NCBI GenBank assembly: GCA_020721205.1
Contig: DYNF01000026.1
Coordinates: 1 to 42,603, forward strand
From: Prochloron sp. SulCav_FS08_3_32_3330
Lineage (GTDB): Bacteria; Cyanobacteriota; Cyanobacteriia; Cyanobacteriales; DYNF01
DNA: 42,603 nucleotides
Reading direction: 5' to 3'
The notes under the pieces were generated by a model. That model saw only the letters and a list, made by a program, of their open reading frames with translations. It did no database searches and had not been told where the DNA came from. Positions 1-42,603 of this stretch are shown one piece after another. How positions within the stretch are numbered: position 1 is the first letter of the stretch; the number at the start of each line of letters is the position of its first letter. The position numbers and the translations under genes were made by a program.

Positions 1-34
1 CTGCTAAAGCGACTAAGAATTGTATTTTACCTCC

Positions 35-123
35 GAGAATGAAAACGCCCTGCTTCGCTGGTTTTGCTTATGTAGCAACGGGTTTCAACCCGTTGCTTTT
101 TGGAGAATGAAAACGCCCTGCTT
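35..123. repeat. Direct repeats around a palindrome, left edge
   Basis: The 21-base stretch from 35 to 55 (core GAATGAAAACGCCCTGCTT) is repeated at 103-123. Between the copies lies a palindrome at 75-96 with arms GCAACGGGTT and AACCCGTTGC. The same palindrome type (GTAGCATCGGGTTTTAACCC) recurs in the large array near 18 kb, so this is probably a member of the same dispersed family. From 124 to 335 I see only AT-rich DNA, a short direct repeat (ATTACTCATTACTT type, about 150-181) and a small AGGCA/TGCCT hairpin at 282-294. Confidence 0.75.
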
Positions 124-335
124 TTGATGGAGAAATCATCAATTCTGAGACTTATTACTCATTACTTATTACTCATTACTCGACTTGTGCAACAAACCAT
201 TACGGTTTTCCTCTCTCACACAAGAAACAGGATTTGATTTACATTAAAATAATCACTCTGTCATAACTTAAACTTTAAGATAGGCATTTTGCCTGTAGAT
301 AAGTCTTTTTGATTAACCGTATCTCATCAAAATCT

Positions 336-1280
336 ATGAAAACCAAATTTTCGACAACTTTAAACAGAATTTTTAAGTCTTTTCTGGCGATCGCCTTGGT
401 ATTTACTCTCATTTTTAGCACCGCCGACTCAGCTTTAGCGGCAAGATCCGGTGGGAGAATCGGCGGAGGATCCTTTAGTCGCCCTTCTCGTACTTATTCC
501 TCCCCGGGTGGTGGCTATCGTAGCCCCGTCGGAGGTTATGGCGGGGGGGGCATCGGTTTTCCCTTTTTAATCCCCTTCTTTGGCTTTGGCGGTGGCTTTG
601 GTGGCTTATTTAGCATCTTTATTGTAATTGCGATCGCTAATTTCTTAATCAAAACTTTACGAGGAGTTACTTCACCCGAGGAAGGGGAAAGTGTAAGCTA
701 TCGTGATCCTAAAGTATCCGTTGCACAGGTACAAGTAGGACTTTATGCACAAGCGCGAGATTTACAAACAGAATTAAATAGTCTTGCTTTAAAAGCTGAT
801 ACAGGCACAGCGTCAGGCAGAGCCATGGTATTACAGGAGGCTACTTTAGCGTTATTACGTCATCCTGAATATTGGCATTATGGCTCTGTGGAAGGGTCTC
901 AAACTGCTTTATCCAGTGCGGAGGCAAAATTTAATCAATTAGCGTTAGGAGAAAGAAGTAAATTTACCTCTGAAACTATTTCTAATGTTAATAGTAATTT
1001 AAGACAAAATAATCTTAATAGTAGCGGTGAAATAGTCGTTTCCGAAACACAGGATCCGGGAGAATATATTATTGTTACTCTGGTGGTAGGAGTGGAAGGA
1101 AAACTAGATTTACCAAAAATTAACGGCTCAGGGGATATGGAAAAAGCACTGCGTCAGATCGGCGGAGTGGGAAGCGATCGCCTGTTAGCAATGGAGATTT
1201 TATGGACTCCTCAAGCGATCGAAGATAGTTTAACCAGTGACGATATTATGGCTCATTATCCTAATCTAAAATTAGTTTAA
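336..1280 (+). CDS. DUF1517 family exported/membrane protein
   Basis: Predicted 314-residue protein of the DUF1517 family found in cyanobacteria and plastids; function unknown. The N-terminus is a signal-peptide-like segment (basic start, hydrophobic core, ALA/AR junction near residue 36). A Gly/Ser/Arg/Tyr-rich linker follows (GGGRIGG and YRSPVGGYGG-like runs), then a Phe/Gly-rich hydrophobic membrane segment around residues 75-105. The last 200 residues are a soluble domain starting near SYRDPKVSVAQVQVGL. The reading frame is open from a TTG at 309, but the ATG at 336 gives a normal signal peptide, so I chose it. It stands alone, with tyrS convergent downstream. The family call rests on the Gly-rich linker and the soluble-domain pattern. 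Confidence 0.85.
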   Translation: MKTKFSTTLNRIFKSFLAIALVFTLIFSTADSALAARSGGRIGGGSFSRPSRTYSSPGGGYRSPVGGYGGGGIGFPFLIPFFGFGGGFGGLFSIFIVIAIANFLIKTLRGVTSPEEGESVSYRDPKVSVAQVQVGLYAQARDLQTELNSLALKADTGTASGRAMVLQEATLALLRHPEYWHYGSVEGSQTALSSAEAKFNQLALGERSKFTSETISNVNSNLRQNNLNSSGEIVVSETQDPGEYIIVTLVVGVEGKLDLPKINGSGDMEKALRQIGGVGSDRLLAMEILWTPQAIEDSLTSDDIMAHYPNLKLV

Positions 1281-1283
1281 AAA

Positions 1284-1322
1284 GTGGGAAGTGTGAAGTG
1301 GGAAGTGGGAAGTGGGAAGTGA
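1284..1322. repeat. GTGGGAAGT tandem repeat
   Basis: About four tandem copies of a 9-base unit (GTGGGAAGT, first copy imperfect) lie directly after the DUF1517 stop codon. No coding role is evident. Confidence 0.8.
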
Positions 1323-1366
1323 GGAAAACTCTCCACTAAATTAATCTTTAACCCGCAATGAAATAA

Positions 1367-1479
1367 ATGATCCTGTTGGCAAATTAAAAAAATTAGGCTC
1401 GTAGTTGGGCTTTAGCCCTATTTAGCACTAGGTAGATAGGGCTAAAGCCCAACTACAAACATTTCGCCAACAGGATCAT
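1367..1479. repeat. Nested inverted repeat (MITE/REP-like)
   Basis: Outer arms of 14 bases (ATGATCCTGTTGGC at 1367-1380 and its complement at 1466-1479) enclose a perfect 20-base inner inverted repeat (GTAGTTGGGCTTTAGCCCTA at 1401-1420, complement at 1437-1456). It lies between the convergent 3' ends of the DUF1517 gene and tyrS. The inner palindrome may act as a bidirectional terminator. The two-level symmetry looks more like a small mobile palindromic element nested in an older repeat. Confidence 0.8.
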
Positions 1480-1525
1480 GAATTTCACGGCGGTATTAAT
1501 ACTTTAAGAGATCAATTTTTATTAA

Positions 1526-2746
1526 TTAAATCAATCTAATCATTTTCTTTTTCCCTACTTGTAAAACTTTTCCTTTTAATTCTTCAATAGAATTAAATTT
1601 ATAGTTAACATCATCAATCCGATCGCTGTCTAAACGTACTGCCCCTCCTTGAATTTGTCTGCGACCTTCTCCACTACTACCACATAATTTACAAGCTGAT
1701 AAAATGTAATATAAAGGGGCAGGAAATTCAATATTTGTTAAGGAAAATTCAGGCATTATTTCCCCTTCCGTTTTTGCTTGTAAAACCACATTTTCGGCTG
1801 TTTCTTTTGCTTGTAATGCCTTCTCTTTTCCGTGATATTGACTAACAATTTCTAACGCCAATTGTTTCTGACATTCCCTCGGATTTTCTGATAGTTGATC
1901 TAAAGGAATATCTGTTAGTAATTCAAAATATTCTTTTATTACTAAATCGGGAATATTTTGTAATTTTTGATACATAGATAAAGCATCTTCTTTTAAACCT
2001 ACATAATTACCCAAAGATTTAGACATTTTTTGTTTACCATTTACTCCCAATAAGATAGGCATTAATAAACCAAATTGAGGAGTTAAACCGAAATATCTCT
2101 GTAAATCTCGCCCCACTGCTATATTAAATTTTTGGTCAGTACCTCCTAATTCCACATCCGATTGTATCGCTACGGAGTCATAACCCTGCATTAATGGGTA
2201 TAAAAACTCATGTAAATAAATAGGGGTTTCTTTCCCATAACGCTCGGCAAAACCTTCTTTTGCTAACATTTGACCCACTGTCATGGTGGATAATAACTCA
2301 GAAATTTCCCCTAAATCGAGGGTTCTGAGCCATTCAGAGTTATAACGAATTTCTAAACGTCCGGGAGTATCAAAGTCTAAAATCGGACGTAACTGAGCTA
2401 AATAATCCTGAGCATTATTCTTAACTTCTTCGGAGGTTAATTGACGACGCACTTCAGATTTTCCGGTAGGATCGCCTATTTGGGCGGTAAAATCACCAAT
2501 AATTAAAACTGCGGTATGCCCTGCGTCTTGAAATGCCCGTAATTTACGGAAAGGGATACTATGCCCTAAATGAATGTCTCCGGCGGTGGGATCAATGCCT
2601 AACTTCACTCTTAAAGGGCGATCACATTTTCTTAAGCGTTGGATTAAATTTTCATTAATATCATTAGACTGGGGCTGATGAGGAAATAAATCGTTAATTC
2701 CTCTTTCTAACCATTTATATTCAGGGGGTAAATTTACATTAGACAT
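1526..2746 (-). CDS. tyrS: Tyrosyl-tRNA synthetase
   Basis: Cytosolic class I aminoacyl-tRNA synthetase that charges tRNA-Tyr; 406 residues, normal length. The class I signature HLGH (HIGH type) is at residues 59-62 inside [16 protein letters not shown] is at 240-244. The tyrosine-binding region contains [13 protein letters not shown] and GGTDQKFN. The C-terminal ~65 residues form an S4-type RNA-binding domain ([12 protein letters not shown]). The ATG start gives the expected N-terminus. It is divergent from the next gene across 124 AT-rich bases and convergent with the DUF1517 gene. Identification is secure. Confidence 0.97.
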
Positions 2747-2870
2747 AAGTACAATAACAGTTAATTTTAAATTAAATTTTTATTACTTTATTAAGTATAT
2801 CATTAAAAATAGAAAGTATCCTAATTTAATTACTTAATATTATTAATTTCCTCCTAACCAAGAACTAATT

Positions 2871-3422
2871 ATGATCAAACAATCTAAAATATGGGCAATT
2901 TTTTTAAATTTTCTTTTAATTTTTTTATTAATTAGTTGTCAAAATCAAGAAAAAATTACGGGAATACCTGTCAATTTTCAAAGGGTAGTTAGTGGCAATA
3001 CGATTGAAGTTTTATGGACAAAAGAAGGGGTAACTTCTTTACAAACTATCAGATTAATGGGGATTAAAGCCCCTGATCTTAAACAAGATCCTTGGGGAAA
3101 ACAAGCACAACAAAAACTAAACGAATTATTAACTTTTAATCCTCAATCTTTAGATTTAAAATTAGAATTAGATCAAGATCAGCCGGATCAATATGGGCGT
3201 TTTTGGGCTTTTGTTTGGTATGAAAATCAATTAATAAATGAGAAAATTGTCAAAAAAGGTTTTGCTTTAGTGGATCTTTGTCCTCCCATTTTACCAAAAA
3301 AAGAGACAATTATTAAGAAAAAAGATTTATATTGTAATCGTTTATTAAATGCTCAACAATATGCTCGTTTAATGAATTTTGGGATTTGGGATCCGGCTTT
3401 TCCCATGAGAGAAATGCTGTAA
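2871..3422 (+). CDS. SNase-like (thermonuclease-fold) lipoprotein, divergent active site
   Basis: A 183-residue probable lipoprotein: hydrophobic N-terminus followed by a lipobox ending at Cys23 (LLISC). Residues ~35-175 match the staphylococcal-nuclease fold, with VVSGNTIEV, TIRLMGIKAPD, DQYGRFWAFVW and NEKIVKKGFALV. The positions corresponding to the two catalytic arginines are present (R61, R110), and D69 occupies the place of the catalytic Glu. The usual calcium-binding acidic residues of the DGDT motif read S41 and N43, and the later metal Asp reads K66. It may therefore be a weak or inactive nuclease. Similar divergent homologues are, to my knowledge, common in cyanobacteria. Single gene; no operon partner evident. 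Confidence 0.8.
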   Translation: MIKQSKIWAIFLNFLLIFLLISCQNQEKITGIPVNFQRVVSGNTIEVLWTKEGVTSLQTIRLMGIKAPDLKQDPWGKQAQQKLNELLTFNPQSLDLKLELDQDQPDQYGRFWAFVWYENQLINEKIVKKGFALVDLCPPILPKKETIIKKKDLYCNRLLNAQQYARLMNFGIWDPAFPMREML

Positions 3423-3545
3423 TAATTTTAAATTGATTGGTTATTTTTTATTCATTATTTATTTACCTGAAACAAATTAATTATTAATTAATCGTTAATA
3501 ATTGCTTTCTCACAAGTAACAAATAACAAATAACAAATAACTATT

Positions 3546-3758
3546 TTAAGCCCTTTGTTGTGCTAATTCTCGAATTAAAGTAATGCGAGTCCGAATATAG
3601 GTACTAAATAAATCTGACTCTTGATGATTAAGAGATTTTTGTTTATTTAATTGAGTTAAAAGCCAATCAATTAAAGTAGAATCATCAAAGCTTAATAAAA
3701 TATTTGCTTGAGTATTTTCCACTAAAGACCAAAGTTGACGTAACATAGATGGAGTCAT
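3546..3758 (-). CDS. Small conserved hypothetical protein
   Basis: A 70-residue mostly helical protein with no membrane segment. It begins MTPSMLRQLWSLVENTQ and contains LIDWLLTQL and a basic C-terminus (YIRTRITLIRELAQQR). It looks like one of the small soluble proteins shared among cyanobacteria, but I cannot assign a function. It is preceded by its own 5' region, with CTCT/GAGG-like bases just upstream of the ATG. Its 3' end abuts a stretch of AACAAAT-type short repeats (3513-3542). Confidence 0.7.
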   Translation of the reverse strand: MTPSMLRQLWSLVENTQANILLSFDDSTLIDWLLTQLNKQKSLNHQESDLFSTYIRTRITLIRELAQQRA

Positions 3759-4292
3759 AATATTTTTTTCCTCTGATAATAAATAATAATCATAAAAATA
3801 ATTAAGATTTTTGATTTTTCAATAAAGGTTGTTCTTCTTCCACTTTAATGGATTATCTAAGTAAAATAGTCAAAAAATACATAATCTGAAACAACATTTA
3901 CCAAAGCTTAAAGTATTACTTAAATCTTTACATTTCTTAGTAATAGTTTAAAATCGTGAATCTATCTTGATTTTGCTGTGATTGAGGCTCGTTTTTTCTC
4001 CAGATCCGTCTTTATTTTTCTTTACAATTTTTGTTTGAATGTATCAATTTGTAAAAAAAATTAACAAAAACTTAACTTAAATCAGTTTTCTAAGTATAAA
4101 TACTGAGTAATTAAGGATTTTAAAGGATTAATCATTGACGTGGGAGAAGATGAGGATCATAATGAAATAATTACTAGACTAAAAAGCACGGGATCAGTTA
4201 CGATAGAAAATAAGGTAATGTCTATTAGTTACTGAAAAAAAATTCAAGCAAAAATTTATTTATTTTGTGCTATATTTTGAGGAATAATCTCC
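3759..4292. other. Gene-free AT-rich spacer with a possible gene remnant
   Basis: There is no convincing gene in these 534 bases. A short open stretch at about 4138-4235 (GTG start at 4140) would encode about 31 residues containing TRLKSTGSVTIENK and ending in a TGA. It has no good ribosome-binding site and could be the tail of a decayed gene. A TATATT box (4271-4276) and GAGG (4279-4282) just before the ATG at 4293 probably serve the next gene. Confidence 0.5.
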
Positions 4293-5408
4293 ATGGCAAG
4301 AAAAAAACATCAATATAATTTTCCTTCGGCTCAAGATACCCCGCCAAAATCAAGATTAGGAATTTCTTTGTCTTCTACTGGACTTGATTTATTAAGTCAA
4401 ATAGCAAAAAAATTAAACTTATCTAAATCTGAATTGGTGGAAAATTTAGCTAGGGGCATAATTAACATTTCTAATGTTAATGAGAAGCCTGAAATTACTT
4501 TAGAAATCACTACTAATTTTCAGGAAACCACAAGTTTGAATAAAAGTCAAGTGATTGTTACAAAAATTAAAGATATTTCCCCTGAAAAAGAGCCTGAATC
4601 TTTAAGTAATGTTAATAATCTTTCTGAAGATCAGCTATTAGAATCAAAAAATGAAACTGTAGAAAATGAAGTTAAATTAACGGAAAATTTAACTCAAGAA
4701 AAAGATAATCTTAAGGAAGAATTACACCAAAAAGATCAGACTTTTGCTCATTTACAAAGACAGTTTGAGGAAAAATCTTTATTAGTTTCTTATCTACAAA
4801 AACAATTGCAAAAATCCCAAAAAAATCATCATGAAGATGAAGCTACTATTATAGAATTGCAACAGGAATTAAAGTTAAAAAATAAGGAATTTGAGACTTT
4901 AACTAAACAATTACATCATCAGCAATTTACTTTTGATAGTAGTCATAAAAATTATAGTCAATTGCAAGAACAAAATAGTGAACAAACTAAAAAAAATAAT
5001 CTTTTAACTCAAGAAATTAGTCAACTTAAAACTAATTTACAAGCAAAAGTTAATGAGGTGATATCTTTAAAAACAAAGATTAATCAGGATTTAAAACAGC
5101 TTGAAAGTTTACAAACTCAATTACAAGAAAGTCAACATTTATTAACAGAAACTAATTATTCTTATGCTCTTTGTTTAGAGGATAATAATGCGAAAATTGG
5201 ACAAATTATTAATTTACAAACTAAGGTTAATCATCAAGAAGTTTTATTGAAAACGGAGGGAAAAAATAAGCTTAGTTTAACGGAAATTATCGCTAATCAA
5301 CAATTACAATTAGAAAAGTTACAAGCAGAACTTAATTGTTTACGAAGTCTTGCTAATTTTGGGGAAAATCAGTTAAATAAATGGCGTAAACGTACTTTTA
5401 ATTCTTAA
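4293..5408 (+). CDS. Ribbon-helix-helix-like N-terminus with long coiled coil
   Basis: A 371-residue soluble protein of unknown function. Residues ~18-55 (RLGISLSSTGLDLLSQIAKK, then LNLSKSELVENLARG) look like a ribbon-helix-helix DNA-binding segment: a short strand, then two helices with a NLSKSEL turn. Residues ~120-355 are an almost continuous Gln/Leu/Lys/Glu-rich coiled coil (LQRQFEEKSLLVSYLQKQL and similar heptads). This architecture recalls KfrA-type nucleoid or partition proteins, which pair an N-terminal DNA-binding domain with a long coiled coil, although KfrA uses a different fold. GAGG 10 nt before the ATG supports the start. The DNA-binding role is inference. No partner gene lies alongside. 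Confidence 0.75.
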   Translation: MARKKHQYNFPSAQDTPPKSRLGISLSSTGLDLLSQIAKKLNLSKSELVENLARGIINISNVNEKPEITLEITTNFQETTSLNKSQVIVTKIKDISPEKEPESLSNVNNLSEDQLLESKNETVENEVKLTENLTQEKDNLKEELHQKDQTFAHLQRQFEEKSLLVSYLQKQLQKSQKNHHEDEATIIELQQELKLKNKEFETLTKQLHHQQFTFDSSHKNYSQLQEQNSEQTKKNNLLTQEISQLKTNLQAKVNEVISLKTKINQDLKQLESLQTQLQESQHLLTETNYSYALCLEDNNAKIGQIINLQTKVNHQEVLLKTEGKNKLSLTEIIANQQLQLEKLQAELNCLRSLANFGENQLNKWRKRTFNS

Positions 5409-5430
5409 TAAATTTCTTCTGAAACGATGT

Positions 5431-5487
5431 TTGTTGTTGCACTTTAGTGCTTTCTAAAAAATTTTGTGGTGCTAAAGCACAACAACG
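5431..5487. repeat. Paired small palindromes (GCTTTAGC family)
   Basis: Two small hairpins, GCACTTTAGTGC (5439-5450) and GTGCTAAAGCAC (5469-5480), sit in larger imperfect inverted arms (TTGTTGTTGC... and ...CAACAAC). The element lies between the coiled-coil gene and the glycosyltransferase and may terminate the former. It also argues against the upstream GTG at 5466 as the next gene's start, because that GTG would put the palindrome inside the coding region. Confidence 0.7.
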
Positions 5488-5519
5488 AACCAATTTTATT
5501 TGACTTTTTTAATTCAAAA

Positions 5520-6719
5520 ATGGAAAATATTATTATTATTATTCTTCTTCTTTCTTTGATAATTTGGTTATATTTATTATTTTTTAGGGGAAATTTTTGG
5601 TTGTGTAATCAATCTTTACCTGATCAGATAATTAATAATTTAACTTTAAATAATTATCCTTCTGTTTGTGCGATTATTCCCGCTAGAAATGAGGCGGAAG
5701 TTATTAATATTTCTTTAGAATCTCTTTTAAAACAAGATTATAAAGGTCAATTTTCTTTGATTTTAATTAATGATCAAAGTACAGATCCTACGGAAAAAAT
5801 AGCACAGGAAACGGCTAAAAATATAGTTTCTAATCATTCTTTAAATATAGTTTCGGGCATACCTTTAGAAAAGGGCTGGAGTGGTAAACTATGGGCAGTA
5901 AATCAAGGGATTAATTATGCTCAAAATTTACCTAATTCTCCTGTTTATTTTCTGTTAACGGATGCGGATATTCACCATGATCCAAATAATTTAAACGCTT
6001 TAATTTATAAGGCTGAAACGGAAAATTTAGCTCTTGTTTCTGCGATGGTAAAATTAAGATGTGAAAGTTTTTGGGAAAATTTATTAATTCCTGCTTTTAT
6101 CTATTTTTTCCAAAAATTATATCCTTTTCAATGGGTAAATAATTTTCAGAAAAAAATCGGGGCGGCGGCAGGAGGTTGTATTTTAATTCGTCGAGATGTT
6201 TTAGAAAGTATTGGAGGGATTTCTTCTGTTAAAAATGCTTTAATTGATGATTGTTCTTTGGCTCAAACTGTTAAAAATTATCTTAAAACTAATCAAATGA
6301 ATTATCAAGGAATTTGGTTAGGATTAGCTGATAAAACTGTTAGTTTAAGGTCTTATAATTCGTTAAAATCTATTTGGGATATGGTAGCCCGTACCGCTTA
6401 TACTCAATTAAATTATTCTGTTTTCTTATTAATTGGTACAGTGTTAGCCATGATTTTAATTTATCTTGTCCCTCCTGTAGGTATTATAATAGGAATTGTT
6501 TTAAATAACTTAAATATTATGCTAGTTAGTCTGGTTACTTATTTATTAATAACTATTAGTTATTATCCGACAATTCGTCTTTATCAATGTTCTTTTATTT
6601 ATCCTTTTCTTTTACCTGCGATCGCTTTTTTATATACTTTAATGACGATAGACTCGGCGTTTAAACATTGGCAAGGGAAAGGAGGCGCATGGAAAGGACG
6701 AGTTTACAGTGATCAGTGA
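5520..6719 (+). CDS. hpnB: Family 2 glycosyltransferase, HpnB-like
   Basis: A 399-residue membrane glycosyltransferase with a GT-A fold. It has an N-terminal membrane anchor (residues 3-22), then the GT2 core: IIPARNEAEV (52-61), LINDQSTD (82-89), the metal/nucleotide-sugar motif TDAD (147-150) and the acceptor-side IDDCSLAQ (242-249). Three or so C-terminal membrane spans follow from about 300. The pattern (LEKGWSGKLWAVNQG, AAAGGCILIRR, then IDDCSLA) matches hopene-associated glycosyltransferase HpnB. The true acceptor is unknown, and no other hopanoid genes are nearby. I chose the ATG at 5520 because it starts the membrane helix and lies outside the palindrome. Confidence 0.75.
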   Translation: MENIIIIILLLSLIIWLYLLFFRGNFWLCNQSLPDQIINNLTLNNYPSVCAIIPARNEAEVINISLESLLKQDYKGQFSLILINDQSTDPTEKIAQETAKNIVSNHSLNIVSGIPLEKGWSGKLWAVNQGINYAQNLPNSPVYFLLTDADIHHDPNNLNALIYKAETENLALVSAMVKLRCESFWENLLIPAFIYFFQKLYPFQWVNNFQKKIGAAAGGCILIRRDVLESIGGISSVKNALIDDCSLAQTVKNYLKTNQMNYQGIWLGLADKTVSLRSYNSLKSIWDMVARTAYTQLNYSVFLLIGTVLAMILIYLVPPVGIIIGIVLNNLNIMLVSLVTYLLITISYYPTIRLYQCSFIYPFLLPAIAFLYTLMTIDSAFKHWQGKGGAWKGRVYSDQ

Positions 6720-6783
6720 ACAATTATCAGTTATAATAGATAAAAAAATTATAATTTATTCCTAAACTAAGGAGAACAAATCC

Positions 6784-7251
6784 ATGACGGTTCAAAATTT
6801 AGAAATTAAGCCTATTTTATCTGAAAATTCCACCGATAATTATACTTCTCATAAGGAAGTTATTGAAACAGTTATTGCCAGTTTAGCACAAAATAATAGT
6901 GCTATGATCAATCAAACTAAAGATGGTATAATCTGGAAATTTGAATATGGAAGTGTGGAAGTATTTGTACAATTAACGGGCGAAACTGATGAAGATTTAT
7001 TAACAGTTTGGTCTGCTATTTTAACTTTACCCGCTAAGGATGAACAAGGTTTAATGAAAAGGCTTTTAGAAATGAATTGGTCAGAAACTTTTGAAACTTG
7101 TTTTGGTATTTGTGATAATCAAGTTATTCTTTTATCTCAGCGCACTGTTTCTGAATTATCGCCGGGAGAAATTTCTCGCTCTATTACTTTAGTTGCTACT
7201 ATTGCTGATGATAATGATGAACTTTTAAAAAAAGAATTTGGGGCAATTTAA
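6784..7251 (+). CDS. YbjN domain protein
   Basis: A 155-residue soluble protein of the YbjN family, whose fold resembles type III secretion chaperones; the biochemical role is unknown. Recognisable parts are VFVQLTGETDEDLLTVWSAI, LMKRLLEMNWSETFETCFGI and ISRSITLVATIADDNDELL. A strong Shine-Dalgarno sequence (AAGGAG at 6769-6774) precedes the ATG. The gene is monocistronic, flanked by repeat-rich spacers. Homologues are widespread in cyanobacteria. Confidence 0.85.
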   Translation: MTVQNLEIKPILSENSTDNYTSHKEVIETVIASLAQNNSAMINQTKDGIIWKFEYGSVEVFVQLTGETDEDLLTVWSAILTLPAKDEQGLMKRLLEMNWSETFETCFGICDNQVILLSQRTVSELSPGEISRSITLVATIADDNDELLKKEFGAI

Positions 7252-7369
7252 TTGGTTATTTGTTATTAGTTATTTATTATTTGTTATTTGTTACTTGTTA
7301 TTGGGAACAGGCAAGATGCCTGTTACACGAATAACGAATAACGAATAACGAATAACCAATAACTAATTT
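7252..7369. repeat. Short tandem repeats and a hairpin between convergent genes
   Basis: The spacer is made of TTATTTG-type units on one side and CGAATAA units (four copies, about 7328-7356) on the other. A hairpin AACAGGCA/TGCCTGTT lies between them (about 7305-7324). The region is broadly palindromic and lies between the convergent YbjN and DUF3146 genes, where a bidirectional terminator would be expected. Confidence 0.65.
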
Positions 7370-7627
7370 TTAAAATTGAGATTTTACCGTAAATTGATAA
7401 TCTCCACCTAATTCTAATTGATAATCATATCGTTCTAAAAAACGACTCAATGGTTCTAAAATTAAAGACCTTCCTAATGTAGGATTAACTAACAATTTTC
7501 CTTCACGAAAACGCCATTGAAATTGCCATTGATAATTTCTTGCCTCAATTTCTCCTGCTATTTTTCCCATAGTCCAAGAATATTGAGTGATGCGTACATA
7601 AACGGTAGTTTCAGGGAGGGAAGTCAT
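7370..7627 (-). CDS. DUF3146 family protein
   Basis: An 85-residue small soluble protein, mostly beta, with WTMGKIAGEIEARNYQWQFQ, GKLLVNPTLGRSLI and ERYDYQLELGGDYQFTVK. This matches the cyanobacterial DUF3146 family of unknown function, at about the family length. It is convergent with the YbjN gene and divergent from the malic enzyme gene. Confidence 0.8.
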   Translation of the reverse strand: MTSLPETTVYVRITQYSWTMGKIAGEIEARNYQWQFQWRFREGKLLVNPTLGRSLILEPLSRFLERYDYQLELGGDYQFTVKSQF

Positions 7628-7815
7628 AATCAGTTATCAGTGAACAGTAAACAGTGAACAGTTATTATTTATTATTTAATATTTGGTAACAAATGACCAA
7701 TCGCTAATGACAAATAACAAACATCTTCAATTTTTAACATAATTTTTGACCAATACTGGTATAGTTAAAAAGATTAATTTATGATACTTTTGAATTTTAA
7801 ATTGTAATTTTTTAT

Positions 7816-9207
7816 ATGGTAAATCTTACACCAAATCCTAGTTATAGTATTACTCTGAGAATTAAAGCCCCTAATCGCACCGGAATGTTGGCAACGATTA
7901 CACAGGCGATCGCTAATGTGGGCGGTAGTCTTGGACAAGTTTCGCTCATTTCTAGTAGTCTTAAATCCATCGAAAGGGAATTTGTGATAGATGCGGCTAG
8001 TAGCAATCAAGCTGAAGAAATTACCCAAGCGGTGAAGTCTTTAAATGATGTAGAAATATTGAAAGTCTATGATCGGACTTTTGATCTTCATCGTGGCGGT
8101 AAAATTCATATTACTAGCCAAATTCCCCTCACTTCTCAATCGGATCTGGCTATGGCTTATACTCCGGGAGTAGGGCGTGTTTGTCAAGCGATCGCCGAGG
8201 ATCCGGAAAAAGTTTATAGCCTCACAATTAAACGCAATACTGTGGCGATCGTCACCGATGGTAGCGCCGTTTTAGGTTTAGGTAATTTAGGGGCTGAAGC
8301 CGCTTTACCTGTTATGGAAGGAAAGGCAATGTTATTTAAAGAATTTGCCAATATTGACGCTTTTCCGATCTGTCTTAATACCCAAGATACAGAAAAAATT
8401 ATTGAAACGATCAAAAATATTATCCCTGTATTCGGAGGAATTAACTTAGAAGATATTAGCGCTCCTCGTTGTTTTGAGATTGAAAAACGTCTTCAAGCAG
8501 AGGTTAATATCCCTATTTTTCACGATGATCAACATGGTACAGCCATTGTTTCTTTAGCGGCTCTTTATAATGCTCTTAAATTAGTGAAAAAGAACCTTGA
8601 AGATATTAAAATTGTTATTAATGGTGCGGGAGCGGCGGGAATTGCTATCGCTCAATTATTACAAAAAGCCGGAGTAAATAACATTATACTTTGTGATTCT
8701 AAAGGTATTTTATCTAAAAGTCGTCAAGATTTAAACTCACAAAAACAAGAATTTGCTGTAGAATTAACAGGAACTCTTGCTGATGCGATCAGAAAAGCAG
8801 ACGTATTTTTAGGAGTAAGTGCGCCCAATGTAGTTACCCCTGAAATGGTCTATTCTATGGCAAAATCTCCCATTGTTTTTGCGATGGCAAACCCGATTCC
8901 CGAAATTCAACCAGAATTGATTAGTGATTATGTGGCAGTGATGGCAACGGGACGTAGTGACTATCCTAATCAAATTAATAATGTTTTAGCATTTCCGGGG
9001 ATTTTCCGAGGTGCATTAGACTGTCGAGCCTCTCATTTAACGGAGAATATTTTTCTTGCCGCCGCCCAAGCGATCGCCTCATTAGTTTCTGAGGATGAGC
9101 TAGATAAAGAACATATAGTTCCCTCAGTATTTGATCCGAGGGTAGCGTCTACAGTCGCCGAAGCTGTAATGTTAGCCGCTCGTCAAGAAGGAGTAGCAAA
9201 AGAATAA
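7816..9207 (+). CDS. NAD(P)-dependent malic enzyme with N-terminal ACT domain
   Basis: A 463-residue cytosolic enzyme that oxidatively decarboxylates malate to pyruvate. Residues ~10-85 form an ACT regulatory domain (ITLRIKAPNRTGMLATITQ). The catalytic part has YTPGVGRVC (Tyr115), a lysine at 170 in MEGKAMLFKEF, the metal-binding INLEDI (Glu212, Asp213) and FHDDQHGTA (Asp237, Asp238). The dinucleotide loop INGAGAAG follows at about 268-275. The ACT fusion is a known variant of the short bacterial malic enzymes and suggests allosteric control by a small molecule, perhaps an amino acid (inference). The cofactor cannot be read with certainty. It is monocistronic, followed by a perfect hairpin at 9220-9247. 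Confidence 0.92.
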   Translation: MVNLTPNPSYSITLRIKAPNRTGMLATITQAIANVGGSLGQVSLISSSLKSIEREFVIDAASSNQAEEITQAVKSLNDVEILKVYDRTFDLHRGGKIHITSQIPLTSQSDLAMAYTPGVGRVCQAIAEDPEKVYSLTIKRNTVAIVTDGSAVLGLGNLGAEAALPVMEGKAMLFKEFANIDAFPICLNTQDTEKIIETIKNIIPVFGGINLEDISAPRCFEIEKRLQAEVNIPIFHDDQHGTAIVSLAALYNALKLVKKNLEDIKIVINGAGAAGIAIAQLLQKAGVNNIILCDSKGILSKSRQDLNSQKQEFAVELTGTLADAIRKADVFLGVSAPNVVTPEMVYSMAKSPIVFAMANPIPEIQPELISDYVAVMATGRSDYPNQINNVLAFPGIFRGALDCRASHLTENIFLAAAQAIASLVSEDELDKEHIVPSVFDPRVASTVAEAVMLAARQEGVAKE

Positions 9208-9219
9208 AGTAAAATAAGA

Positions 9220-9247
9220 GTTTGTGGTGCTATTTAGCACCACAAAC
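9220..9247. terminator. Perfect 13-bp hairpin after the malic enzyme gene
   Basis: GTTTGTGGTGCTA at 9220-9232 pairs perfectly with 9235-9247 across a 2-base gap. There is no T-run afterwards, so intrinsic termination is uncertain. The arms (TGGTGCTA/TAGCACCA) relate it to the GCTTTAGC-type palindromes at 1401-1456 and 5431-5487. Confidence 0.7.
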
Positions 9248-9318
9248 CTAGATTGTACAAGTACAACAATAAACTTTATCAAATAAATAACAAATGACTA
9301 ATAACTAATGACAAAATT

Positions 9319-10098
9319 ATGATTAATTCCCCTAATGAATTTTCCGATTTACCATCAGATTCCTCCTCGAAAGATCAAGATTCTCTTAATAATAATAATC
9401 AAGAAATTATCGAGGAAGAATTAACAGAAATACCCCATCCTTCTCTTAATTTTGAAACCCATTTTGAAGGCTGTATGGAAATGTATAGTGAAATCAAAAT
9501 AGTTTCAGAATATTTAAAACAACATGAAGGTTGGTTTTGTCGTTGCGCTCAACCCATGACGGCAGAACCTTTAGGAGAAAATGGCTATATCCTCACGATC
9601 GGACGTTTTGGTGCTTTAGGTTATGAACTTGAACCGAAAATGGCAGTAATTTTAGAACCCCCTCAAAATCAAATTTATGATATGTATAGTATTCCTGTAC
9701 CAGACTACATTCCTCCGGGTTATGAGGTAGATTATCAGGCTTCTATGCAATTATCAGAAATTCCGGTTCATGAAAGTTATCCGGGCTTAAAAGAAACTTA
9801 TAAAAAACATAAAATAACAGATTTACCAAAGATAATTACTCAGGTAAAATGGCAATTACATCTTTATGTATCCGTACAATTTCCGAAATTTATTTATAAA
9901 TTACCGATTAATTTTATTCAAAAAACAGGCAATCGAGTATTAGCAGAAATTATTAAACAAGTTTCTCCTCGTTTAACTTATAAAGTACAAAAAGATTTTC
10001 ATGATCGCTTTGAATTACCCCTTCCGGCTAAAATCGGGCGGAGATTTCAGAGAATAGATCTTTCTTTTTCAGACGATCAAATTTCAGAAGAAGAATAA
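9319..10098 (+). CDS. DUF1997 family protein
   Basis: A 259-residue soluble protein of the DUF1997 family found in cyanobacteria and plants; function unknown. An acidic Ser/Asn-rich N-terminal tail (about 45 residues) precedes the domain, which contains FEGCMEMYSEIKIVSEYL, GWFCRCAQPMTAEPLG, YILTIGRFGALGYELEPKM and a C-terminal VSPRLTYKVQKDFHDRF. There is no signal peptide and no membrane span. The fold may be a lipid- or pigment-binding START-like barrel, but that is only a guess. It is a single gene, upstream of the hybrid kinase by 110 bases. Confidence 0.82.
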   Translation: MINSPNEFSDLPSDSSSKDQDSLNNNNQEIIEEELTEIPHPSLNFETHFEGCMEMYSEIKIVSEYLKQHEGWFCRCAQPMTAEPLGENGYILTIGRFGALGYELEPKMAVILEPPQNQIYDMYSIPVPDYIPPGYEVDYQASMQLSEIPVHESYPGLKETYKKHKITDLPKIITQVKWQLHLYVSVQFPKFIYKLPINFIQKTGNRVLAEIIKQVSPRLTYKVQKDFHDRFELPLPAKIGRRFQRIDLSFSDDQISEEE

Positions 10099-10208
10099 TT
10101 TAATCAGAAATTAAAAATTTTTGATTAACATTTAATGAACTTTTAATGATAATATTGATTAAGACCAATTTATGTTAAGATAAAGTAAAAAACTTTATAG
10201 TCCTCCAC

Positions 10209-13022
10209 ATGAACTTTTTGAGATTAAATTACAATTATTTTAATAAAAAAGCTAACATCTTTTTGATCTTACTTTTTATTAGTCCCACAATTATTATTAG
10301 TTTGATCAGTTGGCTTACCTTTTCTAATCAACTTAAAAAACAATTAATTAGTGAAATTAAGATTCAAGCTGATTATAGTAATCAAAAAATAAGTGATTTG
10401 ATCAAAACAATTGATCAAGAAATTATTTATATGGGGAATAGTTCTTTTATTCATACGAATATTAGGGCAAGGGAAAATAAAGGAATTGATCCTCTAACGG
10501 GAATCAATTATGAAACTAATTTACAAAATATTGAGACTATTATTCAATCTTTTATTCTCCCCAAAACTTATTATGATCATCTGCGTTTAATAGATGAAAA
10601 TGCTCAAGAATTATTCCGAATTAATCAATCCCCTACTCAACAGAAATTCGAGTTAAAAAAAGTAACAAATAGGGGTTATTTTCATGAGACAATTAAACTT
10701 AAATCAGGACAATTTTATATTTCTCCGATTAATCTTAATCGAGAAGGAGACAAAGGTTATTTAGAAATTCCTTATAAACCTACTGTCAGAATAGCGATTC
10801 CTGTGGTGAATGAAAAAGGAGAAAATAGAGGTATTTTTATTGTTAATTTATTAGCAGATAAAATATTTGAAACTGCCCATAATTATGAACTTGAACAAAA
10901 TTATGGAGTAGAATTTATGATTATTAATGCTCAAGGTTATTACCTTAAACACCCTGATTCTAGCTTAATTTTTGGCTTTGATACCGAAAAATTATCTGCT
11001 AAATTTCAATCTACTTATCATCGGGAAATCTGGGAAGAAATCAGTCAAAAAGATGAAGGTTTTATTTCATCTTATGCACTCAATCAGAAAAAATATATGC
11101 TTTTTTATAAAAAAATAAAATTAAACTTAGAAAAACCTGAACTAGATTTTATTTTACTTTATCAAGTGCCTTATCAAAAAGTATTTTCTCAGATTAATTA
11201 TTTAGGTTATACCATTTTAATTATTAATTTAATTGCCATTAGTAGTGCAATTTTAATTTATATCTTTATCCAAAAATTAAAAGGTTCTGTCAATAAAACT
11301 CAAGCAGAAAATCAAGCTTTAGCTGAAGAAATTAAGCATCGTGTTGTCATAGAAGAAGAATTAATGAAAACTCAACAAATGCTTAATCAAAGTATAGAAG
11401 AATTAGTAATCAAAAAAGAAATTGCCGATCAAGCTAATCGGGCTAAAAGTGATTTTTTAGCAATGATGAGTCATGAAATCCGTACTCCGATGAATGGCGT
11501 TTTAGGCATGGCTGGATTACTTTTAGATACAAAATTAGATGAACAACAATCTTATTTTGCTCAAATTATTCAAAATAGTGGAGATAATCTTTTAAATATT
11601 ATTAATGATATCTTAGATTTCTCTAAAATTGAAGCAGGAAAAATGAATTTAGAATCAGAAATATTTAATTTACGGGAATGTATTGAAAATACTTTAGAAT
11701 TATTTACTCAAGTAGCACAAAAAAAAGAAATTGAAATTGCTTATAAATGGGAAAATTTAACAAAAGAATTTTTTTTAGGAGATGTAACAAAAATTAGACA
11801 GATCTTAGTTAATCTGATGGGAAATGCTTTAAAATTTACGGCACAAGGTGAAGTTATTATTACCGTTTCTTCAGGAGAAAATCAAGAAAATCATCAAGAA
11901 AATCATCAAGAAAATCAAATAATAAATATTTTATTTACAGTTAAAGATACAGGGATTGGGATACCGAAAAATCAACAAAAAAAACTTTTCCAAGCTTTTT
12001 GTCAAGGAGATAGTTCTACGACAAGAAAATACGGCGGTACAGGATTAGGATTAGCTATTTCTTTTAAATTAGTAGAAATAATGGGGGGAAAAATATGGTT
12101 AGAAAGTGAAGAAAATAAAGGGACAACTTTCTTATTTACTATTCCTTTAATGGTCAGTAATCAAAGTTTAGTTTCGGTGGAAAATAATTTAAAATCTTTA
12201 CAACAGAAAAAAATCTTAGTAGTAGATGATAATAAAACTAATTGTGAAATCTTAGATTTACAATTAAAATTTTGGGGCATAGAAGTAATTACTTTACAAT
12301 CAGCTAATCAAGCATTAGAATTATTTAATAATAATGAAACTTTTGATTTAGGTATTTTAGACTTTAATATGCCGGAAATGAATGGAATTGAACTTACTCA
12401 AGGGATTCGTAATACTAATACCGGAAAATCTTTGCCCTTAATTATTTTAACTTCAGGACATTTTTATGAGAAAGAAACTATTACAAAACTTAAAATTAAT
12501 ATTGTAATTAATAAACCGATCAAAAAAGGACAACTTTATCAAACTTTAATTAATATTTTTAATTCTTGTATCATTAATGAATCTGTAACTTCTCCCGTTT
12601 CTGCATTTACTGATCTTGGGACAAATTATCCTTTGCGTATTTTATTAGCAGAAGATAATCAAGTTAATCAAAAAGTAGGCATTATGATGTTGAAAAAATT
12701 TGGTTATCGTGCCGATTTAGTCGCCAATGGTTTAGAAGCGATTGATGCAGTAGAAAGACAAGATTATGATGTTATTTTTATGGATATACAAATGCCTGAA
12801 ATGAATGGTTTAGATGCCACAGAAATTATCATTAATTCGTTTAAAAATCAAGATAAAAATGAGTCTCAACCTTATATAATTGCTTTAACTGCTAATGCGA
12901 TGAATGAAGATCGTCAAAAATGTTTAGAGGTAGGAATGAATGATTATATGAGTAAACCAATTAATATTAATAATTTGAAAGAGGTATTATTAAGAGCGAT
13001 CGAATATCATCATCTTAATTAA
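10209..13022 (+). CDS. Membrane hybrid histidine kinase with two receiver domains
   Basis: A 937-residue sensor. TM1 is at about 17-39. A large extracytoplasmic dCache-like domain spans ~45-325, and TM2 lies at ~331-356. A HisKA dimerisation domain has [10 protein letters not shown] with phospho-acceptor His422. The HATPase domain has an N-box near 525-545 ([10 protein letters not shown]) and G-boxes DTGIGIP and [10 protein letters not shown]. Receiver 1 (from ~668, KKILVVDDN) carries Asp718 in [10 protein letters not shown]. Receiver 2 (from ~810, LLAEDN) carries Asp859 in [10 protein letters not shown]. All key residues are intact. A small (NHQE)n repeat is inserted in the ATPase domain at 11882-11916. 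No HPt domain or response regulator is adjacent, so output must be through a distant partner. Confidence 0.93.
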
Positions 13023-13355
13023 TTTAGATACTAACTAATTATCGGTAAAACTCATCAAAAGCCTATTTTACCGATTAGATCCAGTAATAAGTGGAGAAAA
13101 ATCGCTATAATAACCTTTATTTAATGTTTTCGTCATTCTTTTTTTGAGGAAGTTCAGAAAAAATTATCTATGGTCACTATTTGTTGTAATAGTACAGAAT
13201 GAGTTGATCTCCACAATTCTTAAAAGTCGGGGATTTTGCTAAAACCTTAGTATTTAAGGATTAACTAGAATAAAATCCCCGACTTTTTTGTCCCTTCTTC
13301 CTCGTTTATTGCTATATTATAAATAATACTCATTTTTTATATTTATTTTCAAGTT
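13023..13355. other. Intergenic region with a long-arm hairpin
   Basis: There is no gene in these 333 bases. The only notable structure is the hairpin at 13222-13287, described separately. The rest is AT-rich, with no clear promoter. Confidence 0.7.
13222..13287. repeat. AAAAGTCGGGGATTTT inverted repeat, copy 1
   Basis: Perfect 16-base arms (AAAAGTCGGGGATTTT at 13222-13237, complement at 13272-13287) are separated by 34 bases. The distal arm is followed by a T-rich run. A second copy of the same arms is at 33344-33409. It could terminate transcription from the hybrid kinase gene, but it lies 200 bases past the stop. Confidence 0.85.
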
Positions 13356-14843
13356 ATGGATTATCAAAAATTTAGTCAAGAATTACCCACATTATTTAAC
13401 AGAAGACAAGACGATTTAATTTCTCCAAAATCTAGTCAGTTTCCACAAATTAAAGATCGAATTGCCAAAGCTTCAATCAATAACACTAATATCATGCAAT
13501 TGCTTGATTTTGCGGTGGGATGTATGAATAATGAGGAGATTTATTGTGAAATAGATTCTTTAGGTTTAACTTTAATTAGTGCCTTAGTCAATCATCCTGA
13601 AATTAATGCTTATTGTGCTAGTTCTTTTTCTTCACTGAATAATGAAGAATATTATGAAGAATTATTAAAAACTCTTAAGGAATTTAATTTAGATAATCAA
13701 GTAATGTTATGTCATGAAGATGCTAAAACATTTTTGAGAGGTCTTCATGACATCAATTCAAAGGAAAAAATAGGGGTCTGTTTTTTAAATTGTGGCAATA
13801 GTTATCGGGATCACTTTTTAAATTTATTGCTGTTAAAAGAGTTTTTAGCAGATCAGGCGATCATCATTACTGTGATCACATCAAAAGATATAGAACAAGC
13901 TAATCAAGACTTTATTGCTTCTCATAAAAACAGCAGTTTATTATTAGATTGGTATCCTTTAGATGACAGTTCAGATTATCTTTTTTTGCGTCTACAAATT
14001 GTGGCTTGGGATATTAATATTGATCAGGAAGTAATAGACACTAACATATATAAATCTGACGAAAATTCAAAACATTTATATTTAGATTTAATGAAACGTT
14101 GTCTAATGAACTTAATTTATGACAATGATCAAGATATGATGAGAGGAAAACAAGGAATCATAGATGAAGAAACGGGTAAAATAACTATCACTGAAGGTGC
14201 TGAATATGCTCCAGAATTAAAATTAATCGGCGGAATCTGGCCCTCTTTTGCTCATACAATGATCGGACTAAAACGATTAGATAATTTACAATTTTGTATT
14301 GAAGATATATTAGCTAAAAATGTTGAAGGAGATTTAATTGAGACGGGGGTATGGCGTGGTGGAGCCACCATATTTATGAGAGCTATTTTAAAGGCTTATT
14401 CTATTACAGATAGAGTGGTATGGGTCGCTGATTCTTTTGAAGGATTACCTCCTACGGAATATAAAGATGACGTAAATATGCACTTAGAGAAAATAGAAAA
14501 TTTGGCGATTTCTTTAGAAACGGTACAATCCAATTTTAGCAAATATGGATTACTAGATCCACAAGTAAAATTCTTAAAAGGTTGGTTTAAAGATACATTA
14601 CCCACTGCTCCTGTGGAAAAATTAGCATTAGTACGTTTGGATGGAGATTGGTATGAGTCCACAATGGATGGTTTGGTTAATCTTTATCCAAAACTTTCCA
14701 TCGGCGGTTATATAATTATAGATGATTATGGGGCTGTTAAAGGCTGTCGTGATGCTGTGGAAGATTATCGCAAAGAACATAATATTACCGAAAAAATCAT
14801 TCAAATTGATCCGGCGGGAGTGTATTGGCAACGTCTGAAATGA
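13356..14843 (+). CDS. TylF/MycF-type O-methyltransferase with extra N-terminal domain
   Basis: A 495-residue protein. The C-terminal half (~290-495) matches macrocin-O-methyltransferase (TylF). The SAM-binding region has LIETGVWRGGATIFMRA and VWVADSFEGLPP. The metal-site and catalytic acidic residues include Asp429/Asp431 in RLDGDWYES and Asp456/Asp457 in IIIDDYGA. TylF-family proteins O-methylate sugars in SAM- and Mg-dependent fashion. Residues 1-~250 form a second domain that looks like a degenerate Rossmann methyltransferase (EIDSLGLTLISALV, LDNQVMLCHEDAKTFL) without a clear SAM loop. The substrate is unknown and no sugar-biosynthesis genes flank it. The single ATG start has weak ribosome-binding context. 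Confidence 0.82.
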   Translation: MDYQKFSQELPTLFNRRQDDLISPKSSQFPQIKDRIAKASINNTNIMQLLDFAVGCMNNEEIYCEIDSLGLTLISALVNHPEINAYCASSFSSLNNEEYYEELLKTLKEFNLDNQVMLCHEDAKTFLRGLHDINSKEKIGVCFLNCGNSYRDHFLNLLLLKEFLADQAIIITVITSKDIEQANQDFIASHKNSSLLLDWYPLDDSSDYLFLRLQIVAWDINIDQEVIDTNIYKSDENSKHLYLDLMKRCLMNLIYDNDQDMMRGKQGIIDEETGKITITEGAEYAPELKLIGGIWPSFAHTMIGLKRLDNLQFCIEDILAKNVEGDLIETGVWRGGATIFMRAILKAYSITDRVVWVADSFEGLPPTEYKDDVNMHLEKIENLAISLETVQSNFSKYGLLDPQVKFLKGWFKDTLPTAPVEKLALVRLDGDWYESTMDGLVNLYPKLSIGGYIIIDDYGAVKGCRDAVEDYRKEHNITEKIIQIDPAGVYWQRLK

Positions 14844-14967
14844 TAGTTTGAGATTCGCCTTTTTTCTAGGTGGCTTAATTCTGTTAAGCCCCTATCATGT
14901 TGTTAGTTTACTTCTAATGATGAAAGTAGTTTATAATAGAAAAAACTTTCAATTTGAGGCTAAAAAA

Positions 14968-15192
14968 ATGAATGAAGATTCTTTAGAAAATCAGTTAAAT
15001 CAAGAAGTTGAGATGATGAGTATTAATCGTCTTAATGAATTAGGTAATGAAGCGGTAAAATTAGGTTTAATTATTGGTCATGGTTATTTTCGGGGAGAAT
15101 ATGAAATCTTATTAAAAGATGAAACTCTCTCTCTTTCCCCTGACAAAGCACAGATTTATTTACAAAAACTAATTGAGGAAAAGGAAGGTTAA
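14968..15192 (+). CDS. Small hypothetical protein coupled to the AAA+ ATPase
   Basis: A 74-residue acidic soluble protein starting MNEDSLENQLNQEVEMM, with LGLIIGHGYFRGEYEILLKD and SPDKAQIYLQKLIEEKE. The frame is open upstream to a TTG at 14848. However, the ATG at 14968 has GAGG 8 bases before it and a TATAAT-like box at 14932-14937, so I prefer the short form. The stop is only 3 bases before the GTG of the ATPase, suggesting translational coupling and a shared role. Function unknown. Confidence 0.65.
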   Translation: MNEDSLENQLNQEVEMMSINRLNELGNEAVKLGLIIGHGYFRGEYEILLKDETLSLSPDKAQIYLQKLIEEKEG

Positions 15193-15195
15193 AGA

Positions 15196-17196
15196 GTGAC
15201 CATATTTCCCCCACAGCATAATAATTGGTTGACGGAAAATCATCATTATTTAATGAAAGCGATCGCCTATATTGATGCAATTTTAAACTATCAACTTTCA
15301 GATCATACTGATAATTTTCCGAGTTTACCACCCTCTCATCTTTCTCCCCCTTCCGTTGTGGAACAATTGGGTCACATTTTTAATTTATCAACTTTTGAGA
15401 GGGATATTATTTTACTCTGTGCAGGAATGGAACTTAATCCTCATTGGCGAAATTTATTAGCACAAATACAGGATAATCCTCAGTTTAATTTTCCTACTTT
15501 TCATCTTGCTCTAAAAATATTTCCCCAACCCTATTGGCAAGGTTTAACCCCAGAAAGTCCTTTGAGATACTGGAAATTAATCGAAATCGGCTCTGGTACA
15601 AATTTAACTCAAAGCCCCTTACGCCTTGATGAAAGGATTTTACACTATCTTTGGGGTATTCAATATGTGGATGAACGTTTAGCCCCAATGGTGGATAACC
15701 TCTGCGAAATTGATCAATTAGTTCCTTCCTACGAAGAAATTATGGAGGAAATCGCCCAAACATGGAAGAAAACTCTTAATCGTCAGTATCCGGTGATTCA
15801 ACTCTGTGGCGAAGATAGTTCCAGTAAACAAGCGATCGCTCAAAAAGCGGGGTTAAAAGTAGGTTTAAATCTTCACGGCATTTCAGTAGAAACCCTACCT
15901 ATAGACTTAAATCAACTTTATTTATTTCAGCGTTTATGGGAAAGAGAATGTCTATTAACCAATAGTGGAATCCTACTTAATTGTGATTGGAATGAGACAA
16001 ATGAGACAAATAAAGAAAAAGAACAAATAATTTCTCGTTTTATAGATGCTTTAAATTGTCCCTTAATGATTACCACAAGAGATCGTCGTCCTTTTCGTCG
16101 TCGCCCTTTAGTCACCTTTGACATTCATACTCCCACTCACAAAGAACAAGAGTTAATTTGGCAATATCATTTAGGAGACACTTATGATCAACTCAATGGT
16201 AATATAGACCAGTTAGTATCTCAGTTTAACCTTTCCCCTCCGGCGATCCAGTCTGCTTGTGTGAAAGTAAATAGTTTAGATGCTCATTATACTCAAAAAA
16301 CTCTCACTTTTGAAGAAAATGCTACTTTAATTCATCATCAAATTTGGGATATTTGCCGAAGTCAGGCACGTCCCCGTTTAGAAGAATTAGCTCAAAGAAT
16401 TGAGGCTTCTGCGGATTGGGATGATTTAATTTTACCCGAAAAAGAGAAAGAAGTATTAAAAGATATCTTAATTCACATTAAACATAAGAGTACAGTATAT
16501 GACAAATGGGGTTTTGCGACTAAAAGTAAAAGAGGCTTAGGAATTAGTGCTTTATTTGCCGGACAAAGTGGCACAGGTAAAACAATGGCGGCAGAAGTGT
16601 TAGCACACACTTTAAAATTAGATGTTTATAGAATTGATTTAAGCTCCGTTGTGAGTAAATATATAGGAGAAACAGAGAAAAATTTACGAAAAGTTTTTGA
16701 TGCGGCGGAGGGAGGCGGTGCTGTGTTACTGTTTGATGAGGCTGACTCTTTATTTGGTAAGCGTTCAGATGTGAAAGATAGCCACGATCGTTATGCTAAT
16801 ATGGAGGTAAGTTATTTATTGCAAAGAATGGAATCTTATCAAGGTTTAGCAATTTTAACCACAAATTTAAAAGATTCCATTGATCAGGCATTTTTAAGAA
16901 GGATTCGTTTTGTGGTACAATTTCCTTTTCCCAATCATCCCCAACGTGCGGAGATTTGGCGTAAAGTATTTCCCCAAAAAACCCCCATAGAAGGCTTAGA
17001 TTATGAAAAATTATCCAGTCTTCATGTCTCCGGGGCAAATATTCGGAATATTGCCATGAATGCCGCTTTTTTAGCAAAAGCTTCCTCTGAAAAGGTGATG
17101 ATGAAACACATATTACAAGCGGCTAAAAATGAGTATATTAAATTAGAGCGTCCTATGCCAAGCAATGAAGTTAGGGGGTGGGTAGAATCAGTCTAA
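15196..17196 (+). CDS. AAA+ ATPase, contractile-injection-system type
   Basis: A 666-residue cytosolic AAA+ protein. The N-terminal ~200 residues ([17 protein letters not shown]) resemble the winged-helix region of ATPases associated with phage-tail-like contractile injection systems. A degenerate nucleoside-triphosphatase-like segment follows (~205-350). The functional AAA module has Walker A GQSGTGKT at 456-463, Walker B LLFDEAD with Asp514/Glu515, a sensor-1-like ILTTNLKD and Arg-finger-like FLRRIRF. No sheath, tube or baseplate genes are nearby, so if it serves such a system it is encoded apart from it. GTG start at 15196, coupled to the small upstream gene. The family link is from memory of domain patterns. 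Confidence 0.8.
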
Positions 17197-17274
17197 ATTT
17201 GTATCAGATTAATCGGAAAAAAATATCCATTAATAGTTAACTGGATCATTCGAGAAAGTGGAGGAACTTAATTT

Positions 17275-17868
17275 ATGCGTTTATTTTTCTTAATTCCTTT
17301 AGCAACGGGGCTATTATCTAGTTATATTTCTCTTAATAATAAGGAGGATATTAGTTATTTATTTGGAATAATTGCGGGAGGAAGTTTAGTCTTAAGTTTA
17401 ATCTTAGCACCTTGGGAAATTCAATTATTAATTTTATTAATAGTAATTGTAAATATTAGACAATTTTTATTAAAAGATACCAATTCATCGGAAAAAGTAG
17501 ATAATTCAGAAATTAATGAGATAGATTCAAACTCAAAAAGTCAAGCATTAATTCCCCTATCTTCTTCACAATTGACCTTCAAAAAAATCTCATCTTTGTT
17601 AGAGAAAAAATCAACTCCTGTTAATTCTTCTCTTGAGAATAATGATCTTGAAACTAAACCAGAAGAAAATCTAAATACAGTTAAATATAGAGGAGTTGAA
17701 ATAAAAACACAGGAAAATTCATCTTCTTTAGAAACAGTAGAAAATGATGAAATCGTCGGTAAATACAGAGGACAACCGATTAAAAGTCATACCGTTGCCC
17801 AAGATTTAAAATTAAAGAAAAAAACTGAAATTAAATATCGAGGTGTAGTGATCAAATCTGAGGAGTAA
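17275..17868 (+). CDS. DUF4278 repeat membrane protein
   Basis: A 197-residue protein with two or three N-terminal hydrophobic segments (~1-18, 28-46, 48-65), a Ser/Asn/Glu-rich linker, and three copies of the short DUF4278 motif. The copies are VKYRGVEIKTQ, GKYRGQPIKSH and IKYRGVVIKSEE. This motif is typical of small cyanobacterial proteins of unknown function. GGAGGAA upstream supports the ATG at 17275. Downstream is the palindromic array. Confidence 0.85.
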   Translation: MRLFFLIPLATGLLSSYISLNNKEDISYLFGIIAGGSLVLSLILAPWEIQLLILLIVIVNIRQFLLKDTNSSEKVDNSEINEIDSNSKSQALIPLSSSQLTFKKISSLLEKKSTPVNSSLENNDLETKPEENLNTVKYRGVEIKTQENSSSLETVENDEIVGKYRGQPIKSHTVAQDLKLKKKTEIKYRGVVIKSEE

Positions 17869-18483
17869 ATTGTTAAGAAGCAACAGGTTGAAACCTTTTA
17901 ATAAGCTACAGGTTAAAACCTGTAGCTACATAAACAAAACCTGCCTACGCAGGTTAAGAGAAAAAAAACCCGTGAAGACGGGTTTTGTTTAGGTAGCATC
18001 GGGTTTTAACCCGATGCTACAGGTTAAAACCTGTAGCTACATAAACAAAACCTGCCTACGCAGGTTAAGAGAAAAAAAACCCGTGAAGACGGGTTTTGTT
18101 TAGGTAGCATCGGGTTTTAACCCGATGCTACAGGTTAAAACCTGTAGCTACATAAACAAAACCTGCCTACGCAGGTTAAGAGAAAAAAACCCGTGAAGAC
18201 GGGTTTTGTTTGGGTAGCATCGGGTTTTAACCCGTTGTAAAAATCTACGCAGGTTAAGAGAAAAAAAACCCGTGAAGACGGGTTTTGTTTAGGTAGCATC
18301 GGGTTTTAACCCGTTGTAAAAATCTACGCAGGTTAAGAGAAAAAACCCGTGAAGACGGGTTTTGTTTGGGTAGCAGACGGTTTTAACCCGTTGTAAAAAT
18401 CTACACAGGTTAAGAGAAAAAACCCGTGAAGACGGGTTTTGTTTAAGTAGCATCGGGTTTTAACCCGTTGCTAAAATCTAATT
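17869..18483. repeat. Tandem array of palindromic units
   Basis: The 615 bases between two convergent genes are almost entirely repeats. The anchor CTACGCAGGTTAAGAG starts at 17945, 18056, 18167, 18245, 18324 and (as CTACACAGG) 18401. That gives periods of 111, 111, 78, 79 and 77 bases. The long unit holds four hairpins: GCTACAGGTT/AACCTGTAGC, AACCTGC/GCAGGTT, AAAACCCGT/ACGGGTTTT and GTAGCATCGGGTT/AACCCGATGCTAC. The short units lack the first and keep a modified second. The units contain stop codons and change period by non-multiples of 3, so they are not coding. Possible roles are bidirectional termination or REP/BIME-like palindromes; unproven. Confidence 0.9.
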
Positions 18484-19047
18484 TTATCTTTGAGGTCTGT
18501 TGCCATTACGATTAGGTCTTCCTTGACCTTGAGGATTATTATTTTGACCTATACCCGGTCCCCCTTGACCTCGACGATTTTCCATTAATTCAGCCATTTC
18601 AGCCCGTTGACTTTCCGTTAAAACATTGCGCACTTCTAACATACTTTCAAAATGTAAATTACCTAATTCTTGACGCAGACTTAAAACTTCATTATGTTTA
18701 GTGCGAATTTCACTATCAGACGCATTTCCCGCCATTAAATCTCTTAACTCATCTTGTTGGGTGCGTAGTCGTTCCTGTAAAGGCTCTATTCGATCTTGAT
18801 AACTATCACGAATATCTTGCATTTGTTGTTTTTGAGTATCACTCAAATCTAATTGTTCTAACATTCGACCACCCGGACCACCCATTTCTCCATCCATCCC
18901 CTGACCACCACCCGGCATTTGACCCATCATCATCGGTTCGGGAGTGCTAGGAAAATTAGAAGGATTATTAGACTGAGCTAAAACAGGGGGATTCCCAAGA
19001 GTTAAAGCCATTAAACCTACAATCATTGACATACGACGAAATAACAT
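18484..19047 (-). CDS. Spy/CpxP-like periplasmic protein
   Basis: A 187-residue exported protein. The signal peptide ends around VLAQS (residue ~25). A Met/Gly/Pro-rich linker follows (MMMGQMPGGG), then an all-helical domain with LDLSDTQKQQMQDIRDSYQ and VLTESQRAEMAEL. These are the two LTxxQ motifs of Spy/CpxP and periplasmic metal-sensor proteins, which act as chaperones or stress sensors. The C-terminus is Gly/Asn/Gln/Arg-rich. The frame continues upstream, but the ATG at 19047, with AGGAGAAC just before it, gives a normal signal peptide and matches the start of its paralogue. It has its own ECF-type promoter at 19103-19130. Confidence 0.85.
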   Translation of the reverse strand: MLFRRMSMIVGLMALTLGNPPVLAQSNNPSNFPSTPEPMMMGQMPGGGQGMDGEMGGPGGRMLEQLDLSDTQKQQMQDIRDSYQDRIEPLQERLRTQQDELRDLMAGNASDSEIRTKHNEVLSLRQELGNLHFESMLEVRNVLTESQRAEMAELMENRRGQGGPGIGQNNNPQGQGRPNRNGNRPQR

Positions 19048-19102
19048 AATTTTGTTCTCCTGAATAAATTTAAAAAAAAGTAATAAATTAAGTGTCATTG
19101 TT

Positions 19103-19130
19103 TTAGACAAATAGATGATCAAAAAGGTTC
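19103..19130 (-). promoter_or_regulatory. ECF-type promoter of the Spy-like gene
   Basis: Read on the minus strand: GAACC (19126-19130), a 17-base spacer, then GTCTAA (19103-19108). This is the classical ECF sigma -35/-10 pattern, located about 55 bases upstream of the start codon. The same box pair with the same spacing precedes the paralogue and the sigma gene. Confidence 0.8.
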
Positions 19131-19158
19131 AATCATTGAAAAAAAAAATTTTTTCTTT

Positions 19159-19440
19159 CTATCTTCTTACACCTTGAGAATTATTCCCATTATCCTGTCT
19201 TCTTACACCTTGAGGATTATTACCATTATCCTGTCTTCTTACACCTTGAGAATTATTCCCATTATCCTGTCTTCTTACACCTTGAGAATTATTGCTATTA
19301 CCATTACCCTGTCTTCTTTGAGTTTGATGATTTTCTCTTAAAGTTCCATTACAATCGGTATTAGACTGAGCTAAAACAGGCAAACTCCCAAGAGTTAAAG
19401 CCATTAAACCTGCAATCATTGACATACGACGAAATAACAT
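19159..19440 (-). CDS. Truncated, repeat-bearing paralogue of the Spy-like protein
   Basis: A 93-residue exported protein. Its signal peptide (MLFRRMSMIAGLMALTLG, then VLAQS) is nearly identical to that of the neighbouring Spy-like protein. The mature part is only a low-complexity tail: a 12-residue unit RRQDNGNNSQGV repeated about four times. The helical LTxxQ domain is missing. Promoter, leader and signal peptide are a duplicate of the neighbour's. It is either a decayed duplicate or a small secreted Asn/Arg-rich peptide. Confidence 0.7.
   Translation of the reverse strand: MLFRRMSMIAGLMALTLGSLPVLAQSNTDCNGTLRENHQTQRRQGNGNSNNSQGVRRQDNGNNSQGVRRQDNGNNPQGVRRQDNGNNSQGVRR
19162..19305. repeat. 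36-bp tandem repeat, four copies
   Basis: Units start at 19162, 19198, 19234 and 19270 with an exact 36-base period. They encode the 12-residue repeat at the C-terminus of the Spy-like paralogue. Because the period is a multiple of three, copy-number change would keep the reading frame. Confidence 0.9.
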
Positions 19441-19494
19441 AATTTTGTTCTCCTGAATAAATTTAAAGAAAGTAATAAATTAACTATCATTGTT

Positions 19495-19522
19495 TTAGAC
19501 AAACAGATGATCAAAAAGGTTC
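19495..19522 (-). promoter_or_regulatory. ECF-type promoter of the Spy-like paralogue
   Basis: Minus strand: GAACC (19518-19522), 17-base spacer, GTCTAA (19495-19500), about 54 bases before the ATG. It is nearly identical in sequence to the promoter at 19103-19130, as part of a segmental duplication. Confidence 0.8.
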
Positions 19523-19570
19523 AATCATTGAAAAAAAAATTTTTGATCATCTCAATACTAAATTTGTTAA

Positions 19571-19939
19571 TTATTCACTGAAACTTAACTCCGCTTCAAA
19601 ATCAGATTGAGCATCAGTATAAGAGGTTTCTCCCATCGTCCCATACCAACCATTAATCAAAAATAGTTCTAACTCCTCATCAGTAACTATTTGAGCCATT
19701 TGATATTTAGACGAAAACCAACCCGTTCCACCCCAAACCAAGAGTAAACCAGCGATCGCACTAGAAACAAACCAGAATAAACGACGGCGAGAAAGAGGAG
19801 ATTTTGCTTGAGGAAGATGATTAACTTTCAGTATTAACTGAGCGTCAAAATCCTCTTTAATAATTGGAGGAACAGGGCGATTATGTTTGAGAAAAGTGAT
19901 TAATTTTTGATCATCTTGATCCGGGGGAAAGCGAGTCAT
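19571..19939 (-). CDS. Membrane-anchored anti-sigma factor-like protein
   Basis: A 122-residue single-pass protein. A cytoplasmic N-terminal ~50 residues (LITFLKHNRPVPPIIKEDF) precede a membrane span at ~54-74 (WFVSSAIAGLLLVWGGTGWF), and a short periplasmic tail follows. Position and topology are those of an anti-sigma factor: its ATG overlaps the sigma gene stop by 4 bases (ATGA), so the two are translationally coupled. It lacks the zinc-binding HxxxCxxC motif of the ZAS class, so binding to the sigma factor is inferred from context. The periplasmic Spy-like protein made next door is a plausible signal partner. Confidence 0.75.
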   Translation of the reverse strand: MTRFPPDQDDQKLITFLKHNRPVPPIIKEDFDAQLILKVNHLPQAKSPLSRRRLFWFVSSAIAGLLLVWGGTGWFSSKYQMAQIVTDEELELFLINGWYGTMGETSYTDAQSDFEAELSFSE

Positions 19940-20514
19940 AATGAAACTCCTTTTTCTGTAAGATATTGACGAACGGCATTTCGGGCATAAAAAAGACGAG
20001 ATTTGACCGTTCCGGTCGGTATTCCCAAAATTTGACTAATCTCCTTTTGAGAAATATCCTCTAAATCATGTAAAACTAAAATCATCCGATGATCAAGACT
20101 CAACTGTTTTAATGCTTGTGCGACTAAATCTTGATAATGTAACTGCATTAAATCCGAAGTATCTTGAGAAACAGAAAGAGTATTATTCAAGATATCCTCC
20201 TGTTCTTGAGTCATAGTATTAACCGGATTAAGAGCATAATAACGACGTTGATCCGTTGCTACATTCCAAGTTATTCGATATAACCAAGTAGAAAAAGTAG
20301 CTAAATTTCTCAGTTTAGGTAAACCCTTCCAGACCCTTAAAAAAACTTCTTGAACTAAATCATCTAAATATTCTATTCCACAAAGTTGATAAAGAGTAGA
20401 GCGAACTTTTGCCAAATATTGCCGATACAGAAGTCGAAAGGCATTTTGATCCCCCTTCTGACATTGTTTAATTAATTTAATTAAATTTTCTGTATCAGTT
20501 TGCTCCGCTAACAC
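19936..20514 (-). CDS. ECF (group 4) RNA polymerase sigma factor
   Basis: A 192-residue sigma-70 family protein with only regions 2 and 4. Region 2 contains DDLVQEVFLRVWKGL and FSTWLYRITWNVATDQRR. Region 4 contains LDHRMILVLHDLEDIS and the helix-turn-helix ISQILGIPTGTVKSRL. It directs RNA polymerase to stress promoters. The arrangement sigma, anti-sigma, then Spy-like protein resembles my recollection of the SigH region (sll0856-sll0858) of Synechocystis; that correspondence is not verified. Its own upstream region carries the same GAACC-17-GTCTA signature, implying autoregulation. Confidence 0.92.
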   Translation of the reverse strand: MLAEQTDTENLIKLIKQCQKGDQNAFRLLYRQYLAKVRSTLYQLCGIEYLDDLVQEVFLRVWKGLPKLRNLATFSTWLYRITWNVATDQRRYYALNPVNTMTQEQEDILNNTLSVSQDTSDLMQLHYQDLVAQALKQLSLDHRMILVLHDLEDISQKEISQILGIPTGTVKSRLFYARNAVRQYLTEKGVSL

Positions 20515-20556
20515 GGTTTTTTCTCCTTCACCAGATTTTAGTTAATTGTCATAGAT

Positions 20557-20584
20557 TTAGACAAGAGAAAGAACCAAAAGGTTC
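20557..20584 (-). promoter_or_regulatory. ECF-type autoregulatory promoter of the sigma gene
   Basis: Minus strand: GAACC (20580-20584), 17-base spacer, GTCTAA (20557-20562), about 45 bases before the sigma start codon. The box pair and spacing equal those of the two Spy-like genes, although the spacer sequence differs. This makes it independent of the segmental duplication. Confidence 0.8.
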
Positions 20585-20646
20585 AATTTTTGCTCAAAAA
20601 TTTTTTCATCTAAGAATTGTAGAGATTAAGTTCTGTACTATCAAAA

Positions 20647-20770
20647 AAATATAAAAATGTCAAGAGTCATTTTGCTTAAACATAAATTAAAGAAATTAAC
20701 AAATAAACTTAACAAAAATTAATAAAAAAGTTGATCAAAATAAGTTAAATTGAATATAGGTCTTAAATTA
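20647..20770. repeat. Direct repeat flanking the Rpn pair, left copy
   Basis: Begins AAATATAAAAATGTCAAGAG, continues through a CATTTTGCTTAAA stretch and AACTTAACAAAAATTAAT, and ends near TCTTAAATTA. About 120 bases are largely identical to 22777-22900. Confidence 0.85.
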
Positions 20771-20833
20771 ATAAATATACCTTCCCTTTAAAGTTAAGAT
20801 CTTGATCCATTTGAGTGAAAAGAGGTAAATTTT

Positions 20834-21775
20834 ATGAGATTTTTAGATCCAAAAAATGATTATGTATTTAAAAGAATCTTTGGCTCAGATCAAAGTCATG
20901 ATATTTTAATGAGTTTTCTTGATGCCATTTTATATGAAGGTAAAGGGAAAATCGAAGATTTAGAAATATTAAATCCCTATTCAGCCGGAGCTACTTTTGA
21001 TTTAAAAGATACTTATCTTGATGTGAAAGTAAAATTAAAAAATAACACCACTGTGTTAATAGAAATGCAATTATCAAATCGTTTTGCTTTTGATAAAAGA
21101 GTAATGTATAATGCTTGTAAAATTTATGCAAATCAATTAGAATCAGGGGAAAAATATTACTTATTAAATCCCGTGATAGCATTAACAATTATGGATTTTA
21201 CTTTATTTGAAAATAGTCCGGCAATTATTAATAGTTTTGTCTTTAAAGAAGAAAAGCAAAATTATAATTATAATGAAGAAATAAAATTAGTATTTGTGGA
21301 ATTATCAAAATTTAATAAGCAATTAGAACAGTTAGAAACCTTAGCAGAAAAATGGCTTTACTTCTTAAAAAATGCTCAATTATTAAGGGAAAAACCTGAG
21401 ACTTTAGAAGTAATACCCGAATTAGATAATGCCTTAGAAATAGCTAATCTTTCAGGGTTAAGTAGAGACGAATTAGAAGAAATCCAAAGAAGACAAATGT
21501 TTCTAACAGATCAAGAAACTATTACTTTATTTGCTAAAGAAAAAGGTCGTCAAGAAGGTCGTCAAGAAGGTCGTCAAGAAGGTCGTCAAGAAGGTATAGA
21601 GTTGGGACAGAAAAATTTAGTTTTACGTCAAGTCAAAAAAATAATCCCAGAAATAACACCCGAAATCGAAACACAAATTAATGATTTATCAATCGAAAGT
21701 ATTGAATTATTAGGAGAAGAATTATTTAATTTTAATTCTCTTGATGATTTAATTAATTGGTTAAATTCTTATTAG
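20834..21775 (+). CDS. Rpn family recombination-promoting nuclease, copy 1
   Basis: A 313-residue PD-(D/E)XK nuclease of the Rpn family (annotated as PDDEXK_2 or putative transposase). The start MRFLDPKNDYVFKRIFG is characteristic. The active-site residues are the Asp pair in DLKDTYLDVKVKL and the ExQ in VLIEMQLSNRFAFDKR. The domain ends near residue 230. It is followed by a hydrophilic repeat (GRQE four times, 12-base DNA unit) and a C-terminal helical region. Rpn proteins cut DNA and promote RecA-independent recombination in E. coli; a defence role has also been proposed. It is tandem with a similar gene 18 bases downstream. GAGG precedes the ATG. Confidence 0.88.
   Translation: MRFLDPKNDYVFKRIFGSDQSHDILMSFLDAILYEGKGKIEDLEILNPYSAGATFDLKDTYLDVKVKLKNNTTVLIEMQLSNRFAFDKRVMYNACKIYANQLESGEKYYLLNPVIALTIMDFTLFENSPAIINSFVFKEEKQNYNYNEEIKLVFVELSKFNKQLEQLETLAEKWLYFLKNAQLLREKPETLEVIPELDNALEIANLSGLSRDELEEIQRRQMFLTDQETITLFAKEKGRQEGRQEGRQEGRQEGIELGQKNLVLRQVKKIIPEITPEIETQINDLSIESIELLGEELFNFNSLDDLINWLNSY
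21541..21594. repeat. 12-bp intragenic tandem repeat
   Basis: Four copies of GGTCGTCAAGAA (about 21545-21592) encode the EGRQ repeat of the first Rpn protein. The unit is in frame, so slippage would change protein length without a frameshift. Confidence 0.85.
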
Positions 21776-21793
21776 TAAAGGAGGTAAACTTTT

Positions 21794-22744
21794 ATGAGAT
21801 TTTTAGACCCAAAAAATGATTATGTTTTTAAAAGAATCTTTGGTTCAGATCAAAGTCATGATATTTTAATTAGTTTTCTCAATGCTATTTTATATCAAGA
21901 ACAACCCGTAATAGAAGATTTAGAAATCTTAAATCCTTATGCTCCGGGTGCAAATTTTGAATTAAAAGATACCTATTTAGATGTGAAAGCTAAATTAAAT
22001 AATGGCACTACTGTGTTAATAGAAATGCAGTTAGCAAATCGTTTTGCTTTTGATAAAAGAGTAATGTATAATGTGAGTAAAGCCTATTCAAATCAATTAG
22101 AAATGGGGGAAAATTATCTCTTATTAAAACCCGTAATAGGTTTAACAATTATTAACTTTATTATGTTTGAAGAAAGTCAAAAAATTATTAATAGTTTTTT
22201 GTTTAAAGAAGAAGAATTAAACTTAAAATATAATCAAGAAATGAGATTAGTATTTGTAGAATTACCGAAATTTAAGAAAGAATTAAAGGAATTAGAAACG
22301 GTAAAAGAAAAATGGCTTTATTTCTTAAAAAATGGTTCGGAATTGAGAGAAAAACCGGAATCAATGGCAAGAATACCAGAATTAAATAATGCCTTAGAAA
22401 TAGCTAATCGTGCGGGATTGACCATAGATGAATTAGAAGTAATCCAAAAAAGACAAATGTTTTTAACGGATCAGGAAGCTATTACTTTATTTGCTAAAGA
22501 AAAAGGTCGTCAAGAGGGTATTCAAGAGGGTATTCAAGAAGGGATTGAATTAGGAATTGAACAAGGTATTCAAAAACAGAAAAATTTAGTTTTACGTCAA
22601 GTCAAAAAAATAATCCTAGAAATAACACCCGAAATTGAAACAAAAATTAATGATTTATCAATCGAAAGTATTGAATTATTAGGAGAAGAATTATTTGATT
22701 TTCAGTCTCTTGATGATTTAATTAATTGGTTAAATTTAAAATAG
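21794..22744 (+). CDS. Rpn family recombination-promoting nuclease, copy 2
   Basis: A 316-residue close paralogue of the preceding gene, with the same start (MRFLDPKNDYVFKRIFG), the same DLKDTYLDVKAKL and LIEMQLANRFAFDKR catalytic elements, and a similar C-terminus (LGEELFDFQSLDDLINWL). The repeat is different: EGIQ/EGIE-type units (EGIQEGIQEGIELGIEQGIQ). The pair clearly arose by tandem duplication and has since diverged. Both copies keep the catalytic residues, which argues that both are maintained. Probably co-transcribed with copy 1. Confidence 0.88.
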   Translation: MRFLDPKNDYVFKRIFGSDQSHDILISFLNAILYQEQPVIEDLEILNPYAPGANFELKDTYLDVKAKLNNGTTVLIEMQLANRFAFDKRVMYNVSKAYSNQLEMGENYLLLKPVIGLTIINFIMFEESQKIINSFLFKEEELNLKYNQEMRLVFVELPKFKKELKELETVKEKWLYFLKNGSELREKPESMARIPELNNALEIANRAGLTIDELEVIQKRQMFLTDQEAITLFAKEKGRQEGIQEGIQEGIELGIEQGIQKQKNLVLRQVKKIILEITPEIETKINDLSIESIELLGEELFDFQSLDDLINWLNLK

Positions 22745-22776
22745 TTAATCCGGTAATAGGTTTCTCCATAACAAAT

Positions 22777-22900
22777 AAATATAAAAATGTCAAGAGACAT
22801 TTTGCTTAAAACATATTTTTAAACAAAAAACAAATAAACTTAACAAAAATTAATAAAAAAATGGATCGAAATAAGTTAAATTAAATATTGATCTTAATTA
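22777..22900. repeat. Direct repeat flanking the Rpn pair, right copy
   Basis: Near-identical to 20647-20770, with the same order of motifs (ATGTCAAGAG, CATTTTGCTTAAA, AACTTAACAAAAATTAAT, AAATAAGTTAAATT). It lies just upstream of the DUF11 gene and may contain its promoter. Confidence 0.85.
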
Positions 22901-22933
22901 ATCAAGATCAATATTGAGGTTGTCTCCAAAATT

Positions 22934-25900
22934 ATGAATCAGAAAAAATCCACTCAAACTTTAAAATCCATACTTCAAACTTTAACCAGTGTATTTCTGA
23001 ACTGGCTTAATTTATTCTGGCAAATCATCAGAGGATTTGTCTTATTTATTAAGAAAAAAATCACGAAATTTAAGAGACAACTAAGACAAACAAAGGTTAA
23101 TAACCATAAAATTAATACCCCCTTTTCACTTCAAGAAAGGGGTCAATTTGGTAATATCAAAAAACAACGCCCTACGTTATATCAATATTTAAAATTATTT
23201 ACCCCCAAATTCCGCTTTAAATCATGGAAATGGAAAAGATTTATCCTTTCCATGACTATGACCTTTATTTTAACCCTACAATTTACGGGGATTAATTGGT
23301 GGCAGTTACCCCAACCTGCTCATGCGGCGGCTAGTTTAAGTATTGAACCTTTAACATGGGATTTTGTGGGTTTAGATAGCAATAAACCAGACGCACCCGA
23401 TAATCAAGGACCGAAAGATTATATGGTAGGTTCAAGGGTTTGTAATATGGGAGATGAACCCGTTAGAGATGTAACAGTACAATATCATAATGATGGGGTA
23501 GACAACGGTTATACCTACATTAATATCGCTACAGATACCTTATATCTCGACTATTTACCACCGAATCTCAATACTATTCCCGGAACTATTGCTACCATAC
23601 CCGGAGGATATACCTTTGAAACTGGTGGTATTCCTAACGCTACTAAATACGAAATTAACTATACTCCTACCAATTGTGCGGACTTTTATATTAATTTTGA
23701 CGTAGATCGTAATACCGACGCATGGCATACTACCCAAAAATATTATATGGAGGCTACCGCTAAATCTTCGGCTGGGGCGTTAGTAGGACCAGTGAGAACA
23801 CCCCAACCTCGTCAGATCTATATTGAACAATTAATATCCCAAGCCCGTAACGAGGTTAGAAGTTTTGGTTGTAGTGTGGCTGGTGGTGCTTTTCAACAAT
23901 ACACAGTTAATGTTGCAGTAGGGGATGTGATGATCTGTACGGCGGTAGGACATACCTCCACTGCTTATCCTCAGTTAAGTTTTACGGCTAATTTTCCCAA
24001 TGTCATTTTCCAAATTTTAGATGTTAATACGAGTTATTCTAACCCAATAGGAGGTAAAAATAGTGCGGTTTATGCTGATGGTTGTGGTTGGGTGCAGGAT
24101 CCCACTAGCCCAGATTATCACCGAAGCCCGACTAACTGTGCAGGTGCCGGTTGGCCCGGTCAATATACGGATAACTCAGGGGGTGAAGGTACAGGTTTAG
24201 ATGTAGTTACAAATTATACGGTTAAAGTTCTGAGTAAACCTACAGGATCAACGGTGGAAGTTTCTAATATTGTGTTGGACTTTTCCGGTGGTAGTTTTCA
24301 CTATAATTCTGATTATGGCACAGACTTTTGTGGTACTACTGACAATACAAACTGTATTATTATTAATTTTGAGGAAGAAAATTCTGATTTAAGTATTATT
24401 AAAAGTCACGATGGTAATTTTATTCTAGGTGCTAATCAATACACCATGACTATTACTGATGATAATAATAGTGTTCCTGCTAAAGATATTAAATTCTATG
24501 ATACTTTACCCGTTGGTTATACCTTTAATACGGCTGATTTAATTGCCAATGATGGAGTAGGACAAGATGGCACAAAATGGTATTGTACGATCACGGATCC
24601 TAGTGCCTTTGGCGGTCAAGACAGGAGTGTTGTCTGTAATTATACTAATGGTACTTTTTTAACTAAAACTGATGACTTCTTTGATCATACAGATCCTCAA
24701 ACTTTAATTTTTAATGTTATTGTTGCCTCACCTCCGGCTTCCACTAATAGCACGAATACGGCTTGTGTTAAGGCTTCAAATGATCTAAATACAGCGAATA
24801 ATTGTGATCCTGATCCCACGACTTTAATTTTTGGTCCGAATATTGAATTAACAAAAGATGATTCTTCAACCGGATCAATTGAGCCAAGAACAGCAAAAAC
24901 AAATGAAACCTTTGTGGCAGGTGGCACTCAAACCTATCGCTTTCAAGTGGCAAAAACCACTGATGCTTATAATGTCAATGGACCTTTAACCCTTGTGGAT
25001 ACTTTACCCACAGGTGTTACTTATGTAAGTAATAACGGTAATGATGGTTGGTCATGTAGTGCAAATGGTCAAATTGTAACTTGTACAAGGGCAACAGGAT
25101 TAACTGGACTTACTACCGATACCACTTCTAAAACTACCTTTGCCATGACGGTGGCTGTGTCTTTAAATGCCGTAGATATGGATAGCGGTACGGCAGGAGT
25201 ACAGGTTATTAATACTGCTACTGTTACCAGTGGTAGTTTAGATGTTAACCCCAATGATAATACAGATACCCAGAAAAATACAGTAACGATACCTGCACCT
25301 GATTTAACCATTGATAAAACCGATAATAGTTTACCTTTTATTTTCAACAATACAACTCCGGTTAATAGTGTTTATATCTTTACTATTGCTAATAAAAGTA
25401 CAGCCGGAACAATTACCACCACTGGACCTTTAGTATTTCAGGATATTTTACCTTCTCACTTAAACTTAGTATCAGCAGGAAATGCGCCGGGTAGTACAGG
25501 CTGGACTTGTACTCCTTCTGGTGCAACTACCGCTCCTACCCCACCTACGGCTATCCCTTTAGCCGCACCAACTTATAATGATCCCGTTGGTTCTGTAGGT
25601 GTAACTGTTAATTGTACCAATCCTAATCCCTTACCTCCGGGAGCTAGTACCCAAATTCGTTTAGTTATTAATCCTAATTTTAATCCGCCGGGAAATGGTG
25701 CTAATTACAATATTGGCAACCGTGCTACCGTGACAACCCAAGGAGAAACTAATTTTGATTTTGGGGATGATCCGGCTAACGGATCAGGAGATACTAATAA
25801 TATCTGTAAGGCAAGAAATCCAGTTATTACCACTGCTAACTGTGATGAAGAAATTACCAACATTATTGATAGTGCCAACTCCATTGACGTGGCATCTACG

Positions 25901-28900
25901 AAGATTGTCAGAGATACAGCACCCCCTGCTACCTATCCTACAACACCTGTCCCTCCTACTTCTATTTCAACGATTGCACCCGGATCCACCATCTACTATT
26001 CAATTTTACTCAACACTACTGCTATAGGACAGGGTGCTACAAATATCACTGGTACGGGTACATTTACTGATACGATCCCTGCGGGAATTACGGGTATTAG
26101 TGCTACTTGTACTGTATCCGGCAATGGTGGCTCAGGTGGGGGTTCAAATCTTTGTTGTACACCTTCTATTTCTGGTAATACGATAACTTGTAATGGTTAT
26201 AGCTTAAGAAAGGGCGGCACCAAAGGACTTGATGATCAACTCAGAATTAATGTTGTGGGGACAGTTAATTCCACTTTTGCTGGAAATTTAGTTAATACGG
26301 CAATTGTGGGTCTAAGTGCGGGTTTAGATGAAGATCCCACTAATAACATTAGTACAGTAGTAACTTATGTACCCGGGGCTGATCTAAGTATTACCAAAAA
26401 TGCTTTTAGTAATTTTACAGTAGGTACAGACTCAATTTATACTTTAACGGTTAAAAATGAAAGCCCGTCTACAGCACCTAATAACTTCAGCACCACTGGT
26501 TTAATTACAGTCAGAGATAAATTACCTACTCAATTAGATTTTGTTTCGGCGGCTGGATCAGGTTGGTTTTGTAATTATGATAATACAACTCGTGTTGTTA
26601 CTTGTACTACTACTCAAGTTTTAGCACCCCAAGCTACCAGTGTCATTAATTTAACTGTTAAACCAAATTTAGCAGGGTCTGTTACTAATGCCGCTAGTTT
26701 ACAATATGGCGGTGATCCCTTAGATGATGATGAAAATGGCTTTTATGTAGGTGGTGGAAATAGTGTTACTGATGATGTGAATGGTAACGGGATGTTTGAT
26801 ACTGGAGATGACCCTAATAGTAATGATTTTGATGCAAAAACTACCACAGTAATAGCCCCTAATGTGGACTTAAATATTACGAAAACGGCTCAAACGGCTT
26901 TTCCTTTAGGTCAACAGGCAACTTATCGCATTAATGTGGCTAATCATAATGCAGTGGGAGCTACTGCGGCGATCGCACCGATTACGGTAACGGATCAACT
27001 ACCACAGGGAGTTAATTTCGTCTATGCTTCCACTGTTACAGGAAGCCCTTGGGTTTGTACATCCACAACTAATGCACTACCTGATAATAATAACAATGGC
27101 ATTGTAGACGCAGGAGACGGGGATTTTAATCCGGGACCACCGATCACACCGATTAATGATGGTTTTGAAACTGTTAGCTGTACTCGTTATACCAATATTG
27201 CTCCTAATGAAACAGCAACTTTTGATCTCAATGTCTTAGTGACAGCTAGTGCTAATACCGCCGCACCTATTACTAATAATGTGCGTGTCACTAGCAGTAG
27301 TGATATTTGTAAAGATTTTACTAATGGTAATTGTACTGATACTGTCACTCCGGTAGACACTAATCCTGCAAATGATACGAATAGTCAACCTAATGATAAT
27401 AAAACTACTTTAAATGTTAATGTAACTCCTGCGTCTGACTTAACTATCTATAAAAAAGCGATTACTCAAACTTCTCAAATTAATCCCCCTCAATTTTTAG
27501 TAGATAATACGGGACAGTTTGAAATAACGGTAGTTAATAATGGACCTTCCACTTATACTGGTTTGATTACTTTTACCGATGCTTTAAATAATAACTTTAC
27601 TTTTTCATCAGGAAGTGGAGGTGGGTTTATTTGTGAGAATTCAGGTCAAAATGTTACCTGTGAGACTAAATCACCTATCACCTCACCCCCCACCCCCACC
27701 CCCATAACTTTAAATCCCGGTGCTTCAGCCGTTGTGAAAATTAATGTCACTGTGGCAAATACACCAACGGCGGCGATCACTGATACGGGTGCAGATCAAG
27801 CAGGAGATAATATTAGTAATCTTGCAAAGATTACCAGCCCCGTTACTACCCCTATTATTCCTAACTCTAGTAATACTGATATGAATAATGACAGTGGAAC
27901 GGAGATCGTTGATATTGAGCCATTTGTGGCTGATTTAGTCTTACAAAAAGATGATGGTGATGGAGAATATGCCCTGACCCCTTCTACTCATAATGGTGTG
28001 GGAGCTTTATTTGATGAGCCTCTTTTAACTCAAAATCGTCAGTATTTTTCCACAAGTAATACTGCACCTCCCGGAGGTGGTTCATGGAAGGGAGCTTATA
28101 CCCTAGAAGTAACCAACAAGGGACCAGCGATCGCTAAATATCCTGTAAAAATTACCGATACTTTACCCACAGGATTAACCTTTAGTAGTGCTAATGGTGT
28201 CGGTTGGACTTGTGGTGCTGTTCTTCAAGTTGTTACCTGTACATACGATATTGCTACGGATAAAAATGGTGATCTCACAATTGATAATAACGATGATTTC
28301 TTAAGATCAGGGGAAAATACAGGAGTACAAATTATTGTTAATGTAGATCATGCTCTTGTTACAGGGGATCCTGATAATGATGGTGCGATCGGACGAGTTA
28401 CCAATAGTGCTACTATCACCAGTGGAACAACAGATAGTAATAATTCTAATAATACCAATAGTGAAATTACGATTATTCGAGAAGCGGCGGATCTTTCTGT
28501 CACGAAAACAGATAGTGCTGATCCCATTTCTTTAGGTGCTTCATTTACCTATACTGTCACTATTCATAATGATACCCCCGGCTATACAGGAGATATAGTA
28601 GGACCTATTTATGCTACGGATTATTTACCCACAGGTGTGGTTTATGATGGTAGTAATACCACAGCCGGAACTACTGTGGATATTACCAGTAGTAATACAG
28701 GTACAGCTTCTTGTACTTGGCGACTGGTGACAAGTGGCGGTAATTATGTGAGTTTTGTCTGTGATGATGGAACATTTGGCGGTACTTATCCAAACTTAGC
28801 TAATCTTTCTACCAGTTCTTTTACCTTCAAAGTGAAAGTTAATGATCCCACTGTGCAGTCTATTGAGAAAAACTTAGTACGGGTGGGAGCTAGTATAGAT

Positions 28901-31348
28901 GAACCAGATAATCCGGATCAGGTAATCTGCGATCGCACGGATCCTCCTTTCATTGCTCCTTATAGTCGTATCAATGTTCCTCTTGGTAGAACTAATAATT
29001 GTTCCATTGAGCCAACAACTATTACAGGGGCGAAAAATGCTGATTTAGTGATTATTAAACAAGCAGGAGCAAATAATAATGATAATCCTCCCGCCGAAAG
29101 TTTAAATAATGAAGATCCTTTCACCTATACCTTTACTGTTAGTAATAATGGGGCTGATGATGCTCAACAGGTATTATTAAAAGATGTATTTCCTGACGGT
29201 GTAATACCAGTAGACGCTAATGCAGGAACTCCGGGTATTCAGATTACCTATACTATTAATGCGGGACATACGACAAGCACAACCCCTTATGATTCTGATT
29301 TAACCACTCCGGCTATTGAACCGACAATAGTTACCCGAACTTGTAGTTATAATGAAGGTGCTAATACCTTCTCTTGTAAGTTATATACGGTTTCTAGCAC
29401 AGAAAAAACCGGAGGAACAGGTCCAATTATTATTACCCTCAATATGAAGGTAAATACGGCTTCAGGTACTCCTAGTAATGAGGCTACTTTAGAAAGCAGT
29501 ACCAGTGATAATACTCAGAATAATAATTGTACTGCTAATAGTTTCACCAATACTGCTATTACTAATTGTGATCTGGAATTAATTCAAGTTGGTACTGTCA
29601 CCGCTACCCTAGATTTTGGAGATGCGCCTAATATCTATAAAACAACTTCAGCCAGTGGTGGTCCCAGTCATACTCCTAGCACTAATCTCTTGATGGGTAC
29701 AAATGCCACTGACACTGAAAGTGATGCTCCTGCTACTTTAGATGGTACAGGAGATGATACCACAGGCACAGATGATGAAGATGGGGTTACTTTTGGTCCT
29801 TTAGTGGCAACAGTAAACGCTTATAGTGTTAAAGTGAAAGTAACTAATACCACAGGTAGTAATGCTTATTTAGCAGGTTGGATTGACTTTAATCAAAATA
29901 GTACATTTGAAGCCGGAGAAGGGGTTGTTTATGACTTTGATCCGAGTACAGCAGGAATACAACCTATTCCCACAGGTACAAATGGTAGTAATATCACTTT
30001 AAACTGGACTGGTTTATCAGGAATTACCACAGGTAATACTTATGCTCGTTTTCGCATCAGTGATCAGACTTTAGCGACCACTGACTTTGAAGGTGCTAAA
30101 GGTATTGGGGAAGTGGAAGATTATCCTTTAACAATTATTCCAGTTGGTGCTTATAAATCAGTTCAATTAACCACTGATGCTAATAGCAATAATCAAATTG
30201 ATCCGGGTGATAAAGTCACATGGACGATCAAGTACATTAATACAGGTACAGTAGACATTTCTGATTTTAATGTCAGTGATACGATTGATACTGCTGAGTT
30301 AACTTATGTTACTGGTACTTTAGCTATTGCTACTAATACGGCTCAAAGTGTTCCGGCGGGTAATGTACCTACAGTTAATACTAATTATGACGGTACTAAT
30401 ACTCATCCTAACTTCTTTGATAGTCCAGTTTTGTTTAAAGCAGGAGGTTTAATTACCATTACTTTCCAAACTGAAGTTAAAGCAGGTGTCTCAGTCACAA
30501 AATATAACCAAGCCACAGGCACAGATCCAGCTTCAACTAAAACCGATAATGTGGACAATACTACTACAGGTTTACCCGCAGGTGTAAGTGTTACTATGGG
30601 TAGTATTGCTCAAACTCAAACGGCGGCGATCGAGCCTACTACTATTACCCTTGGTGCAGAAAAACCGAATATTATCCTCTTAAAAAGGATTACGGGAGTT
30701 TATCGCCAAAATACACCTGTTGTAACTAATCAACTTCAACCTTTTTCTCTCTTTCATGAAAATGGTGCTGATCCTAACGATGATCCGGCTGAGTGGAAGA
30801 ATAATAAGTTTCCAGCGTTTAATGCTGATGGTATTTATTTAGGAGATACTCCCACTAATCCTGAAAATAATGCTTATTTACGAGGTGCGATCGATGGCGG
30901 TTTAGTGGAATCCGATGATGAGATTGAATTTACTATTTATTTCGTCAATAAAGGTGGTGCTAATGCTACTAATGTAACTTTATGTGATCTTGTACCCGCT
31001 AATCTTGATTTTGTAGCTAATGCTTATGGATCGGGTAAAGGGATCGCAGTCTCCTTTGATGCTACTAAATTAAATCTTGAGCCTAATCTTTTCTATTCTA
31101 ATGCTAATGGTGATGATGAAGGTACTTTCTTTGCACCCGGAGTAGATACCACTGCTACTACTCCTAAATGTCCTTTTGATAATGATGGTTCAGCACCTCC
31201 GCCTTTAGGTGCTGATGATTTAGCTGATAATACTGATGGTGTAGTAGCGGTAGATTTAGGTACAGTGCCTTATGCTATCCCTTGGAATGATCCGAACCCG
31301 AAATATGATTCTTATGGGTTTATCCGTTTTAGAGCGAAAGTTAAATAG
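22934..31348 (+). CDS. Giant secreted DUF11/GEVED repeat surface protein
   Basis: A 2804-residue predicted cell-surface or secreted protein. A ~100-residue Lys/Arg-rich N-terminal extension precedes a signal-peptide-like hydrophobic segment (~104-125, FILTLQFTG) ending at PQPAHAA (about 133). After a ~350-residue unique region come about ten DUF11-type Ig-like repeats, starting near 485, 635, 790, 982, 1150, 1310, 1502, 1666, 1853 and 2037. Each opens with a DLxIxK-type strand. Most carry a Trp-x-Cys...Val-x-Cys pair that may form a disulfide. A GEVED domain lies at ~2226-2395 (LDFGDAPNIY, GWIDFNQN, GEVEDYPL), and two more repeats follow. Asp-rich EF-hand-like loops are at ~1264-1290, 1384 and 1776. 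No PEP-CTERM or sortase tail is seen. Probable adhesin or envelope layer protein; inferred. Confidence 0.85.
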   Translation: MNQKKSTQTLKSILQTLTSVFLNWLNLFWQIIRGFVLFIKKKITKFKRQLRQTKVNNHKINTPFSLQERGQFGNIKKQRPTLYQYLKLFTPKFRFKSWKWKRFILSMTMTFILTLQFTGINWWQLPQPAHAAASLSIEPLTWDFVGLDSNKPDAPDNQGPKDYMVGSRVCNMGDEPVRDVTVQYHNDGVDNGYTYINIATDTLYLDYLPPNLNTIPGTIATIPGGYTFETGGIPNATKYEINYTPTNCADFYINFDVDRNTDAWHTTQKYYMEATAKSSAGALVGPVRTPQPRQIYIEQLISQARNEVRSFGCSVAGGAFQQYTVNVAVGDVMICTAVGHTSTAYPQLSFTANFPNVIFQILDVNTSYSNPIGGKNSAVYADGCGWVQDPTSPDYHRSPTNCAGAGWPGQYTDNSGGEGTGLDVVTNYTVKVLSKPTGSTVEVSNIVLDFSGGSFHYNSDYGTDFCGTTDNTNCIIINFEEENSDLSIIKSHDGNFILGANQYTMTITDDNNSVPAKDIKFYDTLPVGYTFNTADLIANDGVGQDGTKWYCTITDPSAFGGQDRSVVCNYTNGTFLTKTDDFFDHTDPQTLIFNVIVASPPASTNSTNTACVKASNDLNTANNCDPDPTTLIFGPNIELTKDDSSTGSIEPRTAKTNETFVAGGTQTYRFQVAKTTDAYNVNGPLTLVDTLPTGVTYVSNNGNDGWSCSANGQIVTCTRATGLTGLTTDTTSKTTFAMTVAVSLNAVDMDSGTAGVQVINTATVTSGSLDVNPNDNTDTQKNTVTIPAPDLTIDKTDNSLPFIFNNTTPVNSVYIFTIANKSTAGTITTTGPLVFQDILPSHLNLVSAGNAPGSTGWTCTPSGATTAPTPPTAIPLAAPTYNDPVGSVGVTVNCTNPNPLPPGASTQIRLVINPNFNPPGNGANYNIGNRATVTTQGETNFDFGDDPANGSGDTNNICKARNPVITTANCDEEITNIIDSANSIDVASTKIVRDTAPPATYPTTPVPPTSISTIAPGSTIYYSILLNTTAIGQGATNITGTGTFTDTIPAGITGISATCTVSGNGGSGGGSNLCCTPSISGNTITCNGYSLRKGGTKGLDDQLRINVVGTVNSTFAGNLVNTAIVGLSAGLDEDPTNNISTVVTYVPGADLSITKNAFSNFTVGTDSIYTLTVKNESPSTAPNNFSTTGLITVRDKLPTQLDFVSAAGSGWFCNYDNTTRVVTCTTTQVLAPQATSVINLTVKPNLAGSVTNAASLQYGGDPLDDDENGFYVGGGNSVTDDVNGNGMFDTGDDPNSNDFDAKTTTVIAPNVDLNITKTAQTAFPLGQQATYRINVANHNAVGATAAIAPITVTDQLPQGVNFVYASTVTGSPWVCTSTTNALPDNNNNGIVDAGDGDFNPGPPITPINDGFETVSCTRYTNIAPNETATFDLNVLVTASANTAAPITNNVRVTSSSDICKDFTNGNCTDTVTPVDTNPANDTNSQPNDNKTTLNVNVTPASDLTIYKKAITQTSQINPPQFLVDNTGQFEITVVNNGPSTYTGLITFTDALNNNFTFSSGSGGGFICENSGQNVTCETKSPITSPPTPTPITLNPGASAVVKINVTVANTPTAAITDTGADQAGDNISNLAKITSPVTTPIIPNSSNTDMNNDSGTEIVDIEPFVADLVLQKDDGDGEYALTPSTHNGVGALFDEPLLTQNRQYFSTSNTAPPGGGSWKGAYTLEVTNKGPAIAKYPVKITDTLPTGLTFSSANGVGWTCGAVLQVVTCTYDIATDKNGDLTIDNNDDFLRSGENTGVQIIVNVDHALVTGDPDNDGAIGRVTNSATITSGTTDSNNSNNTNSEITIIREAADLSVTKTDSADPISLGASFTYTVTIHNDTPGYTGDIVGPIYATDYLPTGVVYDGSNTTAGTTVDITSSNTGTASCTWRLVTSGGNYVSFVCDDGTFGGTYPNLANLSTSSFTFKVKVNDPTVQSIEKNLVRVGASIDEPDNPDQVICDRTDPPFIAPYSRINVPLGRTNNCSIEPTTITGAKNADLVIIKQAGANNNDNPPAESLNNEDPFTYTFTVSNNGADDAQQVLLKDVFPDGVIPVDANAGTPGIQITYTINAGHTTSTTPYDSDLTTPAIEPTIVTRTCSYNEGANTFSCKLYTVSSTEKTGGTGPIIITLNMKVNTASGTPSNEATLESSTSDNTQNNNCTANSFTNTAITNCDLELIQVGTVTATLDFGDAPNIYKTTSASGGPSHTPSTNLLMGTNATDTESDAPATLDGTGDDTTGTDDEDGVTFGPLVATVNAYSVKVKVTNTTGSNAYLAGWIDFNQNSTFEAGEGVVYDFDPSTAGIQPIPTGTNGSNITLNWTGLSGITTGNTYARFRISDQTLATTDFEGAKGIGEVEDYPLTIIPVGAYKSVQLTTDANSNNQIDPGDKVTWTIKYINTGTVDISDFNVSDTIDTAELTYVTGTLAIATNTAQSVPAGNVPTVNTNYDGTNTHPNFFDSPVLFKAGGLITITFQTEVKAGVSVTKYNQATGTDPASTKTDNVDNTTTGLPAGVSVTMGSIAQTQTAAIEPTTITLGAEKPNIILLKRITGVYRQNTPVVTNQLQPFSLFHENGADPNDDPAEWKNNKFPAFNADGIYLGDTPTNPENNAYLRGAIDGGLVESDDEIEFTIYFVNKGGANATNVTLCDLVPANLDFVANAYGSGKGIAVSFDATKLNLEPNLFYSNANGDDEGTFFAPGVDTTATTPKCPFDNDGSAPPPLGADDLADNTDGVVAVDLGTVPYAIPWNDPNPKYDSYGFIRFRAKVK

Positions 31349-31366
31349 GATTTGCGAAAAAGAACC

Positions 31367-31407
31367 GAAAAAGCTTGTTTTCTTTCCAGAAGAAGACAAG
31401 CTTTTTC
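31367..31407. terminator. Hairpin after the DUF11 gene
   Basis: Perfect 11-base arms GAAAAAGCTTG (31367-31377) and CAAGCTTTTTC (31397-31407), 19 bases past the stop codon. There is no separate T-run, but the distal arm is itself T-rich. Plausible terminator. Confidence 0.6.
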
Positions 31408-31454
31408 AACAAAGTGTTAGAATAGGAAATATCTCAACAAAATTTAATCAAATT

Positions 31455-32528
31455 ATGAAAAAAATACCTTTTCTTTTCTTTATTTTCAGTTGTTTAATTA
31501 TAGGTTTAATCAGTTGTAAAGATCAAACTGAAACCCTATCTCAAGATAATTCTACTACTCAAACTGAACCCACGGAAACAGTAAATTCTGTTTCAGAAAA
31601 ACCTGATAATAATACTACTAATAATGCCCCTTCTTCTTCTAAAAAATCACCAAAATCTACCCGTTCTAAAAATGATAATCCTCCCCCTAAAGGGAATAAT
31701 TGGACTACTATTACTAATGATCAATGGACTGTTACTATTGGTAATACTGAATCTTGGGATGGCGTAAATGGCACGGGAGATTTAACTTATTATGGTTGTG
31801 ATGATCAAGATAATTGTTTAGGTTTAACTGGAGGGAAAATTACCTGTCGAGATGGAATTTGTACTACTGCTTGGCGGAATGGAAATTATATTTATATTAT
31901 TGAAGAACCGATTACAGAAGATGATTCTAATTCTACGACTTTAATTGTGAAGGAAAATGATAAAGTTATTTTAAATGAAGAAGGTTTTTATCTAATAGAT
32001 TCTAATAGTAATCTTGAGTCTGATCAATCTAAATCGGATAATAAAAAGTCTTCTCCTAAAATTTTAAATAATCAAGAGTTAGAAGCGATAGAAGTTTTAT
32101 TTTCAGCAGATGAAACTATTATTCCTCAACAATCTTTTAATGTTAATTTGGAAGGTTGGGAAAATTGTATTTTTACCAGTGTGGATAATTTTACTGAAGA
32201 TGTGACAAAATTTGATTTTTATTTAATTCAAAATAATGAAATAATTTATACTTTTCCTTTACAAGAAGATGTTACTTATTGGGGAGGAAATAGTGTTAAC
32301 GCTGTATCCTTTCAAGATGTAGATGGGGATGAGGATCAAGATATTATTGTGATTGCTTCTTATGTTACCGGAGTAGGGCGATCGGCGGCTGAACCTTTCC
32401 CCGTAACAACGGTTTATTTTAATGAGGAAAATGAGTTTTTGATGAACGATGATCTTAATTTAAAATTAGCTGAAGCACAACCTTCAACTATAGGAGAAGT
32501 TAACAAAATTTTAAAAGATTATTTTTAG
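31455..32528 (+). CDS. Predicted lipoprotein of unknown function
   Basis: A 357-residue lipoprotein. It has a basic start and hydrophobic core, with a lipobox ending at Cys21 (GLISC), followed by a Ser/Thr/Asn/Lys-rich linker. The first domain has VTIGNTESWDGVNGTGDLTY and two closely spaced Cys pairs (YGCDDQDNC and TCRDGICTT). The second domain, after a low-complexity stretch, contains an Asp-rich loop DVDGDEDQD that may bind calcium. The frame is open upstream and overlaps the end of the DUF11 gene, but the ATG at 31455 gives a perfect lipoprotein signal. It may work with the surface protein, judging only from neighbourhood. Confidence 0.75.
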   Translation: MKKIPFLFFIFSCLIIGLISCKDQTETLSQDNSTTQTEPTETVNSVSEKPDNNTTNNAPSSSKKSPKSTRSKNDNPPPKGNNWTTITNDQWTVTIGNTESWDGVNGTGDLTYYGCDDQDNCLGLTGGKITCRDGICTTAWRNGNYIYIIEEPITEDDSNSTTLIVKENDKVILNEEGFYLIDSNSNLESDQSKSDNKKSSPKILNNQELEAIEVLFSADETIIPQQSFNVNLEGWENCIFTSVDNFTEDVTKFDFYLIQNNEIIYTFPLQEDVTYWGGNSVNAVSFQDVDGDEDQDIIVIASYVTGVGRSAAEPFPVTTVYFNEENEFLMNDDLNLKLAEAQPSTIGEVNKILKDYF

Positions 32529-32647
32529 CTATACCCTGATCCACTTTGAAAAATTTTTAATTGATGGAGATGTTTCTTAAATGCCTATTTTAAGTTAAAA
32601 TTTTTAACAGGCATTTTTGCCTATTTTATTTAATATTAAAAAAAACT

Positions 32648-33223
32648 ATGGCATATTTTTGGTTTAAAGCATTTCATCTGATTGGTGTAGTCGTTTGGTT
32701 TGCAGGATTATTTTATCTTGTGCGTTTATTTGTTTATCATGCAGAAGCGTCTCAAGAACCTGAACCCGCTCAAACTATTCTTAAAAATCAATATCAAATT
32801 ATGGAGAAACGTCTCTATAATATTATTACAACTCCGGGCATGATTCTCACGGTAGCAATGGCGATCGGGTTATTAACAAAAGAACCTGATGTGTTAAAAC
32901 AACCTTGGATTCATCTTAAATTAGGGGCAGTGTTACTATTATTAATTTATCATTTTTTCTGCGCTCGAATTATCAAAAAATTAGAGAAAAATGAATGTAA
33001 TTTAACTGGACAACAATTCCGAGCATTAAATGAGGCTCCGACTATTTTATTAGTTATAATTGTATTATTAGCTATCTTTAAAAATTCCCTTCCTTTAGAT
33101 GCGACTACATGGTTAATAGCGGCTTTAGTTTTATTAATGGTAGTAACAATTCAATTATATGCTAAAAAACGCAGAAAAGATAAGGAAAAAGAACTTTTAG
33201 AACAGGAATTAATCGCTAAATAA
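32648..33223 (+). CDS. hemJ: Protoporphyrinogen IX oxidase HemJ
   Basis: A 191-residue integral membrane protein of the HemJ (UPF0093/CopD-like) family, which oxidises protoporphyrinogen IX to protoporphyrin IX in most cyanobacteria, serving heme and chlorophyll. The N-terminal AFHLIGVVVWFAGLFYLVRL carries the conserved His and Trp. YNIITTPGMILTVAMAIG and PWIHLKLGAVLLLLIYHF are also characteristic. Four to five membrane spans are visible, with a Lys-rich cytoplasmic tail. A small ACAGGCA/TGCCT hairpin (about 32609-32626) sits in its 5' region. It is convergent with menG. Confidence 0.9.
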   Translation: MAYFWFKAFHLIGVVVWFAGLFYLVRLFVYHAEASQEPEPAQTILKNQYQIMEKRLYNIITTPGMILTVAMAIGLLTKEPDVLKQPWIHLKLGAVLLLLIYHFFCARIIKKLEKNECNLTGQQFRALNEAPTILLVIIVLLAIFKNSLPLDATTWLIAALVLLMVVTIQLYAKKRRKDKEKELLEQELIAK

Positions 33224-33243
33224 TAGAGACTATTATTCAGGCA

Positions 33244-33325
33244 TTGCTGAATAGAGGTATGATTTAAAAATAATTCTTTGCGCCTTTGCGCCTTTGCGAG
33301 ATTTTATCATACCTTAATTATGCAA
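33244..33325. mobile_element. Small MITE-like element between convergent genes
   Basis: An 82-base segment with imperfect 20-base terminal inverted repeats (TTGCTGAATAGAGGTATGAT at 33244-33263 against the complement of 33306-33325; 16 of 20 match). The centre has repeated CTTTGCGC units. It has no coding capacity and fits a miniature inverted-repeat element. The parent element is not in the window. Confidence 0.5.
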
Positions 33326-33343
33326 CACCTTATTTACCGTTTC

Positions 33344-33409
33344 AAAAGTCGGGGATTTTTTATGTACAGAAAAGATAACACTTAGATCTTCGCAAAAACC
33401 CCGACTTTT
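33344..33409. repeat. AAAAGTCGGGGATTTT inverted repeat, copy 2
   Basis: Arms AAAAGTCGGGG (33344-33354) and CCCCGACTTTT (33399-33409) share their sequence with the copy at 13222-13287, but the spacer between the arms differs. Here it lies between the convergent hemJ and menG genes, a position suited to a bidirectional terminator. Confidence 0.8.
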
Positions 33410-33428
33410 ATTGTCCTAGTAATCACAG

Positions 33429-34133
33429 TCATTTTTCTACTACTAAAACTCCCATCATTCCCCCGGTAATCGGATAATGAATCGCTTTACTAAAACCTGC
33501 ATTATAAGCCATTTTTACCTGTTCTTCTCCCGTCGGAAAACGCTCAATACTCGGATGTAGATAAGCATATTCCTCTGTTAAATTAAATTTTTTCGCCATT
33601 GGTACAACTACACGATCAAAATACCATTGTTGAAAAGCTTGTAAATAAATCTCTTTGGGGCGATGAAAGTCTAAAATTGCCCCTTTTGCCCCTTTTTTTA
33701 AAACGCGCTGAATTTCTTTTAAACTTTGGGCTATATCCGTGACATTTCTTAAGCCGTAACCCATCGTCGCACAATCAAAATAATTACTCTCAAAAGGTAA
33801 ATTTAATACATCTCCTTCCACCCATTTCAGAGGTAATTTCGGATTATTTAAGGTTGCTTTTTCCTTAGCGATCGCCAGTTGACTAGGGGCAAAATCAATC
33901 CCGATCGCCTCTCCTGTTGGGGCTACCCGTTTCGCTAAAAGAGTAGTTAAATCCCCACTACCACAACAGAGATCCAAAGCCCGATCGCCCACCGAAGCCT
34001 CACACCACTTAACAGTCATTTGCTTCCAAATGTGATGTTGCCCTAAACTGATCCACTGATTAAGCTGATCATACATCGGAGCGATATTATTAAATATTGT
34101 TTTTATTTCTGCGGAAGTGGGATTGCTAGTCAT
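33429..34133 (-). CDS. menG: Demethylphylloquinone/demethylmenaquinone methyltransferase
   Basis: A 234-residue SAM-dependent C-methyltransferase of the UbiE/MenG family. In cyanobacteria it performs the last methylation of phylloquinone (vitamin K1), the electron carrier of photosystem I. It has IFNNIAPMYDQLNQWISLG, the SAM motif DLCCGSGDLTT (54-64), GYGLRNVTDIAQ, LKEIQRVLKKGAKGAILDFH and GGMMGVLV, all characteristic of the family. ATG start at 34133. It is divergent from menF across 276 bases, which places two phylloquinone genes around one regulatory region. A plastoquinone role is less likely given that neighbour. Confidence 0.93.
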   Translation of the reverse strand: MTSNPTSAEIKTIFNNIAPMYDQLNQWISLGQHHIWKQMTVKWCEASVGDRALDLCCGSGDLTTLLAKRVAPTGEAIGIDFAPSQLAIAKEKATLNNPKLPLKWVEGDVLNLPFESNYFDCATMGYGLRNVTDIAQSLKEIQRVLKKGAKGAILDFHRPKEIYLQAFQQWYFDRVVVPMAKKFNLTEEYAYLHPSIERFPTGEEQVKMAYNAGFSKAIHYPITGGMMGVLVVEK

Positions 34134-34409
34134 AAATTGTGATTTATCGAAAATTAATGTAACATTTTACCTTATTCAAGGGACATTTTCGGTAAAAATA
34201 TCACCTATTGTAAATAAATGTTAAAAATACTTGATTTATGCAAAAAAATCTGTTAATGCAATTAGAAAACCTCAAAGTTGCCCAAGGAAAAAAAAAGTCC
34301 TAACTGTAATTTTCACAGCAATAAGTATTTATTTTATTTTATTTATCCTTTACAATAAATAACAGAAATTTTAGCACAATTAATATTAAAAAAAAAATTA
34401 TATAATCAA

Positions 34410-35843
34410 ATGATCCAATCCTTATTAACAATGCCAGTTTCTCAAACTTCTGTCAATCCATTAAATAATGAAAAAGAACTCTATCACTATTTAGTTTCTT
34501 GTCAAAACAAATTAAACAATCAACAAGAAGAAATTTATGTGAGTCTTGCAAAAAAAATAGATCCGATTGATCCGTTAGCGGTTTTAAAAGTGATTGCCCC
34601 GAATCAACCCCTTTATTTTTATTGGGAAAACTGTCGCAAAGAAGAAGCGATTACCTCCTATGGAGTGGCGAATCATTTAATCGTTAATGGCAAAGATCGC
34701 TTTGTCAAAATTCAACAATTTATTCAAGAAAATACCGAAAAAATTATCAAAGTAGGGGATCATAATTTATCCTATTCTACACCTCATTTTTATTGTAGTT
34801 TTAGTTTTTTAGATACTCCTAATCCCGATTCACCTTTTCCGGGGGGGACGGTTTTTTTACCCCAATTTCAAGTAATGCGTAAAAAAAATAATCACGCTTT
34901 AATTATTAATTTAGCCATCACAAAAGAGACTAATATTGAATTAATTTGTGAACAGATTCAATATCAAATTAACTTAATTTCCCAAGCCCCGACTACGATT
35001 ACTTATCGAAAATCTAAATTAACAGAAATTCCGGGAATTGAAGATAAAAATGCCCTTACTTTTAAAAAATCCGTTATTTCCGCTTTAAAATCTATCGCCG
35101 CTAAAAAATTTAGTAAAATCGTGTTAGCACATTCCATTAATGTCACCTTACCAAAGCCTTTTGACTATATTAATTCCCTTGCTTATTTAAGAAAAAATCA
35201 TCCTGATTGTTACATATTTTCCACCAGTAATGGCAAAGGAAAACAATTTATTGGGGCATCTCCCGAAAGATTAATTAGTATTCACAAACAACAATTTGTA
35301 ACTGATTCTTTAGCCGGATCAGCGCCGAGGGGAAAAAATCTTTCAGAAGATACTTATTTTGCCAAAAAATTACTGAGAAGTGAAAAAGAAAAAAGAGAAC
35401 ATCAAGCAGTAACAGATTTTATTTTACAGCGATTATGGCAATTAGGATTACAACCTCAACAAGCCCCTTTACAACTGTTAAAATTATCAAATATTCAACA
35501 TCTTTGGACTCCCATTTATTCCCCTTTAAATGCTAATATTCATCCGCTTGAAATATTAGCACAATTACATCCTACACCAGCCGTAGCGGGAGTACCAACG
35601 GAAATTGTTTGTCAAGAAATTAGCCGTTATGAATCCTTTGATCGCTCTTTATATAGTGCGCCGATCGGCTGGGTAGACTATCAAGGAAATAGTGAATTTA
35701 TTGTGGGGATTCGTTCGGCTTTAATTGACAAAAATGTTGCTACAATTTATGCTGGTGCTGGTATTGTCGCAGGATCAGAACCTCAAAAAGAATTTGAAGA
35801 AATACAATTAAAATTACAATCTTTATTAAAAGCTTTATTTTAG
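34410..35843 (+). CDS. menF: Isochorismate synthase
   Basis: A 477-residue chorismate-utilising enzyme that isomerises chorismate to isochorismate, the first committed step of phylloquinone synthesis. The C-terminal half has the conserved pattern SKIVLAHSINV, FIGASPERLISI, DSLAGSAPRG, LHPTPAVAGVP and a final IYAGAGIVAGSEPQKEFEE, including the glutamates expected for Mg2+ and substrate binding. The N-terminal ~200 residues are the less conserved family-specific part. The length suits MenF. It is followed 11 bases later by the kinase-GUN4 gene, so the two may be co-transcribed. Confidence 0.93.
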   Translation: MIQSLLTMPVSQTSVNPLNNEKELYHYLVSCQNKLNNQQEEIYVSLAKKIDPIDPLAVLKVIAPNQPLYFYWENCRKEEAITSYGVANHLIVNGKDRFVKIQQFIQENTEKIIKVGDHNLSYSTPHFYCSFSFLDTPNPDSPFPGGTVFLPQFQVMRKKNNHALIINLAITKETNIELICEQIQYQINLISQAPTTITYRKSKLTEIPGIEDKNALTFKKSVISALKSIAAKKFSKIVLAHSINVTLPKPFDYINSLAYLRKNHPDCYIFSTSNGKGKQFIGASPERLISIHKQQFVTDSLAGSAPRGKNLSEDTYFAKKLLRSEKEKREHQAVTDFILQRLWQLGLQPQQAPLQLLKLSNIQHLWTPIYSPLNANIHPLEILAQLHPTPAVAGVPTEIVCQEISRYESFDRSLYSAPIGWVDYQGNSEFIVGIRSALIDKNVATIYAGAGIVAGSEPQKEFEEIQLKLQSLLKALF

Positions 35844-35854
35844 GTAAAAATATT

Positions 35855-37348
35855 ATGAGTAAATGTTTTAATCCTGACTGTCTTTATCAAAATCCAATTA
35901 ATAATAAGTTTTGCGAAAGATGCGGTCAAAAATTATTATTAAAAGATCATTTTAGAGGCATGAGCTATTTAGGAGAAGGTGGTTTTGGACGCACATTTGT
36001 GGGGCTTGATCAAGATCGAAGAAATAGCCCTTGTGTGATTAAACAATTTTTACCTTTATCCCAAGGAAGTAATGCTTTAAATAAATGTATTCAATTATTT
36101 GAACAGGAGGCAGAGTTATTAGAAAAGTTAGGAAAACATCCCCAAATTCCTGATTTATTAGCTTTTTTTGAACAGGAGGGAAAATTATATTTAATTCAAG
36201 AATTTATTGACGGTAAAAATTTATTAACGGAGTTACAAGAAAAAGGAAGATATACAGAAGATGAGGTTAAACAATTTTTAATCGAAATGTTACCTGTCTT
36301 AGATTTTATTCATCAAAAATCTGTAATTCATCGTGATATTAAACCAGAAAATATTTTAAGAAGAAATAATAATCTTGATCCTTTAATTTATGGAAAAATT
36401 AGCAATTTAGTCTTAATAGATTTTGGGGTTTCTAAACAAATTTCCGGCGTAGTAATGACGAAAATGGGAACGGGAATAGGCACTCCTGCTTATGCTCCAC
36501 CGGAACAAAATAGAGGTTTAGTTAATGCTTCTAGTGATTTATATAGTTTAGGGGTAACTGCTGTTAGAATGTTAACAGGAGTCTTACCTGAAGAAAGAAA
36601 TGGTATAATTGTAGATGATATTTTTGATCTGTATAATTTAACTTGGATCTGGAAAAATTGGTTAGAAAAAAATCAGATTTCTCTTGATAGTAATTTAATC
36701 GAAATTTTAGAGAAAATGTTAGCAGATAAAATCAGCGATCGCTTTCAAACAGCGAGGGAAGTTTTTGAGGCATTACAAACAAATTTATCTTTAACTCAAA
36801 TACAAGCAAATATTATTTATGATCCCCCTATTACACCCTTCCCACAGGTGACAACGCCGACCCAAAGTACAATTAAATTAAAAACAGCATTAGCAGATTA
36901 TCATAAATTAGATCAACTTTTAGCGGAAAAATATTGGCAAGAAGCGGATCAAGAAACCGAGAAATTAATGTTAATAATTATGAGTAAAACTGGTTGGTGG
37001 GATATTTCTTCTGATGACTTAAAAAATCTTTCTCAAAAAGATGTACAAATCATTGATCAACTCTGGTTAAAATATTCTCAAGAGCAATTTGGTTTTTCCA
37101 TTCAAAAAGAAATTTGGTTAAAATTTGGCGGTAAACTTGATGGTAGTTATGACATTAATTGTTATTCAAAACTGGCAAAAGAAGTAGGCTGGAAAAATGA
37201 AAATGAAATTAACTTTAATACAAATATACCAAAAGGTTATTATCCAAAAGTTAGCGGATGGGGAGGGCTAGTAAGATGGATGGTTGGAGTAGTAGGAGGA
37301 TTAGTTAATAAAAAAGGTTTCTTTTCTTATTTATATTCTAAAGTTTAA
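35855..37348 (+). CDS. Ser/Thr protein kinase with C-terminal GUN4 domain
   Basis: A 497-residue fusion. The N-terminal zinc ribbon has Cys4, Cys9, Cys20 and Cys23. The Hanks-type kinase (~33-315) has Gly loop GEGGFG, catalytic Lys63 in CVIKQF, HRDIKPEN with Asp161, and DFG with Asp189, all intact. The C-terminal GUN4 domain (~343-480) has LDQLLAEKYWQEADQETEKL, LWLKYSQEQFGFSIQ and FGGKLDGSYD. GUN4 domains bind tetrapyrroles and activate Mg-chelatase; in kinase fusions they may sense porphyrin. Position near hemJ and menF is suggestive but not proof of a pigment link. Confidence 0.92.
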   Translation: MSKCFNPDCLYQNPINNKFCERCGQKLLLKDHFRGMSYLGEGGFGRTFVGLDQDRRNSPCVIKQFLPLSQGSNALNKCIQLFEQEAELLEKLGKHPQIPDLLAFFEQEGKLYLIQEFIDGKNLLTELQEKGRYTEDEVKQFLIEMLPVLDFIHQKSVIHRDIKPENILRRNNNLDPLIYGKISNLVLIDFGVSKQISGVVMTKMGTGIGTPAYAPPEQNRGLVNASSDLYSLGVTAVRMLTGVLPEERNGIIVDDIFDLYNLTWIWKNWLEKNQISLDSNLIEILEKMLADKISDRFQTAREVFEALQTNLSLTQIQANIIYDPPITPFPQVTTPTQSTIKLKTALADYHKLDQLLAEKYWQEADQETEKLMLIIMSKTGWWDISSDDLKNLSQKDVQIIDQLWLKYSQEQFGFSIQKEIWLKFGGKLDGSYDINCYSKLAKEVGWKNENEINFNTNIPKGYYPKVSGWGGLVRWMVGVVGGLVNKKGFFSYLYSKV

Positions 37349-37375
37349 TTAATCATTTAGGAATAAAAAACAAAC

Positions 37376-38974
37376 CTATTTATGATTAAAATGCCAAACA
37401 GCATCCCAATTATGGGGATCAATTGTAGTTTTGAGTATTTCAATCCGTTTAAGATATAATAAAGCCGTTTTATCAACTTCATTAATATTTAAAACTTTTT
37501 GAAAATAATCTTGAGCTTGATTCCATTTTCCTTGTTGATAAAATTCTAAAGCTAAATTAAACTCTGTTTGAGTTTTTAATTTAAAATCAATCGTTTTCTC
37601 ATCTTCAGCATCTAATACTTGATATAAATTAATCGCTTCCTTTCTACCCTTTACTGTCACTCGATCTAAAAAATAAATATGATAATTTTGAGGATTTTCT
37701 AAATTATTAAAAACTGAATCAGAAATTAACATATTAATACCATAAATCTTCGTTAAACTTTCAATCCGAGCCGCTAAATTAACACTATCGGATAAAGCAT
37801 CTCCTTGAAACCGTTGAGATTCTCCTACAATACCGAGCATAATATGACCAATATGAAGACCAATACCGATGGAAATAGGAATATATCCTGCTCTTTTTCG
37901 CCCACGATTATATTCATTTAATCTATCAATATGAGCAATTCCAGCATTTAAAGCATCATTAGGGCATTTTGGAAAAGCCGCCATAATACTATCACCAATA
38001 TATTTCATAATAAAACCATTGTAATTACGAATAACTGGAGACACAGCACCTAAATAATTATTCACAAAATTAAAAATTTCTTGAGGAGTCATACTTTCAG
38101 CAATGGTGGTAAAGGAGCGAATATCAGAAAACAAGATTGACACTTCTCGACTTACATGATCCCCTAATTGAATATTAACGATATTCTCTCGTCCCAAAAA
38201 CTCAAGATATTCTGAGGGAACAAAACGAGCAAAAGCATTTCTTTCTAACTCTAAATCTTTTTGAGCTTTTCTTCTCTCTGTAATATCAATCCCTACTGAT
38301 ACTAGGGCTGTGCCATCATTATACCTTTGTACCACAATTAAATAATAACATTGTTCCCCATTAATATAAATGGGAATTTCTGCTGTTTTGGAGTTTTCAG
38401 AGCTTTCAATAAACTCAGAAATAAACTCAGAAAATTCCGGTGAACTTTTTAAAAAATTTAACTCTTTGCCCACAAAATTTTCAGGAGATAAATTTAAAGT
38501 TTTGGCTAAATGTTGATTTACCCCGATATAAAAACCCTCCATACTGATCCAAGAAATTGTCCCCGGCACAGCATTTAATACCGCTTCTAGTTGTGCTTTC
38601 GCATCTGCTAATTGGGTTTCCCTTGCCTTCAGATTTCTTACCATATCTTGAAAAATTTGTGCTAAAGTTCCTAAAGGATCATCTCTACAAGCCACTTCAT
38701 CTAAATGATTTTCTTCAAAAGTTCCCTCTTTAACAGCGATCGCCGCCTTTGTCACCAGCTTAACTTTTTCAATATAACTCGACATTTCTTTATTACGACT
38801 ATGAATTTCATTTTCTAGCCCTGTGGAAAAATCAGTAATCGTTTCTAAAAGCAATTCAATATCTTCATTATTCTGCTGAGATTTTACTAAATCTTGTTGT
38901 AATTTTTGAATAAGATTAATTAAATCTTCTCTCGAATAATTTTTTAATATTTCGATATCTATTTTTTGTGTCAT
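37376..38974 (-). CDS. Class III adenylate cyclase with HAMP-like and PAS domains
   Basis: A 532-residue soluble cyclase. It has a coiled N-terminus (1-75), a HAMP-like segment (~76-120, AAIAVKEGTFEE...), a PAS domain (~128-232) and the catalytic domain (~250-455). TPR-like helices follow (~466-512). The metal aspartates are Asp284 (LFSDIRSFTT) and Asp328 (YIGDSIM). The adenine-specifying pair appears to be Lys324 and Asp392, and Asn399 and Arg403 (VNLAAR) fit the transition-state residues, so ATP rather than GTP is the likely substrate. There is no transmembrane segment. A TTG at 38992 would add 6 residues; I prefer the ATG. It is the last gene of the signalling cluster, 54 bases after the STAS gene. 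Confidence 0.9.
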   Translation of the reverse strand: MTQKIDIEILKNYSREDLINLIQKLQQDLVKSQQNNEDIELLLETITDFSTGLENEIHSRNKEMSSYIEKVKLVTKAAIAVKEGTFEENHLDEVACRDDPLGTLAQIFQDMVRNLKARETQLADAKAQLEAVLNAVPGTISWISMEGFYIGVNQHLAKTLNLSPENFVGKELNFLKSSPEFSEFISEFIESSENSKTAEIPIYINGEQCYYLIVVQRYNDGTALVSVGIDITERRKAQKDLELERNAFARFVPSEYLEFLGRENIVNIQLGDHVSREVSILFSDIRSFTTIAESMTPQEIFNFVNNYLGAVSPVIRNYNGFIMKYIGDSIMAAFPKCPNDALNAGIAHIDRLNEYNRGRKRAGYIPISIGIGLHIGHIMLGIVGESQRFQGDALSDSVNLAARIESLTKIYGINMLISDSVFNNLENPQNYHIYFLDRVTVKGRKEAINLYQVLDAEDEKTIDFKLKTQTEFNLALEFYQQGKWNQAQDYFQKVLNINEVDKTALLYLKRIEILKTTIDPHNWDAVWHFNHK

Positions 38975-39028
38975 TAAATTAGCTTTTAACAATAAAAATT
39001 ATATATTTAGGATTATCTGATTTTGAGC

Positions 39029-39376
39029 TTAATCAATTTTTAATTCCGCACTAGGCAATAATCTTTTAAAATTCTTAATAGATTTTGATTGCCAAGGTAC
39101 ATCATTAGAGCCTAAAATAGTTACTTTAATATTTTTTTCATTCTTGACCTTGAGCATAAATTTAGAAAGCATACTAATTCCAGAACTATTCAAAAATTCT
39201 AGTTTGAGTAAATCTAAAGTTACCGCAGAAGTTTCTGATTCTACCACTTGTTCAAGTAAATCTTTAATCGGTTGATATTCAGAAGGACCACCTAAAGTTA
39301 ATTCCCCTTGAAAAGAGATAGATTCTGTTTCTGGATTGTAAATTACGATGTAATCTTCACCCTTAATTTCCTGCAT
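39029..39376 (-). CDS. STAS-like anti-sigma-factor antagonist/phosphoprotein
   Basis: A 115-residue soluble protein with a STAS-type pattern: VIYNPETESISFQGELTLGG, VTLDLLKLEFLNSSGISMLS (the Ser-Ser pair lies where the regulatory phosphoserine sits) and VTILGSNDVPWQ. Such proteins switch partners according to Ser phosphorylation, set by a GHKL kinase and a PP2C phosphatase. The pattern also recalls the Synechocystis slr1856-type substrate of the icfG cluster and the SiaC phosphoprotein (DUF1987). GGAG precedes its ATG. It lies between the GHKL gene and the cyclase gene. Confidence 0.8.
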   Translation of the reverse strand: MQEIKGEDYIVIYNPETESISFQGELTLGGPSEYQPIKDLLEQVVESETSAVTLDLLKLEFLNSSGISMLSKFMLKVKNEKNIKVTILGSNDVPWQSKSIKNFKRLLPSAELKID

Positions 39377-39448
39377 TTTTGTTTCTCCTGAATGTAATTG
39401 ATTAAATAAATGAATGAATTAATAATTGACGTTTAAATATAATACCAA

Positions 39449-40048
39449 TTAGACAGGTATTTGAGCCATAGTTGTGACAGTCAAAATTTGAGGATTACTA
39501 GAAAATTCACCAAATTTCCAACCTAGGGTAGCCTCATAATCATTAATCATTGTCAATAAACCTAAGCCTGATCCTTCATCATCATCATTTTCGGCACTTT
39601 TTTCTAATTGCATAATATAAAATTCATCAGGATCATTTTCATTTAATTGTTGAATAAAATCTTTTAATTTAATCATTTGTTCCTCGCTCAGAGAATTAAT
39701 CACAAAAAGCACCACTTTAATCTCTGGTTTTTCAATTAAATGAATACCAAAGTGAACTTTACAATTTAAAGCATCATTATTATGGAATTTCATCGCATTT
39801 TCTAATAATTCATTTGCCCCATAACTAACCGCACCTTTAGCTTGTTTTTTGCGACGCTCACTGCTAGGATCTTCATCACTAACAGGAAAAAAGGTAGCGA
39901 GATAATCTGCGACAAAATGGGCTGATAAACGGTTATTACGCCAACGCTGTTTAATCGGACGAGAACTAGGAGAAAATGTTAATACAAGGGAATCATCGTT
40001 ATCCACACTATACAAATCCTCGATAAAATCACCATAGACTTCATTCAT
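39449..40048 (-). CDS. GHKL ATPase-fold protein (switch-kinase/anti-sigma-like)
   Basis: A 199-residue soluble protein with the two landmarks of the GHKL ATP-binding fold: an N-box in YGANELLENAMKFHNN (~75-90) and a G-box in EGSGLGLLTMIND (~158-170). This is consistent with an RsbW/SpoIIAB- or SiaB-like kinase that phosphorylates the STAS partner encoded next. The D-box is not obvious in between (LFVINSLSEEQ), so activity should be tested. It is in the same orientation as its neighbours, 72 bases before the STAS gene. Confidence 0.75.
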   Translation of the reverse strand: MNEVYGDFIEDLYSVDNDDSLVLTFSPSSRPIKQRWRNNRLSAHFVADYLATFFPVSDEDPSSERRKKQAKGAVSYGANELLENAMKFHNNDALNCKVHFGIHLIEKPEIKVVLFVINSLSEEQMIKLKDFIQQLNENDPDEFYIMQLEKSAENDDDEGSGLGLLTMINDYEATLGWKFGEFSSNPQILTVTTMAQIPV

Positions 40049-40359
40049 TGTTATTTAACCTCTTTAATTTTTTTGTACTTACTAAATAGTAACTGATGTT
40101 ATGCAAAAATAACCCAATATTTTATATTGAAACTCAAATTCTTTAAAAGAAAGGAAATTTCTAATTTTAATAATGTTGTTAACATTGTTTTAGAAAAATT
40201 TAATTAGTTGTCATAATTATCCGACTTTTATTTTAGATGAAGAAAAAGCCTTATTTGCTTGAGCATAAATTTTCAACGCTACAGACATTTATAGTTGAAA
40301 GTTGATAGTTAATAGTTGATATTGATATTGAACAGTTCTTAACTATCGTCTATCGGCGA
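40049..40359. other. AT-rich spacer with AACTATC-type repeats
   Basis: No gene. From about 40291 to 40370 it contains repeated GATAGTTAA / AGTTGAT units, the complement of the AACTATC heptamers at the right edge of the window. The rest is AT-rich and may hold the promoter for the GHKL and STAS genes; no clear box was recognised. Confidence 0.65.
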
Positions 40360-40542
40360 TTAACTATCCACTACCAAAGTTTCTGAGTCAATTTCAATTT
40401 TCACAGTAACAGGAGACTTAGGCATTCGCAATTGTGCTTTAGCCCAAAAATCCTCTGATAGAGGAGGAATATCAGAAGTATCAATATCCTCATCTTTCAG
40501 CCTATCAATTCTATTCCAATCTGTTTTTGAGATATTGTTCAT
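40360..40542 (-). pseudogene. Truncated BrnA-type antitoxin fragment
   Basis: A 60-residue frame with TDWNRIDRLKDEDIDTSDIP and LSEDFWAKAQLRMPKSPVTV, the N-terminal pattern of BrnA-like antitoxins. Those normally continue about 25-30 residues into a ribbon-helix-helix. Here the last residues (VVDS) and the stop are encoded by TTAACTATCCACTAC, which belongs to the AACTATC repeat family, so the C-terminus seems to have been lost to repeat invasion. No BrnT toxin frame lies on either side. It could still make a short protein, but I treat it as broken. It splits the signalling cluster. Confidence 0.6.
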
Positions 40543-40608
40543 AATATTTTCGTTCAGAAAGTCATGGATTTGATTATATCAAGAAACCGATCAGATTCAA
40601 TAATTTAA

Positions 40609-41874
40609 TTAATTTTGTTTTAAAACTAATAGGGTAATATCATCAAATATTTTTTGTTCCCCAATATGACGATAAACATCTTTAATAATTATCTGTTTCA
40701 TGTCTTCAGCCGATCGCTCCCAACAACTAGATATAGTATCACAAAGTTTTTCAATACCATATTGTTTTTTATTCATATTTTGAGCTTCGGTAATGCCATC
40801 GGTATAAAGAACGATACCATCACCTGTATTTAATTCTACCAAATGATGATTAATAAAATCAGTAATTTCATCATGAAGACCAATAGGAAAACCTAAATCT
40901 ATGGTATCTATTCGTTCAATTTTACCCCCATGTCTAAACACAATAATTTCTTCATGTTGACCACTAATACTAACTTTATGATCAGCATAATTTAAAATAG
41001 CTAAAGTCAGATTTTTTTCCGATTCCATCCGTTGAATATTATCATAAATAGCTTGATTTAATATATCTAAAAAGCGGACGGGATCATCTTCATTAATTTC
41101 CTTAAGAGTACGCACAGCCATTTGAGTCATCACCATTAAAATACCACTTTCTAAACCATGTCCAGTTACATCTCCAATCGCAATTGTAACAACACCATTA
41201 GTATATAAAACATCATAATAATCTCCGCCCATTTTTTCGGCAGGTTCCATAAATCCAGCAATATCTAAATCTTTAATACTTTGCAACTCATCAGGTTTAG
41301 GAAGAATTAATTGTTGCATTTGTTTAAGCAAATCCAGATCAGCCCCCATGCGTAAATTTTCTTGTGTGAGTTGACTATTTAAAATAGATAATTGCTCTTT
41401 GAGTAAAGATAATTTTTGATTATTCTCTTGTAAATCAAGCATTAATTCCGTGCGACTTTTTTCTTGAATAATATTTCGAGCTTTTTGAATGATCTCATCA
41501 GAAGGTAAAGAAGCATAACCAAGCCACACTAAACACTGTAAACGATGCCAGTTTTTATAAGGAGGGAGAGTTTGAATTTGATCAAAAAAAGTTCTTAGAT
41601 AAGGAGTTTCCCGAAGTGCTAATTTTAAAGAAGATTCATCTGCCATAAAAACGAGACAAAAAGCGACTCCTCCAGTGCCTCGAAATAAACCAATATTTAA
41701 GAGTGATTCACTACAAGTATGACAAAGCGATCGCCCCATTTGAGAAGTAATACTGGCAATTCTGGACGCAATAATCGCATCTTCATGGAGCAATTTCAGC
41801 CCTTGGAGAATTTTTTTGCGCATAGTATTAATGGAATCTTCATTATTGAGGGCAATATTACCAAGAGAAATCAT
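40609..41874 (-). CDS. SpoIIE/RsbU-type PP2C phosphatase, IcfG-like
   Basis: A 421-residue serine phosphatase. The N-terminal ~160 residues are a helical domain with no obvious family. A coiled coil (~145-185) follows, then a PPM/PP2C (SpoIIE) domain (~205-421). The metal-site motifs are intact: MGGDYYDVL, IGDVTGHGLESG, LYTDGITEA and FDDITLLVL. The likely substrate is the phosphorylated STAS protein encoded downstream. The layout recalls Synechocystis IcfG (slr1860). Its ATG overlaps the stop of the upstream phosphatase gene by 4 bases, indicating translational coupling. Confidence 0.88.
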   Translation of the reverse strand: MISLGNIALNNEDSINTMRKKILQGLKLLHEDAIIASRIASITSQMGRSLCHTCSESLLNIGLFRGTGGVAFCLVFMADESSLKLALRETPYLRTFFDQIQTLPPYKNWHRLQCLVWLGYASLPSDEIIQKARNIIQEKSRTELMLDLQENNQKLSLLKEQLSILNSQLTQENLRMGADLDLLKQMQQLILPKPDELQSIKDLDIAGFMEPAEKMGGDYYDVLYTNGVVTIAIGDVTGHGLESGILMVMTQMAVRTLKEINEDDPVRFLDILNQAIYDNIQRMESEKNLTLAILNYADHKVSISGQHEEIIVFRHGGKIERIDTIDLGFPIGLHDEITDFINHHLVELNTGDGIVLYTDGITEAQNMNKKQYGIEKLCDTISSCWERSAEDMKQIIIKDVYRHIGEQKIFDDITLLVLKQN

Positions 41875-42482
41875 TTTTTATACTTTAAAAGAATACAAGT
41901 GGCATCGTCATGTTTTTTGCCGAAACGACGGACAATATTTTGCACAAGGGATTTCGGATTTTCATATAAAATTGAACGATAATCTTCTATTTCAAAACGA
42001 TCCTTAATCCCGTCAGTATAAAGTAAAAGAATATCAGAGGAGGTGAGATTTAGTTTATGTATTACAGGAGTACGCATACAAGTACCAATAACTCCATCAC
42101 TAGAAGGAAGTCTTTTAGATTGTTTACCTAATACTCTAATAACTGTATTCCCCACTCCAGTGTAAGATAATTGACCCGTATTAATTTCTAATACACCTAA
42201 ACCCACAGCCGCACCAATTGTACCTTTACAATGTTCATGGAGTTGTAACAGGGTTTTTTTTAAATCAGCGCTCCAGTTTTCTCGTAAAAATTTTTCAATT
42301 TGTGCCGAAATTAGATAAGCATTTTGCCCATGACCCAAACCATCAATCATTCCTAATAAAATAAAGCCATTATTTTCGTCTATAAGTGCTTTATCTCCAC
42401 TAACTCTTTCCCCAAAACAAGGGCGATTAAAAGAAGCATAATCTAAAATGTTGCTAGTATTACTTTCATTTTTTTCATTCAT
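41871..42482 (-). CDS. RsbX-like PP2C phosphatase
   Basis: A 203-residue single-domain PPM phosphatase. It has a short N-terminus, LGMIDGLGHGQNAYL, GQLSYTGVGNTVIRV, LLLYTDGIKDRF and KHDDATCILL. The size and lack of a sensor domain resemble Bacillus RsbX, which resets the stressosome by dephosphorylating RsbR/RsbS. The first gene of the cluster in the window, it overlaps the next phosphatase by 4 bases. Any stressosome genes (RsbR/S/T) would lie beyond the right edge. Confidence 0.85.
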   Translation of the reverse strand: MNEKNESNTSNILDYASFNRPCFGERVSGDKALIDENNGFILLGMIDGLGHGQNAYLISAQIEKFLRENWSADLKKTLLQLHEHCKGTIGAAVGLGVLEINTGQLSYTGVGNTVIRVLGKQSKRLPSSDGVIGTCMRTPVIHKLNLTSSDILLLYTDGIKDRFEIEDYRSILYENPKSLVQNIVRRFGKKHDDATCILLKYKK

Positions 42483-42549
42483 AAATTTATTGTTATTAGT
42501 TATTAGTTATTTGTCATTTGTCATTGGTTATTTGTCATTTGTCATTTGT

Positions 42550-42603
42550 AACTATCAACTATCAACTATCAACTATCAACTATCAACTATCAACTATCAA
42601 CTA
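42550..42603. repeat. AACTATC heptamer array at the right edge
   Basis: Nearly eight tandem copies of AACTATC run into the window end. Before it (42493-42549) are TTATTAG and ATTTGTC units. The array lies immediately upstream of the phosphatase operon, where its promoter would be expected, and extends beyond the window. Confidence 0.85.

Follow-up and report, generated by a model that had tools for sequence, protein, structure and literature searches.

Can the genes served by an alternative sigma factor be read directly off the DNA around it, and do they form a circuit closed on itself? The question is raised by a cluster of minus-strand genes in a Prochloron genome, lying in what we call the window (the whole stretch of DNA analysed, 42,603 nucleotides), in which a sequence-only reading had seen a self-contained, autoregulated envelope-stress regulon. 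Our answer, which we hold as a whole to be the best explanation and a decidedly probable one, is a SigH-type ECF module whose predicted targets are its own operon and spy, with sigB as a probable further tier. The features on which the argument turns are as follows.

20616..20644, minus strand: possible housekeeping promoter, TTGATA-17-TACAAT, 10/12, a consensus match only, upstream of the ECF promoter
20556..20586, minus strand: predicted SigH-type promoter driving the sigma operon, TTGAACCTTT-N14-GTCTAAA; transcription expected to start about 35 nt before the GTG
19936..20514, minus strand: SigH-type ECF sigma factor of 192 aa, starting with GTG; Sigma70_r2/r4_2; NCBIfam PRK12518
19571..19939, minus strand: predicted membrane anti-sigma factor, 122 aa
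19494..19524, minus strand: promoter copy 2, ahead of the short secreted-protein gene; full consensus match
19159..19440, minus strand: small secreted protein of 93 aa, in which the Spy signal peptide leads into a tandem repeat of 36 nt (12 aa); the Spy core is absent
19102..19132, minus strand: promoter copy 3, ahead of spy; full consensus match
18484..19047, minus strand: Spy/LTXXQ-family periplasmic protein, 187 aa; PF07813 8e-15
18167..18480, minus strand: immediately downstream of spy, a run of four 77-nt repeats that each contain a terminator-like ACCCGTCTTCACGGGT hairpin

Which sigma factor is it?

The protein has the regions of an ECF factor, with matches to Sigma70_r2 and r4_2 and none to r3, and it scores 281 bits against NCBIfam PRK12518 (cut-off 208). 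The GAAC-type -35 element and predicted autoregulation that go with such factors are seen in an upstream box conserved in 75 of 80 loci. Its best matches within Synechocystis salina and Picosynechococcus PCC 7117 share 57-59% identity with it, and in PCC 7117 the SigH-type gene lies at 2.212 Mb and the SigG-type gene at 2.077 Mb, which fits the gene numbers A2111 and A1970. By this position and by promoter type, the window's sigma factor looks like SigH rather than SigG.

What is on record about SigH is modest. The portion of a 2009 review available to us (PMC2758279) describes an RpoE-like transcription start for sigH and no known genes under SigH-type control, and our own search of the open-licence literature found no published SigH targets. 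In the accessible part of PMC3264485, a Synechocystis sigH mutant tolerated every stress tested, and heat induced sigH late. Copper was considered as an inducer and dropped, sigH being listed as decreased in the part seen of a Synechocystis copper study (PMC4182526).

Do the three boxes mark real targets?

The minus-strand GAACC-GTCTAA boxes before the sigma, short and Spy genes lie just where they had been reported, with a spacing of exactly 17 bases. In the 42.6-kb window, GAACC-N15-19-GTCTA has three matches, all in the sigma/Spy locus, versus 0.16 expected, and none of 100 shuffles reaches three. The genome-wide scan that had been proposed, with GAACC-N16-18-GTCTA, is useless by itself, giving six matches versus 11 for its backwards control. 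A 17-position consensus learned from the sigma promoters of relatives, TTGAACCTTT-N14-GTCTAAA, has exactly three full matches in the 4.73-Mb genome, all three being the reported boxes, with no site at one mismatch and three at two mismatches; allowing up to three brings 52 sites, compared with 57 in the control. Among the genome sites with two or three mismatches there is no recurrent or envelope-related target, and many lie inside long open frames. Another search motif, GAACCTTT-N14-GTC, was discarded: its one extra site falls within a coding region that on inspection resembles an NRPS condensation domain.

Might these boxes be read by another ECF factor, SigG? Its motif, GGAAC/GTC in the part of PMC8155712 available to us, is close, and GGAAC-type sites do occur upstream of SigG-type genes in both the Prochloron genome and PCC 7117. 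However, the base before GAAC, a G in the SigG motif, is T in 75/75 sigma promoters and in 29/29 sigB sites (described below), and none of six other ECF genes checked is adjoined by an anti-sigma or Spy homologue, so that we think SigG a very improbable reader and keep to the SigH-type factor itself.

It had also been argued that the sigma copy is not just part of a duplication. Its spacer does differ (7/14), while the Spy copy and the short-gene copy have near-identical N14 spacers (13/14). Outside the boxes, however, the sigma and Spy promoter regions are alike at 38 of 74 positions, a likeness attained in 3 of 5000 shuffles, and the Spy promoter may therefore derive from the sigma promoter by an earlier copying event. 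We take the sigma copy to be real because it is conserved in 75 of the 80 relatives' loci. The Spy and short-gene regions form one duplication (91-92%), and this, with the sigma/Spy likeness beyond the boxes, speaks for a reading in which only the sigma promoter functions and the other two are passive leftovers. Against that, all three boxes keep 17/17 consensus positions despite diverged flanks, and three relatives' loci (L032, L040 and L064) have independent extra promoters before Spy; we give passive leftovers little chance, and prefer to regard all three boxes as candidate targets.

How widely is the module conserved?

In the 80 related loci the promoter is found in 75, the anti-sigma gene in 76, each time adjoining the sigma gene, and Spy in 75. 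The promoter form upstream of the sigma gene is GAAC-N18-GTC; of the five loci without it, three belong to distant sigmas from outside the cyanobacteria, one sits on a cut contig, and L031 truly has none. Our promoter matrix was made from the 28 distinct boxes among the 75 promoters, so close relatives weigh less in the matrix, although not in the count of 75.

Spy is usually the third gene of the operon, and we rejected an own promoter before Spy as a general rule, since a regular expression finds one for 6/78 external Spy genes and for 15/396 control ORFs. With the matrix, the figure is 4/78. Separate Spy promoters being this rare, the window's layout is derived, and in most relatives the sequences suggest that Spy is transcribed by read-through of the operon rather than from a separate box. 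That target boxes can be read directly is supported in the Prochloron genome by the specificity of the consensus.

We also scanned 292 genomes of the phylum at up to one mismatch to the consensus, obtaining 67 sites in 49 genomes (control matches, summed by hand, 38). Outside the window there are 64 sites, of which 32 lie before the SigH-type gene itself, 12 before one for a group-2 sigma factor, five before HlyD-type adaptor genes and four before Spy-like genes.

What are the partner proteins?

The coupling of a membrane anti-sigma-like gene to the sigma gene is confirmed by a 4-nt overlap of its start with the sigma stop. In the structure model its product has two cytoplasmic helices, one membrane helix (51-77) and a periplasmic helix, the last with conserved E91, F93 and W98 (E-x-F-x4-W). 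The window protein has no anti-sigma domain match in Pfam or NCBIfam, its profile finds no match and its model no PDB match; in the alignment (65/76 relatives' sequences kept, near-identical ones removed), 22 of 66 members match the anti-sigma family NCBIfam NF052375, the best at 8.2e-6. We infer that the protein binds and inhibits the sigma factor.

The Spy protein is the only LTXXQ match in the genome. It has two LTxxQ motifs, with L66, Q72, L143 and Q147 invariant in an alignment (63/78 relatives' sequences kept, near-identical ones removed) in which 64 of 64 members carry PF07813; a signal peptide was recognised by inspection, and the model is a helical hairpin with core pLDDT above 90. 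The sequence-only reading had spoken of Spy-like proteins in the plural, counting the short gene as a paralogue, and here it has to be amended: the short protein shares the promoter and the signal peptide (25/31 residues alike), aligns poorly elsewhere, and has repeats in place of the Spy core, with no LTXXQ domain and no Pfam match, which leaves one Spy-type protein. The 77-nt repeats after spy are the likely transcript end.

Could this protein be a sensor instead? On a CnrYXH-like reading, the Spy-type protein would serve in the periplasm as a sensor or co-inhibitor, docking on the helix that the anti-sigma exposes there and so governing when the sigma is freed, and would not be chiefly a chaperone target. 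The cnrYXH system comprises the same three kinds of gene. CnrY has two short cytoplasmic helices and one membrane helix, an anatomy that the modelled anti-sigma shares; the conserved E-x-F-x4-W helix could offer a docking site, Spy accompanies the sigma/anti-sigma pair in 75 of 80 loci, 60 of 64 Spy alignment members also match Pfam Metal_resist, and CnrX heads the Foldseek matches to the modelled Spy. Yet the Foldseek E-values are weak (6e-3), and realignment barely separates CnrX from ZraP, CpxP and unrelated hairpins (Z 11.4 to 9.6). The sequence profile is closest to Spy (3oeo, 1.8e-11), CnrX not being among the matches listed, and hhalign gives 3% probability with CnrX and 0.1% with CnrY. 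The metal ligand H119 of CnrX aligns in hhalign to S135, a position that is not conserved and is mostly S or Q in relatives; judged by this ligand, metal sensing through the CnrX site is not supported. All told, we judge a sensor of this type unlikely and favour Spy as a target of the SigH-type factor.

Is the regulon self-contained?

This is doubtful, because the same promoter also stands upstream of sigB in 29 of 48 SigH-bearing genomes (16 of 31 genera), compared with 1/39 of the sigD controls, a positive region being one whose matrix score exceeds the 99% shuffle score. With a reversed matrix 1/48 sigB regions are positive, and the fixed core TGAAC-N18-GTC is found in 28/48 sigB regions, 0/39 SigD regions and none backwards; 19 of the 48 genomes have no recognisable sigB site. 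The sigB set holds 48 of 49 genomes (G080 was excluded, its best match, at 61%, resembling SigD), and for the SigD controls we used 39 of the 47 matches listed, leaving out seven and a further one that lay at a contig end. Twelve of the 48 genomes were first noticed via their sigB site, and without them 17/36 are positive. Before sigB in the Prochloron genome itself the site is weaker: it mismatches at three positions, its spacer is short by one base, and it scores 18.9 against 18.5 for the highest of 960 shuffles.

The proposed target is a group-2, general-stress sigma factor with regions 1.2-4 (Pfam) that falls in the SigB clade (NF004615, 656 bits), although it also just passes the SigD model (525 vs 524); among the matches listed, the copy in PCC 7117 lies at 1.267 Mb, in agreement with A1202 SigB. 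A promoter so often ahead of sigB suggests a two-step stress cascade, and ECF control of SigB is a prediction made here. In the parts of two papers available to us, SigB is heat- and light-induced in Synechocystis (PMC8875361), and sigB there has at least four starts and a heat-induced 5' UTR, about 200 nt of which is overlapped by antisense RNA (PMC5386190); this picture does not obviously fit the predicted start near -143.

How might the circuit work?

The single-pass anti-sigma would keep the sigma factor at the membrane until envelope damage frees it, and the freed factor would then transcribe from the consensus promoters. On its own operon this would give positive feedback plus fresh inhibitor, and on spy a putative periplasmic chaperone. 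The spy part would have gained its own promoter in the Prochloron genome, and a duplicate of promoter and signal peptide would now drive the secreted protein with the repeats. In cyanobacteria at large this sigma factor probably turns on sigB as well, in a two-tier cascade whose sigB site is weaker in Prochloron. As for the envelope-stress circuit originally proposed, the module of ECF sigma, membrane anti-sigma and exported Spy stands (75 loci), but envelope stress as the class of trigger we infer from protein types: the Spy-type chaperone and, from certain relatives, RND/HlyD pumps as well as an M48 protease. A bolder version, speculative and to our minds somewhat doubtful, would set SigH above SigB in many cyanobacteria, linking periplasmic damage to the heat and light programme, with Spy as a feedback sensor on the anti-sigma E-x-F-x4-W helix.

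A consensus that picks three sites from 4.7 Mb furnishes a concrete target list of spy, sigB and the sigH operon, to which some lineages add RND/HlyD pump genes. If real, the sigB link would partly explain how envelope damage is coupled to the general stress response in cyanobacteria.

How does it compare with known systems?

In the SigG/SapG pair an ECF sigma is likewise co-transcribed with a small partner and the promoter core is similar, but with G instead of T before GAAC and no Spy neighbour found, and the window's sigma factor is about 32% identical to the other ECF factor in the Prochloron genome. CnrYXH of Cupriavidus metallidurans (nickel/cobalt) likewise joins an ECF sigma, a small single-pass anti-sigma and an adjoining Spy-fold periplasmic protein; the order there is Y-X-H and here H-Y-X, Y and X show no significant sequence relation, and the H119 ligand is not kept. 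With Spy, CpxP and ZraP of E. coli, the window's Spy has in common two LTXXQ motifs and a helical-hairpin fold, but the E. coli-type proteins are regulated by the Cpx/Bae two-component systems, whereas this one appears to be placed under an ECF sigma factor. Cyanobacterial SigH (Sll0856 of Synechocystis PCC 6803, SYNPCC7002_A2111) is the probable counterpart, going by the best matches in Synechocystis salina and PCC 7117 and by the place of the gene in PCC 7117; the window departs from it in giving Spy and the duplicated secreted gene separate promoters, and the cyanobacterial group-2 factor SigB would be the second tier.

Organisation of the locus

The three minus-strand GAACC-N17-GTCTAA boxes that a sequence-only reading had predicted as ECF promoters are all present where they were placed, and the membrane gene is, as that reading had it, coupled to the sigma gene.

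Features of the locus
20584-20557, minus: GAACC-N17-GTCTAA box before the sigma gene, position as first reported
20514-19936, minus: ECF sigma gene
19939-19571, minus: 122-aa membrane protein, putative anti-sigma, its start overlapping the sigma stop by 4 nt
19522-19495, minus: GAACC-N17-GTCTAA box before the short exported-protein gene, position as first reported
19440-19159, minus: 93-aa exported protein
19130-19103, minus: GAACC-N17-GTCTAA box before the Spy gene, position as first reported
19047-18484, minus: 187-aa Spy/LTXXQ protein

What has to be given up is the description of the 93-aa protein as a Spy-like paralogue: by Pfam it has no Spy core, in place of which stand 3.9 copies of a 36-nt repeat (GVRRQDNGNNSQ-like units, 19162-19300), and a genome search finds a single LTXXQ match, the Spy gene. 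The NNPQG-type letters of this repeat recur similarly in Spy's tail. Directly 3' of spy, 17905-18480 is taken up by repeats of 77 and 111 nt in an array, every one with a terminator-like ACCCGTCTTCACGGGT hairpin; 17900-20850 holds 12 terminator-like sites, with 2.3 expected. At 20834-22744, divergent from the sigma operon, a pair of PDDEXK_2 transposase-family genes with DUF4351 lies in tandem (N termini nearly identical, Pfam scan covering the first gene). A 2804-aa reading frame at 22934-31348 has repeated units that resemble, by inspection, DUF11 surface proteins.

A consensus learned from related loci

The loose GAACC/GTCTA core is not rare in the window genome (6 matches, against 11 for the backwards control), and the motif was therefore learned from related loci elsewhere. 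Scanning with the window sigma protein gave 80 loci, nearly all cyanobacterial, and GAAC-N18-GTC stands upstream of the sigma gene in 75; among the other five, one contig (L029) ends right before the sigma gene, three loci (L084-L086) are distant non-cyanobacterial sigmas at 30-33% identity, and L031, with a best matrix score of 0.3, is the sole real miss. A T precedes GAAC in 75/75 of these promoters, and their consensus is TTGAACCTTT-N14-GTCTAAA. In the 4.73-Mb genome this 17-position consensus has three full matches, none at one mismatch and three at two, the full matches being the reported boxes. In genome G004 (L112, L126), counts of the loose motif are inflated by tandem repeats spaced at about 33 nt, whose unit itself matches GAACCTTT-N14-GTC.

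A probable operon with duplicated promoters

The anti-sigma gene follows the sigma gene in 76 of the 80 loci, and a Spy gene does so in 75. Since at most 150 nt lie between the anti-sigma stop and the Spy reading frame in 70/78 cases, and Spy has a separate promoter in only 4/78 by matrix (6/78 by regular expression, against 15/396 control frames), the ancestral layout was most likely a three-gene operon under a single autoregulatory promoter. ECF autoregulation itself is ordinary, not new. The window spy has acquired a putative promoter of its own, and a further duplicate, of promoter plus signal peptide at 91-92% identity, would drive the short protein built of the 36-nt repeat. Because the sigma and Spy promoter regions are alike outside the boxes too (38/74 positions; 3/5000 shuffles), the Spy promoter may have arisen as an early copy of the sigma one. 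Independent gains ahead of Spy are found at L032, at L040 (three copies) and, at a second Spy gene, at L064. At L040, from an Oscillatoriales genome, three full-consensus promoters stand in tandem between anti-sigma and spy (4872-5136), two with identical spacers and 77 nt apart, a multiplication like the window's.

A probable SigH and its candidate regulon

Synechocystis salina and Picosynechococcus PCC 7117 each have a best relative that is 57-59% identical to the window sigma; the ECF paralogue ranking second there reaches about 30-33%. In PCC 7117 these two lie at 2.212 and 2.077 Mb, and PMC2758279 numbers SigH and SigG of PCC 7002 as A2111 and A1970; positions and gene numbers give equal spacing, ~1.05 kb per gene, for both, from which we infer that the window sigma is SigH. 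The other paralogue has GGAAC-type sites upstream, in agreement with the GGAAC-type motif for SigG in PMC8155712.

Across the phylum, a scan at up to one mismatch found 67 sites in 49 of 292 genomes, against 38 control matches (summed by hand from the table). Outside the window there are 64 sites, 62 of them followed within 350 nt by a reading frame of at least 60 residues. The genes that follow include 32 SigH-type sigmas, 12 group-2 sigmas, five HlyD-type adaptors (L212 and L189 by Pfam; L239, L241 and L242 at 82-89% identity to L212), four Spy-like genes and one DUF1800; the remainder is a mixture, with some chance matches probably among it. A two-mismatch scan of 20 genomes adds two AcrB-type pumps and one M48 peptidase, as candidates only.

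SigB is the group-2 sigma in question, because its PCC 7117 copy lies at 1.267 Mb, in agreement with A1202, which PMC2758279 gives as SigB of PCC 7002; a more distant SigD-like copy (63%, among the matches listed) fits A1832. Without preselected sites, upstream stretches of 520 nt were compared for sigB (48 genomes that carry SigH) and for the SigD-like gene (39 genomes): the sigma-promoter matrix exceeded the 99% shuffle score in 29/48 versus 1/39 (Fisher 2.7e-9, related genomes not being independent), and the fixed core TGAAC-N18-GTC occurred in 28/48 versus 0/39, and backwards in 0. The positives span 16/31 genera, and 17/36 remain after removal of the 12 genomes first noticed by their sigB site. 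All 29 sites have T before GAAC and a 14-nt gap, and 25 lie between -107 and -222. The window genome's own sigB (C78) carries CTGAACTTTT-N13-GTCTCAA at about -149, scoring 18.9 with the spacer penalty included, above all 960 shuffles.

ECF sigma factors were reportedly re-classified in 2021. Our search of open-licence papers did not find the three-gene conservation, the SigH consensus or the sigB association in print; since PMC8155712 refers to extended SigH motifs from the predictions of Todor et al. 2020, some form of the consensus may already be published.

How the switch might work

The membrane anti-sigma probably holds SigH until an envelope signal releases it, whereupon SigH would amplify its own operon and cause Spy and, in many species, SigB to be made. 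Against this chain, PMC3264485 and PMC2758279 describe a Synechocystis sigH mutant that tolerated the stresses tested, and sigH increasing late after heat, and the heat-induced sigB start in PMC5386190 has no obvious match to the predicted start.

Comparison with known systems

A profile of window-type Spy/LTXXQ proteins (Profile A1) matches the solved structures of Spy (1.8e-11), ZraP (6e-4) and CpxP (4e-3), and its alignment members match LTXXQ in 64/64 and Metal_resist in 60/64 cases. The Spy model is a helical hairpin with core pLDDT >90; Foldseek ranks CnrX, from the Cupriavidus metallidurans CnrYXH set, top, weakly (6e-3), and a second structural alignment ties ZraP, CnrX, CpxP and unrelated hairpins, so the predicted fold would fit chaperone and sensor alike and does not decide between them.

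The 122-aa membrane protein has no Pfam family match and no match among solved structures in profile and model searches; its anti-sigma label rests on position, topology and matches of 22/66 alignment members to the NCBIfam 'anti-sigma factor' (best 8.2e-6). In its model, a membrane helix (51-77) divides two cytoplasmic helices from a periplasmic one (87-102), in which E91, F93 and W98 are conserved in 61/66, 60/66 and 65/66. CnrY of Cupriavidus is built on a like plan, with two short cytoplasmic helices and one membrane helix, but the hhalign probability for the pair is 0.1%.

Follow-up and report, generated by a model that had tools for sequence, protein, structure and literature searches.

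The SiaABCD system of Pseudomonas aeruginosa combines a PP2C phosphatase, a GHKL kinase, a STAS-like switch protein, and a nucleotide cyclase with a helical stalk; SiaC activates this cyclase, the GGDEF enzyme SiaD, by stabilizing the stalk dimer (PMC8457831). Cyanobacteria also possess PP2C/kinase/STAS partner switches, such as HmpUVW of Nostoc punctiforme, where the target of HmpV is unknown (PMC8256260), and the icfG cluster. For the Slr1658/Slr1659 pair of Synechocystis (Zer 2018, cited in PMC7555055), the reported phenotypes concern iron recovery and pgr5 rather than cAMP, and the literature examined names no target. In globin RsbRSTX stressosomes (Vibrio), genes for a protoglobin-RsbR, RsbS, RsbT, and an RsbX-like PP2C occur in this order, and the reported outputs are PP2C, c-di-GMP enzymes, or phosphorelays (PMC9237108, PMC4976288).

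The window analyzed here, a stretch of 42,603 nucleotides from a Prochloron contig, encodes the same kinds of components as SiaABCD. Open reading frames and Pfam matches bear out the original prediction of two PP2Cs, a GHKL protein, a STAS protein, and a class III cyclase on one strand (positions 37376 to 42482, minus strand, as for all features below). An RsbX-like single-domain SpoIIE-type PP2C of 203 amino acids (41871 to 42482; SpoIIE, 45.7 bits) overlaps by 4 nt an RsbU/SiaA-like SpoIIE-type PP2C of 421 amino acids (40609 to 41874; 123.7 bits). Downstream lie genes for the GHKL protein, a putative Ser/Thr kinase (39449 to 40048), the STAS switch protein (39029 to 39376), and the cyclase (37376 to 38992). 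Because a 560-bp gap holding a 60-amino-acid open reading frame (40360 to 40542) separates the phosphatase genes from the GHKL gene, the phosphatases and the GHKL-STAS-cyclase side may form two transcription units; promoter and terminator scans gave results at chance level. The small open reading frame probably lies outside the switch system. It has no Pfam match at an E value of ≤1e-4, and its by-eye likeness to an antitoxin was dropped for that reason.

By family assignment, the GHKL and STAS proteins correspond to the cyanobacterial pair Slr1658/Slr1659, with scores of 252 bits against NCBIfam slr1658_cyano (cutoff, 200) and 148 bits against slr1659_superfam (cutoff, 100). The icfG cluster had been proposed as the nearest Synechocystis relative; by NCBIfam family assignment, the window pair instead goes with Slr1658/Slr1659 rather than with HmpUVW or icfG. 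In Pfam, the GHKL protein matches DUF6272 (37.1 bits), and the STAS protein matches both STAS (24.6 bits) and SiaC (PF09345; 24.5 bits, exactly the gathering score). Against the NCBIfam SiaB family kinase model, the GHKL protein scored 30.1, below the cutoff of 85, and its family profile matched no PDB entry by sequence. By predicted fold, its closest match is SiaB (6kko_A; Z score, 13.3), while the best match of the STAS protein is SiaC from the SiaC-SiaD crystal (7e6g_F). The triplet N63-S64-S65 is invariant across 42 STAS sequences and aligns with N67-T68-S69 of SiaC (positions from PMC8457831). Ser64 (codon at 39185 to 39187) is thus the predicted phosphosite.

Unlike SiaD, the enzyme of the window belongs to the Guanylate_cyc family (71.7 bits) and comprises a helical stalk, a HAMP-like segment, a PAS domain, the catalytic domain, and a C-terminal TPR. 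The catalytic domain contains FSDIRSF, GDS, K330, D398, N405, and R409, numbered from the TTG start, so that both metal-binding Asp residues, the substrate Lys/Asp, and the Asn/Arg of class III adenylate cyclases are all present. Lys330 and Asp398 correspond to the Lys324 and Asp392 of the original prediction, which were correctly identified and had been counted from an internal ATG. Asp398 precedes Asn405 by seven residues, and Arg409 follows four residues after Asn405. This spacing is the pattern of ATP-specific class III cyclases. Among solved structures, its closest relatives are two adenylate cyclases, bPAC and OaPAC, and we predict that the enzyme is a class III adenylate cyclase.

The second PP2C carries the metal-site motifs GGDYYD, GDVTGHG, and DDITLL. 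It scored 39.6 bits against the NCBIfam SiaA equivalog model (cutoff, 700), and in this respect the window, which holds no SiaA equivalog, differs from SiaABCD. A conserved, unassigned N-terminal domain is present that has no Pfam match to RsbU_N; an RsbT-like assignment of this region was dropped (HHalign probability, 11). The short PP2C adjoins RsbR-RsbS-RsbT in four loci (L171, L176, L177, and L184), which share one gene order; in the relative L177, the whole order from stressosome through cluster lies on one contig. The window contig breaks off within a 7-bp TAGTTGA repeat (42555 to 42603), 121 bp upstream of the first phosphatase gene. The cluster is truncated there, which is why the original prediction missed the globin stressosome input. 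Another contig of the same genome, C127, starts with the same repeat and encodes globin-RsbR (with a STAS domain), RsbS, and RsbT, with domains shown on the L177 copies. The shared end repeat and synteny with L177 suggest that the window cluster may join C127. The overlap is a 49-bp repeat that is not unique: several contig ends share it, including that of a contig with dnaK (C27). The globin stressosome is rare, as the Prochloron genome and one distant match were the only occurrences in 292 genomes. In gene content and, as seen in L177, in gene order, the locus resembles the Vibrio globin stressosomes, but the descriptions of those systems mention no SiaBC-like pair accompanied by a class III cyclase or an MscS channel (PMC9237108, PMC4976288).

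A comparison of neighborhoods across cyanobacteria, proposed with the original prediction, was made on two samples of loci around Slr1659 (61 loci from the first genome draw and 80 loci). A class III cyclase recurs within a few genes of the Slr1658/Slr1659 pair in 16/61 and 20/80 loci, and in the genome draw 11 cyclases lie directly downstream versus ∼0.2 expected by chance. The GHKL gene is beside Slr1659 in 53/61 and 77/80 loci. MscS channels are also frequent neighbors.

Within the cyclase stalk, modeled as a single helix (residues 21 to 88), lies the segment DIELLLETITDFSTGLENE (residues 44 to 62; 38807 to 38863), which belongs to a motif with the consensus DLEILLETxTEHSDxxE. Otherwise different effectors share this motif, namely, class III cyclases, GGDEF enzymes, histidine kinases (HisKA), and PAS proteins. 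It was found in 37 of 292 cyanobacterial genomes, all of them among the 47 with Slr1659, and in none of the 245 genomes without Slr1659 (Fisher, 5e-38). Counted by genus, the co-occurrence holds (25/32 versus 0/84; 2e-19). The Prochloron genome encodes 15 class III cyclases, of which only the window cyclase bears the motif; the A2 profile matches its stalk at an E value of 1.6e-19 and no other protein in the genome. Of ∼55 motif genes, 13 are >4 kb away from slr1659; those that were read encode GGDEF proteins or kinases. Some of these unlinked enzymes belong to genomes in which no motif gene neighbors slr1659. Its restriction to Slr1659 genomes makes the motif a likely Slr1659 docking site. 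Stalk docking would not be the only Slr1659 output, because 10 of the 47 Slr1659 genomes lack the motif, as do the MscS-channel neighbors.

Searches of PDB sequences with the motif profile and the stalk segment retrieved generic coiled coils and did not recover SiaD. The GGDEF effector profile matched SiaD over the GGDEF domain only; one single-sequence alignment of a GGDEF effector with SiaD extended into the stalk. Therefore, we claim no homology. The lack of any recognizable sequence similarity between the window stalk motif and the SiaD stalk marks a further difference from SiaABCD. A read-through single-chain model of STAS and cyclase stalk (pTM, 0.57) had good domains and was uninformative on docking.

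Taken together, we consider it probable that a globin stressosome acts through the RsbU-like PP2C and Slr1659 on the cyclase. For every step, we infer protein contacts and phosphorylations as follows. The globin-RsbR/RsbS core would hold the kinase RsbT and free it once the globin detects a change, most likely one in O2, and the short PP2C would reset the stressosome. Freed RsbT would activate the second PP2C, which would strip the phosphate from Ser64 of the STAS protein, with the GHKL protein serving as the counteracting kinase and as a holding partner. In its dephosphorylated form, Slr1659 would then dock at DIELLLETITDFSTGLENE and stabilize the active cyclase dimer, as SiaC does on the SiaD stalk, thereby raising cAMP. 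The SiaABC-like logic with a cyclase output, as originally proposed, agrees with the conserved neighborhood, the SiaB/SiaC folds, and the Slr1659-restricted motif.

The motif evidence gives a linkage without a sign, so docking might instead inhibit or localize the cyclase, with the phosphorylated or free form of Slr1659 leaving it active. The variety of enzymes that carry the motif would also fit a scaffold or localization role, as would the existence of 161- to 164-amino-acid proteins that have the stalk and a HAMP-like segment and lack an enzyme domain. We nonetheless regard this reading as unlikely, since in the template, which the folds match, SiaC activates SiaD via its stalk dimer (PMC8457831).

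That Slr1659 has an unrelated target (e.g., a transcription regulator or ion channel), with the cyclase controlled otherwise, such as by its own PAS domain, appears quite improbable. Loss of slr1658 in Synechocystis alters transcription, most strongly of pgr5 (PMC7555055), and both the motif-free Slr1659 genomes and the adjoining MscS channels are in keeping with such a target; what it leaves unexplained is why the motif is confined to genomes with Slr1659 and why enzymes bearing it lie unlinked where Slr1659 has no motif neighbor. It is likewise very doubtful that both PP2Cs serve the stressosome only, with no action on Slr1659, and that the gene order is due to chance. The 560-bp gap with its extra reading frame would suit that arrangement, as would the RsbX-like gene being missing from all 60 other loci of the first draw, yet the order is repeated in the four loci named above, and 30/61 and 56/80 sampled loci have a SpoIIE-type PP2C gene no more than four genes away from Slr1659.

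Our literature search, which did not cover Zer 2018, found no paper that connects either slr1659 or a stressosome with adenylate cyclase as its output; within this literature, the line from globin stressosome to cAMP had no earlier description. Outside Bacillales, most stressosomes have no proven output, and cyanobacterial Slr1659/HmpV-type switches lack a known target; for both, a common docking motif would supply a concrete set of targets that can be tested quickly. We lean slightly toward a more general reading, in which Slr1659-type STAS proteins are phospho-switches that recognize one stalk-motif docking code, carried by histidine kinases as well as by adenylate and diguanylate cyclases, and a single switch could thereby steer cAMP, c-di-GMP, or phosphorelays, with a globin stressosome as the input here. 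A shared motif would explain how one switch is reused across second messengers and, if the proposed line is true, would provide a route for an oxygen or stress sensor to set cAMP in a photosynthetic bacterium.

The original prediction of a five-gene cluster at positions 37376-42482 was confirmed, with all five genes on the minus strand. On the basis of Pfam and NCBIfam matches, these encode two SpoIIE-type PP2C phosphatases (203 and 421 aa), a GHKL protein of the slr1658 family, a STAS protein of the slr1659 superfamily, and a cyclase with PAS, class III catalytic, and C-terminal TPR domains. The phosphatase genes overlap by 4 nt and are separated from the GHKL gene by a 560-bp gap that holds an unassigned 60-aa open reading frame (ORF); the STAS and cyclase genes lie 36 nt apart in the same reading frame. 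The cyclase retains its metal, substrate, and transition-state residues; the Lys324 and Asp392 named previously are correct when numbered from an internal ATG. Convergent to the cyclase gene, with ends 27 bp apart, is a Ser/Thr kinase gene with a GUN4-like domain (35855-37348). The window also encodes a 2804-aa DUF11/GEVED repeat protein (22934-31348), probably a large surface protein.

A phylum-wide draw of 292 cyanobacterial genomes contained 47 with the slr1659 family. Neighborhoods were counted in a 61-locus set (including 60 further loci) and in 80 named loci. The STAS gene had a GHKL gene close by in 53/61 and 77/80 loci, respectively, and a PP2C gene in 30/61 and 56/80. The comparison across cyanobacteria proposed with the original prediction retrieved a class III cyclase near the STAS gene in 16/61 and 20/80 loci, spanning several families, part of them outside the window's order. 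Class III cyclases number 671 across the 239 Mb of the 47 slr1659 genomes; a cyclase was directly downstream of 11 of 62 STAS genes, versus ∼0.2 expected (assuming 1.1 kb per gene and ignoring shared descent). Other phosphatases found 5′ of slr1658 include kinase-AAA-GAF-PP2C, REC-PP2C, and ammonium-transporter-PAS-PP2C proteins. The last of these (857 aa; locus L048, 9155-11728, also L050 and L051 of the same genus) is directly upstream of Slr1658/Slr1659 and is possibly an ammonium-sensing phosphatase for this switch. Slr1658/Slr1659 also occur in an assembly labeled Thioploca (L173), reflecting either transfer outside cyanobacteria or contamination.

The effectors adjoining Slr1659 have unrelated enzymatic parts, yet share ∼50 N-terminal residues. 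This segment opens with a coiled-coil stretch and continues into DLEILLETTTEHSDxxE, which frequently occurs twice, ∼53 residues apart. Carriers of this stalk motif include class III cyclases, GGDEF proteins, PAS-GAF histidine kinases, PAS proteins, and short stalk-HAMP proteins. Stand-alone motif plus HAMP-like proteins of 161 to 163 aa, with no enzyme domain, follow REC-PP2C and CheB-like genes (L053, 8352-8837; L067, 8360-8851). Beside one motif-bearing GGDEF gene lies a 147-aa ORF, an apparent deletion fusion of a GHKL start and a STAS end (L220, 3718-4161).

A profile search of whole genomes retrieved the motif in 37/292, all within the 47 slr1659 genomes, and in none of the 245 genomes without slr1659 (Fisher test, 5e-38). 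At the genus level, the motif was found in 25/32 genera with slr1659 versus 0/84 without (2e-19). For 42 of the ∼55 genes with the motif, slr1659 is within 4 kb, and for 13 it is not; because the profile was built from slr1659 neighbors, this nearness is partly built in, which does not apply to the co-occurrence or to the distant members. The distant genes that were read encode GGDEF proteins or kinases, and for several the host genome's slr1659 has no motif neighbor. In the window's genome, only 1 of 15 class III cyclases, the window cyclase, carries the motif, and it is the single motif protein (E value, 1.6e-19; next, 0.92). Such a distribution would be expected if a specific partner docked at the motif, making it a candidate docking site.

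Predicted structures point to a comparison with the Pseudomonas SiaB-SiaC-SiaD system. The GHKL model (pLDDT, 89.8) is closest to the kinase SiaB (Z score, 13.3; 156 residues, 3.2 Å), followed by UsfX and SpoIIAB (Z scores, 11 to 12). The STAS domain model (pLDDT, 90 to 97) is closest to SiaC, with a chain from the SiaC-SiaD complex as the first match. In that complex, T68 of SiaC inserts between the stalk helices of the diguanylate cyclase SiaD, N67 and S69 bind nearby, and T68 phosphorylation blocks binding (PMC8457831); the window STAS protein has an invariant N63-S64-S65 in the same setting. The cyclase stalk was modeled as a single helix (residues 21 to 88) containing the motif. No similarity between the motif and the stalk of SiaD could be detected; thus, the likeness to SiaD is one of working, and descent is not claimed.

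An upstream input is suggested by locus L177, from a Microcoleaceae assembly, where the same five genes are preceded by stressosome genes: rsbR, whose product has a protoglobin domain (109 bits), then rsbS and rsbT. On its upstream side, the first phosphatase gene is 121 bp from the end of the window contig, where a TAGTTGA repeat lies. Another contig of this genome, C127, carries rsbR (84% identical to that of L177), rsbS, and rsbT and ends in the same repeat in the same orientation, with a 49-bp overlap. Because the repeat also marks other contig ends, including that of C27 with dnaK, the join rests mainly on the L177 gene order. Such 7-bp tandem repeats lie at or near several contig ends, breaking the assembly (window 42555-42603, C2, C27, C103, C127, and C162). 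L171, L176, and L184 share the stressosome and phosphatase order but have an MscS-type channel gene after the STAS gene (called by Pfam for L171 and L176 and by sequence likeness for L184). MscS-type genes directly 3′ of Slr1659 occur in ∼12/80 named loci (e.g., L171, 7442-9046; L176, 7441-9147; L137, 7364-9028). The stalk motif is absent from the channels adjoining Slr1659; thus, a second kind of Slr1659 output may exist.

In the proposed mechanism, the globin stressosome would release RsbT, which would activate the second PP2C. This phosphatase would dephosphorylate Slr1659 at Ser64, the predicted phosphosite, and Slr1659 would then dock on the cyclase stalk and switch the cyclase. The Slr1658-like GHKL protein, a putative kinase, would rephosphorylate Slr1659, and the first PP2C would reset the stressosome. 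The sign of control and the input signal are borrowed by analogy from SiaC and Vibrio RsbR. Counted against this mechanism are 10 Slr1659 genomes without the motif and the motif-less channels.

The individual parts of the cluster are of known kinds. Described stressosome outputs run through PP2C, c-di-GMP, or phosphorelays (PMC9237108), and a Moorella stressosome that phosphorylates a diguanylate cyclase is cited in PMC4976288. The target of HmpV, the STAS switch of Nostoc punctiforme, is not known (PMC8256260), and an iron-recovery phenotype is given for slr1658 (PMC7555055). Neither an adenylate cyclase output nor the stalk motif is named in these open-access sources on stressosomes, HmpV, and slr1658, and the novelty of both is relative to the open-access literature. 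Globin-RsbR is rare in the 292-genome draw; therefore, the proposed stressosome-cyclase line is known here from two genomes only, and the STAS-cyclase pairing is much wider.
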